A stretch of DNA of 64,000 nt from Roridomyces roridus (lineage: Eukaryota; Basidiomycota; Agaricomycetes; Agaricales; Mycenaceae), in contig JARKIF010000023.1 in the NCBI GenBank assembly GCA_029378245.1, positions 682,001 to 746,000 on the forward strand. The letters run 5' to 3'. Made by a program: the position numbers and the translations under genes. Of this stretch, positions 1 to 64,000 are shown in pieces. Each line of letters opens with the position of its first letter. Positions within the stretch are counted from its first letter, which is position 1. The notes beneath the pieces were generated by a model. It did not search any database, was not told the origin of the DNA, and worked only from the letters and a program-made list of their open reading frames with translations.

Positions 1-1
1 C

Positions 2-977
2 TGCGAGAAAGTCTTCAAGTCATTCAAACCCCACCAGGTATGTCGCCTCTCTGGGGTGGTATTACTCAGAGCTTATTGACGTATAGATTGGGGCAATACA
101 CATACCACTGCACTACAGTCCGACCCTGCAGCAAGATCACCCGCTAGTCAACATTTTCGACGCTGCATTCGAGCCGCTTTCCAGACTTTTGACGTCCTTC
201 CCTGATGATCATCCCGTCATCCAGGTATACCGGGATTTTTTCCCGGACGGCGCACCTGGGGAATACGACGAAAACGAGTGGCTCGGCCGGCTGATGCTGC
301 CAGAGCCTCTCCCGCAAGTCACAGCACTTATGAAGGGGCCGCTGGAATTGCTCAAGGAGCGGATACCCGTTCCGAATAAAAGGGAACGGCGCCTTAGGGC
401 TTTGACTGTGGGTCGGGCCATGCTGCAGATTTTAGCGATCCAACATGACCTCGACGAGCCATTGAATCTGAATGGCGATATCTATGAAGATATCATCAAC
501 CAGAGGATTGCAAGGCATCGAATGGAGGAAAAGGACGCACTGCGGGTGATGTATCTAGCTACTAAGCCCCCGCAGCTTCATCACGCCAGATTCTGGGACA
601 GAGCGGCAGTTGCTGACGGGGTTGCAGACTTCTTTCAGGATCACCAAGTTGCTGATCCCGATTTCAGGCCTTCAGCACACTATCGCCTGGGAACGCGGGA
701 GAGCCGACGACCAACTATATCTGTGCAGATTGCGCCGAGCCAGATAGTCGCAAGCTCTCCGCGCGTCCGACCTCGACATGGCAGGGAAGGTGATGCCAGC
801 AGTGACTCAGATGCGCCACCACCCAAGAAACAGGCCACTTCCGAGCGGCGACGGACGGTCCAGAATTCTTCACGCGTCCGACCTCGACATGGCACCGATG
901 ATGATACCAGCAGCGACTCAGACGCTCCGCCTCCCAAGAAACAGGCCATCGCCGAACGGCGCGAGCTCAGACCTTGA
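2..977 (+). CDS. 5'-partial hypothetical protein with a 37-residue tandem repeat
   Basis: I do not recognise this family. The reading frame enters from the left edge: a 12-codon exon (2-37) ends at a GTATGT donor, the intron runs 38-86 and ends TATAG, and the frame then stays open from 87 to the TGA at 975-977. The part before the first in-frame ATG reads as ordinary protein, so the true start lies outside the window. The middle (about 200-670) is a mixed-charge globular-looking region with no motif I can name. The C-terminus holds two 37-residue repeats, each with an RVRPRHG block followed by SSDSDAPPPKKQA, which looks like a disordered, nuclear-localisation-type basic tail. The same frame continues to look protein-like after the stop (see the next entries). 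No signal peptide can be judged because the start is missing. Confidence 0.55.
763..977 (+). repeat. Tandem duplication of a 111-bp coding unit
   Basis: The sequence starting gcgtccgacctcgacatgg at 763 recurs at 874, exactly 111 bp (37 codons) later. Both copies encode RVRPRHG, an acidic serine stretch and PPPKKQA. The spacing keeps the frame, so the copy number can change without breaking the protein. Confidence 0.85.
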
Positions 978-1136
978 GGGGCACGGGTGCCCTCTGCCCC
1001 GCCACCCCCATCACCACCGAAGAGAATTTTGAGGCAAGGTCCGGGATGGGTTATCGAGGAGGAGTTGAGCATCGAGGGTGATGATTTCGCGTCGAAGAGG
1101 CCTGATAGTGATAATTCTGAGTCAGAGAGCGCGTAG
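978..1136 (+). other. In-frame continuation after the stop codon of the first gene
   Basis: After the TGA at 975-977 the same frame stays open for 52 codons to a TAG at 1134-1136. It encodes a proline run, a basic KRILR segment and an acidic serine tail (SDNSESESA), matching the composition of the repeat region before it. Either a premature stop has cut off the original C-terminus or an unrecognised intron removes the TGA. Confidence 0.45.
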
Positions 1137-1256
1137 TATTAGTGTCAAATTTCAATCAAGCTTCGTTCGGCGTCGAACATGTATGGATGCTACTCTATTG
1201 GAGTGTATAATCTGAAATGCCTGGGGCAACCGACACCATCATCAACGCTGAATTAT

Positions 1257-3125
1257 CATTTCAATGAGCAGAAAAATACCTCGGCGGTGGGTCGGTAGTG
1301 CCGCAGTAGGGACGCGGCGACAAGCCTAGGTGGCGCGGCGATGCTAAGGAGTGCCGCGGCGATGAAGGTCCAGCGAGCAGCGACGGTGGTATGTGGAGCG
1401 GCGCTGACGCGGCTGTGATCGGCGTGCGCGGCGAAATGTCCATGCCCTGCAGAGCAGGGTAGAGGAGTTGGTCGGTGATGGGGATGAAGATGATCAGCGC
1501 AAAGGGGTCGAGGTTGGAGATGACGTCGCTGGGAACACTGTGCGTCGTCATCGTCGCCGCCTGCGATACCAAGTTGTTGTTGAGCTGGTTGTACGTGAGC
1601 CCTGTGCGGTAGTTGGTCGTTAGAAAAAAGCAACTCGGCAAGGTAAAAACGCACAGTAGATGGGATACCAGCAGAACACCCAGCACGCGCTCAGACCACG
1701 CTTGAGCTCGTCGACCCAGAGGTCGTCAAAGGTCATCCACGCAGGACGCTCGCCCTGCACCCGACTGGGCTTGGCAGCCTCCCAAAAATCGGCACTGCCA
1801 ATGTTGCGAACGGTGGTCACGGGGTTCCACGACCACTTGCCCTTGGCAGCGTAGCCGAACGCATGCAGAGCCAGGGCGAGGACAGAGCCGGTGGGTGGCG
1901 AGCGGATGTACCGCTTACGTGCGACGAGGAGGACGAGCGGGCAGAAGAGGAATACGATCGTAGGGAGGGTGTATGAGAGCCAGAAGCCGACGTACTGAAC
2001 TGACGTCAGCATCGAGCACGGGAAAAATAAAGGGAGAACACACCTTCTCGGCGTAGGCCATGGAAATCTGCCCAGCGAGCGCACCGATGTTGATGAACAG
2101 GTAGAAATACATGTACACCCGCGAGACGGTCATGGCCGGGTCGACGATGACTCGCTCACCGGATCGCGTCGTGCTAATGAACAGCTTGGTGCGGCGATAT
2201 TGCTCGGCGACGAGAGGGGAAATGTTGGCCTTGAAAAGACCGGTACCGAAGCCCATGATGATCTCGGCGAGGACGAAGACACCGAGTGCCGACTGGCTGT
2301 GCTCGATGACGCCGGGGGACGGCAGAGATGACGAGGATAATGTGTCCAACCAGTGCGATGGCGACGGCAATGCAGACGGTGTTGAAATGACCGAGATGAG
2401 CATCGGCGATGTACGCACCCAAGAGAGGAGTGACGTAGCACCAGAACTAGAGAGACCCAAAAAGCGTTAGTCAATTTCATGGTGGAGAAGTCATAACTCG
2501 CCTGGTAAAAGGTACCGAGACCCGTGGAGGTCTGCTGCCCCCTGCCAAGGGCACCCGACTGGCCGTCGGCGCCGCCAGCACCCGTGTGTGAGCCCGCAGG
2601 AAGACGTTGTTGCAGGAAGTTGGTCTAGAGGAACAATGAGCTAGCGTTGGAGGGCATAATGGGTTACGCACGAAGACGACGCTGGAACCGTAGAACTAGT
2701 TTGATGAGCAAAGAGAACACGGCAGTGTAAAAAGACACACCGAGAACCGCTCCGCTGCCTCGACGGATTCTGTTGTTCGAGTCGGTGGTGTTACGCGCTG
2801 TGTAGTAGATCCTCGTGGATGTATTAGCTACTGAATTCACAACAATTTTTTTGCTCTACCTGTCCGTTATATTTGCGTCCCAATTTTGTCCCAATTGCGT
2901 CCTCAGCGGTGTATTCAATTTTAGAACTGCCCATGCTAAGCGTCGGCAAGCAGTCACTGCATAGTGCTGCATAGTGCTGCATAGTGGGGATGTATCTATG
3001 GGCACTATGGCACTATGCAGCACTCTCCAGTGCTATGCAGCATCCCCCAGTTTTCCTGATGTAGTGTGCTTGAGAACCTCGCTCTCCGCCATGATGGCGT
3101 CGACGTCGGTGGATAGTCCGGCCAT
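1257..3125 (-). pseudogene. Disrupted POT/PTR2-family oligopeptide transporter
   Basis: The family imports di- and tripeptides with protons through 12 membrane helices in the plasma membrane. Reading down from an ATG at 3125, the typical PTR2 N-terminus (MAGLSTDVDAIMAESEVLK) is followed by about 300 bp that does not code for the expected first-helix region. Reading resumes near 2770 with VEAAERFS, FYGSSVVF and NFLQQ. Normal short introns then join GAYIADAHLG, GFGTGLFKANISPLVAEQY, the loop ending FDDLWVDELKRGL, and NNNLVSQAATMTTHSVPSDV with DPFALIIFIPI. After the DISPRTPITA segment (about 1430) all frames lose family resemblance, so roughly the last five helices are missing. A hairpin-rich repeat sits in the N-terminal gap. 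The family is about 550-620 aa; the residual segments cannot make a full transporter. Confidence 0.8.
2955..3040. repeat. Short tandem and inverted repeat built on ctgcatagtg
   Basis: The 10-bp unit atagtgctgc is repeated almost three times at about 2961-2986. Its reverse complement, cactatgcagcac, appears at 3011-3023 and again in part near 3031-3040. The set can fold into a hairpin and lies exactly where the PTR2 relic has lost its first-helix coding sequence. Confidence 0.75.
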
Positions 3126-3717
3126 GGAGGGTCAAAGGCGGAGGAGAAGAAGGGCGCGCGGGAAGAAGAGCGGACAGGAAACAAGAAGCATCACGAGCAC
3201 GCGGTTATAAGTTGTGGATCATGTGCCTGGTCACGATAAGCAATTCTCACTCTTGCCCCATGTGGCGGATCCGTTACCAAACTGATCGAGGTTTTCTGTC
3301 TCAAATCTGTCTACGAGAGAAATGTGCAGGCAGGTCTATCTCTGGACCGTAGCTTCCCATCGATGGCTGTACGCTTACGCCCTCTTGGGTTCATAATTTT
3401 GTACACTAAGTTTAGACAGCCGTACTCGATAGGTCCATACGAACCATCTTGCAACTAAAATAGCCTTGATATGGAAAGCCAGAGCACCACGCTGATGTGA
3501 TGGACATCGGCTAACCTTTGAGGCAATTGGACCCTGGACACTTACCTGCATAGGCATGCATTCGCCTGAGCTCGGCATCATTGATAAGCATCTTTCAACT
3601 TTCAGCTGAACGGCTCAGATTTCGTGTCTTCGCTTTGGCAAATCAGCGAAGACAAGCTAGTCTCTCGTAGACAGACTCTAGACAATCTGACGATACACGT
3701 ATGTAGATTGATTATAG

Positions 3718-4088
3718 AGTCTGTTATCAAACTCGGCCCTTTGGCAGGGGCCCGACCAATGACGTCAAATGCTCAGTTGGGTAGTCCCACGTGACTCTTT
3801 TGCCCGCGTCGGTTCGAACCCGCAGCTTGTCAACTATCTTAAATTGACTTTACTCATACAGGACCACCTCAGATAGGACCCCAAATCAAAGAAAATCATG
3901 TTTTATGGATTCAAAGTAATAAGGAATGGACTGGACAGGATGCATGGCTCGAAACGAGCCAAGGGGAAATAGACACCTCGGAGCGGGCTCGAACATGCGC
4001 GAGCAAAACAATTACGTGGCACGACCCAATCGGGCTCTTGACGTCATTGGTCGGGCCCCTGCCAAGGGTCAGACTTTGCAATCAGACT
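3718..4088. mobile_element. MITE-like element with about 105-bp imperfect terminal inverted repeats
   Basis: The left arm (agtctgttatc, then ggcaggggcccgaccaatga, then tgggtagtcccacgt) reappears reverse-complemented in the right arm at about 3984-4088. The match runs for roughly 105 bp at about 80 percent identity, including an identical 22-bp core. The interior of about 160 bp has no coding capacity. No clean target-site duplication could be read, so the exact ends are uncertain. The left arm contains ggttcgaaccc, which resembles a tRNA B box. Confidence 0.7.
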
Positions 4089-4131
4089 AAAGACAAGCTT
4101 GAAAGAGCTGTAAAAATTCTGATGCCGTGCT

Positions 4132-4139
4132 GTTTATGA
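4132..4139 (+). repeat. Left target-site duplication of the hAT element
   Basis: The 8-bp sequence gtttatga directly precedes the CAGTGATGCT terminus and is repeated exactly at 7456-7463 after the other terminus. Eight base pairs is the size made by hAT transposases. Confidence 0.95.
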
Positions 4140-4152
4140 CAGTGATGCTTGA

Positions 4153-4250
4153 GGGGCGATAGGGCCTCAAGCGATAGGGGCCCTATCCGGCCCTAAATTA
4201 GGGCCCTATCGAGTCTGAGGTCAAACGATAGGCCCTATTAGGCCCTAAAT
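4153..4250. repeat. Left subterminal repeat array of the hAT element
   Basis: At least six copies of a GATAGGG/CCCTATC motif in both orientations, many fused as ggccctatc or gatagggcc. Clustered short motifs next to the terminal repeat are the known binding sites for hAT transposases; that role here is inferred from family knowledge. Confidence 0.85.
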
Positions 4251-4361
4251 GTTATCTTATCTTATCTGCACGTGACAGAGTACGTAAGCATCAGAGCCGG
4301 CATTTTTGCTTCCCGCTCTCTTCCATCCTCACGATCTGCCTTACATCGGAATCCGCGCCGC

Positions 4362-7322
4362 ATGTCCGAGCCGGCGCTCTCAACCTTCTTCGAACGCGGG
4401 GCCAAAGCGAATAGCACCCAATTTCGCACGTATTGCAAAGGATGCATCGCCGAATGGAAGCGGAATAATCTGGATACATCTGGGATGGGTGAGGCCCAAG
4501 CATTGGCTGTCGAGCTGCAGAGCACAGAACAAGGTGTGTGTCATCATCTCTGCCGTACTGTATGTGGTTTTGAGATACCGTAGCCAAGGCCTCTATGGGC
4601 GAAGGCGTTCTCGGATACCCTCCGGCGTGGGTTACCCATATCCGCGGTGGTCAGGGCAAAGCCCGCTGTCCTTACGCCTCCGAGGCGGCTCGCGTCGCTG
4701 CACGAAGCAAGGATACCCGCAAAAACCCACCTACATTCCCCGAGAAGTCCACACCTGCGCAGTCGACTGCCGCGGCTGGTACATCGTCCAGTGCATCCTC
4801 CGGTCCATCTCTCAAGCGACCCGCTAACACCCAAATTGCGGCTCCGAAGGACTCGAAAAAACCACGCCCCTTGGACGCGTTTCTCAAGCCCGTCAAGGGG
4901 ATAGACGCCGTCTTTACCGGCACTCACAAGACCGCCATTCAAGCCCAATGCGAGCGGGTCGTCGTGTCCTGCAACCTTTCCGAGGACTTCTTCATGAAAC
5001 CACAGGTGCAGATCCTTTTCGGGATGTTTCGCAGTCGAGCAGCGGACGTCTTACCGTCACGGAACCTCATTGGTGGCCGATTGTTGACCGACGCCGCAAA
5101 TCTGGTCGACAAGGGGGTGATCAACGAATTTCAAGGTAAATACATTGGCATCCAGTACGTCCTTTTTTGGTGTTATCTCAATCTAAGCTGATGTTGCGTA
5201 GAAGTGACGCCTGGAGTCGCTTCCGCCGAGGCATTACTGGTGTTTGCGGTGTTCAACCCGGAGTGGTACGTGTATTCTCGCATTTCTTGTTCATTGTACC
5301 GAACGCTTGCGTGCAGGTCAAGGTTTTGCAGCTGGTCAACACCACGGCCTCAAACAAAGACGGCAAATCGATGCGCAAGTTCTTCCTCGAAACAATTGCC
5401 GCCGTCGAAGAAAAATACAAGTGCAAGGTCTACTATTTTATGACTGGCGCCGATGGAGGGAGCAAGAAGGGTCGAGAACTCCTCTTGCAGGACCGTCCAG
5501 ACCTCTTTACTCCCAGTTGCTTCGCTCACCAGGTACGTCATAATTTTTCTCGTCGTCCGCCAGACACAGACTGTATGGATAGAACCATCTATGCGTTGGG
5601 GACTACTTCAAGGTCTACGCATTCGCTCTTGAGATCTGCGAGGAGACGGTCGAGTTGGTGAACTGGATCAACAACCACGACAAAGTGCGCGACGTCTTCG
5701 ACAAGGCGCAGAAACTCGTCAGCCCCGACCAAAATCAAGGCAAGATCGTGGTGCTGGCGTATTCCTCCCCCAATGATACTCGTTGGACGACCATCGCCAC
5801 TTCTTTCCTTCGATTTCTCCGGCTTAAAAACCCCCTTTTGCACGCGTCGTTTGTGAACCAGCAGGCTATCGTGGACGCGCAGGTTGGGGCCGCAAAATCG
5901 ACTGAAAAGGTTCGGCTCGAAGCGGAGGCGCGGGAGATGATAGCTCGCATTCAAGATCGCAGCGGTAGATTCTGGTCGGGGCTAGAGGCGGTAGTCGGAG
6001 ACCTAGAGCCGATCTGCTTCAGTACGAACATCGCCCAGAAGGATGATGTTCGTCCTGATCAACTTCTCCTTTCGTTCGCGGGGATGTACTTGCATTTTTC
6101 CCAGCATCCGGAGGACGATGTACGGGTGGGGATGTGCAAGCGGTTGGAGAGGAGATGGAAGGATGCAGACCAGACGATGTTTTTACTGACGCTGGTTCTG
6201 AATCCGTTCGAATTAACGCGCGCATTTGGTCCGGACGCCGGATTCAGTGCTTTTAAACTGACCAAGCTCCTTCGTAATGTGAGTGTCCCCTCTTCTGCGA
6301 GTCTGCTTCTGACATTTTCTGCAGGTTTATCGGCGTATCCAGAGCCGCCCGGACAACACTGACGATATCAAAACCCGACTCGAGAAGGAAAACGCCATTG
6401 AGGACGCATTTTTCGATTATGTCGCTTCTGCGGGGATTTACAAAGAGTTCCAGGACGAGCGAGAAGACTGGATCAAACGAAGAGTGCGTGTTCTGTTGTA
6501 TATACTTAATCTGAGTGACTGAACAATGTGCGCAGGGTAATTGTCCTCGCCTTGCGTGGGCGCATGCACTGGGCGGCAGCACTCTCGGGCAGCGGGAGCT
6601 CTCCCAATTGGCGCTAAGACTTCACAACATCGTCTGCCAAACCGCTGGTACTGAACGACTCTTTTCAAAGCTCAAGATCCGCATGTCAGATCACCAGAAT
6701 CGAACGACGCTCACTAAATTGGAGAAAAAAGCCAAGGTTTGCAGTGATTCTACATACACTCCAAGGTGCTGACCTTCTTTAGGTTGGCGAGAGTATCCAT
6801 CATGAACACCTTGCCAACAATTTAATCCCCGACTATGATCGCAAGCGCAACAACCATAGTAACACTTCCAGCCTCCTGGATGTCCCACGATACGGCGATC
6901 TGTTGGAGGATCAGGATGCAGAAGACGAGGCCGATCGTGGGCGTGCTCTGGTTAGTGCGGAGAGATCTTGGCGGGTGGAAATGGCGGCGTGGATATCGGA
7001 CAGACGCCGGGCGGCAGCTGAGGCGGAGGTGGATCAGCCGGAGGTGGACGAGCCAGAGGTGGATTCTCCTGAGGAGAGCGACGATGAAGATGAGGAGGAT
7101 GGTTTGTCGCCGCCAGCTAGGCTCCCAAGGTTGCAGACATGGCCGAAGTACACGCTCCAGACGCTGTTCAAAGGCCGGGAGCCCCCGAAGAGGCCGACAC
7201 GGGAGGAGATTGCGGCAGAGGATGAGCGCAGCACCCTCAATGCGGCTGCCGACGCTGAGGAGGATGGCATCCCGGATGATGGTGGCATAGAAATAGGCTC
7301 GGACGAAGAGTACCGCGGTTAG
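4362..7322 (+). CDS. hAT-family transposase, eight exons, intact
   Basis: Exons read as 4362-4533, 4584-5154, 5202-5265, 5317-5532, 5583-6278, 6325-6483, 6536-6736 and 6783-7322. Every junction is GT..AG and keeps phase, giving about 872 aa. The N-terminus has a BED-like zinc-finger pattern (CKGC, then a histidine and cysteine about 50 residues on). The catalytic region carries GIQSDAWSRF, YYFMTGADGGSKKGRELL and CFAHQ, which match the conserved D..., D-GGS and C-x2-H blocks of fungal hAT transposases. NDTRW follows. The C-terminus has the dimerisation domain (LSQLALRLHNIVCQTAGTER, then LFSKLKIRMS), and an acidic tail ends the protein. It should cut and paste its own element in the nucleus. 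No stop or frameshift was found. Confidence 0.92.
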
Positions 7323-7352
7323 TTTACAAAAAATTAAATTATTTCCTTTTTT

Positions 7353-7445
7353 GGCGATAGGGCCCTATCCTGGCGCCCTATTTATAGGGGAATAGGGCCT
7401 CATAGGGCCCTATCGGTCGACGGGGGTCGATTTAGGGGCCCTATC
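7353..7445. repeat. Right subterminal repeat array of the hAT element
   Basis: Several GATAGGGCCCTATC-type motifs (for example at 7355-7369, 7404-7413 and 7436-7445) mirror the left array and end directly at the right terminal repeat. Confidence 0.85.
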
Positions 7446-7455
7446 AGCATCACTG

Positions 7456-7463
7456 GTTTATGA
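7456..7463 (+). repeat. Right target-site duplication of the hAT element
   Basis: An exact copy of gtttatga at 4132-4139, directly after the terminal CACTG. Confidence 0.95.
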
Positions 7464-8741
7464 GCCTTGTTGATGCCATAATGACTCAGGACACCACCTT
7501 GGCTCACTAGGGCCTCACAGCGTCGCGAAGGCATGGGCCGTTGAACCCCGCTTGCCCATTTTTGATCTGACGGTTGTCTGATGGCGATGTACTTTCCCGC
7601 GTCAAAGGATAGTGCCATAGTGGTCCCGAATACCAGACAAATTGCCATTCAGCATAAGAGAAGCAGCTGTTCATTTCTCTCAGCTTTGACTCGTTCTTGG
7701 GGCAAATGCATGCCGATGACGGCCGGAGCAACAGATCAACTTGAAGGATGGACACCAACAGTTTCCAATTAGCACCCGAAGCCTTCCAAACGCGAATCAA
7801 ATGGTTACGCCCGGATCGCGATTTGATCGCCATGCGGCATATACGTCGTTCCATCACTGGCTGCGACGCTGCGTTCCAGCTACGTTACTGTAAGATCTGC
7901 AGATAATAAATATGCCTAGTAGTAGCATTGCCTGCACTGGAGATCGAGCATATTCAACCTCCTTGCGGATGAAATCATACGGTGGCGGCCTCTCGGCTGA
8001 ATGATAGCGGCACCGTCGGCTGATTGATTATATAATCAATCCGGTTCGCACCATTCATCTGATTATAAGCGAGAGCTTTCGGGGTCCGACTGCCCGAAGA
8101 GTTAGCCGATGTCCATCACATCAGCGTGGTGCTCTACCTTGATGCCAAGCCTTCGTCATTTTGCTGGCTCCACCAAACACTGAGAAATTGGAGTATGTTT
8201 GGTGGCCTGTGGTACCTTTCGGCGTCTGTTTCGGGGTTTGCCATCTCGTCCGTTTGGTGCGGCGCGAAAACTCGGCTCCCTTAGAAAACTCCCAATTTCA
8301 AACTGGCTGATTCGAGCCGATTCGCTGTCGATCCGGTCGCGGTGGCAGTGAGTCTTCGAACTCGGATCCCTCGCCAATCTCACAACTTGATTTGTTTCCA
8401 ACTTTCAACTTCCGACTATCGAATTCCCAGCAAACTCGTCCGCGGGAGCCCGACGGATCAGACTGGCGGCGCCATATATAATTGGACATCAATTGATCCG
8501 ATCGGCGGATATGATACCCATTTTTATTTTTAGACTAAGATATGGCCCACCTTTTGAATTTTCCGCCAGGTACCTGTGTGGTCAAAGACAAGCACTCTGG
8601 GCGCAGCGGAGTGATTTCCAAGAACTCTTCCTGAACCACGGGCCAGTCCGTTGACAGTGCGAGATTCGGGCAATTGAACAGGGACCATGCGGGGGCAACG
8701 GCTTAACACGGGCTGCCATCAGTTACTCAACTTGAATTGAA
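7464..8741. other. Gene-free stretch with a perfect 20-bp palindrome
   Basis: No exon-like frame was found. A perfect palindrome, gattgattatataatcaatc, lies at 8022-8041. An inverted repeat of ccaccaaac/gtttggtgg lies near 8168-8201. This is probably decayed transposon sequence. Confidence 0.5.
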
Positions 8742-10290
8742 ACAAGACGTGCCTTCGCTTCGCTCCGGCAGCATTCCATTAACACCGGGATTTGCTCTAA
8801 ACTCCACACGACTTTTGAGCGGCCAGCACTTCGATTTCCGCTTTGGATGAGAAGGAATAGACATTTTGGCCAAGAACATCAACAACAGCCAATTCAAAGC
8901 CACGTATAACTACATGGGACATCCAGATTCCACCCTTCCCCGGATTGAACATCTAAGCTCAAATTCTTCTCCTGTTGCAAAGTTTTCAGAAAGGGAAAAT
9001 GCAACTGAGCAAAACACATGAACGCACATGATACATCCACGTTTGACCCACCGCGTGGATCCCGCACGCAGTGGCGCTCTGCGCGTTACCTTGCATATCC
9101 TGTCGCACTCGCACTGTGCCGTGGTTCTCGGGCACCACGATGGGAGTCGTTTGGTGAACGGTCAGTCGTCGAGAGTGGGAATCAGAGCAACCCAGGAGTT
9201 GTATGTAGTAGGAGGTCCAAGGGGGAACACACCGTGCGATTCGTGGTAGTACGTTGCTGAAGCGACAACAGGCGTCGGGGAGAGGCAACGAAGCTCGCGG
9301 CTTCGAGGTCGATGAGGTAAATTACGACGCGTGGCTTGAGAGGAGATGGCCAGTTGGTGAGTACACCGGAGACCAGGTCCGGGGTCAAAGAGGCTAAGTG
9401 ACCATCTCGAGTCAGAGCGTGTGGCGTGGCGCACGACGCCCTGAGGTTTGAAAGCGACACGTCCACTCGAGCCGGGTCAGTCTAGAGTCAAAGCGGTGAG
9501 AGAGCCACGCACCATCGTACCCCGTGTTCCCCGTGTCCCATCGAGTCTGCCGACACGTCGAGTGTTGCAGAAATGCGAAACTGAGCGGTTGATATCACAA
9601 TTCACGAACAGACTCCGCCAGGGCGGCGTGGGAGGCGGTTGAAGCAAAATGAGCACGCCGCCAATCATGCGCGGAGGGGCCGTTGGGGATGCGACGCCGA
9701 AAGCAGTATTTGGTGACCGGGGTCAATGTTCCACTTGAGCCAGGCCGGTGTGATTACCGAGGGACGCAGCTCAGTGACAGTCAGAAAGTGGGGATGCGGT
9801 GGCGGGATGAAAAGGAAGGAGGCAGCTTGAGGAGCTTGAGACAACGCTTGAAGAGTATCCCAAGATATCCCAGAGTGCGGCACAATTGATGAATAATCCG
9901 GATTTTGAGCCCCAATGACGAAGAATAAATATTAAATAGCAAAGATTCAGTAGGAGGAGGGCTCAGGGAAGCGGGGGTGAGCAAGCCGACAGCCATGGGT
10001 TCTCTATATATGCATGCCATGCCGGTGACGCGTCATCTTGCCGTCAATGGTCACTCCACTGCTGTTCCGTGCGATAAGCTGCGATCTGCCAAGAAAGCTG
10101 TGGAAGGCTGTGGGCTTGGTGACAACGGTCGATGGGAATGAAAAGAAGCAACTCCAAAGCTGTAAGAAAGCTGTAGACACGCCCTTCTGAGAGCCAGATG
10201 AGCATAAAGAGAATGCACATTTGGGGATAGAAGCAAGTGAACTGACAGTTGTACAAACAAAAAGGAGCCATAATCTTAAAGAACGGATAA
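8742..10290 (-). repeat. Dispersed 1.5-kb repeat, copy 1 (minus strand)
   Basis: Read on the minus strand, this block begins ttatccgttctttaagatta at 10290 and ends with tgctgccggagcgaagcgaa near 8772-8742. Both ends, and many patches between, match 56925-58445 read on the plus strand. The first 280 bp is best conserved and ends in a gcatgcatatatagag TATA-like segment. The downstream part is only loosely similar (roughly 60-65 percent by eye). I could not build a convincing protein from it; it may be an old transposon or a decayed duplicated gene with its promoter. Confidence 0.6.
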
Positions 10291-11300
10291 TGCACCGCGC
10301 ACAGCCGCGCGCGCGGCTGATGGGGTTCCGTGATGTCCGGCGACGTGATTTGGTTCCGGGATGTGCTCTTTCCCAGCCTGTCGAACTTTCAACTCGAAAA
10401 CTCCAAGATGAACACAAGCGGGACGAGTGAGACACTCAAGTTTACCAACATCAGTGGACACCCTGCAGGATGCAAAACATTTCAATGCGAGACCGTTGCT
10501 GTCATCTCACATGACAACGGAATTGAAACTGCCAGGCTCAACTTGAATTTTTCAATTGGGTGTAGACAAATTGGGCCGTCCCACTCGCCTTTGCTCAACC
10601 ACACTGCTTCAACTTCGATTATCTCAATCCCTGGTTCCCCACTTGCAAGTACTCACCTACATATATATGGTAGCTCAGAATTTGCTCAGAATCCCTGTTC
10701 GAATCAAGATCGGAGCATGTGTTGAATGGAATTTCTATTCACCTGACCATTGCCTCGAACACCGAATGAATAATGCTCCAATAGGTTCTGAAGCTGAAGC
10801 AGGTCTGGATTCGGTTGACGGCGATGGTTCATGGACAATCTTCTGGTCACCATTGCATGCTTTTGAGGACAAGAGCAACCGCGAGAATTTTGAGAACAAT
10901 AGCAACCGCGAGAAGACTTGCCTTCGAGTTGAAGAAGTAGAATCCATCGGAGATTTTACAGCAATATTGCCAAAGTACGCTGTGTAGGCGAACGGCTCCT
11001 TTACTGATGTGCCTCTGCCGGCACTCCCCTGAACACTGTTACTATAGTGCTTTCCCTTCGAAACGACGACGGCCCTCATTGTAGCTCTTCTACGTATCTC
11101 CCCGTGGTTTATGATCCGGGACGATAAGTAGCGCTCAAAGTTGATTCAAATGGAATACTAATATACACAGGCTCCCAAAATGCACAAGGAAGCACTGTAC
11201 AACGTTGAACATTCAGAAAGTACATCTGCATTCAAGAGAAATTGAAGCTCTCAAGGTTAAACCTACGGTTGACTCCTGAGTCAGCTGTCGATCCACGGAT
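10291..11300. other. Gene-free stretch
   Basis: Only short overlapping frames without family features. A small local duplication (agcaaccgcgaga at about 10873 and 10902) is present. I see no promoter or RNA gene. Confidence 0.4.
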
Positions 11301-11317
11301 GTTTGAATTCCACAGAC

Positions 11318-12034
11318 TCACCCAGCAGGTCCAGTAGCACAGCCGGACCCACTCTCCTTCACAACCGCCGGGCCATTAGTGCATTTATCGTGCTTGCCAC
11401 CAGACTCCACGAAGAAGTTGACGTGGTGGGGGACGCCGGAGAAACTGATGGACTTGGCGGACCCGCCGTTCTTCAGGAAGACGCAGTCGCCCGTAGTGAA
11501 AGCCACGGGTATTTGATCGATGGGATCAAAAGGTCTTGATCGCTGTTTCTGACAGCGACAAACACACATTGTGCCGCCGGAGTACTCTAGAAGGAAGGCA
11601 GGAGGTATTAGATACAACTTGAGCCAGTTCAAGCAACAATCGGCCCAGTTGCTGTTGACCAATGATCACGGGTTTAATTTTGTTTCAAATCTCACCCGTG
11701 CACGGGTAAAACACGAAGTCACCTCGCGAAAACACGATTTGTGAAGGATGTACATCTGGTACAATCAAGGTCTGTTGCTCAAGGGCACCCTATTATCAAT
11801 GCTCATGTCTGAACAATAGGTCTCCCCTGCAGTATTCCCATGTGCCGTACCATGAGTGGAATGTTGAAATACCCGTGAAACCCGCGGGCACTAGTCGCCC
11901 GCCTTGACATTGGGGCTGCGGGCGATGACTGCACCGGTACAGCCTGCGCCGGCGTGCCACACAAAGTCTGCACCGAGGACGGGGAAGACAGCGACGAGGA
12001 TCGTGCTGGTGAGGAGGCCGAGGTAGAATTGCAT
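11318..12034 (-). CDS. Putative small secreted cysteine-containing protein
   Basis: I do not recognise the family. Exon 1 starts at 12034 with a clear signal peptide (MQFYLGLLTSTILVAVFPVLG) followed by ADFVWHAGAGCTGAV, and stops in frame soon after RSPNVKAGD. So an intron must begin before that, probably near 11890. The last exon (about 11318-11590) begins after a cttctag acceptor. It encodes EYSGGTMCVCRC, then a TTGDCVFLKNGG segment, and ends CTNGPAVVKESGSGCATGPAG. A short middle exon with DFVFYPCTG (about 11690-11720) is likely. The mature protein would be about 120-140 residues with at least six cysteines, like many fungal small secreted proteins. Middle exon limits are uncertain. Confidence 0.45.
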
Positions 12035-13057
12035 TCTGGGGCACGGGTAAGCAGTGAGTGATATTGGAAGAGGAGACAACCCCCCTGATTTGAGGCTGAG
12101 CAGAGGATGAGTGGATGGGTTGAAGCTCTGTACCACAGGGCATATTTATTCGTTTTTTGAACACCTGGTCGGAATTGGCCTTTGAACAAGCATCGCTGTG
12201 GTTTTGCAACTTTCGGTTAAAGGCGATGGGAGATGTGATCCCGCGACCACAATCAGGTTGAACCAAGTAACAACCGCTCTTGATGCTATTCTGAATCAAC
12301 AATGGAATACTCTGCAGTCAAATAGGGCATATGTATTCGAGCCACAGATGACTATTCTCACTGCCTCGAGCCTAAGCAGTGCTTGGTGCAGATATGAAGG
12401 GAGTCCCGCTGAGAGTCTTAAATTTGCTTCCAGGTTCAGCTGTGGAACACCTCGGGCTTGCTTCACAGCGTCATTCTGAATAATCGACCCCACTCGAAGC
12501 ACCTACACAGTGACGCCGTACAGCGGGGGACTACGGTACTCTCGGGGCAGAACGACATATTTCGTGAACGTGGACCAGTGAGCCAAGATTCGTGGAGCAA
12601 ATGGGAGGGTGTACATCTATCTGGCCGCATTGAGTTGAATACAATACAGTTTGAAATGAGATGAGCTATCCAAAAATCCCAACGATCCACTGGAAGTGCC
12701 ACTATGCAGTGCGATGGCTGCCGGTAACCCGCGACGTGCCTGGGGGCAATCCGCTGGATTCGGGGTTCCGTGGGTCGAGCATTTCTACTTATATTAATCA
12801 CCAGGGACTATTCCAGTTTGATTCCATTCGTACAGCGTTCAAAATCCGTCACAAGAACCTTCTTCGAGTCGTTATACCGTCCGCGCCATGCTTTTCAATC
12901 CCACACCATTCCTGACATGGACTTACGTTCACCTGTAGACGGCCCCTCAGAGTCATACAGTTTCAACGAACAATCACAAGGTATCATAATTTTGAACAAC
13001 CAACACAACCTATCGTACACATCCCACATTCATCCACGAGTCCTACCCACCCGACTC
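12035..13057. other. Gene-free stretch
   Basis: It lies between the small secreted protein and the carboxypeptidase-like gene, upstream of the former and downstream of the latter. No exon chain or repeat stood out. Confidence 0.4.
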
Positions 13058-15010
13058 CTAAGCCCCAACACCCATCTGCTTGGCCACAAATCTCGCAAGA
13101 TACGCCACCATCGCACCCGTCTCCTCGCCCACGGGTCGAATCCATTCTGCTGGGAGGGAAAAGCCGTACTGTGCGTCCCACTGTGAGCAAACCAACCGGA
13201 ACTGGGTGAAGACAAAGAGAGGAAGGACTCACAGTCCCTGTATCCCTCAAAAACGCCGAATACGCATATTTGACGTTGGCCTCGCCGTATATATAATCGA
13301 GGATGTTGCCCGGTGCGCTGTAGAGAAGGGAGCAGAGTGTGCCGGTCTATTGTAGCGAGTGAGTAAATGAACGCAAGCGAGAGACAGAACGGGGAGACAC
13401 GAGAAGGGCTGGGAGAGAGGCACCGAAGGGCAAGATGCATCGCTGCGAACGTGGAGCGGAGTCCGACACGCCCGCAAGTCCCACAGAACCAAAGTGAAAA
13501 TAACACTCACGCTAAACGCCCGCCCATGCACGGCTCTCCCCGCATTCGCAGCACCCAAGAGCGCCTCCATCTGGTTCTCCGCATCCTTCGGGAGTTTATC
13601 GCATTTGTAAGAATATGGAGCTGCCACTGTATTGCGTGATGAGTTCTCGGTACGACAAGCGAAGTGATTCAGAGGAAGGCACAAAAGGCACTCACGCATC
13701 TGCCCATAACTCCTCATCTCCACAAACCCCACCACCCCGCCCTTACTCCCCTTGCCCACACCCTGCACTCGCGTCACGTAGTTGGCGAGGTTATTCACTT
13801 CGGCGGCTTCGAACGCCCGGTGGCCTGGATACCAATGACTACATGGGTCGGCGGGTTCTTTCTTTTTGCTGTTCTTGCTCTTGTTATCGCGGAAGAGCGG
13901 GCTGTCGGAGTGGGGTTTCCAGTGTGCGCCCTGGATGAAATGGTGAGCTCCCAGTCCCGAGGCAGGGAAGGGAAGGGACGTACCCAATTTCTGCACGCAT
14001 CGTATTCAGGTCGGAAAAGCATTCATGAAAGAAAGACGCACCGATTCATGTCGATCCCGGTACACTTGGCACCCGGACCCACAATCTGTCTGTTCTTGTA
14101 CCAGAAACGGTCGGCCTCCCACGTGTAGATGTAACCATCCGGATTCGGAGAGGGGATGATGTGAAAGTCCTAACGGGGGATGAAGGACGGATTGTCGGAA
14201 CGAGGGAGAACGCACGTATATGTCAAGCAACGGCGCCAACGACCCGGTCTCGTTGGCAGGTGTGACGAGAGCATGAGCCATGTACAGCGCGCTGGATGTC
14301 GCTACCCACTGTGTCCTTGATCAGCGCGTGCCAGAATGGATAGGGCACGGAGAACGCACCTCCCTCGCATGCTGCGGACCCAATACCACGAACCCCAACT
14401 TCTTCGCGGATCGCTTCTTCCCTTTCGTGGGAACGGCGGAGATCTTGACGCCCAGCATCTCCCTCCCCTCGGCGCTATGCCCGAGATGCTCGATCTTGAC
14501 TTGCTCGGGATACGTGCGGGCAAGAGAGTGCATGAACGAGTCGATCTCGTTTTGAGGATGGTAGGCCGAGTGGAAGGTGGAGTTTTCGAGTGAGCCTATA
14601 TCCGTCTCTTCGCCCCAGTCCCACGCGGTGGGCAGTGTGGGCACGGAGACATTCGTCAGCTCGTGCGGTGTGGTGAGGAGCTCAGAGGGAAGCGAGTCGG
14701 AGGAGAGGGATGGAGGGGTGTATATATCGATGAGTGGAACTGGATTCGTGCGGGTCTGCCAGACATCGAGGTCGTATTCCTGCGTGAGGGGGTGGTCACA
14801 CGACCATCTCAAAGTCGACGATAAGCACGCAAGACGCACCTCAGCGATAGCCAGCAGCTCCAGTAAGCTCAACTCGTCCGACGGCGTGTATCGGCGGAGG
14901 ATTCCGGACGGGAGGGACGCCGCGGGGGCGCTCAGAGGTTGCTGGGAGAGTACAGCGACTGCGAGGCTGGGGAGCGTGAGGGCTGCGCTCCAGAGGAGGG
15001 CGTGATGCAT
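13058..15010 (-). CDS. M14 metallocarboxypeptidase homologue (ECM14-like), probably inactive
   Basis: About eight exons run from an ATG at 15010 to a TAG at 13058. A signal peptide (MHHALLWSAALTLPSLAVAVL) and a propeptide-like region are followed by the M14 domain. Visible landmarks are the QHAREW zinc motif (first His and Glu ligands), PSPNPDGY, DMNRNW (the Asn-Arg substrate pair), SYGQ, PYSYKC and RDTGTYGF. Two key positions differ from active enzymes. The residue before SYGQ, normally the third zinc ligand His, is Arg (codon AGG). The catalytic Glu before LRDTG is Phe. Fungal ECM14 proteins are known pseudo-carboxypeptidases that lack the catalytic Glu and act in the cell wall or secretory route; loss of the His goes further. 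It probably cannot hydrolyse peptides. Confidence 0.88.
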
Positions 15011-15213
15011 TGAGCAGAGTCGTGAGTGGGGCGTCGGTCAATCGATTGAGGAGAGCGAGGCGCTCAGTGGGGTCGTCTCTTGTCCTCGTCGTGTCGGGAG
15101 CGGAGGAGGGCGGGACAAACAGGCGTCAATATTCGTGATTGATTACCGAGCTGATAAGCTGATTGATCCGGCATTTCGAGCAAAAAACAACCTCAGCCTG
15201 GTATCGGCGGAAT

Positions 15214-15230
15214 CTGGGAGTCGAACCCAG
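15214..15230 (-). repeat. tRNA-like T-arm relic
   Basis: On the minus strand CTGGG-TTCGACT-CCCAG forms a perfect 5-bp T-arm with a B-box loop. No matching 5' acceptor strand or D-arm is found upstream, so this is a tRNA 3'-half relic or SINE fragment and not a full tRNA gene. Confidence 0.6.
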
Positions 15231-15486
15231 GCCGCCTTCTAGGCAAGCTGGTACTATTCAAGTCCGAGCGCGCGAACCGGCAAAGATGAAGGTACGTTGA
15301 ACCCGCATTGGCAGTGATCTTGGACCTTGGTGAATGGAATCGAGGCAAATTCATGAACGAGGAAATACGACCCATTCCGGGAGAGACGTGGAGAGACAAA
15401 TATGTGGATGACCGGCATTTGAATGCGATTGGCCTAGGAGGCCGGTGAAAAAATGCTTTCAGAACACCCGACAACCTACCGCAGTG

Positions 15487-15503
15487 CTAGGGGTCGAACC
15501 CAG
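15487..15503 (-). repeat. tRNA-like T-arm relic
   Basis: On the minus strand CTGGG-TTCGACC-CCTAG forms a T-arm with one wobble pair. It lies 273 bp from, and in the same orientation as, the relic at 15214. No complete cloverleaf could be built. Confidence 0.55.
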
Positions 15504-15799
15504 ACGGCGCCGGAACATGCTAGGTCTCTCGGTGTGGCCATTTGTGGCTTCCAAATCTCAAGCACACGGATTGAAAAATCGCTATGTAGTATGAGAACGA
15601 GTCATGAGCACTCTCTGAGAGTTGATGCACTCCTTGGGAGTCAAAATTAGCGGGCCACATTCTGTTGCCGAGTCTGCACTGCGAGTTGAATCACAAGACC
15701 AGTGGATTCATTGGAGAAATAAATTATCTATAACATGAATACGGGCTCCATAAATAGGTAGCAGATCACGAAACGGGTTCCCGACCCATGCCAGCGCCA

Positions 15800-18700
15800 T
15801 CAGTTGGGAATAAACTGTATATTACCAGTAAGCAAAAAGCCAGTCGGATAAGTGGTTTGGATGAAGGAGTGTGCACAAGCCGTCGCAGCAGCTTGCGTGG
15901 AATCACAAATGGCGACTGAACCGCTGGATGGCCCACTGGAAGTGTCGACCATCACGCAGGAAAGCACCTGGTCGTTGACAACAAACGACATCGGCGCGTT
16001 CACTTTGTTGGTTTTGACGCCGTTACAGGCCATGTCCACAAACACGGGGGTGACCCCGGTCTTTGAATTAACAAAGCCGATTTCCCATGAATTCTGGCAG
16101 TTTGCCCCTTGTGGGCGACTGGCGGCAAGGACATCCTTGGAGAAATCCGTGCCTGTAGAACCAGTTTAGTACAAGATGAGATTGGAATGATTGTTTCGTA
16201 CCGTTTCCCAAGCCATAGTAGTCCTAGTGAGAGTGAGTGATTCGGGAAGTAGTATATGTGGAAGGGACAAACCATTCTTCCGGCTCCCAAAATACGGTTG
16301 TTGCTGGGGCTGTTAACTGCAACCCCCTGTTGGTTCAGTCCCCAGCGGATACTTCCTTGGGTACCCGGGACATTGCAAGTTGGCAGGGTCGGCGCCGCAG
16401 GGATCATGTTCTGCGCTCCACCGTCAGTTCCAATGCAACCGGGCATTCAATGAACAACTTACTGCGATGTTGAATGTCTGTGCAGCAATCTAAAGGTCTT
16501 CAGAAATGCATCAAATGGCACAGTGTTATAGAGTTCTCACTGCAGGTTGCCCGCCAAATTGAAGGTTTTTGCCGTCAAGATAAACTTTGAAACAGTTCGG
16601 CACAGTTTTGCCTGTAGTACTAGATATCAAATCCATTCTTGCACTGTAGAAGTTCCACATATTGGTCAGTCGAGATCTATTCAACACACATCAGCCTTGT
16701 CAAGTCACTGCAGAAAGACAATGTGCACGTATAACGGGCATTATATTGGCCAAGAAGGGTCCGCAACCAATCATTGAACTCGACCGGGAGGTTGATACCG
16801 GGCGTGTCCGGAGTTACTTCTGCAAGACGGGTTTGCATACGTTTGGCTGTTTCCAGGAAGACTGGTGCCGTTTGCTGCAAGTCTTTGCCACCGATCAGCC
16901 CATACTCAAAACGGTAGGATTGAAATGATTACACCCGCCAAGCGCCGCAAAATTCCTTAGGAAGTACTCGTAGTTCATTAGCTTGTCCTGTGACGCTTGA
17001 GTGGTGAAATCCTTCAAGTTAGCGATGTTGGTGCTCTGCGGGGGAGCGCTTGCTTTGCCGGATGAGTCGTTGACAACATTGGATTTGGCTGTAGCGTGTC
17101 CATCAGCTTCAAGTGAGGGCTTTTGAGCAGAACGTGGAGGATTTACCCTGTTTTATTCAGCCATCAATTCCGAACCAAAACATAAAGCAGAACATGGAGG
17201 ATTTACCCTGTTTAATTCAGTTTAAGACATACAGAGATTCCGAGCCTGAGGTTGAAAACGTACTGATTTAACGCTTTGTCGACCCACACCATGTTGGCAA
17301 TCTATGTCTGGTTATACCATGTTCTCAGAAACAGCCAGGGAGAGTTCAGTACCTGATCAATGTCCTGAATCAGCTGCACAGAAAAGTCCAAAGTGTTCCC
17401 ATTGAATCCGGCACGACGGTAGACATTCCTGAGGATCCTGGAGCTTCCATCAGGTGATGTCTGACAATAAAAAAAGTACCACTGACCAGGCACAATCCAC
17501 ACCAGCAATGTTGGCCTTCTGGACCGCGGTGAAGAATTGCCCTATGTAGCCTATTCTGCGAGGAAAGAAATATCAGCGGACCGGCAGAGGCGGAATTCAA
17601 GGGAAACAGGTTTACTCAAAAACATGCTCCTCTGGAAATGAGGTTTAGCTCAATCGGCAGCGACAGGTTGCACACGTACGGTCAACAGATCGTGTCGACT
17701 TCTTCCCACTTTTGCTGATAGTGGGTCCATTCCCGTCAGGAATGGATCCCACTGCTGTGACTGAAAGTTGATCATTTGATCCTCCGGCGGCCTTGAGCCC
17801 AATGGTGTAGTAATTTCCTGCGCCGAGATTAACAGTGGTGGGGTTCGCAATCCGATTCTTATGCTTCTTGTCGATCTGGCAGACTCCCAACGAGATGTCT
17901 GACAAAGGAAATATTGAGAACATTGATGAACAAAAGTTGGTAGAAGCAACATATTACCTCGCCCTGCACGACGTGTGAGAGAGCGACGACGGTCGGGATC
18001 TAGCCCAAGTGCGTCCCAGTCAGCATCCGCTGGATCATCGTCAAAATCATAAGGAGCAGTCGCTGCTGGGCAAGAAGCCGACGACGAGGACGATGCACGG
18101 GATGACGACGACTTGGCAGATGTGCTAGAGTGCGTTGAACTCGGCTTGGGGGTTGAGTGTACGGTGGACGTGGTCGGCTTCTTCGTGGATGTCTGGGGCT
18201 TCGTAGTTGTTGACGTCGGGGTGGACTTTTTCGTCGTAGTCGGGTCGTTGGGAGGACCAGAATCCACAGCAGGTGCAGCCCAGGGACCAACCCAGCCTGT
18301 GAGCGGCATTGCATTGGGCTTGACACCGTCCACGACACCAATGTCCAAGGGAAGCAATCCACCAATAACTCCACCGAAAAGGAGAAGCCACCATTCCTCT
18401 CCTCGGGAATTCTTGTCCCCGGGGGGTCCTGTAATATTCAAAGGCGGAGCATTCGATGCCTTTGGTACGGCGACGACCTTGGTGTATGAAGGAGGGTGCG
18501 TGAACGTAACACTGGAGGCTTTAGGAGGAGGGATGATATTGGGATCTGAGCATGATTAGTATATGGATTGGAATTAATAGCAGACAAATTGACGCACTCC
18601 ATGTTGGGTTCACAGCTCCGGGCATTGTGACACCTGAAGGGAGCAGTCCGTTGACTACGAGACCACCCGGGGCGAGAGTTATATTGGCGCCCGCCACAAC

Positions 18701-19385
18701 GACTGTCGTGGTAGCTTTCGGGATGGCAATAACCTTAGTGGAACCGGCATGCACAAAAGCTTCCGACACGGCATTGGGCGGCAGAGTGGGGTTCGGATCT
18801 GAACCAAACAATTAGTACAAAGAATATGAGGGTCGTGGACTTTCACGCACTCCAGGCCACTTGAGTCGTGGGTCCTGCAACACCACCTGGGGCCGATGTG
18901 CTTGGCGCAGAGCTGCTGCGAGGCTGGAGGGAGGCCGACGAAGTAGGAGAACTGTGTGTTGTTGCAGATGATGATCCCGAGGAGTGAGTGGACAGCGTGA
19001 TGGTGGTAAGGCTGCCAGACAAACGAGACACTGAAGCAAGTGTGCTCGAGTGGATGGAGGCAGTGACACTGGAATGAGTGGGTGTCGTCGACGATGCAGC
19101 ATGACTGCTGGGACGCCCAGAGACGGACGAATGAGATGCGGAGCGGGACGCTGTTTGGGACACACTATGCCCGCTGGACTGAGCGGCAGCGCTTGACTTG
19201 TGAATCGTCGACAGAGAGGTGGATTTGATACTTGAGTGCAGGCTGCTGCTCAAATGAGCTGTGTTTGTTGAGAGCAACGAAGCCCTGGGGGCCTGGCTGC
19301 TCGTCCTACTGTTGGAGGCCGCAGATGAGGCCGCGAAGGCCTTGCCTACGATGGTTAAGTTGAGTAATAATGTGAAGAAAAGCAT
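15800..19385 (-). CDS. Long secreted Ser/Thr-rich multi-exon protein, family uncertain
   Basis: An ATG at 19385 starts a signal peptide (MLFFTLLLNLTIVGKAFA) and a roughly 150-residue Ser-rich linker typical of O-glycosylated wall proteins. Two short exons then repeat a WNPN...P-x-A-x-TKV-x-AIPKA module. A glycine/proline-rich segment, a second Ser/Thr linker (about 18050-18250), an acidic stretch and a dibasic site follow. The C-terminal half contains DISLGVCQID, EEHVFE, a segment around QKANIAGVDCAW, FNDWLRTLLGQYNA and a final domain ending TGFLLTGNIQFIPN with stop at 15800. EEHVFE recalls the C-terminal region of killer-toxin-like fungal chitinase proteins, but I could not find a GH18 catalytic motif. 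It could be two genes; one TATA box at the 5' end and continuous splicing favour one. Exons around 16900-17650 are unsure. Confidence 0.5.
17127..17221 (-). repeat. Tandem duplication of an intron 3' end and exon start
   Basis: A 34-35-bp segment (minus-strand ctgaat(a/t)aaacagggtaa followed by atcctcca(c/t)gttctgct) occurs twice, about 61 bp apart, inside the Ser-rich secreted protein gene. Each copy contains an acceptor AAACAG followed by the same exon start, so two equivalent splice acceptors compete. Confidence 0.7.
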
Positions 19386-19410
19386 TGGTGGGTTTGCAAG
19401 AGATGAGCCG

Positions 19411-19422
19411 AGTTTTTATAAG
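19411..19422 (-). promoter_or_regulatory. TATA box of the Ser-rich secreted protein gene
   Basis: On the minus strand cttataaaaact lies about 30-35 bp before the ATG at 19385, implying a very short 5' leader. Confidence 0.55.
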
Positions 19423-20340
19423 TGTTCCTGTGCCATTCAGCGTCAGCCGACTCCCAAAATGGGTCCGCACGGGGGGGTAAATTTATCGAGGTTTCAAGGC
19501 GACGATTGACGCAACTGGAAGAATTGTGTTGGGCAGATTGCAATCACTGCAGTGTTACATGGAAGAGGGATACTATACACCTTTGAATCTTTACCCATCC
19601 TGCCTGTGTGAATCCACAACACTTTGGTCATTCGGCAACCCGTTGATGGAGGAGCAGAGTCCCGAGATGCACGCAAGCTTGTGTTTCCAGTACGGATGCT
19701 TGAGCCCTCCCTATTCTGCATCAGTCAAGTTATAATCATTTCCAGATCGATTCCATGCACTCGTCTGGCGCCAACCAAATAGTTAAAGACCCAATAACCC
19801 AGCGTAGCAGGACAGACCGGTTTTGGTGGAGCCCAGTTGAGTATGTAGAAAGCCTAGGAGACGGATACGAGGTTGGGTGGCGGAGGAGGGCTGTCCAGAA
19901 ATCATTCGCAGTGCAACCCACAATATGAACGAGGTCCTAGGACATCGGGCGGGGTCGGCGGAGGACAAGGCAAAATTGAGGCGAAACGTACAGCATATTT
20001 CCAAAGGCCGAAATATCTATTCTCTTGCCGCAGAGAACCGGTAGCAGGTGTGGTTGCTCTTCATCAAGCAGCCATTAGACGTAGTGAGTGGCGGGAGGAG
20101 GTCCGAATCCCTTTCAATGGAACAAGATGATGAATGTCAGAAGCAAGGAGTATGACACCATCATTGTGATCACCAGCTTGTCACAGGTCCGTGCCGATGT
20201 TCGGTAGAGTATTCATAGGGTGCACCGGGTTACTCATTGCCGAAATTCGAACCAGAAATTTAAATCTACATTATTTACTGTACACAGAGAGGTTCATCAT
20301 CGAGTCGGCCAGAGCGTATGCACCGCTAGTCCGGCGGCAT
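19423..20340. other. Gene-free stretch
   Basis: This is the upstream region of the Ser-rich secreted protein gene. No further exon chain or repeat was recognised. Confidence 0.35.
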
Positions 20341-20549
20341 CAAGACGGACCATGGATGAGAGAATCGGACTCACATGAATCATCAGAAGCGGATACTCCA
20401 GATTTGAAGTAACTCACTGCGTTTTCAATGTTCATGTCCCTGTGATCATTACATGTGACCACCTGCCTTGACAAGGCGAAGCGAAGACGCGCCGCATGAT
20501 GAGCTCGATGGAGGACCGCTTCCACAGATACATCAGGTCGAATCGACAT

Positions 20550-21090
20550 CACAAAGAAACCAATACACACCAGAGTTGGGGTTGTTCCATTTCGGTCAAC
20601 AGATTTTGTGGGGGCCCGAGAGGCCCGGGACGCCTCCTGGTAGGTGGGGATCGGGTAGGGATCAACGAGGACGTAAGGAGGCGGAGGCGTGCGGTAGTGT
20701 CCGGGATACGCAGGCGGGCAGGGGGCAGACACATATCGTTGTGGCCTGATCATGAAGCGAGTTTTAGAGGGCTGCCTGGAGTTCGACAAGAGGCTCACCC
20801 CATTGGATTTATACCCTGCGTCTCCTCGGCGTCTATCTTGACAGGACTTGCCGTGTACGGTAATTGTGCACTCCATTCGGATCACAGGATTGCTTCGGAA
20901 CCATGTTTCGTTGTGTATGCGCCTGGAATGGTAATTTTTGGCACACAATCCGGATCAGAAGATTGGTACGGAAGCAGGTTGTTGGCCGACGATGATGGCC
21001 GAGACGATACAGCAGCTGTAGCCGCTGTAAAGACGCCCTGAAGTTCGAGGTAAGTAAGTATGAGCAGCATGCCATCTCCAGGGTACAACA
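20550..21090 (-). pseudogene. Possible relic of a proline/tyrosine-rich protein
   Basis: From about 21090 down, a frame with VSSRPSSSANNLLPYQSSD continues through a TGA near 20895. A typical intron (gtgagc...gatcag) follows, then a segment rich in proline and tyrosine (PAYPGHYRTPPPPYVLVD and onward). With the internal stop this looks like a degraded gene. I cannot name the family, and the call rests on composition and one plausible intron. Confidence 0.25.
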
Positions 21091-21349
21091 ATAAAATCAG
21101 ACGGCGCTGACGGACGAAGTCCCGCCCACCTTTCGCGCCAGGGGAGATGAAAGAGAAATCTCATCTCGCAATCGAATGGTAGAGGCGCAATCGCACCCGC
21201 AGATCGAATTCGGTAAGAGCGTTGTCGCAACTGGAGCGCTGAGTAACAATACTCGAGGTGAAACCTCATGCAGTCTCTGTCAAATACCAGAACAAATCTC
21301 GATACCGCGACGGACCTAATGCAACTGAACTTGAGCGCGACCGTGACAT

Positions 21350-22575
21350 TCAATGAAAGCGAATGAACAACTCACCCCATCGTATACGAACCCCCTCCTT
21401 GTTCAAGCTCATCCCGGGAAAATACTCCCCACACCCCTTGACAAGCGCCGGTGCGGGTATCGGCATACTCACATCCACTCGACGCAACACAGCAAATTTT
21501 GCACTCTTTCCACCTGCATCCAGTTGTAATTCATCTTCGATACGTCGCCCGAACTCCACCAAGGCGCAAATTCCCGCGTCCGTGTCCCCCGAACCCTCCG
21601 CGCCAGCAGATAGAGCAGAAACGGTCCACTCAACGTCAATGCTGAACCGCAGCACCTCGAGCGTGGCGTGGCTCTGCGCCGCAATGAATTGGATCGTCTT
21701 GCATAGGTTGGGGAGGGAGGGACAAGTCAAGGATGCGCAGATCTCCAAACGCTTGAGGTGCCGGAAGGGGGATAGATCGACAGGGCTATGTGGAGTCTAT
21801 GCGACCAGCAAATAAATGAGAGTGAGGTAAACCCGGGGCAACGCGTACGTACAGGCAATACATTCACAGACAGACATTCGAGAGAGTTCCTCGCTGCGTG
21901 GAGGATGTCGCCTGGGAGTTCGGCACCGCCAAACCACTTGAGGGCGCGTAGCGAGGAGACGTCGAACTGGCTGCTGGGGTGGTTGAACCACCAGACGGGG
22001 CCGACGTAGAATATCGAGTCTAGTTTGACTTTTTTGGTTAGTTGGGCAGGGTTGCAATTGGAAGCGTTGAATGCTGCCGCTGCTCGCGGCGGCGCATAAG
22101 CTAGCCGTCGGATGTTGGTGGAACACCCGTCCCAGACGTCGAACGACTGGGCGGGAGTCAAGAACGTCCCATCGAGAAGGACGGAGGTCAGTGATTGGGT
22201 TCCAACCAGGGTCTTTATCGAGGAGAAGATCTGTGGCGTGGAAATGCTGGGAAGAGCGAACAGCACGAGATGCGTGAGGCATGTGTATCCTAGAGCGCTA
22301 ATCCGGTGGAAATCAGCTGGGGCCCGAGCAATGTTGACTCTGTCGACGGAGAGCGTGGATATGGAGGCGACCAAATGCGGCGAGGTGTCGAGGGCTGCTA
22401 GAAGTCGACCGAAGTCCTCGTTTTGCGGCGTGAAATTCACTGAGGCGAAGATGCGGGATTGGGCGAGGTGGACCCATGACCGCTGCACGAGCGCGCACGC
22501 GCGCAAGTTTGCCGAGGAGTCGAGGAAGTCGATGATGTGGTCGAGGAGCTCGGTGATGTCGAGAGGAGAAGACAT
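21350..22575 (-). CDS. F-box domain protein
   Basis: Two exons (22575-21853 and 21785-21350) give about 385 aa. The N-terminus MSSPLDITELLDHIIDFLDS, then LRACALVQRSW and FASVNF, is the F-box seen in large agaricomycete families; it binds Skp1 in SCF ubiquitin ligases. The rest is a leucine-rich, LRR-like region (for example LTHLVLFALPSIS and LRALKWFGGAELP) presumed to bind the substrate. The intron at 21786-21852 has a GTACGT donor and an ACATAG acceptor. The protein ends RIRWGELFIRFH. Family members expand and decay quickly in mushrooms; this copy has no visible break. The substrate is unknown. Confidence 0.82.
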
Positions 22576-23568
22576 TGAGTGGGGGGAGCACAGATGGTCG
22601 CGAGATGCAACCCCGCGAAACGTGTATTTAACCAGTCAATCGGACATTGATTGCAATCTATGCCCAAGCCGGATTTACGCCTTTACGTGGCCTTAGCGAC
22701 TCTTCGATACGACTCATGTAGCGCTGCCAGCCGTGCGGGATTGACATTTCAAGCATTGAAAAGGGGCCACATAAAGCGAGGAACATGACCCTGCAGCACA
22801 CGGTATGGAAGGCCGTTGCTTCTAATAGAAGCCACCGGAGTCAAGACTCGAGAGAGTTAGAGGATTGCGCCGTAGCGACAGCCCCTGAGGAATCCACACG
22901 GACAGCTTTATCGACGTACAGATCGGGTATGCCGACGATTTCGCAAAAGATGGCGCAGGCCCGGCGGGGCAAGAGTTGGGTACACAGGAGCGTGGTGTTG
23001 GTGGACGGGAGAAATCGGATTGGTGACGGGGCACGGCATCATTTGATCGACCTGACCAAATCATCGGATTTCGACGCATGAGTCGGACCACGTCGGCCGA
23101 AGGTCCGACCTTCTTCTCTTGCCTTCCACCACCACCATCTCGCTCCGAGCAGTCTCGTGCCTTCACGAGGTCTCGCCCGATCTCCGACGCCTACCTTCTT
23201 TTGAATGCATGCCGAAGCTGTACGCGCGTCAAAACCCCGCCCGAAAATGAAATCGACTCGACTCTCACTCGTCTCAACTCTCGAGTTTCACTGGGGTGCT
23301 GATTATGCAACTATTCTCGCGAAGTGAGTTCAATAGTGGCTCTGATAGCGAATGGCTTTCACCTGGGAGAGTCATTCATAGTTTTGCCACAGGCAACGAT
23401 CGCTGTCTCTGGCCGAGGCAAGCCCGATGGATTCTGAATCATCCAAACATCTCTTGTGGTCTTCGCCGTTCGGCAATATACTACTGATCCCGAAGCTCTG
23501 CCTCCCCCTGACTGAATGGCGATTACTCGCTCAGCTCGGGCATGAATTTTCTCAAGACCGAGGCATCC
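22576..23568. other. Divergent intergenic region
   Basis: It lies between the F-box gene (minus) and the MDR oxidoreductase (plus) and must hold both promoters. Apart from the TATA box at 23569, no further element or gene was recognised. Confidence 0.45.
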
Positions 23569-23577
23569 CTATAAAAG
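23569..23577 (+). promoter_or_regulatory. TATA box of the MDR oxidoreductase gene
   Basis: ctataaaag lies 40 bp before the ATG at 23617, followed by a pyrimidine-rich leader ending cacaacATGG. Confidence 0.7.
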
Positions 23578-23616
23578 CCCACCGACTGCTCCCTCCTCTC
23601 CATCAACCCTCACAAC

Positions 23617-24902
23617 ATGGCCTCACCTAAAACCAATCTCGCCTTGATTGTTAACGAGAAACCTTTCTCTCGTATCATCCAAGACCGCGGCGTCCCCACC
23701 CCCGGCGCTGAGGAACTCCTCGTGCGCGTCGAGGCCGCCGGCCTCAATCCTGTGGATGCGCGCCTCGGGAACTTCCCCCGAGTTATCGCGATGTGGCCTA
23801 CCTTTCCCACTGTGATTGGCGCTGAGGCTGCGGGCGTCGTCATCAGTCTCGGTAGTGAGGTCAAGGGGTTTCAGATTGGAGATAGAGTGTACATCCTTGC
23901 TTTTCTTGTAATGCCCATTGGGTGGAATTGACTAACAGGAGTACAGGGCCTTTGGAACGGCGGGTCAGAAAATTGATATATCGTCTTATCAGCAATATAG
24001 TCTGGCCCACTCCAGCATTGTTGCAAAGGTAACTTCTCTATGCTAAAATGCTCATCCCCATGAACATCTGACGCCCCACCTAGTTGCCATCTACTATATC
24101 TCTCGAGGAAGGAGCATCCATCCCCGTCGGATTGTTCACGAGCTACCACGCTCTGTACGCGCAGCCTCCGGACGGTGCCGGCCTCGTCTCCCCCATGTCC
24201 CCCGGCAGACGCGGGAAATACGCTGGTCAGTCTATCGTCGTCTTGGGCGGCGCAGGCGCGACGGGGCATTACGGTATGAATCCATTCATCTCATTCACTT
24301 GTAGCTGATATATCTAAATCAGCCTCCAACTCGCCCGCCTCTCCGGCTTCTCCACGATCATAACCACCGCTTCTCTCAAACACTCCGACTGGCTCAAATC
24401 TCTCGGAGCCACACACATCATCGACCGCACACTCCCCGACGCAGCCGTCGTCGACGCCATTTCCGCACTGGCCCCCGGCCTCTCCATCGTCTTTGACAGT
24501 ATTTCCACACCGGAGACGAGCAGCTTGGGGGTCGCTGTACTCGTAGCGTCGAAGAAACACACTCAAGGCAAGAAAACACTCCTGCAGGTTATCGGTATCC
24601 CCGTCGTGGAAGCAGAGAGTGAGGCTATCGACGTGTACATGGGGTGGGCGACGTCCGCTTGGCCCCAGTATAATGCCTTGTCGAGGGAGTTGTATCCCCG
24701 AGTCGAGGAGTTGTTGGTTGATGGGAGTATAAAGGTATGCTCCTTTTTATGCTGTCGGGAGGTGTCAGCACTGTTGTCCTTGAAGCCGCTGAAGATTGAG
24801 GTTGTCCGCGGCGGATTTAACGCGCTCGAGGAAGCGTTCAAGACTTTCGATAAGGTGTCGGGGGTGAAGAGGGTTGTTTTGCCCCATGAGACCACGGTTT
24901 AG
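23617..24902 (+). CDS. Zinc-type alcohol dehydrogenase-like (MDR) oxidoreductase
   Basis: Five exons encode about 350 aa. The GroES-like N-domain reads through LLVRVEAAGLNPVDARLG and PTVIGAEAAGVV. After the first intron (donor gtacat after GDRV) comes AFGTAGQ. The Rossmann part has IVVLGGAGATGHYALQLARL, a G-x-G-x-x-G NADPH-binding loop, then SLGATHIID and FDSISTPETS. The final exon encodes PLKIEVVRGGFNALEEAF. The Cys/His ligands of catalytic-zinc dehydrogenases are absent, so it belongs with quinone oxidoreductase or trans-enoyl-reductase-type MDRs that reduce small carbonyl or enone compounds in the cytosol. The substrate is unknown and no polyketide synthase is nearby. A TATA box sits just upstream. 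Confidence 0.85.
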
Positions 24903-25816
24903 ACTTGGTATACTGAATAAACCAGCCTTCAGAGCTGTAATCGTTCCCCACCGTAAGTACCAGCCATGGATCGAACCTCGGACTGCAGGGGCCACTCGTC
25001 AGCGCAGTGTGTGGGAAAGCAGCAGGGGAACGCATACACAGTTTCTGCCAGTTCTTAACATCCTCGCAATTGATAAGCACGTGGTTGGTTGAATCCTCCA
25101 AAAAGTCCCCACCAGCCGAATAGCGCTCGAACGGTGACACTGGTCAAGTTAAACCTCAGGCAAATGAATGGATACTTTGTGAACGACTAAGTATCTGCCA
25201 GTGAATTGATGAAAGCTCCCGTGAGGAAACCCCGGGCCCGACTTTGGTAAAACTGGTCGAACCTAATGTGACGCCGTCAGCGGCAAATCATAATGATCCA
25301 GTTTCGACGAGTTCTGGGCAGCAGATACCTGCCGGGGGAGGGTAGCGAAAGAGGCCGACGGCCGGTTTCACATCACAGTACAATCGAGCCAAAAGTGAAC
25401 TCTCCTCACCTCGGCATGACATGGCAGGCTGTGATGCCGAGGATTGCATCATCTCGGAGACAAAGATTGATGCCAATTTGACCGGCAATACAGGTCAAAT
25501 CCACCGTGTTCCACACTGCGTTCAGAGGTCTTGTCATCGCAATGGCTCTGAGTACGGAGTCCTGAGATGGCCGGTGACATCGCCGACATTAGCCCATGAC
25601 ATGAGAACATGCTGCGGGCATCAGTCCTGTACAGCTCTGCCGACACTATGTACATGAGCCGACTGCCAAATCTCCGCAGCGAAAAGGCGTCATTGGGCTA
25701 CGGACTGCTGCGCAAAAGCTGTAGAAACGTTAACTTGCGCAGGCAATCAATTTGCTTGACAATGAGCAATCACGTCCAAATCACGTCACATGTGACCCCT
25801 CTTGGCTTCCACCTTC
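24903..25816. other. Gene-free stretch
   Basis: It lies between the MDR gene and the zinc-cluster gene, both on the plus strand. No exon chain, RNA gene or repeat was recognised. Confidence 0.4.
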
Positions 25817-27952
25817 ATGTCGACCCAGTCGAAATCCAAGAAACCCCCAGCGTGCGACTCTTGCAAGGTCAACACCCGTCTCCTATCGAAACCAATGGCT
25901 GAACAAGTAGCACTCAGGCTCGTCGTGTGCTGTGCCATCCGCAGCTCAACGGAGCGCCCTGTCCTCGATGCGTCGAGAAAGGGATCATGCGCGTTCCCAA
26001 TCCACTCAATTCGAGTCTTCTCAATTCTCTTCAGATGTGCAACCACGAACCCTGCTCCACGCGGGCGTCCCCGCAAGAATCCTCTTCCAACGACCTCGAG
26101 TTACGCAGTCTCCCTGAGTTCCACTCCATCCGACAGCGCGCCCAGTCCGAGTGCAGCGAATAGCTGCCCTGAGCTTACTCCCAGATTCATTGAACACTGC
26201 TTTGATTGTGGGTGCGATTTTCCCGAGGCATGACGACGCACTGATCACTGGCAGGTTTCGCCTCGCTCCCGCAAAACCAACACCCTCTTCTGACGATCGT
26301 ACCCATCAAGTCATCCCTGCGAGATGTATCGTTCCATATTGAACAACTCCAACCTCAAATGCGTGTTCTGGCTCTCTGCATGATAGCACTGGCCGCGCTC
26401 GTCTCATTCGACGAGGCTGTGCTTGGTCCTGGCTCTCTTCCGCGATCCGTCCAAGACCACGTCTTCCTCTCCAGCTCGGAACTGCTATTATGTGGCGTCC
26501 GCCGCGTGAGTGCGTGTCAAGCTCTACACGAAAAGGCCTTATCCGCCGCTTGGGATGCCGGAATAATTCTCCAGCCTTCGCAGGAGAATGCTTTGTCTTG
26601 TTACTTTCTCGACCTTCTGGATCATTGTGGTGGTGGGCAACCTGGGAGTGCGTGCTCGCCTTCGAGGCCTTGGGGTGGTGCGTATTTTTCCCATGTGCGT
26701 GTACTGGCCCCGGCGTGGCGTGCGGCCGGGAGTTCTCCAGCCGACGCTGCCTGGTGGGCTGGGTTCCTCGTACGTGCGACGATCAGAATTCTCTTCTTAC
26801 CCAGTAACGTGAACATGTAGATGGCGGACGCAAGTATGGCCTTGGCACGTGGAACGCCCATCTTATTGTACGTCTAATATATCCTCACGGATCGCTCTGA
26901 TACATCCGTTTTAGCACGCACCACGACCAGTTGTTACTCTGTGGCCCCGCGCCTCCGTCCCTGGATGCGGCGGTGGCCTGCCTTGCTAACACACCGGGGT
27001 TGACGATGGTTTGGCCTGGAATGCTGTCGTGTACGTGCTTCTTCTCCTCCCGGCCAGATTGCCTGACGAATTGACCTCAGACACGTGGCATATCTCCTCC
27101 GTCGGACGTGAACTGTCGGAAAATATTATTGGTGGTACGTCTCGTTTCAATTCGTGGGCATTTCATGCACCTCAACAGACTACGCACGCCTCCACCCACT
27201 CTCCGAAACCGCCATTCTGAAACTCCTTGCATCGTTATCCCCGTTCCGCACCTTCGTCTCCCTCATTCTCGACCGAGTAGACGCCGTCGTATCCGAGGGT
27301 CCCAGCGATCCCGGGTCCCACTTCGTTCCCCTCAACGCGGAAGTGCACAACCTCGCGCGTTCGTGCGGCTACGCGGTGGCATCCGGCTTCAGTTCCATAA
27401 CCTTGGCGTTGTACAACGAGTTGAATCGGCGGATGCGTGAAGGCATTCCGGCGTGTGCCCTGGACGCAGCTTGGACACGGACGCAGACGAGGCTCCGCCT
27501 CCTTCACGAACAAGCACGGGATATAGCGCTGGAATCAATCCGTTTCCTGGCGCACGCGATTCCTTACTTCCCCAAGGGGCGTTGCACCCCTGTACAGTGG
27601 CCCATGATATATGCATGTGCGCAACTCTGTGCGGAGGAGGTTGGTGGAGACATGGAGACGGATGCGGGGTTGTTGGCGACAGCGAGGACGTGAGTTCATT
27701 CTTATTTTCTCTGCATTGTGAAAGCTGAGGCGGGTTCATTGCAGGATAACGCGAGATCTCAAACTCCTCGGATATTCCCTTGATCTGTTCTCCACACCGC
27801 AGGCGGCAGCCTTGCTGGAGCGGTTAGATACTGTCATTGGGGAGAGAGCGCTTCGGGAGTATGAGCAGATGCTGACGCTGGTTGACGGTTCGGCATCGGC
27901 ATCGGCGTCATACCAGTATCTGTTTTTGCCCATGGGCGAGGGGATGGTCTAG
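25817..27952 (+). CDS. Zn2Cys6 fungal-type transcription factor
   Basis: About nine exons run from ATG 25817 to TAG 27952. Exon 1 (25817-25867) encodes PPACDSCK. The intron 25868-25917 is followed by ARRVLCHPQLNGAPCPRC, and after another intron comes CATTNPAPRGRPRK. Spliced, the cysteines fit C-x2-C-x6-C-x8-C-x2-C-x6-C, the canonical binuclear zinc cluster that binds CGG half-sites in the nucleus. The donor between the fifth and sixth cysteine is poor (it may be GC-AG). The rest resembles the regulatory domain of such factors: helices around LALCMIALAALVSF, a middle region DYARLHPLSETAILKLLASL, and a C-terminus with DLFSTPQAAALLERLDTVI. The targets are unknown; neighbours are an MDR oxidoreductase and, further on, a laccase. 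Confidence 0.82.
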
Positions 27953-28417
27953 ATGAATTCAAGCCGGTCTTGTCCGTGTTGAACGAACGCGTCGCTCCAT
28001 CGAGCCTTGTCAATGGTGATTTTCATAACAAAAGGGACTCTGCCTGTATTCCATGAAGCCTCGAGCACCACCCTTTTCAAACTCTAAACACGCATATCTA
28101 CCTCGATTTCAATCCCAGCTCCATCGCCGACCTGCTACCCGGCTTGGTTTCGTCCATCCGTGCAGCTCAGTGGACCGAGCCGGAGACTGCAGACGTCTTG
28201 TTAGATGCGTTAGCGTTACTCCTTCGTCCACTACAGTAGGTCTGAAGTTCTGGAAGTGGGTTCATATATGCAAAGCCCGGAACCATTCGATTTGACCAGG
28301 GTTGGGGTCCTTGCCTGTAGCTGTCTTGGTACTGCGTCGTTGTAGATACTTGGACTCCGCCCGAAATTGCTTTATTAGGTAATAAATCAACTTTGATGAT
28401 ATACATATAATATTGTT
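27953..28417. other. Gene-free stretch before the SINE-like element
   Basis: 3' flank of the zinc-cluster gene. No gene was recognised. Confidence 0.4.
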
Positions 28418-28514
28418 CCCTGGTAGAGGGCTCCTCTGTGGGTCAGGTCGCCGCGTTCGATTCTGGCCGTGCCCCGCGTGGGACCTAAGGCCATTATTAT
28501 TATTATTATTATTG
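28418..28514 (+). mobile_element. tRNA-derived SINE-like element with (ATT)n tail
   Basis: The segment holds an A-box-like tggtagagggc near 28430 and a B-box-like gttcgattctgg near 28454. A short non-tRNA tail then ends in eight ATT units (28493-28514). A tRNA-like head, pol III boxes in the right order and a simple-repeat tail are the hallmarks of SINEs. A target-site duplication could not be defined. Confidence 0.55.
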
Positions 28515-28998
28515 ATTCGGACGCAGCTGACTCCGCGAGGCCTTTGGAATTCAAACTCCAAAGGTGCCATAGGGCTTGCTTTCAAATTGAATTTCTGTTC
28601 AAGACGCCTCGATCAGCTGCCGTACACCTGCCGACATCTCGGCCGAACGCAAAAAAAGACGGTCCGAGGGTTCGGCACCGGTATGCATCAGATCAGGTCA
28701 TATTATTTGGCTTTGTTGACTACCTCTCTCTCTTTTGACCACCACCATCGTTGCACCATCATGCATCCACATTCCAGCCTTCCCTGATCCGCTCACCGCT
28801 CTTGGTGATTCCGTTTTCCCGCCAAGCCATGCTGCTCCGATCCCCGGGACTTCAATGAACCGCTTGATCCAACTGGATGCCAGATGGAGAACACAAAGTA
28901 CGTACATTTGAATTCAAGTATGAGTTATAGTACGTATGTTAACCACGGATGAATTCTCTTATTCAGACATTCCAATCGCAGGGAATCTATTCAACGGC

Positions 28999-29313
28999 CT
29001 AGATCGGCGAGCCAGTGGGGAACGCGATGCTCGTCGTCGGGCTTGGTCTGTGGGACGTTCGCAATCAGCTGAGGGCCTCGCACAAGAGCACACAGGACGT
29101 ACGTGAAAGTGAAGACCGTCGTCTGGGTCACGATGAACGGCGCGACATCCGTGATAGTCTTGAAGGTGCGCGTTACGGTGAACGGCGACGGGACGTCTTG
29201 GGGCTACGACAGACAAGTTGAAGCAAACAGCGAGTTGGGAGTAGTGATAGGAGACGGACCACTGCGGCCACAAGGGAAACGAAGAGAAGGGAGAGGGCGG
29301 CGTTGAATAGCAT
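28999..29313 (-). CDS. 66-residue small secreted protein split by two introns
   Basis: Exons 29313-29263, 29203-29103 and 29047-28999 join in phase with GT..AG borders. A signal peptide (MLFNAALSLLFVSLVAA) leads into PQDVPSPFTVTRTFKTI. The mature part is rich in Thr, Phe and Pro and ends PSPTTSIAFPTGSPI with a TAG. It has no cysteine, so it is not a hydrophobin or a knottin-like effector. I do not recognise the family; Thr/Pro-rich short secreted peptides of this kind occur in mushroom secretomes. The exons are each too short to stand out as open frames. The consistent phase across two introns, a clean secretion signal and the small size make it a credible gene, but no homologue was checked. 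Confidence 0.6.
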
Positions 29314-29697
29314 TTTTATTGGAGCAGGGTGGGTGGGGATTCAATTGAGCGGTATGTGATCTGTTTCCCATCCGTTGTGAAGCTTATATGAAGTCAGGAC
29401 GCCGATTGACCGCACTGTGCAGGGAATCCGCAGTCCAGGCACCCAGAGCGTCCTGTGCCGAAACCGCGACGGGACGGGCCCGTTCCGACGCTCGGTCTTC
29501 AGATTTTGATGGTATCCGTGTTCTCGCATCAGTAAGTTCCTGAGCTCCGACTGAGCTCGTACAATTACCTTGTCACAGCCTCTGATGTGCCTTAAACGAA
29601 ACAGAAAGATTTCCCAAGCGAGTTCGGCCGTCTCGGAAACTTCGACTGCGGCTGAGATAGATTCCTAGAATCATGCGAGCCGACGGAGTTGAAACGA
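29314..29697. other. Divergent intergenic region
   Basis: Shared upstream region of the small secreted protein gene (minus) and the laccase gene (plus). Apart from the laccase TATA box, nothing was recognised. Confidence 0.45.
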
Positions 29698-29705
29698 GAT
29701 ATAAG
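29698..29705 (+). promoter_or_regulatory. TATA box of the laccase gene
   Basis: gatataag lies 55 bp before the ATG at 29761. Confidence 0.55.
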
Positions 29706-29760
29706 TCTCGCTCGACAGACTGGACGACTCCAGATTGTATCAATCCCTCCCCGCCCCAAA

Positions 29761-32284
29761 ATGTCTCGTTCTGCTCTCTTCGCCACAACATTTTTAATTT
29801 CCACGGCCCTCGCCGCCATCGGCCCCACCGGAACTCTAACTCTAACCAACGGCGATGTATCTCCTGATGGTTTCACCCGCCAGTGAGTTCTTGAGTCATT
29901 CTCAACGCCGACGCACTTATTAACTTTGTCCAGAGCAGTTCTTGTGAATGGGGGGACGCCGGGCCCTCTCGTCTCTGGCAACAGGGTATGCGTTGATTCC
30001 CACTACTGCATTCCCGATTCTCATTGCTTTTTCTCCTCCCCAGGGCGACGAATTCAACATCAACGTAGTCGATTCGCTGACGAACGAAACCATGCTGCTC
30101 AGCAGTACCATTGTGTGTTCTTGATCTTTGGTTTGTCTCTGTCTCTAAACTGAGCGATCGCCAGCATTGGCACGGTTTCTTCCAGCCAAACAACAGCTAC
30201 CAAGATGGCGTCGCCTTCGTTACACAAGTGCGTTTGTCTGTCTTCCCAGTCTTGTTCGGATTCTGAGAGACTCGCAGTGCCCGATTGCCGTCAACGATTC
30301 CTTTTTGTACACTTTCCCCACGAACGACCAGGCGGGAACTTTCTGTGAGTGTATCTCTCACGTTGTTACGAGCGCTCCTGACATGGTTTATAGGGTATCA
30401 CAGTCATCTTTGTACATGCTTCCTCTCCTGCTCTTTGATCCTGAGCTGATTTCCATCGTCCAGCGACACAATACTGCGATGGGTGAGAGTCTCGCTTTTC
30501 GGTCGATGGCTCTATCTTACTTTGCATTCTAGTCTGCGTGGCCCTCTCGTCGTGTATGACCCGGAGGATCCGCATGCCGATTTTTACGGTGCGTCTGTCC
30601 TGCTCTACTATCTGCTCTCAACTAACTGGCTCATCTCAGACGTCGACGACGAGACGACCATCATCACCCTTACGGATTGGTGTAGGTGTCCCAGTGATGT
30701 ATAAAACCCTACTGAACGTTTCCCGTGTAGATCATGGCCCAGCCTCTACCCTCGGTGTCGTCCCGACGCTCATCTCCACGCTCATCAACGGTCTCGGACG
30801 GTTCGCAGGGGGTGTACGTTACCTTCTTCCGCTCGAGTTCCCCACTCATATTGTCTTTACAGCCCACTTCCCAATTGACTGTCATCAGTGTCACGCAAGG
30901 GCAGCGATACCGCATGCGTATGATCAACACTGCCTGTGGTCAGTCTCACTCTCCAACGCTTTGCTCATTTTCTCATCGGGGCCGTAGATCCCAACTTTAC
31001 CTTCACCATCGACGGCCACACCATGACCATCATCGAGGTGGACAGCGTCAATGTTGAACCTCTCACAGTCGACTCGATCCAAATCTGTACGTGTCCATTC
31101 AACCTGGCCTGTTCCCCGCTCACTCTTCCTCTTAGTCGCCGGCCAACGCTACTCCTTCGTTCTCACCGCCGACCAGGCCGTCGACAACTACTGGATCCGC
31201 ACCGTCGCCAACGGCGGAACGACGGGCTTTGACAACGGCATCAACTCTGCGATCCTGCGCTACGTCGGTGCCGACGAAGTCGATCCCACGACCGACGTCA
31301 GCACCTCCACCGCCGCTCTCGTCGAGACGGACCTGCACCCGCTCGTCGCTACCGCCGTGCCCGGCACGGCTGTCGCAGGTGGCGCTGACGTCGTCATGAA
31401 CCTCGCTATTAGCCTCGACTTTACGACATTCCTGTTTGAGATCAATGGCGATACGTTCACGCCGCCGACTGTGCCTGTTTTGTTGCAGATCCTCAGCGGG
31501 GCGAAGACTGCGACGGAGCTGTTGCCGACGGGGAGTGTGTTTACTCTGCCTGCCAATAGCGTCGTCGAGCTGTCGATTCCTGGAGGCTCGGCGGGTGCCC
31601 CGCATCCGTTCCATTTGCACGGGGTACGCACTATTCCTCTTTACACGTTTCACATGCTAAGCTGCCCTCAGCACAACTTTTTCGTCATCAAGAGCGCTGG
31701 GAACGACACGTACAACTTTGACAACCCGGTGCGTATTCTGCGTCTTCCCTGCTGGCTTGGTTTCTTATTCTCGTTCAACTCAGGTCATCCGCGATGTCGT
31801 CAACACCGGCACGAGCACGACTGACAACACCACGATTCGTTTCGTTACGGATAACGGTGTTTTTTCCACTGGCTCTCGTCGAGTGTAACTTACGTTTGAC
31901 TCTTAGCCGGCCCGTGAGTTTTTAGATCCATCTCGTAGGTTTTGAATCGCGACTCACCCGAATACGTCAATCAGCTGGATCCTGCATTGGTAAGCACAGC
32001 TCCGTCTTTGAAGCGAATTCCTTGGGTCTAATACATTCTCCAGCCACATCGACTTCCATCTCGAACTGTACGCTTCCCTGTCCCACTTTGTCATGTTCCA
32101 AATTCTCATCGCCGTTTTTAGTGGCCTCGCAATTGTCTTCGCCGAAGACACGGACACGATCTCTACGTCGACACAAAGCAGTATGTCTTGAGCTTATCCC
32201 CCTTGTACTCGGCTGACACAGTTCGCAGCGGCTTGGGACGACTTGTGTCCCGCGTACGATGCTTTGTCGTCCGACGAGCTTTAG
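29761..32284 (+). CDS. Laccase (multicopper oxidase), complete
   Basis: Fifteen or more short exons run from ATG 29761 to TAG 32284, giving about 510 aa. A signal peptide ([18 protein letters not shown]) is followed by the four copper-binding segments: HWHGFFQ with [11 protein letters not shown] (L1), [20 protein letters not shown] (L2), HPFHLHGHNFFV (L3) and [19 protein letters not shown] (L4). L2 and L4 each appear only after splicing. The axial position after the L4 cysteine is Leu. All ten His and the Cys ligand appear present, so it should be an active secreted enzyme that oxidises phenols with reduction of oxygen to water. N-glycosylation sites such as NDS and NTT are frequent. No frameshift was found. 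It is the only laccase here. Confidence 0.93.
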
Positions 32285-34614
32285 AGCACGACGACCACTC
32301 AAACTCAAAAGATTAATCAAGCTTCGAGACTTTAACTCAGCACTCCACGATCTCTCTCGGGCAATATTCGGGCAATATACTCTCTCTCTTCCACATTCGC
32401 TTTTACTCTAGAATATAATTTTGGCTGGTTATAAACGCTGTTGTACCCTAATCGAATTCAATGGACTCATTTGGGTTAGATTTAGTGTGTCCCGGTGTCG
32501 GGTGGAGAATGCGCCGAGGCCCGAGTCGCTCCAGTTGTGGTTTACGTTCTTTCACCCTTTGCGTGTATTGTGACCTTCTTTCTATGCGGGCAGAAAACTC
32601 TGGTGGGATGACTTTTGGGCCCTTCATCGCCGTGTTTGCTCACAGAAATGGCAACGCACCTTCCCATACTGTCGCATCCCTTGCTCGTTGTCATCCTCCG
32701 AAGAAATTGGAATTTGAAAAAGGGTGCACTGGATAACCAATGGCCCAGCGGGAATCGAACCTTCGACGGAAACAGAGTATCCCGTTCTGGGAGCTTGCAC
32801 ATACATATCTCGCGCACTCGCACTCCCAACTTCATCCTCGCATAGTCTCTTGTTGTCAGGCTCACATCTGGCTATTACGGAGCTGAGCCACAAAAAAAAC
32901 GGTACCGGTGACACACTTTCCAAAGTGCTCGATCCCGAATCGAACGGTTATGCGCAAGCCGCGTCGGGCGCTGAGCCTTGGTGGCAAGTGAGGAACTCTA
33001 CTCTTACCTCCGAGTCCTAGTCCCACTGCTCAGTCGAGGGCTGTTCAAAGCTGCGAGTTACATAATAGTGCTGATGCCGAGGCTCGGGAGGAGGCCATCA
33101 TGCCCTTGTCACGGGTGACAGTCGGAGTTTCAAAATACATGTTGGTTCGGCCTCGGAGAGTCTGGATGGTTCTTCCAGCTGACCTGAGAACCTGATAAAT
33201 GTTCAAAAAAGCTTGTCAAGTGAAGTGGGTGCCAATGCCGAGTCGAACGGTGCGGCGGAAACCACGTGCATATGCAGCCTTTACTAGGACAATGGCGCAG
33301 TGGAATATCTTATGGATTTAACCACACTTACCTTGGCATCTCCTTTCCCATCTTTCACTCCCTGATCCTCGGAGGAAGTGCCAACTTGAAAAGAGTAAGT
33401 AGCAACGCGAACTCGCGATTGTTCTGGTCTTTGTCGGCGGGTGGCAGGCTGCAAGGCATAAAACGCAGCATGAAGAGCACAACGCGTTTATTCTCTCTGC
33501 AGTGCCAAGCTTTTCGCTCAGGCTGAGACAGGGGCAACTGTGGACCCATCTGTTTGTCTGTGATTTGATGTGCCTTGTTTGTCGCCTCTTGCTTCTGACC
33601 ACCATATCACCGTCGTCCTTGCCTTGAAATTCCTCACAGTCACTGATAATTGCAGGGTCCAGCCAATCCTCCATCGCCTCACACGTTCTGAATCCATCCT
33701 TGCCATCAACTCGGCACCGCCATAAAATTAAATCAGCCGCGTCTGTACTCGACACTTCAAAGAATCAAAGTTCAGTCTGTTCCCATGGCCAGTCGACACC
33801 TCTCAGGGCTATCTCTTATCTTGTACCTCGTCGGCTACCCTCTGAAGCTCATCCACTCATGATACGCAAACTACGAAGAGTCCCTACCCATCGGGAAAAA
33901 TCGACCGTGTGTGACCTTGCAATGCATGCGAATTCCGGGCCTGCCCACGATGCGTATTTAGCTTTCTGCTTGCCCGAAGGTCTCCCATGGTGCGTGTATC
34001 ACCAGTCACAGCGGGAAAGTGAGTAGCTGACGTTTGAATCGGGCCAGATTCCTATTTTGTTGTTTCTCGTGAACAGGGAGCTGGAAGCAGGGACATCGAG
34101 TGCTACCCGAGCTCCAACACCGATTGTGCTGTGTCTCCCACCCATCCGCCGACTTCTGAACTCAGCAGATCACCGTGCTCGAGAACTGTAGGCCGGCGAA
34201 ATATACGGGGGCTGATTGAATGATACGTCAGTCTCTGTGTGAAGCCGAGCATGCCCGGGCTGATATTCTGCTATACACCAAGATCCGGCGAGTGGTATCA
34301 TTGGTAGTCATTGATACCGCGAGACTTGACTTCCGATGGAACAGAATGGAATCGTGTTCTTCTACTTCTCGGAGATGGCTGTCCTCTGTATACCCACGGG
34401 CTCCAAGATGCTATCTGCGTTTGCTGTGAATGAAGTTGCTTACACAGAGGTCCGAGTATGCGAATTCCGCCACGAAGACGCCTCGAAGAACAATGATATC
34501 GCATCGATATCTGATGGAATAGTTCTGCTCTCGGGATGTTTCTACCGAGAACTCGTGCCTTACGTGCTTGGGAACGAGGATAGCCGCATGGCCGAGGCAA
34601 ATCGGCTCAGGGTC
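32285..34614. other. Long repeat-rich intergenic region
   Basis: No convincing gene in 2.3 kb. It contains tRNA-like B-box fragments (next entry) and the phrase gtgacagtcggagttt at about 33115, which recurs near 36512. A 94-codon open frame at 34336-34620 has no supporting feature. Confidence 0.5.
32749..33250 (-). repeat. Cluster of three tRNA-like B-box fragments
   Basis: Minus-strand B-box-like motifs occur at 32749-32762 (GGTTCGATTCCCGC), 32934-32947 (CCGTTCGATTCGGG) and 33238-33250 (CCGTTCGACTCGG). A 7-bp acceptor-like pairing (GGCTCAG at about 32890 with CTGGGCC at about 32743) flanks the first, but the T-stem mismatches, so it is a decayed tRNA or SINE and not a working gene. Confidence 0.5.
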
Positions 34615-34622
34615 TTATAAAC
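34615..34622 (+). promoter_or_regulatory. TATA box of the GATA-finger gene
   Basis: ttataaac lies 64-88 bp before the two candidate in-frame ATGs (34686 and 34710). Confidence 0.5.
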
Positions 34623-34709
34623 ACACAGATCAATCTCCACGCTGTTGTTATCACCCATCATCGCCCCCACCCTTCCCCTCTGTCCTTGAGCTGCCTGGTC
34701 CTGCTATCA

Positions 34710-35856
34710 ATGTCAGCCCCGCCGCAGCCCAGGCCTCCCAGCGCCCAGGACCGCTCCTCGCCTCACTCACGGCAGCCATCTCCCCCGCCCGCTGAGCGCA
34801 GCCCCGGACCCTCGACAAACGGACACCATTCACCTGCACCGCCTCCCCCAGGGCATGCAGCTTACCCGTACGAGCTACCTCGGGGCTATCCACCGGGAGG
34901 CTACGTCTATGGCCCCCCTCCGCCAGGCTACGTCTACCCCGCGCCCGACGATCGGTACAAGCACCCAGGCCCAGCCACCGCGGGCTACGCCTACCCTCCT
35001 CCTCCGCCGCCCTTTGGCCATGCACCGCCGCACGGATATCCCGTCCCGGTATACGCGCCCCCGCCTCCGCAGTCGGGATCCATCAGCGCGCCGCCCCCAC
35101 CGTCTAATGTGCAGATTACTTACACGGACGATGCTGCGACAAAGTTGAGCGACCGGGTGAGGAGGAAATGTTTCAATTGTCAAACTATCGAGACGAGTAC
35201 TTGGCGGCGGTCGAATATGTCTGCGGGGAAAGTGGTGCGTGCTGCGGGTTTATCCCGGGTTGTTGCATGCTAACGAGTCTTGAATGAATAGCTTTGCAAT
35301 AAGTGTGGTGAGATACGAGTGGACTCTGCTTCAACTGCTGCTGAATTGATTCTATAGGACTGTTTGAACGGACGCATTCGAGACCTCGTCCAGAGCAGTT
35401 CCCACACAAACGTGGACCGCTAGGGAATTCCTCGCCTGATGCGTCTGGTCGGTCACCTGCGCCTGTACCGGTATGTTATCATTTTTTGTGTTTCATCCAC
35501 TCGTGTCTTCATAAACGAAACCGCAGACTTCCACCGCACCTCCCCCGCCGCAACAGCACTACCGGCCGCCGCCACCTCCGTGGAGCGGGACCCCATCCGT
35601 GGCTGCAGAGGGCGCGCCTGTACCTGCTTCTGTATCCCAGCCACCCACGCCCGACCCTGCTTCGAAAACGAAAACATCGCCGACCACTGCGCCGTCTCAG
35701 AACGGGACGCGTTTACCCGCGGTGGAGAGCTGGGAGAGAGACGACGCCAACCATGGCGGTGCCTCGAGAAAACGCGCGCGCGACCTTGAGGAGGATGGTG
35801 ACAAGGATGGGGAGAAGCGGCAGAGGCCGCAGGCAAACTCGGAGGAGAAGGTGTGA
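34710..35856 (+). CDS. GATA-type zinc finger protein
   Basis: Four exons encode about 310 aa. The N-terminal half is low-complexity Pro/Tyr/Gly-rich (many PPPP and GY repeats), typical of activation domains. The GATA finger reads CFNCQTIETSTWRRS, an intron, LCNKCG, a second intron, and LFERTHSRPRP, giving C-x2-C-x18-C-x2-C. It should bind WGATAR sites. The Arg-Pro-rich basic tail follows the finger as usual. A third intron leads into a Pro-rich region with KRARDLEEDGDKDGEKRQRP, a nuclear-targeting-type cluster. The start may also be 34686, eight codons earlier. A fungal GATA factor can act in nitrogen, light or development; the target is unknown. The 3' end could splice to a final codon near 35921. 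Confidence 0.85.
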
Positions 35857-36905
35857 AGTTGATTTCTGCTTTCTCTCGATCGTCCATCTTTCCAGCTTGT
35901 TTCCTGTTCTATTTTGCAGATCTGAATATGCGCTGGCCGTTTATACCTAACACGACTTATCGTTGTGGATGCCACCCAAGAATTGGAGCTGTCCGAGCCA
36001 CGTTCCTCATCTTCAGGGTCCAATTGAAAGTCGTAGCCGATTGAATGTGTACTGTCGAGGATCCATTTTTAGCTGCCAATAATTGATAAAGCAATGCCTT
36101 CCTTTGAAATGTGTCACCGGCATGCCTAACGCTGCGAGCAGCAGTAAATAGCGCTTCGCATGGAGCAAAAAAACAAAGCTCATGAGCGCTCACTAGCTGC
36201 GGCCGGAATCGAACCTGGGACCGGCAAATGAAATCTCATAATACAGGGAGGCAGCCTTCATCTCAGGGCCTGGCATTTCAGTCGAGGTTTCCACCCGGAA
36301 GACTCGTCAACTTGAGAGAGTGCTCAATCCCGAATAAGTTTAGAGTCGCTTGAAGCAGTGGGTTCCTGATATCTGGGAGTCATACGAATTTCTTACTCAA
36401 GTATTGCGAAAGGATCCAGGTTGGAATTAGCAGTCGAGGCCCAACAATGACCGACCGAGCGCGTGTTTAAGTGTATTGAAACTCGTACCATCATGATCAT
36501 ATGACCGTGTGACAGTCGGAGTTTGAAAATGCCTCTTGATCCTGTATCACCATCATCTCGGATTTGTCCCAACGCCCTCATGAGACGACACTTGGACGAC
36601 ACCATCTCCCCATTGCAGCTGCTCAGGCTTGGAATGCGGGTCCGGTTTGATGGCCCAGCACCTTGCCTCGCCACTCTCGAGCCAACGAGCGTCCGGGACT
36701 CCGAGATCGCTAGTCGAGTCATATAGGTCTGTAGACTCCAGTCTTCGGGCTACGATGGCACCTCACACTTTGTCAAGATTTTCCTATGCGATGGGCTGCG
36801 GTGCTTCGGAGGACTTCGGTGCGCCATCATGCATCAGCACAAACTGCGGTCCGCCATCAGATTCATCACGTCTTCAGGTACAAGTAAGCCCTATTCACAG
36901 CACTC
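35857..36905. other. Gene-free stretch with a tRNA-like relic
   Basis: A minus-strand B-box (CCCAGGTTCGATTCCGG, 36203-36219) lies here with a poor T-stem. The 16-bp phrase gtgacagtcggagttt near 36512 repeats one at about 33115. No gene was recognised. Confidence 0.45.
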
Positions 36906-37790
36906 GCGTTTTATGTGCGGATAAAGACGAAACGGCTGGCTTGGCCGTGGTCCAAAGACTAAACGAAGGGTGCGTCGGTTTACTCCTCTTCTCCTCGCCC
37001 CATATTGAATGCCTCAAGACACTCCTCCCCCGTGGCATACTAGAGACTTTACGGTGAGCCACCCGGGTGGCTCCAACGGCATGCGATTCCGGGTGGCTAC
37101 GTCATAGCTGATGGCTGGACTCCGATGGTTGAATTCAAAGGTGAGGGTACCCAGTTGCTCTGCCTCCTCAATCTGACTTCCAGAATATTTTTGAGGATGG
37201 AAACTGAAGGATTTCGGGGTGTATCAGGGGAAATAACGAGGCACTGCATACGGAAAGGCAGCCACCAGTCGGCCACCGGATGACGTAGCTACTCGTTACC
37301 GCATGCCGTTGGAGCCACCAGGTGGCTTCTGGTGGCTGACCGCAAAGTCTCTACTTTGTCAAGGTGGACGTCACGAATTGGGACTCGGTGGTCAACATGT
37401 TCTCGCATGCAACGAGTGTATTCAAGGGCAAGGTGGATGTCGTCTTTGCGTGAGTTCCCCGGGATTTCATTCCGACTGTACTCTGAACGTCCTCTGCTCG
37501 TAGAAACGCCGGCGTGGCAGCGCCTGGCTTCCCTCACCGGCGCGCGGGCCCGCCAAATATCACGTCGATACAAGTGAATCTCGTCGGGGTTGTCTATACG
37601 ATGTAAGGTGGATCCAGGCTCTCCTTTCTCCCGAGCCAGACAAACCAATACCTCTGCAGCTGCCATCGCACATTTCCGTGAATTCAAGAGTGGAGGAAAG
37701 ATAATCGTAACCGCATCGCAAACCGGCTTACACCCTTTACCCCTCGACCCGCTCTAGTGTGGGTCTCGTCCGGTCGACCGCGATGCGGAC
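36906..37790 (+). pseudogene. Broken short-chain dehydrogenase (SDR) gene
   Basis: Recognisable SDR pieces in order: RVLCADKDETAGLAVVQRLN (36906 on), SLYFVKVDVTNWDSVVNMF (about 37349), DVVFA joined across an intron to NAGVAAPG, ITSIQVNLVGVVYT, and after another intron GGKIIVTASQTGLHPLP. The frame then meets TAG at about 37757, exactly where the YxxxK catalytic motif should lie. Another frame resumes with VGLVRSTAMRTEREGILTK, so a small deletion has removed the catalytic Tyr and Lys and shifted the frame. The glycine-rich cofactor loop at the N-terminus was not found. A MITE-like element sits in the first intron. It resembles the intact SDR at 46526 and is probably a decayed paralogue. Confidence 0.75.
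37057..37327. mobile_element. 271-bp MITE inside the SDR pseudogene intron
   Basis: The left end (ggtggctccaacggcatgcg) is repeated reverse-complemented at the right end as a perfect 20-bp inverted repeat. The similarity extends outward through an agccacc palindrome and inward to a shared ctacgtcat. The interior is non-coding. No exact target-site duplication could be assigned because the ends are palindromic. Confidence 0.75.
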
Positions 37791-37799
37791 AGAGCGGGA

Positions 37800-38742
37800 A
37801 GGTATATTGACCAAGTGTGTGCCTCTCTCATTATACGCATTCTCGTCCCATGGCTAACGCGGATGGCGCCAGTGCCATAGCTCCAGTGAGTACACCCTCT
37901 CCCACCCTGTTATCGCTCACCAATGTGCGATCGGAGGGTAATACCAACACAAATTTAGTCCCTGAATACGCGGCTGCGATGGACGCAGATGGGTGGAGTG
38001 TTTCAAAGGAGACCAGTGCGCCGTTTCGACTCGTCTCATCCTTTCTGATTTTATAGTCATGCGTGCATTCGACCTCTTCCTTGCTCCTGGATGTAGATAT
38101 TCTGGTACGTCGAACACCCTTCCCCCGGAATCTGACATGGCATTGACGCGCTGTAGGCCAGCTCGCCGAAGCTGTCGGAGACGAAGTTTCTCTCTTTGCG
38201 TTTCCCATTCCGAGTACGATTCAATCTTCCTCTTTGGTGATGACTGAATGATCCTGTTGGCAGCGAAACACAAGTCGAAGTGGTAGTTTCGAGATACATG
38301 TCTTCGCCGAGTCCATGAATCATCCTGCTGGGTCGATGGGTGGAATGAATACGGCAGACGAACATGCGTCTTCCTGCGCAGATCCGCTTCCTCATTCATC
38401 ATTTTGTCAACCGGAGAAATCCATCCGGCCTCGAGCAAAGACCTAGTATCCCCGGCCAGCCGGCTGGCGGGCGAGACTAGCAAGGACCGACCGTACTACA
38501 GAGTACTACAACTGCAACAACCATGGTACCCCTCTTGAGTCCTCAATCCCGAGTCGAACGGCCACGTGCACAGGAACTGGTACACGATCGAACTGCGTTT
38601 CAATCGCAGTGTTGTCTGCCCTTCACTAGCTCGGGTTCATTACCACCAAAGGATCCATTTCAAGGCTTGAAGTAGCCGATTTCAGCATGGTCCATGGTCA
38701 TCATTGATCTCTTTCTCTCGGAACGGCTTCAGAAGCCTGAGC
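37800..38742. other. Gene-free stretch with a tRNA-like relic
   Basis: A minus-strand B-box-like motif (GCCGTTCGACTCGGGA, 38547-38561) matches those at 32934 and 33238. Coding frames here are short and unsupported. Confidence 0.4.
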
Positions 38743-38949
38743 ATGGCACTCTACAGCGAGGCACGTCCTCAGGACTTTTACCACAAATTTGTGAGACGAG
38801 TATATCCTGTCGACAATGGTATTGAAGACTGGGCAAAGGAAAACTTGGCCCGGTTCATTTGGGACATACCGGGGGAGTATGAAGAAGAGATGGTGGAGGT
38901 GGACAATTTTGATTTCGATATACTTGCAGATGTGTCAGTGAAGAAATGA
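38743..38949 (+). CDS. Short acidic hypothetical protein (68 aa)
   Basis: An ATG frame starting MALYSEARPQDFYHKFVRR gives an aromatic- and acid-rich product ending DFDILADVSVKK. There is no signal peptide, no membrane segment and no recognisable family. It may be a remnant of a longer gene or a chance frame; the composition looks protein-like. Confidence 0.25.
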   Translation: MALYSEARPQDFYHKFVRRVYPVDNGIEDWAKENLARFIWDIPGEYEEEMVEVDNFDFDILADVSVKK

Positions 38950-39056
38950 ACCCGGTTCAAATTTGTTTCCCAATGAGCACCGATCCATACAGAGCCCGCC
39001 GGGCGACGTTCCCGCCCTGAACGCCCGAATACTGCGTAGGTAAAAATATGCAGGTT

Positions 39057-39303
39057 GCCGGCACCATAGCGGGAGTTCTCGATTCGAATGAGTGTCCTGC
39101 TCGCAACTTCATTTACAAGCTTCGAAATCACAGCGTCCCTGCCTTCTTGCTTCACTCGCTTAGTCCAATTGCAGTCAACATGCCGTTTAACTCAACATGC
39201 CGCAACGGATCAGATTCTCAACACATCATGTGTTCGGCAAGCAAGACACCGGCTCCGGTCGATCACCGGCTCCGGTCGATCACCGGCTCCGGTCGATCAC
39301 CGG
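39057..39303 (+). repeat. Dispersed repeat family B, copy 1, with an expanded 17-bp tandem array
   Basis: It begins gccggcaccata and matches 48114-48318 on the same strand for about 200 bp at roughly 80 percent identity by eye. Near its end the 17-bp unit caccggctccggtcgat is present three times plus a partial (39247-39303); copy 2 has only one. No protein is encoded. Confidence 0.8.
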
Positions 39304-39805
39304 AGTAACCAGGGACCTCCTCCAAGCCAATGGCCATAGGTCTCGTGTTTCTTCTTTGTCATATTCATGAATTTATCGAGTACCCCAGAAATTCCGGGGT
39401 TCTCAGACTTCCATTCCAATCAATCTCAAGCACCTGGATGAATACTTGAACAGTTCCCGAATGCAGACAAGTACTAAATATAGCAGTGCGAGATAAGAGA
39501 GCAACGGTCGCCCTTCTATGGCACACTCAATCCCAATGTGGTTGCTTCTGCTTCAAGACCGTCCAAGACCGTCTTTCGCTAGGGGTCCCCCCATCCGACC
39601 ATATGCTGTGCCTGCTGCACGCATTCGAGAGCCTTGGATGTCGCTCAGCACTGAGAAGCTTCCGTCTGACAGCTCCACACGGTGGGACGATCATGATGAC
39701 GCGGACCGATAGCTCGCTATCTGCTCTGCCCGTCTACCTGTAGGCAGCGCAAAAGGGTGTCTTGGTTCGACAATCAAATGATTGTAGTCGTCATCGTGTG
39801 CACCC

Positions 39806-39812
39806 TATAAAA
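39806..39812 (+). promoter_or_regulatory. TATA box of the aspartic protease gene
   Basis: tataaaa lies 67 bp before the first ATG (39879), making that ATG the likely start. Confidence 0.65.
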
Positions 39813-39878
39813 CACCGGTATCTCGGTGGATACGCCCAGCTTCCTTCCCTTTCCCTACTTCCTTCCTCCTCCCCCCGT

Positions 39879-41617
39879 ATGGGCTCTTGCCTCTCCATCC
39901 TTTTCTCCTTCGGCTCCAAGAAAGGCACCGAACCCATCCCCCAGACCACGACAATGCACCCGCTCGTGCGTTCCGCCCGCTACGCAGCAGGCAAACGCCC
40001 TAGCTTCTTCTCCGCCTATGCACGCGCCGCGAACCGCTACGGGTTCCAGAAGACGCAGTTTGCGCCGTTCCAGAAGACCCAGGACAAGGTCGTGCATGTT
40101 AATGCAAAGGGGCAGAGTGGGGACGTTCCCGCCGAGAGCGTGCAGAACGGTGCGTGTGGATACTCGTCTTCTTGATATATACTTATCTTAAGTTCTTATC
40201 CTACGTTCTTTCTGTCAGAGTGAGTGTCAAAACGGTGCCTTTGATCGCACGCTTATGTCCCCCGTTTAGCGCCGAGTATATTGTCCCAGTGAAGGTGAGT
40301 GTTATGGTCTAGATATATTTCATGTTTCTCATCGATTCCAGATCGGCACGCCCGGTGTTACTTTGCACCTGGACTTTGATACCGGGTCTTCAGACGTACG
40401 TCTTGTCCGTTTTTTTTATTGCCTTTCTTAATTTTGGATAGCTCTGGGTGTGGAGGTGCGCATACCCTACTGAATTCATACACGCGTTTCTCAGCCAAAT
40501 TATAGCTCCGAGCTCACTCGCGTCTCAACGAGCGGACACACGGTCTACAACCCGTCCAAGTCGAGCACTGCGGCCAAGCAGAGTTCATCCACTTGGAACA
40601 TCTCATACGGCGATGGCTCTTCCGCCTCTGGCAACGTCTACCTCGACAGTACGTACGCTCTCCCTCCGCCCCTTCCCAGCAGCTAATCAATCACCTACAG
40701 CGGTGACAGTCGGCAACGTCTCGATCCCTAAACAAGCTGTGGAACTCGCCGAGAAGATGAGCGCCCAATTCGCCTCTGGCGAAGGCAGCGATGGACTCCT
40801 CGGTCTCGCGTGGCCCTCCATTAACACCGTTTCCCCGAAAGCCGTCGCAACGCCCGTGGAGAATATGATCAAGCAGAAGCTCATCTCACAGCCTTTGTTC
40901 ACGGTCAAGTTGGATCGCGGGGATAATGCGGGGTTTTATAGTTTTGGCTCGGTGAGTGTTACTGCTTGTTATTGTTGAGCTGCTTCTCAAGGATGTAGAT
41001 CGACACGACGGTTACGTCGAACCCAATCACCTATACCCCAGTCGACAAGTAAGTTTCATGTCCGTTTCTACTGGACCTCAACGCTGACTCGAGCAGCTCT
41101 CAAGGATTCTGGATGGTCCCCTCCACATCCTTCTCTCTCAACGGAAAGACCATCGAACGCTCAGGCAACACCGCCATCCTCGACACCGGCACCACCCTCG
41201 CCTTGGTCGACGACTCCACCGTCTCGGCAATCTACAACTCCATCAAAGGCGCTAAATTCGACGCAGACCAAGGCGGGTACGTCTACCCCTCCTCCGCCAC
41301 GGTCCCCACCGTGGCGTTTGCCGTCGGAGACAAATTGTACACGGTGAATGCCGAGGACTTTGCTTTCGGGCCGGCGGAGGATGGATTCTTGTTTGGTGGG
41401 ATTCAGAGCAGGGGGAGTAATCCATTTGATGTGCGTCCTTTTCCTTTCTTTCTTCTTTTGGGGTGGCTCAAGGATGAGTAGATTCTGGGCGATATATTCC
41501 TCAAATCGGTGTAGTACGTCCTCGCATACCTCCCCATTGAACTTTCGCTCACTCCACCTTAGTGTCGTGTTCAACCAGGGCGAATCCACGGTCGGGCTCG
41601 CGCAGCGCGACGATTGA
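39879..41617 (+). CDS. Pepsin-type (A1) aspartic protease with an unusual N-terminus
   Basis: About eight exons encode roughly 400 aa. Both catalytic motifs are intact: DFDTGSSDLW after EYIVPVKIGTPG, and AILDTGTTLALVDD. Other A1 features are WNISYGDGSSASGNV, GSDGLLGLAWPSIN, GFWMVPS and the C-terminal FGGIQSRGSNPFDILGDIFL joined to VVFNQGESTVGLAQR. So the enzyme should be active at acid pH. Oddly, the start after the TATA box is MGSCLSILFSFGSKKG. That is too short and polar for a secretion signal and instead fits an N-myristoylation plus palmitoylation motif (Gly2, Cys4, Ser6). A propeptide-like basic region (about residues 25-75) follows. Either this copy is membrane-tethered inside the cell or a cryptic upstream exon supplies a signal. 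Confidence 0.88.
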
Positions 41618-41995
41618 GATGAGGAGATGACGACACGGACTTTGCATTTATGTTATTGGACCTTTTATGAATTCACGACTAGGAAGTAGTGGTACTGTTG
41701 ACCTCGCTCGCGGCTCGTTGTATGTACGATTTGCTCCGCATGTAGGGGAGAGCCGCGGTTGAATAGATGGTGTTCGGAGCTCAATCATAATGTTTTTGTC
41801 CACGTCTTGCATCGGTGCTACCCTTCAAATTCAACCAAATCGGAAAAGAAAGGCGATACCCGAACCATGAGTCCGCGCCTCATCCGAATTCCCATCCCAT
41901 CTTGATACGATGCGGCTCAATCCAAACAGCTTTTGCAGGCTGGCCGCTACTCTCATTGGGCGCGGCGACTTTCAACCATGAATATTCACATTTGA
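41618..41995. other. Intergenic, convergent 3' flanks
   Basis: 3' flank of the protease gene. Nothing was recognised before the MITE at 42002. Confidence 0.45.
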
Positions 41996-42001
41996 CAGCT
42001 A

Positions 42002-42174
42002 GTTGCAAAATTGTAGGCAAAGTCGGCTGGGGGAACGTGTGCGGTCCAAGTGCGGCCAGACGCTGTTTATGGTAAAAAGCTGACGTCGAATGACGCTTTC
42101 TAGTCATTTACTCCACTGTCCCGCACTTCAATCCCATTCACTCCCTCGCGAAGGTTTGCCTACAATTTTGCAAC
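42002..42174. mobile_element. 173-bp MITE with perfect 20-bp inverted ends
   Basis: gttgcaaaattgtaggcaaa at 42002-42021 is repeated exactly in reverse complement at 42155-42174. The direct repeat cagcta flanks both sides (41996-42001 and 42175-42180), fitting a 6-bp target-site duplication. The interior is non-coding. It lies between the 3' ends of two genes. Confidence 0.88.
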
Positions 42175-42240
42175 CAGCTAGAACTAGGATCAATGCGTAG
42201 TTCAATTTTCAATTTTCGTATGTAATCCTGCTGTCTTGAT

Positions 42241-43479
42241 TTACAACTCGGTAAGAACAGGCCAACCCTTGAACAAAATTTAATATAGAAAAATTATAAT
42301 CCAGAACCCACTCACCGAACTCCAATCAATCCCATTCAACCCCAAACTCGAAAACTCATCATCAAACGGCGCAGGACTATCGATAGCCGGGACATAATGA
42401 TACACAAAAACGTCCTTCCCGGTCTTCCTATCAGTGAAGATGACCTGTCCACCAGGAGCGTAGACGTTCCCATGCGAGCCGAGGACGAGGGTACCGCCCG
42501 TCTGCCGCATGTCCACGCCGTCTTTATCGAGGAACGGACCACGGGCGGAGTGCGAGCGTCCAACAAAGACTTTGTATTCGTTCCCGGGAGGAGGGAGTGC
42601 GGAGGCGTTGAAGCCGCAGCAGAGTCCGCTGCTTATGAAGAGGTAGTAGAATTCGTCGTGTTTCCAGATGAATGCGCCTTCTTCGGGATTAGGGAGGGTA
42701 CTGTTGAAGGAGACGCCGATAGGGGCGCTCGTGACTGCTGTCAGATTGTCGGTCAAGGAGAGTTGGAATATGTCATCCTGTAAATAATGTCGTTCAAAGT
42801 CAAATTGACGAGCAACTAGCAGCGCACCCAAAATGAACCAAAACTCAAGACCGGCTTTCCCTTCTCATCGATCGACAAATTCGGGTCAATCGCATTAAAA
42901 GCGTCCCCCGTAGTCGAGTTGAAGACAAGCCCATGGTCAACCCACGTCCCAGGCTCCATCGTCCTGCTCGTAGCTAGCCCGATGGCAGAATTCTGTGAAC
43001 CGAAGGTGGATACGGCGTAGTAGGCGTAGTATTGATCGTGATGGAATGATACGTCTGGGGCCCAGATGTCGTCTCGGCCGGCTAGTGGTGCGTTGAGATT
43101 GCAGGAGAATGAAAAGAAAATAGGGAAAATTCACGTAGCTGGATGGTGGAATTGTTCGGGAGGATGGAGCCAACCTCCGTCCATGGCCTATCACATTCAG
43201 AGTTGCAAGGAATCAGTGGATGGAGAGAGAGAGAAGCGCTAACGCAACGCACCCCTCGAGGTTTGTAGCAGTTATAATCCCCGCCTTGTCATGCGTCGTG
43301 AACAAGAAATATTTGCCGTCCGATTCGCGCTGAACAAGACTAGGATCGTGGACGAAGAAGAAGGGTCCTGTGAGTGGGAGAGGATCTGGGAACGTCGTAG
43401 CGGAGGCGGACTCGGACTCAGAGAGAGCGAAAGTGGCGGTGGCCAGTACGACGAGCGTGACGAGGAGTTTGAGGAGCAT
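42241..43479 (-). CDS. GH43 endo-alpha-1,5-L-arabinanase-like glycoside hydrolase
   Basis: About five exons encode roughly 350 aa. A signal peptide ([20 protein letters not shown]) precedes the five-bladed propeller domain. [17 protein letters not shown] carries the catalytic-base Asp, [13 protein letters not shown] is the usual second-blade motif, FNAIDPNLS has the pKa-tuning Asp, and [18 protein letters not shown] carries the acid Glu. GGTLVLGSH and [10 protein letters not shown] follow. The last intron (gtgagtgggttc) joins GIDWSS to GWPVLTEL, with stop at 42241; without it the protein would read into intron. All three catalytic acids are present, so it should cut arabinan side chains of pectin outside the cell. 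A TATA-like cttttaaag lies at 43526-43534. Confidence 0.9.
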
Positions 43480-43901
43480 TTTTCAAACACGAGGATGCCA
43501 GGTGACGCGGGCCCGCGGGTTCTTTCTTTTAAAGGCATTGAAATGCAGGAGCGACGCGGTCCGTGCAAAGACCAGCTGACATCCTGGCTGCGAGGAACAC
43601 TAGGAACACTCTGCGAACGAATAGGTCATCCGACATGGATGTGGGAAGCAAGAAAAACACCATCACGTGCACCACAACATCAGTCAACATAGATCAAATT
43701 TTAAACGGGAACATGAGCTAGTAATACACATCAATTACGCGGATTTTCTGTCCATTGCTTATAGCGTAATTCTAAGTAGAATTTTTGGGTGGTAGTAGGG
43801 TATGATAAGTATTGTGAATTCAAGTCAACAGATCTGCTCAGTTCGTATGAGCTCGTGCGTCAAACACAAAGAACGAATTCCACCCACAAGAAGGATCGAG
43901 A

Positions 43902-45687
43902 TCAAACGGGCGACTCCGTAATATCCGTCTCACTCTCCATCTGCGTCTCCTTCCAATTATCCTCATGCGTCTCCGACTCCAAATGCAGGCGAATCCCACC
44001 ATGTCCCAAGGGAACCACAGGCATGTCAAATTGCGGTGAATGCGGTGGCACTGCCCCTGGTGAGAAGCATATCGGACCACCATCCAACCCTGTATCGTGG
44101 TTGTTCAGGATATCGGTGACCCATCTGCCGCGCGTGTTGCTGAATTTCTTGACGCTCATGCGGTTGTCGTTTGCTGCCCGGAGGTTCAGGATCCTGAGAA
44201 GAGGTCAGTTGCGCAGAAGGAAGCGTAGACAGGGGCGCACAGCCTGCAGCACAACACGGTTGAGATCTGGATACTCATGGGGGCGTTGATGGGTTGAATG
44301 AGTTCATTTCCTTGGCTAAGGACATCTCGTCAGCCGCGTCAATGGGACGGTAAGGAGTAGCTTACACGAAGAATATCACATTGAGTCTACATGGTGTCAA
44401 CGACGGTCCGGGAAACAAACCAAGAGGACTCACAAATTTAAAGACGTGATGGCGAAAAAATAAAACAACCCATCGCGCACCATGCGGTGCATGAGCGAGG
44501 ACGTCCCACCGCGTCTGTGCTGGTCGATAGCCCGGTAGAGTGTCATCCCAGTCACCACCATGTCGAATGTCCTAAAAAAAGTCAGTCAGCAGCCGGGCAT
44601 TTGTGGAGTGAGTGTCGTACATGGGAGCGGCATAAAAGGCGATGATGAACTTGGGGCCGGCGATGGAGGGTTTGCCTGTAACTGGAGGCGGGGGTATTAG
44701 GCGATGTTGGTATAAATGAAGGCACGACGTGACATACTCAGGCATGGGCCAGGCCACGATGGGAGCCTCGTGTCTGTAAGGGATGCCGTCAGGATGAAGT
44801 ACGGAAATACGGCATACAAAAATACTTGCAGTCAAAGGCGAGGATGGGGACGGCGATCATAACTCCGAGAAAGGCAGCCATGAGGACGAGGAGGAAGGCG
44901 GCCATGCGTCGGTCGCAGCCATATAGCGCGTATATGCTATGATGGGGAGGTTAGAGAGGACGTCCGGGGATGCTTGGAAGACCGGACGTACCGGAGAGCA
45001 AGGACTTGGCGGACCGGAGATTAGCATCCATACTAGCGAGAAGAGGTGGGGCACTCACCCGCTTCGATAGCGAGATCGATGAGGACAGCGGCCCCGGGTA
45101 AGGCTTTCACATATCGAGCACAGGATCTTGGGGAGAGTCAATCTCTATCGGCGAGATAGTGATACCGACAACTCACTCTTGCTTCCAGCTGGCGAAAAAC
45201 CCTATCCGAGGGCGGGTCAAGCAACGTACGAAGCGTAATTGAGAAGACACTTACAGGTGTCTGTGACTAGGGCCCAGAAGCACCCGTTAGTCCATCGAAC
45301 GAGCTCTCGGACCTTCTATGACTTACGGACGAGCACCGCAAACGTGTAGTATCGGACCACACAGTAAAGCGTTTTAATGGGACTCCACCCTTTGGACTTC
45401 CAGATGTACCTCCACTAGTATCGAGTGAGTTATCTCTGTCACAAGGACGACGAACGGGTACACACCTCTTGCGGGAGGCAGGAAAGCCAGTCCCAGATCA
45501 GGATGGACGTCGTGCCTTGGGTGTCTTGAGCACAGTCTAAGCGCGCGATATAGGATGGAATATTTACAAGCAATGTAAATCTGCGCAGCATGAGTGACGC
45601 CTCCCGCCCGAAGATGCAGCATACCTGCGCCGCGTTCACGACTTGATCAAAGCTGTGGACATTAACACTCGCGTCGACTGCTGGCAT
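43902..45687 (-). CDS. Seven-helix membrane protein of the DUF6533 type
   Basis: About ten exons encode roughly 390 aa. The N-terminus MPAVDASVNVHSFDQ, then LLVNIPSYIARL and a short segment ending WLSCLPQE, spliced to WRYIWKSKGWSPIKTLYCVV, is the DUF6533 signature found in large agaricomycete families. Later exons give hydrophobic helices (VLIDLAIEAVLALRIYALY, LLVLMAAFLGVMIAVPILA, FIIAFYAAPM), then TFDMVVTGMTLYRAIDQHR, ILNLRAAND and a cytoplasmic tail ending ETDITESPV. The function is unknown; a receptor-like role has been assumed for the family but not shown. It heads a run of 7TM genes between here and 56.6 kb. Exon limits in the middle are approximate. Confidence 0.78.
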
Positions 45688-46525
45688 AGCGGCGTGGTGC
45701 AGGAAGCAGGGAGGGGGAGGGGGAGCTAGTCAGGAAACCCAATTTACCCACGAAGACTGGGACTTAAGTATTCGGAAGGCTCAGCCGACTGGCAGGCCCC
45801 CGTATATCCGGCGACGGCGGACATCTTTAATGAAGAAAAGAATAGGACCGGTTCCCAGGACATCGAAATTCTCCACAGTGTCTACAGTAGATATTGAAGC
45901 GATTTTTCGCGTGCACGGGCTGCCAGGGTGGACATTTTGACAATGGTGACTCTGGGCGCCGTGTGTCGGATCGGGAGGGGACACTCTGTAGATATAGTCC
46001 ATCGCTTGCCATCCGGGCGCTAGAGAGTCGGCGCAAGGTAGCTCCGAGCTTGGCGCATGTGGTGCAGAGGTAAAAGTAGCAGCCAATCGATAGCAAACAA
46101 AAATTGACACAAACATTGCGGCTGTCCTCGGCTGTCTGCCGCTGTCTGCCACCATGTCCAGACCAACCGATTAGTTCGCCAGGAGGCGCCTCGAGGCTAC
46201 CCTCCGCTCAAAACGCGTCTCTTGGAAGAAGCAACCCCACGAATGGACAGCACAGGAATCGGGCGGTGCAAAGGGTGCCAATCTCCCGCGATTTCCCGGC
46301 AACTCCACCTTGACAACCAGAATGTGCCATGGTATGCCACAATTCCAGCGGACTTGACCTGAACGAGAACAAGGCGGATAGAAAACAACGTCGCACTGGA
46401 AACGACGTGTGGCGTCTCATGGGGAACACGGAATGTCAGCTGCTCCGATGGGCTTCTACTTATGGCTGCTGCTTCTCCGTACCCCCCACGGTCCACGTCG
46501 CTCTACATTCCAGTTTTCACCACTC
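45688..46525. other. Divergent intergenic region
   Basis: Upstream of the DUF6533 gene (minus) and the SDR gene (plus). No further gene was recognised. Confidence 0.4.
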
Positions 46526-47762
46526 ATGCCAAAGATCACCAGCGGAGAAGTGTCCTACATCACGGGTGCCGCAGCCGGTGCGTCTACCTCGGGCCTGGCA
46601 GTGGAAAAATAGCCCATATCTCTTGAAGGAATCGGCAAAGCGGTGACCACTATGCTCGTCAACCAGGGGTAAGAACCCGCGCCTACCGCCACATTCTCGT
46701 CCTGAATACCTTGTTCTAGTGGCCGAGTCGTTATAGCGGATGTGAATGGCGACGCCGCCTCCAAATTTGCCTCGGAACTGAATGAGAAGGCAGGCAGCGT
46801 GTGAGTGGTGTATTCCTGCCCTCCCTCTGACCCCGCGCTTATCGCTGCTAGCGTCGCCATCGCAGTTAAATCAGATACGACCAATTGGGAGGAGCAATTA
46901 GCGGGCTTCCAGCTAGCCATAAGCACCTTCAAGAGGATAGATTATGGTGCGTCGGCTTGCTCCTCGGATTTTACAAGTCCTTGAGGACCCCGCAGTCTTC
47001 GCCAATGCAGGCATCGCCGAGCACCCATGGCTCCCGCCATTCGACCCCGAAGCCGCGACTTCCCGACCTATGGTCAAACCGGACCTCGCCACCGCAGAGA
47101 TCAACCTCATCGGTCAGATGTACACCGCAGCGCTGGCGTTCCAGACCTTTGAGCGTCAAGAGATCGGGCCCTCCGGCTTTCGAGGGAAGCTGATCCTCAC
47201 CGCGTCGGTGTTTGGTTACTTTCCATCTAGAGCGATGCCGCTGTACGCCTCGTCCAAAGCTGGGATTATCAACTTTATGCGCTCGGTAGCGGGGTACTAC
47301 GCCGATAAGAATATTACCGTCAACGCGAGTGAGTTGTTGTCGTCTTTTCCAGTAGCTCCCGTCTAATCATCCCTTGGCCAGTTTCCCCGAATCTTGTCGG
47401 TGAGCAGGCGCATCTCACGCCCTCGATATGAAACTCTAACCTCACCTTCTAGACACGACAATCGCCCCCGACGTCCTCTTCATCCCATTCCGCAAATACA
47501 AGCTCCTCTCTGATATACAACTCGTCCTAGACCAATTCGAGGTCAGTCTCCCTACACCCCCACCCAGCCGGCCACTAATGCACTCGTTCTCGGGGTATAG
47601 AAACTTCTAGGCGATAGCACGCTCAACGGCCAGGCTTTGTCCATCTCTCAAGAACACGTATGGGTACACCCACCCGAGACGCATATGCTCGAAGAGAATT
47701 TACCTGCGTGCGATCTTATTAGTGTGGAGATTTTCAAGTTGTTTGGGGATAAGACGCCTTAG
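46526..47762 (+). CDS. Short-chain dehydrogenase/reductase (SDR), intact
   Basis: About seven exons encode roughly 300 aa. VSYITGAAAG spliced to GIGKAVTTMLVNQG forms the TGxxxGIG cofactor loop, and RVVIADVN places an acidic residue at the end of the second strand, suggesting NAD. VFANAGIAEHPW is the NAG motif. ILTASVFGYFPSRAMPLYASSKAGI holds the catalytic Ser and the YxxxK pair. ITVNAISPNLVDTTI follows. It resembles 15-hydroxyprostaglandin-dehydrogenase-like fungal SDRs; the substrate is unknown. The long C-terminus (LFIPFRKYKLLSDIQLVLDQF to LFGDKTP) is usual in this subgroup. The broken SDR at 36906 looks like a paralogue. Confidence 0.88.
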
Positions 47763-48113
47763 ATAGGGCGTCGAGGATGAGGCGTGAGGAGGTTCTGGAT
47801 GGGACTCTCCAAGATATACGTGCGTCGGAGCAAGACTGGACTTGAACTTTCTTACCAAGCCTGTCTGTAGATAGTTATTATTTCGAATTCGTAGGGTCAA
47901 CACACAATGGGGAAATTTTATTGGGAATGAATGATTGACTGGACGTGACCTTGTGAACGGACCCGGCTTTTCACAGCCTCGATTGGCCACAAGACAGTCT
48001 CACAGTGGAACCACTCACCCGAACGACGCATTGCATTCTGTTGTCCGTTTCTCTGTATGATATCTATCCGTACTCGATGCGAGTTCACTAGTGGAAAAAA
48101 TGACCAGACTCCA
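47763..48113. other. Intergenic
   Basis: 3' flank of the SDR gene. No feature was recognised before the repeat at 48114. Confidence 0.45.
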
Positions 48114-48318
48114 GCCGGCACCATAGGGGGAGTCTCGATTCGAGCGAGTGTCCTGCTCGCAAGTCGCAACTTCATTTGCAAGCTGCGAAATCACAGCGTC
48201 ACCTCGTTTTGACTCGTTTACTTATTCATAATTCCAACATGCCAATGCCGCGACGGATCAGATGCTGAACACATCATGTGATCGGCAAGTAAGACACCGG
48301 TTCCGGTTGATCACCTCT
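48114..48318 (+). repeat. Dispersed repeat family B, copy 2, acting as proximal promoter
   Basis: It matches 39057-39303 in order and orientation: gccggcaccata, gagtgtcctgctcgcaa, gaaatcacagcgtc, cacatcatgtg and caccggttccggttgatcacc. It ends only 12 bp before the ATG at 48331, so the core promoter and leader of the next gene lie inside the repeat. Confidence 0.8.
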
Positions 48319-48330
48319 CTCTTCTCCGCC

Positions 48331-49751
48331 ATGTCGTCCACACTCCCTCGGACGACCAAGGCTCTCATTCTGCGCCAATCTCCCCCAGAACGCTCTCCCC
48401 TCTTCCATGACGCCGTCGTCCAGGAGCAACCCATCCCAGCCCTCAAACAGGGCGAAGTGCTAGTCAAGATTAACGCCGCTGCATTCAATCATCGCGAGGT
48501 CCGTACAGAGCTCTTCTCGACGGCTTGAAGGACCTTCAAACAATACCAGCTCTGGATTCGTAAAGGCATGTACCCAAGAATCAAGCCTGGAACGACGTTT
48601 GGAGCGGATGGAGCTGGTCTGTCGTCTTCCGACTCGCTGGCATATACATTCACATCGCAATTCAGGACAAGTAGTTGCGGCATTCGACGCAGCAGATCCC
48701 CTCCTCTCAAAGCGTGTATTTCTCACCCCAGCGCACGGCTGGGTGAGCGATCCGAATGGTCCCGAGTCCAAGTGCGTACATCTGCTCGAGATCTTTCTGG
48801 GGTCAGCTAAGGTGGAATGCAGCTTCGGAATCTTGGGCAGCACCGCCTTCCCTCCCATTGGTACTTTCTCCGAATACGTCGCTGTTCACCGGGACGAAGG
48901 CATACCCACGCCGGCGCACCTCACCGACGAGCAAGCGGCCGCGTTCCCGCTTGCTGGGCTTACTGCCTGGAGGTGCGTGTGGCTTTCATACACACTGAAT
49001 ACAAGATCAAGCCGAATATCTGTAGAGCAGTATCAGTCCTGGCTGGTGTCCAAGCCGGGCAAAACGTCCTCGTCACCGGTATCGGCGGCGGCGTCGCCCT
49101 CATCGCGATGCAGTTCTGCCTCGCTATGGGCGCCTCAGTGTACGTGACGAGCGGGAGTCAGGACAAGATCGACAAGGCGGTGCGGATGGGCGCAAAGGGC
49201 GGGGCTTCGTACAAAGATGGTGCGCGGTGCTGTTCTGAATCTGCTTACAACTCCTTTGAAAGGTCATACATGATACAGCGAAATGGCCCGCACAAATTGG
49301 AGCCCAACTCAAGAAAAGCACACCCAGCCGACCGACGCTGGACGCCGTCATCGACGGTGGGGGCGCCGAGATCATGCAACAAGTCTCCAATCAGCTGAAG
49401 CACGGAGGCAAGGTCGTGTGTTATGGCATGACGGGCAGTCCGACGAAGATTTCGTTGACGATGAGGGAGGTCATGCGCAATCAGCAACTGTTGGGTGCGT
49501 TTTGTCTTCCTTCTGTAAGTTTTCGGTATTTGAACTGATCTTACTCCGCGCCAGGTTCAATGATGGGCTCTCGCGCGGACCTCATCGCCGCTACGGCTTT
49601 CATCTCAAAACACCAGATTGTGCCGGTGGTGGATACTGTATTACAAGGATTGGAGAGTGCAGAGGAGGGATTCGAGATGATGAAGAGGTGGGGGCAATTT
49701 GGGAAGATTGTTGTTCGGGTGGGGGGGGCTGAAGAGAAGGCGAGGTTGTGA
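48331..49751 (+). CDS. Zinc-type alcohol dehydrogenase-like (MDR) quinone oxidoreductase
   Basis: About seven exons encode roughly 350 aa. The GroES-like part reads GEVLVKINAAAFNHREV, an intron, LWIRKGMYPRIKPGTTFGAD, then GQVVAAFDA and GTFSEYVAVHRDEGIPTPAH. The cofactor domain has AGVQAGQNVLVTGIGGGVAL, a G-x-G-x-x-G-type loop, then AVRMGAKGGASYKD and AVIDGGGAEIMQQ. The C-terminus includes RADLIAATAFISKHQIVPVVD, as in YogA/quinone-oxidoreductase-like MDRs. Zinc ligands are not evident. It should be a cytosolic NADPH-dependent reductase; the substrate is unknown. It differs clearly from the MDR at 23617. The promoter is formed by a dispersed repeat. Confidence 0.88.
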
Positions 49752-51958
49752 GTTGCGAGGCAGGTTCTGGGTGAGAAGAGAGGAGAGGAGAACTCTGCAG
49801 GTACTAACTGTATACTAGGTTTGATACTACTCCTTTGGACATCGTGCTCAGACGGAGGTCGTTCGATTCGAGGCTGAGCCGTGACGGGTACCTTCTCGCC
49901 CTTTTTCGTCTCCTTGGTCAGTGATCAACGAGAGCTAACTGTATATTTACCTGCCATGAGATGAGCAGCGGCGCCGTCGTTGTGCTCCTGCGGAGTCGAT
50001 GACTCGATGCCCGAGTCGTTGGGGTACTCGTTCGATTCGAGCCCAACGATGCGTGGATCATCCCCATGTTTTTTATTAGTCACAAATACACCAGGAGCAT
50101 TCTTGCCTGGATCGGGATTCATGACATGAAATCCCACGGATGTTGTTGCCGTTTGTTTGCAATCTCTCTCCTGAACCACCATCATGTCTCGCGATCTTCA
50201 TATGAAACTGGAACCGAGCTCTTCCAACTCGAATCTATGGCTATAAATGGTGTGTTCCACCGCCTACTTTGCCTCACGGATCCTTTGGAGGTCTTCACTG
50301 ATTTGCGTTGTCGTCATTGCATGTCCTTCCCCATTCCTCCTGGCAACAATTTCACGATGAAGACGACAAGGGCTCTTGCCACTAGACTCTTTGCATGGAA
50401 TTGGACGAGCTGCTGTGCCTTATATAACGCGGAGAAAATCAGTCAGAACCCTCAGGAATCCAGGATGCTTGGAGTCGACCACTGCGCTTTTCTCTTCCCT
50501 CTGGTGGAAATTGAACTTTCTGATCTTCGGATTACTTTCACTTCAATCAATCACATCGTACTAGAAAGTCTCGGCATTGATAAAAAATTACAATGGGACG
50601 GCGAACGTATAAGAGCTCGGTCTCGATCGAACGAGTTCAACGAGCAGTTCCGCGGCTGGTATTTCGCGCGCCCGTCCAGATCTATCCGGTCTCTGGCACG
50701 TGTAACGACTTGATTCTATACGTGCGTTTCTGGCGATCTACGATGAGAGGCGCGAGGGCATGCGGAAAATGAAACAACAGACCGCCAGCGAGAAGCGAGG
50801 CAACCCTGAATCCAATCGGACGAGGTCCAACCTCAGTCAATAATCGTCGCATCGGCGCGGAAGTTCACACAGAGCAGACACCGCAGATTCGTTGCTATTC
50901 CCTCCTAATCTGTATACGCTCTCTGCATCCACTGAACCGCAGGTAAACAGGGAAAAAGCTACTTCCGATGGCGGCTGGCCATGGATCAGCCCCGAATCGA
51001 ACGAGATGCAATGAACCAAACGAAGAACATCCCGCGGAAAAGGCTCACGGAACGCAGGCCAAGACTGTCAATCATTGTTGAACGTTGGGCAGCTCTAAAC
51101 TGTCGGCGTTTTTTTACCAGCTCCTCCTTTCAGACGACCACCATCTCTTGTCATTTTCTTCTGAAGCTGGACCACGGCTAAAAACGGCGTGTTGGACTAC
51201 TCCCCATCACTTGGTGTCTAAGCTTGAGATAGACTGGATGTATTCTTATCTGTTTCGTCCAAAAGGGCTGCGACTCCAGTCGCTGCAGGCTGTTCTTGAT
51301 TCGAAACGAAAGCTGCAGGACTCTGATCATCACCCGCTAATATTGAGCCACGCAACACCTACGGAAAACCTCCCACACGCGTTCCTCCCGCCCAGTCTCA
51401 GAATGAACATAACACTCTTCCCGGTTCCGGGAACCGCGACGGCTTGTTTGCTCCGAACTCCCACCACCACGTCGACAGCTTTTTGATCAAGCGAGGCTTT
51501 CCGTCTCAAACGCGTGTACTTTCAAATTCACCTCAGGTGTTGGTGTGTAAGTGGCATGTCCGCCTGAATAAGTGCTGTGCGCTCATTATGGTCCAACCAG
51601 TGTCTCTCCTGTGCGGAAGTACTGGACAGTGGAGAGGGTATCCCGTATCTTGGTGAACCTGACGTGATACGTCACTTTGGAGGGTCGAAGGAGCACAGGG
51701 CAGAGGGGTTGCTATCGAGAAGGCCCATCAACTTGTTTACGAGACGACGGGGGCAAAATGATCTCGTCTTGGCCACGGTCAGTCGTGACAGTGCGTGTAC
51801 TTTGTTCGATCTCTGTTCCAGACGAGAGTAAACTTGGATAGCCATCTCGCCTCAATCACTGGGTTCTCCTCGTCTTCCACGCCTGTTGGGGCAGTGTAAC
51901 ACGCAGCGATGATGCCTTCCCAAACTCCCATCCTTCAAACTCAATGTCAAGATGTACA
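49752..51958. other. Long gene-free stretch with tRNA-like relics
   Basis: B-box/T-arm-like motifs lie at 49858-49874 and 50027-50042 (plus strand; the second makes a CTCG/CGAG stem) and 50990-51004 (minus strand). A 215-codon open frame at 50066-50713 lacks any family or signal feature and overlaps a relic. Confidence 0.45.
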
Positions 51959-51968
51959 TTTATAAACC
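51959..51968 (+). promoter_or_regulatory. TATA box of the membrane protein gene at 51994
   Basis: tttataaacc lies 26 bp before the ATG at 51994. It overlaps the alternative upstream in-frame ATG (51952), which is therefore unlikely to be used. Confidence 0.55.
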
Positions 51969-51993
51969 GGCTCCCTTCCTCTCCCTCCTTACC

Positions 51994-53186
51994 ATGTCTT
52001 TCTCCATTGTCTCCCTCAACCTCGCAGGCCTCGCCCTCTCCACGTTTTTCTATGGGATTTACTTTGTCCTATTCTTCATCTCCATGTATCTCTTGATGCG
52101 GAGATCGCAAACGGGCGAATCAATATACAGAACCGCCGTCTTCAACTCCGCGCTCTTGCTCTTTATTCTGATAACCTCTGTGCGTGCCTCTACTCTCTCA
52201 AGCTCTTGAATTTACAACTATCAGCACTGGATAATGATTCTCGCTCGAATCTTCCTAGCCTTTCAGGAGGAACGAAACGCCGAGTTGTTCTTGGCTGACT
52301 CGAGGCAGAGTACGGCGCTTGCGCAAAATACGATCGTGGTATTTTGCACCCTGATAGGAGACTCTTTGATTGTGAGCAAGGCCCTCCGTCATAATCTGGA
52401 ACTCACAGCCTCATCCAAGATTCATCGTCTATGGGTCGTGTGGTCCGGCAGCAAATTAGTTCTCATCTTTCCCGTCGTGAGTCTGCTTGGACTCACAGGT
52501 GCGTCAATGCCCGTTATATCGAGTAATTTCCTTGACCTGTGACCAGTGGACTCCTTTGTCTCTGATTATGTCAACTGGCGCTACGCCGACGTCTTTGCGA
52601 ACCCATCGCTGAAAGTCGGCGCTGTTTTGACTTTGTTGTACGTGTCCCGAGTCGCCGCATCTCTTCGTTGAATCTGACGGGGCAATGCAGGACTAATGTA
52701 TATTGCACGGGTATGTCGTTCGGCATATGCACTCCACCGTGTTTAACGCTTCCCGCAGCCCTGATTACATGGCGGATCTGGGCCGTCACTAGACGTTCTA
52801 TGCCTGTCGGGGGGACGAATCTAATGGTAAGTCCCGGGGCTTGTCGACGCCAGTAATTACTCATTGTCGATTTCTACAGCACTTCCTCGTAATCTGGATA
52901 GAAAGTACAGCATTCCACGCGTGCGTCCACCCATTCTGTCTCTCCGTCAGTTCTTGGAACTAACCAGCGCTCCAGATTCTGGGCGATTCTATTCTTCGTA
53001 CTCTACCAAGCCGAATCCGAATTCCAATACATCGTAATCGAAGCTGTCCCCGAGGTGGTTGGGTTCGTCAATACACTCATTCATACGAGGGTCGGACTTG
53101 GATGGACGAGTGAGCAGATGCAGATGACCGATAGTCCTGGTGGGTTCTCAGCCAAGGCCAAGTCGCTTGCAGGCTCGGAGGTCTAG
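51994..53186 (+). CDS. Seven-helix integral membrane protein, unknown function
   Basis: About seven exons encode roughly 310 aa. The helices seen are LAGLALSTFFYGIYFVLFF, TAVFNSALLLFILITS joined to HWIMILARIFLAF, NTIVVFCTLIGDSLIVSKAL, LWVVWSGSKLVLIFPVVSL, ALITWRIWAV, HFLVIWIESTAFHA, and FWAILFFVLYQAESEFQYIV. The last join (donor gtgcgtcc, acceptor ctccag) restores frame. The C-terminus ends AKAKSLAGSEV. The pattern matches the many lineage-specific 7TM proteins of mushrooms that have no assigned role. The start was chosen by the TATA box; there is no cleaved signal peptide. Confidence 0.75.
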
Positions 53187-53478
53187 TGGACTCTGAAGAG
53201 TAATGTAATAAAGTAGAATACGAGGTTTATGTAATGGACAAGTAAATAGACCAACAAATGGATGGATCTCTGCCTGCCATGGCCCTCAATTGCGGCGCTC
53301 AAGACAATTGAGTACTATGGATGCGGAGTGCGGTACTCCCTGTAACCGCATACAGCTTCGAAGAATCTCTCAGAGGGATTATCGAGGTCTAGGACGATGG
53401 GCGCACTATAGCCTTCACAGTTGCAATCCAAAGTTGAAAGTTTGATTCTACTGATACATTCCAGAAAACAGAACCGGC

Positions 53479-55205
53479 CTACATTTGTTGCTCGATCTCA
53501 TCCATTTGACTCTTCCGCCTCGAGTGCGTCCTCGCCGTATTGCCAGCCTCCACCGGCACTGACGGAACCTCCCCTCCCTCGACATCCTGCCCACCATGTG
53601 ATTCATCCAGCGCCCCAAGTCGCACTTCCACCATCTCACTCTGCCCACTCTCATCCGACACCCTCTCCGACCCCGCCACCACCCCACTCTCCAAATCAAC
53701 AACGCGCTCCAAATCAATCCGCACCAACGCCTGTGTCCCGACTGAAAAATGTTTGCGGCGCGAGCTACTAGTGCCGCTGCTGACTGTCGAGCGCCTTGGT
53801 CGTGTCGTGGTAGCAGTGCCGTTACCGAATCCGACGGACGTCAGCGTGCCACTGCTTTGGTTCGAGGATCCTTTGAGCAAGGCCTGGACGCCGCGGATGA
53901 ACGACTATGGGTGTGATATGTGAGTGATTTTATTTGAGCGGAAGGAAACAAGAAAAGAAAGAAAACGAACCGGATCGGTGGCTGCAAGACAGGTGTACAA
54001 GAAGGGACGCAGCCCGTATATGAAACCATCTGTTGGGTGGTTGGTCGAGAATTGTAGCATCGTATGAAGGGGCGAGGCCCATACCGACAACATCCAAACG
54101 TCTCATCTATTAACTGAGTTAGTTATCACCTTCAGTGACATAGGACTTGAGCGCACCAACGAAGTGTTCTCTGGATGCTTCGCAAGATAGAGGTCCAATA
54201 TCGTGGCCGAAAAATTGAGGGTGCACGATAAAAGTGGATAGAGACCAATCCGCAGAATTATGGGGCGATACTGAAGAATTGGCGCGGACGTGTGCGACGC
54301 GGTAGACGTGTTGGAAAGTAATTGAGCGTTGCGCCGCTAGTAATGTATTCAGCTCGAGCCAAGACAGCAAAAGGCTGAACGGTACCTGATGCCTACACAT
54401 GAAACCAACGAGAATGACGAACATGACTACCTCCCCGACGGCCATGGCGAGGACCCAAAAAGCTTGTGCGCCAATGATCCACCCGAATTGCTCGTCGGGC
54501 GTGCTCCCAGTAAACCAACATCCATCGTCCGGGGCATAGTACCCAAAGTGACCTGCGGCGAGCGTCGTTATGCTGCATACACTGGTGAGCAGCACTGCGC
54601 CGATGAGGTAGTACTTTTCCATCTTTTGACCGTTGATGCCGTGGACCAATACGAGTCTAGAATCAGTCAGACCTGGACACGGAGGAGTATAGGGGAGCGT
54701 TTTTACTGGAGATTGAGAGCCATGCTAAAGAACATGGCGGCGGAAAACACAAGCGCGATCTAATTCAACTCAGCGTGACTCCGCATTCGCATGTATCGAG
54801 TACGCACGTTGTTGAGGAACGCAACACAGGTACACCCCGCCTCGGACGACGGCAGGAGCTCGGGCGACCAATCCGAGAGGAATACCGCACCGAAGAGGAG
54901 ACTGAGACAATTTGTGAGACAGGACTGCGACGACGCTGAAAGCCGCGCAATACATGCGCCACGTACTTGGCTATCAAGGCGTATACTAGCAAGCGAAAGC
55001 TAACGCGATTCATATAAGGCCGCGACTTGGGGTGCCAGGCGGTGTAGGCAAAAGCGAGAAGGACAAGCACCGTGGCGCTCAACGAGGGGACGGTGAGAGC
55101 GATGAGGAGCGCGCTGAGGTCTGTTAACGGGGGGCTTTGAAGGGCGATAGATACACACTTGAGATCCTGGGGATCGTCGAAGGAAAAGTCGCGGGATAAG
55201 AGCAT
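53479..55205 (-). CDS. Git3/cAMP-receptor-like G-protein-coupled receptor
   Basis: About eight exons encode roughly 440 aa. From ATG 55205: SALLIALTVPSLSATVLVLL (helix 1), RPYMNRVSFRLLVYALIA (helix 2), then a SLLFGAVF segment. Next are IALVFSAAMFFSMALNL spliced to LVLVHGINGQKMEKYYLIGA, the conserved helix 3 and loop of this family. Then SITTLAAGHFGYYAPDDGCW and WIIGAQAFWVLAMAVGEVV. Late exons give DGFIYGLRPFLYTCLAATDP, the helix 7 region, then a long Ser-rich tail with two basic clusters ending DEIEQQM. It should sit in the plasma membrane and signal through a G protein, probably sensing nutrients. The ligand is unknown. Exons between 54000 and 54350 are approximate. Confidence 0.78.
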
Positions 55206-55310
55206 GGTGGTGGCGAGAAGGAAAGGAGAGATCTGATTCCGTTCCGCCAATCCCCTAAACACGATCGAGCCGATCTTTTTCTACAAATACAAACAGTTGC
55301 ACACCCAGAA

Positions 55311-56561
55311 CTAGACCATCTCCGTCGGTGTGTGACTCCCTGACCAGCTCATCGAGCGTGGCCGGGAACATGACGTCTTAACCTGCGGTGTCTGCGAGTC
55401 CGACATGGCCTCATTCCCCGCCTGTTGCGTCGTCAGGAAACTCTGCGTTAAAACGAGGGGGATCGTAGGCCCGCGGCCGCCGGACGCTGCGCCTTGAACG
55501 CCGGTCAAAGGCACGCTCAAGCTGAGAGCCATGTTCCCCGCCTCGCGCGTCAGCCCAAGTCGTGTGTTGCGGTAGACGCGGCACGCCATGGCGCTCGTGA
55601 GCGCGATGTTGGGGATATTGAGAAAGCCGCGGTAGAGCGGGCTGACGTTGACGTAGACCATCGTGGTGACTAAGATGTTGCTCAAGACGGAGATCCTAGA
55701 CGGTGTGAGCGGTGAATAGCGTGAGATGCGCTGGGACGTACATATAATATGATTGTCCGTCGACGAACAGCGAGCGTGAAAAGGAGGGCAGATATACAGG
55801 GTTGACGAGAGCTTTGAGCAGGTCCAAGTGCGAGTCGAGGACGAGTGTATTCGTTATGAGGCGGTATGAGATGGCCAGGAAGACGGCCGTGTCGTGAGCG
55901 GTAATGACAATGGCGGACGCGCCGACGTAAGAATCGAGCTTCGTCACCAGACAGTATTTCGTAGGGCCGATGGGCTCGGCGTCGCCACCAAATGTGATGG
56001 TCAACGAGGTGCCTAGGACAGCAAGCCATAGGGCACCGAAAAAGACCGTTATGAATAGGCCGTGAGAGTAGATTGCGCGTACGCGGATGTAGAAAAGGAG
56101 CGCGATGGAAGAGACGGAGACGGGATAAAAGGCATCCACGACACGGTACGTTAGATGACATGTCCCGAGTGGATAAGCTATGGTGGTCAATAAGAAACCT
56201 GCGATCGAACAATAGGACATACTGGCCAACAGCGAAAGTCCCAGAATGTAAGCCAGAGGGCCGAGTCTACTCAATCGTCAACGAGTTGCAAGAATGACGG
56301 AAGCATCGTTGCACACCTGGCCACCACATACGCGAAGGTGGAGAAGCGGAATTTAGCTCCCACGAACAGACGGTACTCCTGCTTAACGCTGTTCAGCATA
56401 TCCCAGATGTAGACCTGGAGTCATTAGGACGGAAAATTGATGGCTACACGCGTGCTCACTGCCAAGGCGCCAACGCAGACATAAGTAGATACCAGGACCT
56501 GCTCCGCGATCTCCGGCGGGAGGTAGGTCAGTCCGATTGGACTTGGCCGGTCGACGGACAT
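55311..56561 (-). CDS. Seven-helix membrane protein, receptor-like, unknown function
   Basis: About five exons encode roughly 370 aa. MSVDRPSPIGLTYLPPEIAE begins helix 1 (VLVSTYVCVGALA), followed after an intron by VYIWDMLNSVKQEYRLFVGA and a conserved FSTFAYVVAR. Then LGPLAYILGLSLLA, AFYPVSVSSIALLFYIRVRA, LFITVFFGALWLAVLGTSL, a loop with PTKYCL, ASAIVITAHDTAVFLAISYR and ISVLSNILVTTMVYV. RGFLNIPNIALTSAMACRVY is typical of this mushroom 7TM family. The tail is Ser/Thr-rich and ends SHTPTEMV. It lies just upstream of, and in the same direction as, the Git3-like receptor but is not its duplicate; the two share little sequence. The function is unknown. Confidence 0.75.
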
Positions 56562-56924
56562 GAAGGAAGGGAAGAAGTGGGGAACGTGAGTGGCGTCGCG
56601 ACCACTGATGAGCGCTGAGCAATGATGCGCGTTGGCAACATGTTCCAAAGATGTTCCTGAAATTGTATACAGTGCCGTTTTGCCGCCGTTTTGCCGCCGT
56701 TTCGGGGTCAGTTGAAGATTTGGGTTTCATCGCTTTGATCACTTCCACGTGGGTTACTGAAGATAAAGGAAAGAGCGTCGCGCGCCGGGAGGTTATGTCG
56801 CGGTGGCCATGGAGCGCACTTGGGTAATCCCGATCTGAACAGCGCTGGGCATTCGTAAGAAAGTGAATCGACGGAGGCAAGAGAGTCGGAGGTATGTAGA
56901 TCTTCCGAAGAAACCCCACGCTAA
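56562..56924. other. Intergenic
   Basis: Upstream region of the 7TM gene at 56561. Nothing was recognised before the repeat at 56925. Confidence 0.45.
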
Positions 56925-58445
56925 TTATCCGTTCTTTAAGATTATGTCTCCTTTTTGTTTGTACAACTGTCAGTCTATCCCCGAATGGACTTTCTTCTTA
57001 CGGTCGTCTGGCTCGGCGAAGGGCTTTCTTACAGCTTTTCAACAGATTATCAACAGCTTTTTCAACAGCTTTGTGGGACCCTTCGTTTCCATTTTGATTA
57101 ATCTCCACAGCTTTTAATACTGCACGGAACAGCAGTGGAGCAACCATTGGCGGGACGATGACGCGTCGCCCGGCATGGCATGCACATATAGAGTCCCAGA
57201 GAATACCCGGATTGCTGTCATTTCCCCCACTTTCCCCCATACCCATCTCTTCCTGCCCCATGCGACTACTTATTCGCTCTTGGTTATTGGTGTTCAAGAA
57301 TCAAAACGGTTCAATTCCTCCAAAAATGCTCTGTCTGCGATCCAGAATCAAGCGCCGTCTGACTCTCAAGAGCCAAGTGTCGTCAAGCCTAGCTTCTTGG
57401 TACTTTGCGGACCCCATTTTCCTCGCACTATTGCATCAACTTTCCGACCGAGCTGCAGCCTGCACCATCCGTCGTCGCTCGATATTCAAACCTCCCTCGG
57501 AGTGCATTCATCATCTCAAATCGAACATTTCGACCCTGGTGGGCAAATAGGGTTCCGTGCTCGCGTTCCGACCGCGAGCAAACGTAGCCGTATTCTAGGG
57601 ACTGGCGTACTCGACAGGATACGTGGAAAAAAGGGTGCAACGGTGCGTGATGTCTCGAGCTCCCGCTGTGACGCGAGGTGTATTAAACTGTGCCTCATTG
57701 ACTTTGGGGTGCACTCACCTGTCTGCCGGCGCCGTCTCGCTTCACGCCACTACGCGTCGTACCTCCCGGTCGTCCCCTATCCAACTTGACCAACCCTCAT
57801 GCGTTATGCCTCAGCCGGGAGCTTCGATGCCTCCTTCCGTTTACGCTTTCACGTTCCCGAATCTGTGTCCATGGACAACACGGCCCTAGAACTTCCGGGT
57901 TACTCTCGTGCCCTTCCCATACCACTGACGGGGAGCGTTGCGAGGAGAGCTTGCAGAATGATGCGCATGCATGGAGGGGCCTGGGACGGTGGCATACATG
58001 TGAGTGAATTGCTTACCTTTCTGGTCCCGCGCGGTCTTCCGGAGTTTGCTTCAAGAACCGGAGCTTCCGACTAGGTCGACCATGCGTAGAATTTTGAACA
58101 AGCCAGTCACCATCGGACCTGGGTCAACCACCGAACAAGTACCACCATGGCGCCAAGGAACGTGGGACAGGGCGAGTACTAGTGCGAGAGGTGATGCAGG
58201 GTGAAGCGTAGAATGCGACTGCGAGCAGACTCTCCCAGGTGGTGGGTCAAACACGGAGGTGATTCTGCGTTTCTTTTTCTTGCTCCATGGATGGGGATGG
58301 TGGATCAACGGTGGATGACTTCGCAACCTCAGATCTGCGTTGTGTGTGTTGTTGCCATAGTCAATGAGAAATATATTATATTTGTTATTCAAGTTCAAAA
58401 ATTGATCTCACAGTGCTGCCGGAGCGAAGCGAAGGCATGTCTTGT
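56925..58445 (+). repeat. Dispersed 1.5-kb repeat, copy 2 (plus strand)
   Basis: It matches 8742-10290 in inverted orientation. The block starts ttatccgttctttaag, has a shared tttttgtttgtacaactgtc, a conserved cggaacagcagtggag, a gcatgcacatatagag TATA-like segment, a shared ggtgggtcaaac near 58240 and a common end tgctgccggagcgaagcgaa. A 204-codon open frame (57175-57789) has no counterpart of similar length in the other copy and no recognisable domain, so coding is doubtful. Confidence 0.6.
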
Positions 58446-58898
58446 ACTATTGGGGAATACCGGCAATAAAAACGAGTGGGATGAGATCTGATGAGATGGC
58501 ATTCCGAATTTCCGAACAGATGGCTGACGGATGGCTGGCGGAATCAGACGGATACATAGAAGGAGGATGATGAAGCATTGTTGCAAGCCCGAGCCTCAGG
58601 CCTCAGGTTGGAATCCGGGATGGTGATGGTTCAGAAGAAAGAGCGGGACAAACAAAAGCCAAACACAAACCAGAGTAAGTAGTATCACTGATCAGCGATT
58701 TACTTGCCAGGTGAGTGGCAACTTTCTACCACTGCTGCCACGATGAACGCCGACCATTGAAGCTTTCAAAGGAGGGCGTGATGAATCTGAAATCGGTCAA
58801 GTTCGGAAATCCTCCAAGCTTACATATTCAAAGTCGCATTGTGAAAGCCTTCTCGAGTTCCAATCCAATACATGATACACATGTTGAATTAGGGTAGA

Positions 58899-61800
58899 TT
58901 ACACCAAGCTCGCCGGCACGTCGCACCCAAATGCGACGTTGCCCTCCGTCGTAAATGTAACAATATGATCCCCGAGGGTCCGCGTCTTGAACGCAGCTTC
59001 GCAGTATGAGCTGCAGATCAGCCGTTACTTAATTTCCCGTGTTAGTTGAATGAATGAAAGGACTGACAAGTAGTCTGCAGGTAAGTTGGGGCAGTTCAGA
59101 ACTCCAACCACTGTGAAAACATCGGCGCATGAATTTCATGTCGCAGTGCCATGAACAAGCAGAATCAGGGGCCGTGGGCTGAAATGAACATATCATGCAC
59201 CTGGGGTCATTCAGGCATTATTGAGTGATTTTGACTTACTCCGCGCCAAGGACAAAATCATGGTCTCTTTGGTGATTTTCAGGAACAGTTCCGCTGAATT
59301 TGCGAAGCCGAAATCATGGGAGAAATGCATGAAAATCAACGAGAAAGATGGAAATGAACATTGATCAAGCTAGGGTGTTCTTCAATCGATCTGTACCCCG
59401 TCCGGACATCCCTCGACGACCACGCTGGTCCACGGTGGGATATTTGAGCGGAGACGGACTTGAGAAGGGCGGAAATTCATTGTGTGGAGCGGCTGCTGCG
59501 GATGAGGTCAGTGGTGTCACGCCTGTCACGGCGCTCCACTCCTTCCTCCCAACCGTCACCTCCCTTCTGCCCCCGTCCTCCTCTTCCACTCGTTCGCCAC
59601 AGAAGCCCCCCATCGACTCAACTACATGCCAATATACACCTCCAGGCCATTCTCACACCCTCACGGCGCTTGTGGGACTTCCCAGCGACCACACGTCTGG
59701 CGGCGTGCCCAAGCCGCCGTGGCAGTCACAATTAGGTGTAGAACTCGATTCCGACTCACTGCGGAGGCCAAAGGGTATCCGGTGCGTCGCTGATTCTGCT
59801 TCATTCACTCTGTTCTGACCCAACAGGAACCCAAGAAGTCCTCAAGTCAGCGGCGGTCAGAATTGGAACGCCGGCGGCGGCGACTCTCGCTCCGATCTCC
59901 AGTGCGTACCCCATCCATTGCTCTTGATGCTACGAGACCTTCCCGTTCCGCTTCACGCAGCTCGAGGTATGTACTGTTTTTCTCCTCGGGCCGGACACCT
60001 TCTAATCAGGATGAGTCTCAGCCGAAAGTGAAGTTATCGACTACAATGATGCGGATGGTGGAGGCGAGAGTGAGCGGGTGCAAGTAGCAGTGTAGCACAT
60101 CGTTGTATCACGTACATTTAAGTAGTTTGAAATTCACATTCCTTTCATCTGAAATTCGGGGTCCCAGGGAATAATATTCATTATCATACGGCCTGACTCA
60201 AATTGGACTCACTGGCTTCCCAGTCATTTTCATGTTAAGAGGACATGAAAATGGCACATGAAAACGTCGAAAACGCACATGAATCAAGATTGCGTACTTC
60301 ACCGAAAGGGAGGTGATTTTAATGCGCGTCGCTTTGATATTCATGCAATCCAGACATGAATTGGGGGGTACCGAGGGACATGATTTTCATGTGCCCCGGG
60401 TTGTAGAAAATAAAGATATATGTATGCACGGATGGCGAATACAGGCTTGCTTTTATACCTTTCTAGTAGCTAGGATACCGTAGATAGAGACGAAGAACAC
60501 AGCCAAGTATCCCAGCGAACGAACAGCCTTGTGGCGTACGGGAGGCGTTTCATCACTACGTTTGATCGCTACGAGACGGTTGCATGCACTGCTCGGTGGC
60601 GTGCACTGCCCGTCTCTTCGCTCTGGTTTGCTTCATACCACGACGACTCCAACACGGGTCTCACAGTGAACAAAGTAGACGAAGAAGGATGACTTACAAA
60701 TCCATTTCCGCCTGAACACTTCCAGGCCCTGCTCATCCAAATCATATTCCTCCCTCAACACCTTCGCAACAACTCCATCACAATTGGCCAAGAACCTCCT
60801 CTTCCATTCGCGTAGTGTCCGTGCATAGTGAGGCCCGATGTTGAGCACTGAATCCATAACGAGGCGTCCGCCGCTGCCTTGATTCAACGTCTTGACGATT
60901 AGGCTGAAGCTCGGCAGGTATCCACCCGGGAAGACTAGAGTCGGATTGGTTAGCAATCCGCGAAGTGTGTTGAAGGACCAACTCTAAAGGAATTCAGCTT
61001 AGTTGGCAGAGCAGGCAACAGGTCAATCTACCCATTTTTGCACAAAGTCGGCGCCATTCTCGTCGTACCCTCGAACGCCTAGCAAGGTTGATTAGTTAGT
61101 TGGTGCCGTCGACAAGAGGGAATTCGACAAGCAAGCAAGCAATCACTCACGGGATTCCGGGATAGTAATCCCCTGTACGACCCCAACCCCCGTCTCAGGG
61201 TTCAGCGCCCAATCAGCCACGGCCCAATATCCCTCAAAGAAATCCTTCCCTACGTGTTCGATCATCTCCACCGAGATAAACCTGTCGAAAGACCCCGCCC
61301 ATTCGGGGTTCTTCCTACACTCGCGAAAGTCCATGCAGTGGACTTTGATTTGGTCGGAAAGCTTGGCGTCGGCGATACGTTGGCGGGCAAGTTCGGCTTG
61401 GTTGGACGATAGAGTGATGGTGTCAACGGTACAGTTGAATGTTTTTGCGGCGAGGATTGCGAGGCTGCCCCAGCCGGTGCCTGGTATTCAATTCAATGGG
61501 ATATCATATTCGTTCGCATCCACGCACCAATTTCCAGCACCCGCTGCCCGGGTTGAATATTCCCCTTCTTGAGAATCAACCTAACACATAGGAGGATATG
61601 TACTAAACGGTTGCACAGCAGATTGACCGGTGACCACGTACCTGAGCTTCCTCATTTGTGCTTCCTCCAACGACTCGCACACGGAAACAGTAGGATCGAG
61701 ATCTTCATTATAATCCAAGAAAACCGCCGACGAATAATTCATATCTTCACTCAAAAACGCCGAGAACCTGAAACTCTTTGTCATTTATTTTGTTTCAAGG

Positions 61801-62546
61801 GGGCTGGCATTGAACTGACATAGTGTTCCCGAAATCGTAGTGCGCGGATATATTCGCTCTTGAATTTGTGAGGCTTTCAATGAATTTGCTGCTCGTCAGT
61901 GTGCGACCTTTGGCCACCAACAACGTGTCCACCGCTGTCAGCTCTCGCCGGTTGGCGATTAAAATCTTGGTTCGTTCATCAGCGTCGATTGATAGACAGA
62001 AGGAGCGACGGATGACTGCTGACTTGTATTAGAGAAGACACGTCCTCGCAGTCGACTTGGCGGATCGTGGCAAGGCAAGTGTAAGCAACGACCTCCGGAA
62101 TTCAAAAAATATGCCTGCGTACCGTCACCAAACATGAACGCCTCGGCCAGCCCCATGTCTGTGAAGAGACCAACCCGCACCCAAAAGGCATCCGACTTGA
62201 CATCCAAAGTTGCTCGCAGATCGGCGTCGAGCACTCCAAAATTGTACGTCTTCTCCTTCGTCAAGACAGTGATTTTCCCGACCTTGATTTTGCCGAGAAC
62301 ACTGGAATGAATGAATGAATGATATATCGGATAAAATCCGGAGGGTCCTCACTCTAAAATTTTGGCGCGCGCAATAGGATGCAGAGCTCTCCACCCCGTA
62401 CCGACGACTGCCTCCGTGAAGGTACTCCACGTCGAGTCCAGCGCGCTCATGAGTGAGTATCCGTGCGTCGCAGGTGTGTTAAACAGCTGCGACCGTGAGT
62501 ACATCGACATTGAGATTGAGAAGGAAGGAGGGAGGGAGTCGCCCAT
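58899..62546 (-). CDS. Cyclopropane-fatty-acyl-phospholipid synthase-like SAM methyltransferase
   Basis: The enzyme transfers a methylene from S-adenosylmethionine to double bonds of membrane-lipid acyl chains. ATG 62546 opens the first exon (to 62353), and the second is 62301-62123. Landmarks: SAHYDFGNTM, MNYSSAVFLDYN, the SAM motif VLEIGTGWGSLAIL, ITLSSNQAELARQRI, FISVEMIEHVGKDFF and VVQGITIPES. The exon with GLEVFRRKWI ends at 60698 with one spare nt and a gtaagt donor. The family C-terminus YYFSYCEAAFKTRTLGDHIV then needs a 7-nt exon (59074-59068) and the last exon (59010-58899), which join in perfect phase. The intron in between is 1623 nt. If it were not spliced, the protein would end at 60633 without the conserved tail. 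Confidence 0.88.
59068..59074 (-). other. Seven-nucleotide microexon of the CFA-synthase gene
   Basis: On the minus strand ACTACTT is framed by an acceptor ctgcag and a donor gtcagtcc. It supplies exactly the nucleotides needed to turn the spare T of the previous exon and the leading C of the last exon into Tyr-Tyr-Phe, the residues expected before SYCE in this family. Confidence 0.8.
59348..60095 (+). CDS. Possible nested gene in the CFA-synthase intron
   Basis: On the strand opposite the host gene, an ATG frame (59348-59781) encodes a Pro/Ser/Thr-rich protein and ends at a gtgcgt donor. Continuing through 59827-59901, a 6-nt piece (59962-59967) and 60022-60095 would keep frame and end with an acidic tail (IDYNDADGGGESERVQVAV). 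There is no domain, signal peptide or membrane helix. The short third exon is doubtful. It may be part of an inserted element, since catgaaaa motifs crowd both sides. Confidence 0.3.
60225..60253. repeat. Perfect 11-bp hairpin with catgaaaa motifs
   Basis: cattttcatgt and acatgaaaatg pair around a 7-nt loop. Further copies of (c)acatgaaaa occur at 60257-60265, 60344-60356 and about 60381-60394, and a related catgaatttcatgtc at about 59129, all within the long CFA-synthase intron. Confidence 0.7.
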
Positions 62547-62621
62547 CGAGAAGGGGCAGCAGCTCTGTTAAGTACTCACTGCGAGACCATCAAGGAGTCA
62601 GGACCACTTACTTATCATCAC

Positions 62622-63022
62622 CGGCTTGATTTAGTCTAGCGGTAGTAATGAGATCTGCGAGTTGCGGAAGAGGAACCTCGACTGGGGAAATAGATGTCAC
62701 GCCAATGGCACTTACTTTTGGATGTCGTTCCGCCGCTGTCGGTGCTGGCACCAGTCAAGGAGCCGTGAGCACCCATCCGGCAGCTGAGCCCCATAAACAA
62801 CCGGCCCAACAAAGGCCGCGGAACCAATTTCGCATATCCACGTTGATAAGTCCAAGGAGACGCCCGCAACCGCCCGCGTAATCGAAATTGCCAGAGTTGC
62901 ACGTAAAGAGCGCAAGCCCCGGATTCGGGTGGGCCTCCGCCATGCAGCATTTGCACTGCACAGGAGGAGGAAATAAAGAACACGTCAAGGCCAAATTGAC
63001 GACGGCACACAAAGTGAAACAT
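62622..63022 (-). CDS. Possible short gene, unrecognised
   Basis: From an ATG at 63022, an intron (donor gtgtgccg, acceptor ctgtgcag) would lead to a frame with SLDLSTWICEIGSAAFVGPV and a later short intron near 62730. No family, no clear secretion signal, and several frames compete. It is kept only because the acceptor is strong and the residues look protein-like. Confidence 0.22.
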
Positions 63023-63190
63023 GGGGAAAGACTACAAAACGCTTTCAAGGAGTTTCACAAGTTCTTTTGGGAACGACGAAAAGGAATAAAAAGACAGAGA
63101 GATATGCAGGTGTGAAGAAGAAAGGAATGCATGAACGAGGGAGGAGTACAGAGCGATGCGATGCGATAAAAAGATAAGATAAGGGATTTT

Positions 63191-63955
63191 TCACACTTCT
63201 TTCCGTTCCATCACTCCGGCCAGCAAGATCCCAAGCCTCGCCCGCACCGCCCTCACATTCTCCAACAACGGCCTGATATTTTCGGGACCCGTGGCAAGCT
63301 TGGGATCGGGCAACGATGTCCCTGACCCACTGGGCGACCGCATCGGCGTCGTACCACGGCCTGACCGCGAAGGCGTCAGCAGCTCGAGTGGATATACGGT
63401 GATCGGCCCCGGATGGTCGAGCTCCCGCGTTGCGCAACGGAGATAGCATTGAGCTCCAAGTCCGAAACCGAGTCCTCCAATCCTCCTCCTCGTCCTCCTC
63501 CTCGTCCCTGGTGCTATTGCTCGCGCTCTCATCAATAGCCGGCGCGCTGCCAGAGGAGATGTCAGCGATAGTGGGAGATGGCGGTATCTTGTTCTTCTCA
63601 AGTCAAGGCGGAAGAGGGACGCGAGCGACCGTCGTCTGGGAGATGCCGCTTTGAGGGAGGAAGGATCGTATGGTGACATGGGACGCTTGCAATTCGTGGG
63701 CACCTAAGGATGCTCATAGGGATGCTGCGACCGCAAGTCCCCAGAGGATTCGGTGCTAATCGACGTCGAGCGCACGGGCAACACGTCCCGGAACCCGCTC
63801 ATCCGCAAACGGCTACTCCGCCTCTTTTTGTCCTTCCCGGCAATGGCCCTGCACCCGCTCTCCTGCGAAGGTAGGGGTATATCCATTACATCGCCCCACC
63901 ACCACCACTCGCGATTCACGTGGTTAGCATGGCCGCAGCAATCACCTCCTCGGGC
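63191..63955 (-). CDS. Possible 5'-partial gene at the right edge, unrecognised
   Basis: The minus strand has a plausible C-terminus (PENIRPLLENVRAVRARLGI, LLAGVMERKEV, stop at 63191). Upstream is an acidic block (TRDEEEDEEEDWRTRF, about 63480) and, further up, a basic segment (KDKKRRSSRLRMSGFRDVL, about 63810). These lie in different frames and would need introns I could not place with confidence. The start is probably beyond the window. Confidence 0.3.
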
Positions 63956-64000
63956 ATGCCTCCCGAACGTCGGGCACGGGACTCCCCAGCATCTCCTTGA

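Follow-up and report, generated by a model that had tools for sequence, protein, structure and literature searches.

In Roridomyces roridus, two ultra-short exons, one of a single nucleotide, probably complete a CFS1-like cyclopropane-fatty-acyl-phospholipid synthase gene that carries nested transposons in one intron

The C-terminal half of a CFS1-like gene of Roridomyces roridus, a bonnet mushroom of the Mycenaceae in the order Agaricales and class Agaricomycetes, is very probably assembled by way of two ultra-short exons, a single-nucleotide exon (A, at position 60983) and an exon of 7 nt, and one of its introns has been inflated by nested transposable elements. The gene lies on the minus strand of the window, the whole 64-kb stretch of DNA analysed here, on contig C146 of an assembly of 90.8 Mb. 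Moreover, we consider it likely that the single-nucleotide exon is constitutive and that, with its 7-nt companion (in one group of copies also a 9-nt one), it has been kept in the CFS1-like cyclopropane-fatty-acid (CFA) synthase family since before the split of the family into two groups, probably across the Agaricomycetes. It would then be the first exon of its kind in the Basidiomycota, conserved more deeply than any other known, and most public models of the family would have been corrupted by leaving it out.

RESULTS

The gene and its copies

Judged by its domain and its relatives, the gene is a CFS1-like cyclopropane-fatty-acyl-phospholipid synthase. Its catalytic part matches the CMAS domain (PF02353; E 2.4e-57; score 194.8 bits, cut-off 27; found with a 503-aa model that is revised below), and its closest public relatives go by the names of mycolic acid cyclopropane synthetase-domain protein, cyclopropane-fatty-acyl-phospholipid synthase and CFS1-like protein; cfs1 is a gene named, in the portions available to us, in papers on fruiting-body development. 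The gene extends from 62546, or more likely 62510, to 58899. Exon 1 of the gene model occupies 62353..62546; its second Met (MSMYSRS, 62510), at which the public R. roridus protein P0001 begins, is probably the conserved start. Upstream of MS[ML]YSRS, the residues are poorly conserved in copies C334 and C68. P0001 is identical (100%) to the enzyme of the window over 90% of the query. Scans of the 64-kb window against Rfam and for tRNAs gave no match.

Four further copies were compared with that of the window, C146: C334 and C68, which are close to it, and C223 and C88, which are more distant. Pairwise dN/dS between copies is 0.10-0.13, and 0.05-0.09 over the last 47 codons, values that point to purifying selection on the copies. 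Apart from one intron of 1,623 nt, the introns of the C146 gene measure 47-72 nt, those around the single-nucleotide exon included, in keeping with the remark in the preliminary description that introns are normally about 50 bp here; across the three close copies, the remaining introns measure 47-73 nt.

The 7-nt exon

The preliminary description had placed the end of the gene 1.6 kb past its last obvious exon, to be reached only through a 7-nt exon, and our re-reading of the sequence at 59074-59068 and of the flanking introns found the coordinates, phase and residues of that exon to be exact. The last obvious exon (60698..60934; TC TTC CCG ... AAA TGG ATT T, encoding [I]FPGGYLPS...RRKWI) is followed by the 1,623-nt intron (GTAAGT...CAG, 59075..60697), the 7-nt exon ACTACTT (59068..59074; Y-Y-F, with split codons), an intron of 57 nt (GTCAGT...TGCAG, 59011..59067) and the last exon (58899..59010; SYCEAAF...ASLV*), which ends in TAA; all lie on the minus strand. 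The 7-nt exon is preceded by ...ACCTGCAG and followed by GTCAGT. Joining 60698 to 59074-59068 and on to 59010 yields ...RRKWIYYFSYCEAAFKTRTLGDHIVTFTTEGNVAFGCDVPASLV*, that is, RRKWI-YYF-SYCEAAF with the full C-terminus, and so restores the family C-terminus WIYYFSYCEAAF; skipping ACTACTT shifts the frame.

Eleven AG-N7-GT candidates occur in the interval, a single one of which spells YYF; the remaining candidates within the long intron lack the family residues and were rejected. We enumerated the products possible at this site that keep the family length, allowing GT-AG or GC-AG introns no shorter than 35 nt. For the 1.69-kb interval of C146 there is no one-intron solution, and of 26 two-intron products one fits [IVLMT]YY[FYL]. 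The exon is the sole solution in C334, while C68, C223 and C88 allow one or two alternative two-intron products each, all without YY; C223 also permits a one-intron GC-AG product, ICTFC, again without YY. A 7-nt exon sits in the same place in all four paralogous copies, as ACTACTT in C334 and C68 and as ATTACTA, giving YYY, in C223 and C88.

Orthologues were expected from the preliminary description to carry Tyr-Tyr-Phe here, and they largely do. Our homologue set holds 216 distinct proteins among the matches listed, 20 from lgn/jgi-only sources and 196 annotated. The former, one of which has a jgi name, lie on contigs of 1.5-6.1 kb; we treat them as spliced transcripts because their frames run uninterrupted on such contigs, as the frame of an intronless gene would too. 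Among the matches listed, YY[FYLW] is present at the site in 18 of the 20 lgn/jgi homologues, the exceptions being P0205, which ends before the site, and P0211, which has YFF, and in 123 of the 196 annotated proteins. Nine of 11 distant paralogous loci in the same genome read uninterrupted through the site, with HYM, QYL, LYL, RYL or AYM; the remaining two loci do not include it. The E. coli enzyme Cfa (6bqc) aligns without a gap, as ftYYl, and 5z9o, another solved bacterial enzyme, has LYL rather than YYL. By the DNA of the gene and its relatives, the 7-nt microexon is flanked by canonical splice sites, needed for the frame and conserved in relatives: an ordinary, if well-conserved, microexon.

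Public models miss it. The preliminary description predicted that gene callers would truncate the gene at 60633, and P0001 indeed ends ...RRKWIFVVV, matching the TGA at 60635-60633. The residues of the YYF site are also missing from the other R. roridus models P0002 (KWICASYC), P0005 (KWICTSYC) and P0143 (KWICTCYC).

A nested insertion in the long intron

The marks of CACTA (EnSpm) elements are terminal inverted repeats of the form CACTN and target-site duplications of 3 bp, and those of Copia LTRs are TG...CA ends and a 5-bp duplication. Both sets of marks are found in the long intron. An element with 1,302 bp of its own sequence and terminal inverted repeats CACTGTGA... (59109..60668) starts with CACTGTGAG at 60668 and ends with CACAGTG at 59109, and the 3-bp duplication GTT flanks it on the left (60669..60671) and on the right (59106-59108); CACTG ends and a 3-bp duplication place it with CACTA. 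It is split by a solo LTR of 253 bp (60402..60654), which lies within the CACTA terminal repeat, reads TGTTGG...CTACA and is flanked by a 5-bp duplication, ACCCG, at 60655-60659 and 60397-60401, as expected of Copia; seven uninterrupted CACTA copies have ACCCG once. Because none of the four internal ORFs listed has a Pfam match, to a transposase or otherwise, the CACTA element is called non-autonomous and grouped by its ends only.

A genome search with the 1,623 nt found at least 44 matching places, that of C146 included. Full-length matches run from query base 295-297 to 1589-1598, and four further CACTA copies are 98% identical among the matches listed. In all seven other copies examined (L002-L008), and thus in eight of eight with C146, the element is bounded by a 3-bp duplication of its own. 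Besides the C146 copy, the genome holds at least 17 full-length 1.3-kb copies at 94-98% identity, as well as subfamilies at ~84% and ~73%. The first 296 nt of the intron match LTRs, including five LTR pairs ~4.7 kb apart, and the one full-length LTR relative examined encodes RVT_2, copia-type gag and rve (integrase) domains, so that the solo LTR has relatives with paired LTRs and a Copia pol.

Without the insertion and one duplication, an intron of 60 nt remains, which can be aligned to its counterparts of 63 and 67 nt in C334 and C68; among the five copies compared, C146 alone carries the insertion. The target-site duplications and the transposon-free introns of the paralogues mean that the length of this intron comes from a nested transposon insertion and is no intrinsic feature of the microexon. 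We propose that the CACTA element inserted first and the Copia element, now a solo LTR, afterwards, taking the intron before the 7-nt exon from 60 to 1,623 nt. Apart from its position in an intron of a coding gene, the nested insertion is itself ordinary.

Does the C146 allele still work? Possibly the insertion broke it: the 1.6-kb intron would stay unspliced, transcripts would have their ends inside the transposon, and the protein would break off after RRKWI, like P0001, the 7-nt exon being real only in the paralogues and in the past of this gene. We hold this to be a serious possibility, though not the favoured one. The branch site CTAAC that lies 17 nt before the acceptor in C334 and C68 has been lost from the inflated intron (60697-59075), whose 1.6 kb greatly exceeds the range of 47-73 nt seen in the other introns of the three close copies; hence the C146 allele may splice poorly. 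Two close transposon-free paralogues could cover its function, its public model is truncated, and nonsynonymous changes are slightly commoner on the C146 branch (21 nonsynonymous and 45 synonymous, versus 15/42 and 12/38 on the others). Against a broken allele, the GT and AG of both introns are intact and the last exon is undamaged. The last 47 codons show no relaxation either, but the insertion is too young for this to carry much weight: with the closest CACTA copies 98% identical, it looks recent, so the intact frame says little about function since the insertion and the low dN/dS (0.10-0.13) reflects mostly the time before it.

A probable single-nucleotide exon in KW-I-FPGG

A second exon, absent from the preliminary description, appears to be needed by the same gene. 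The exon that ends in ...DFVQKW (AAA TGG; 61032..61078) and the exon that begins with FPGG are separated by an intron of 48 nt (GTAGAT...TTTAG, 60984..61031), a lone A at 60983 (ag|A|gt), which would supply the first base of the Ile codon in KW-I-FPGG, and a further intron of 48 nt (GTTGGT...CTCTAG, 60935..60982), all on the minus strand. From ...FVQKW, which ends at 61032, to FPGG the frame is one base short, so that a join by a single intron is impossible. P0001 reads the second 48-nt intron as coding; we rejected the corresponding 503-aa model (SWSFNTLRGLLTNPTL, 16 extra residues) because, in the alignment, the stretch holds an in-frame TAG in C334 and C68 and because relatives have one residue there.

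The same arrangement recurs in five of five copies, at 60983 and at loci L047, L048, L049 and L050. In each, the stretch from AAATGG to TCTTCCC (95-118 nt) contains one AGNGT, which is always AGAGT and leaves introns of 44-63 and 48-54 nt. We enumerated all products that keep exactly two codons, with GT-AG, GC-AG or AT-AC introns of at least 35 nt and with a second intron allowed across the join left by the first. One-intron solutions were thereby ruled out, none being found, and the sole two-intron product in all five copies is TGG-A-TC (W-I), reached by the removal of two adjacent introns in either order. An AG-N-GT that the frame needs, with no other canonical solution of family length, is thus present in every copy. 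In C223 (L049) and C88 (L050), a 9-nt exon, AGGAAATGG, lies directly upstream of the single-nucleotide exon. The branch motif CTNAY is absent from the intron upstream of the single-nucleotide exon in C146 and C334, and CTAAT is found in C68; since five of the 11 introns of the C146 gene lack CTNAY near the acceptor, the motif is a weak test.

Homologues agree on the length of the junction. Among the matches listed, the site is spanned by 19 of the 20 lgn/jgi homologues, each of them with exactly one residue there (17 I, 1 V, 1 L; proteins with KH-I-FPGG are counted as fits); 18 of the 20 fit both this and the 7-nt site. Of the 196 annotated proteins listed, the junction holds exactly one residue in 54 (33 V, 20 I, 1 F), two in 78 and three to seven in 17; it is not recognisable in 39, and eight proteins lack FPG. 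Those that fit both sites number 51. In the first 120 proteins listed, 36 of 39 two-residue inserts begin with V, which may be the GT of the intron itself, read after the gene caller had moved the donor by four bases. An A exon does not account for exact Val in place of Ile, found in 33 of the 196 annotated and one of the 20 lgn/jgi proteins among the matches listed; this Val may stem from a G exon, from another junction or from an artefact of the gene caller.

Sequences that run through the sites without a break serve as length markers. Seven of the 11 distant paralogous loci, some of which are near-copies of each other, read uninterrupted through the single-nucleotide site, the rest not covering it or not being readable there. 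E. coli Cfa (6bqc) aligns gap-free as kyIFPnG, and Ile holds the position of the single-nucleotide exon in E. coli and other bacterial enzymes. The intronless bacterial homologue L063 has VDWIQKHIFPGG and WQYYFSYCEAAF at the two sites. A search with a DNA pattern for fungal C-terminal exons found one bacterial locus in genome_contigs, which provided this intronless length marker, and no match in viral_contigs; it gave no DNA of other mushrooms. The CFA synthase of L063, from a Verrucomicrobia MAG, closely resembles the fungal CFS1 family at its C-terminus (WQYYFSYCEAAFATRTLGDHH).

Instead of a single-nucleotide exon, a non-canonical splice site could in principle supply the extra base in KW-I-FPGG, as could a stwintron, in which an internal intron splits the donor or acceptor of an external one, a class described in other fungi, so far as the accessible part of the report goes (PMC12403724). 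The exact Val of 33 of the 196 annotated proteins among the matches listed would suit TGGG|T.. donors. Yet the enumeration, which covered the non-canonical pairs GC-AG and AT-AC, returned only TGG-A-TC from adjacent introns in five of five copies, a donor at +1 would be TA or TG, and 17 of the 19 lgn/jgi homologues among the matches listed have Ile, with one V and one L. Every two-step solution found consists of two adjacent introns, so a stwintron was rejected, and the alternative as a whole is improbable. Least probable is a coincidental match of the short exons, with these residues missing from the true protein or exchanged for others: AGAGT alone is not rare, shuffles with a suitable one (both introns at least 40 nt) making up ~1% for C146 and C334, 1.6% for C68 and 6-6.5% for C223 and C88, but the same site recurs in two paralogue groups in exact frame and with conserved residues, and the bacterial and distant-paralogue length markers and the lgn/jgi homologues agree with it. 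As the five copies represent only about two independent lineages, a chance AGAGT in both would be unlikely but not absurd, and the residues are the stronger evidence for a single-nucleotide exon.

DISCUSSION

How the two exons may be spliced

Both ultra-short exons lie inside strongly conserved motifs, KW-I-FPGG and KWI-YYF-YCEA, and both occur in the two CFS1-like groups, so that most likely they predate the split of the groups. From this anatomy we infer that both would be spliced in R. roridus, and constitutively so. Intron definition is the generally accepted mode of recognition for short introns in fungi. It seems plausible that the introns flanking each microexon are likewise recognised as units and removed one after another: removal of one neighbour would merge the microexon with a normal exon, and the second intron would thereby gain a full-sized exon. 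With stepwise removal, the single-nucleotide exon would never need exon definition. For the 7-nt exon of C146, removal would begin with the 57-nt intron downstream, and the inflated intron would follow.

The putative single-nucleotide exon, present in five copies between introns of 44-63 and 48-54 nt, offers a compact natural system for splicing questions, namely how the spliceosome copes with an exon too short to seat two complexes, and in which order the introns are removed. The 7-nt exon adds a natural experiment within one genome, in which it stands beside an intron of 63 or 67 nt in two paralogues and of 1,623 nt in C146. Gene-annotation software usually misses a 1-nt exon. Among the matches listed, 145 of the 196 annotated proteins do not fit at one site or at both, a few perhaps because they do not span them; each of the four R. 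roridus models examined (P0001, P0002, P0005 and P0143) is among these misfits.

Comparison with known microexons

The literature examined, in the parts accessible to us, names two nuclear single-nucleotide exons, those of Arabidopsis APC11 and of a Fusarium CYP621A, and the CFS1-like case would be a further one, apparently widely conserved. Titles and the openings of abstracts in the open-access literature, a scope outside which most subscription journals lie, mention neither a basidiomycete single-nucleotide exon nor a microexon in cfs1. At the level of small exons more generally, plant microexons are, in the accessible portions of two studies, pervasively misannotated (PMC8831610, PMC12409088). 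The exons described here resemble them as conserved exons of at most 15 nt that are hidden from gene callers (PMC8831610, PMC12409088), and differ from them in belonging to a fungal lipid-enzyme family.

The nearest parallel in plants is APC11, where, according to the accessible text, a 1-nt exon A lies between AG and GT, is missed by annotation and is needed for the frame; its authors proposed intron definition and stepwise removal (PMC4674806). The CFS1-like exon shares with it the base A, the AG and GT flanks, the miss by annotation and the need of the frame. The APC11 exon was tested with reporter constructs and lies in a 422-nt stretch annotated as an intron (PMC4674806), whereas that of R. 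roridus sits between two fungal introns (44-63 and 48-54 nt), occurs in several paralogues and is predicted from sequence.

The CYP621A P450 exon of Fusarium is presented, in the part of the paper available, as the second known single-nucleotide exon and the first in a fungus, and all but one of the public transcripts are stated to be wrong at it (PMC12940212). Like it, the CFS1-like exon would be a fungal single-nucleotide exon inside a conserved motif, with an intronless relative as length marker. The CYP621A exon belongs to one genus of ascomycetes, consists of a G and is supported by SRA reads (PMC12940212). In contrast, the putative CFS1-like exon is found in the Basidiomycota, consists of an A, occurs in two paralogue groups, is combined with 7-nt and 9-nt exons and, by the evidence of proteins only, is probably present in many Agaricomycetes.
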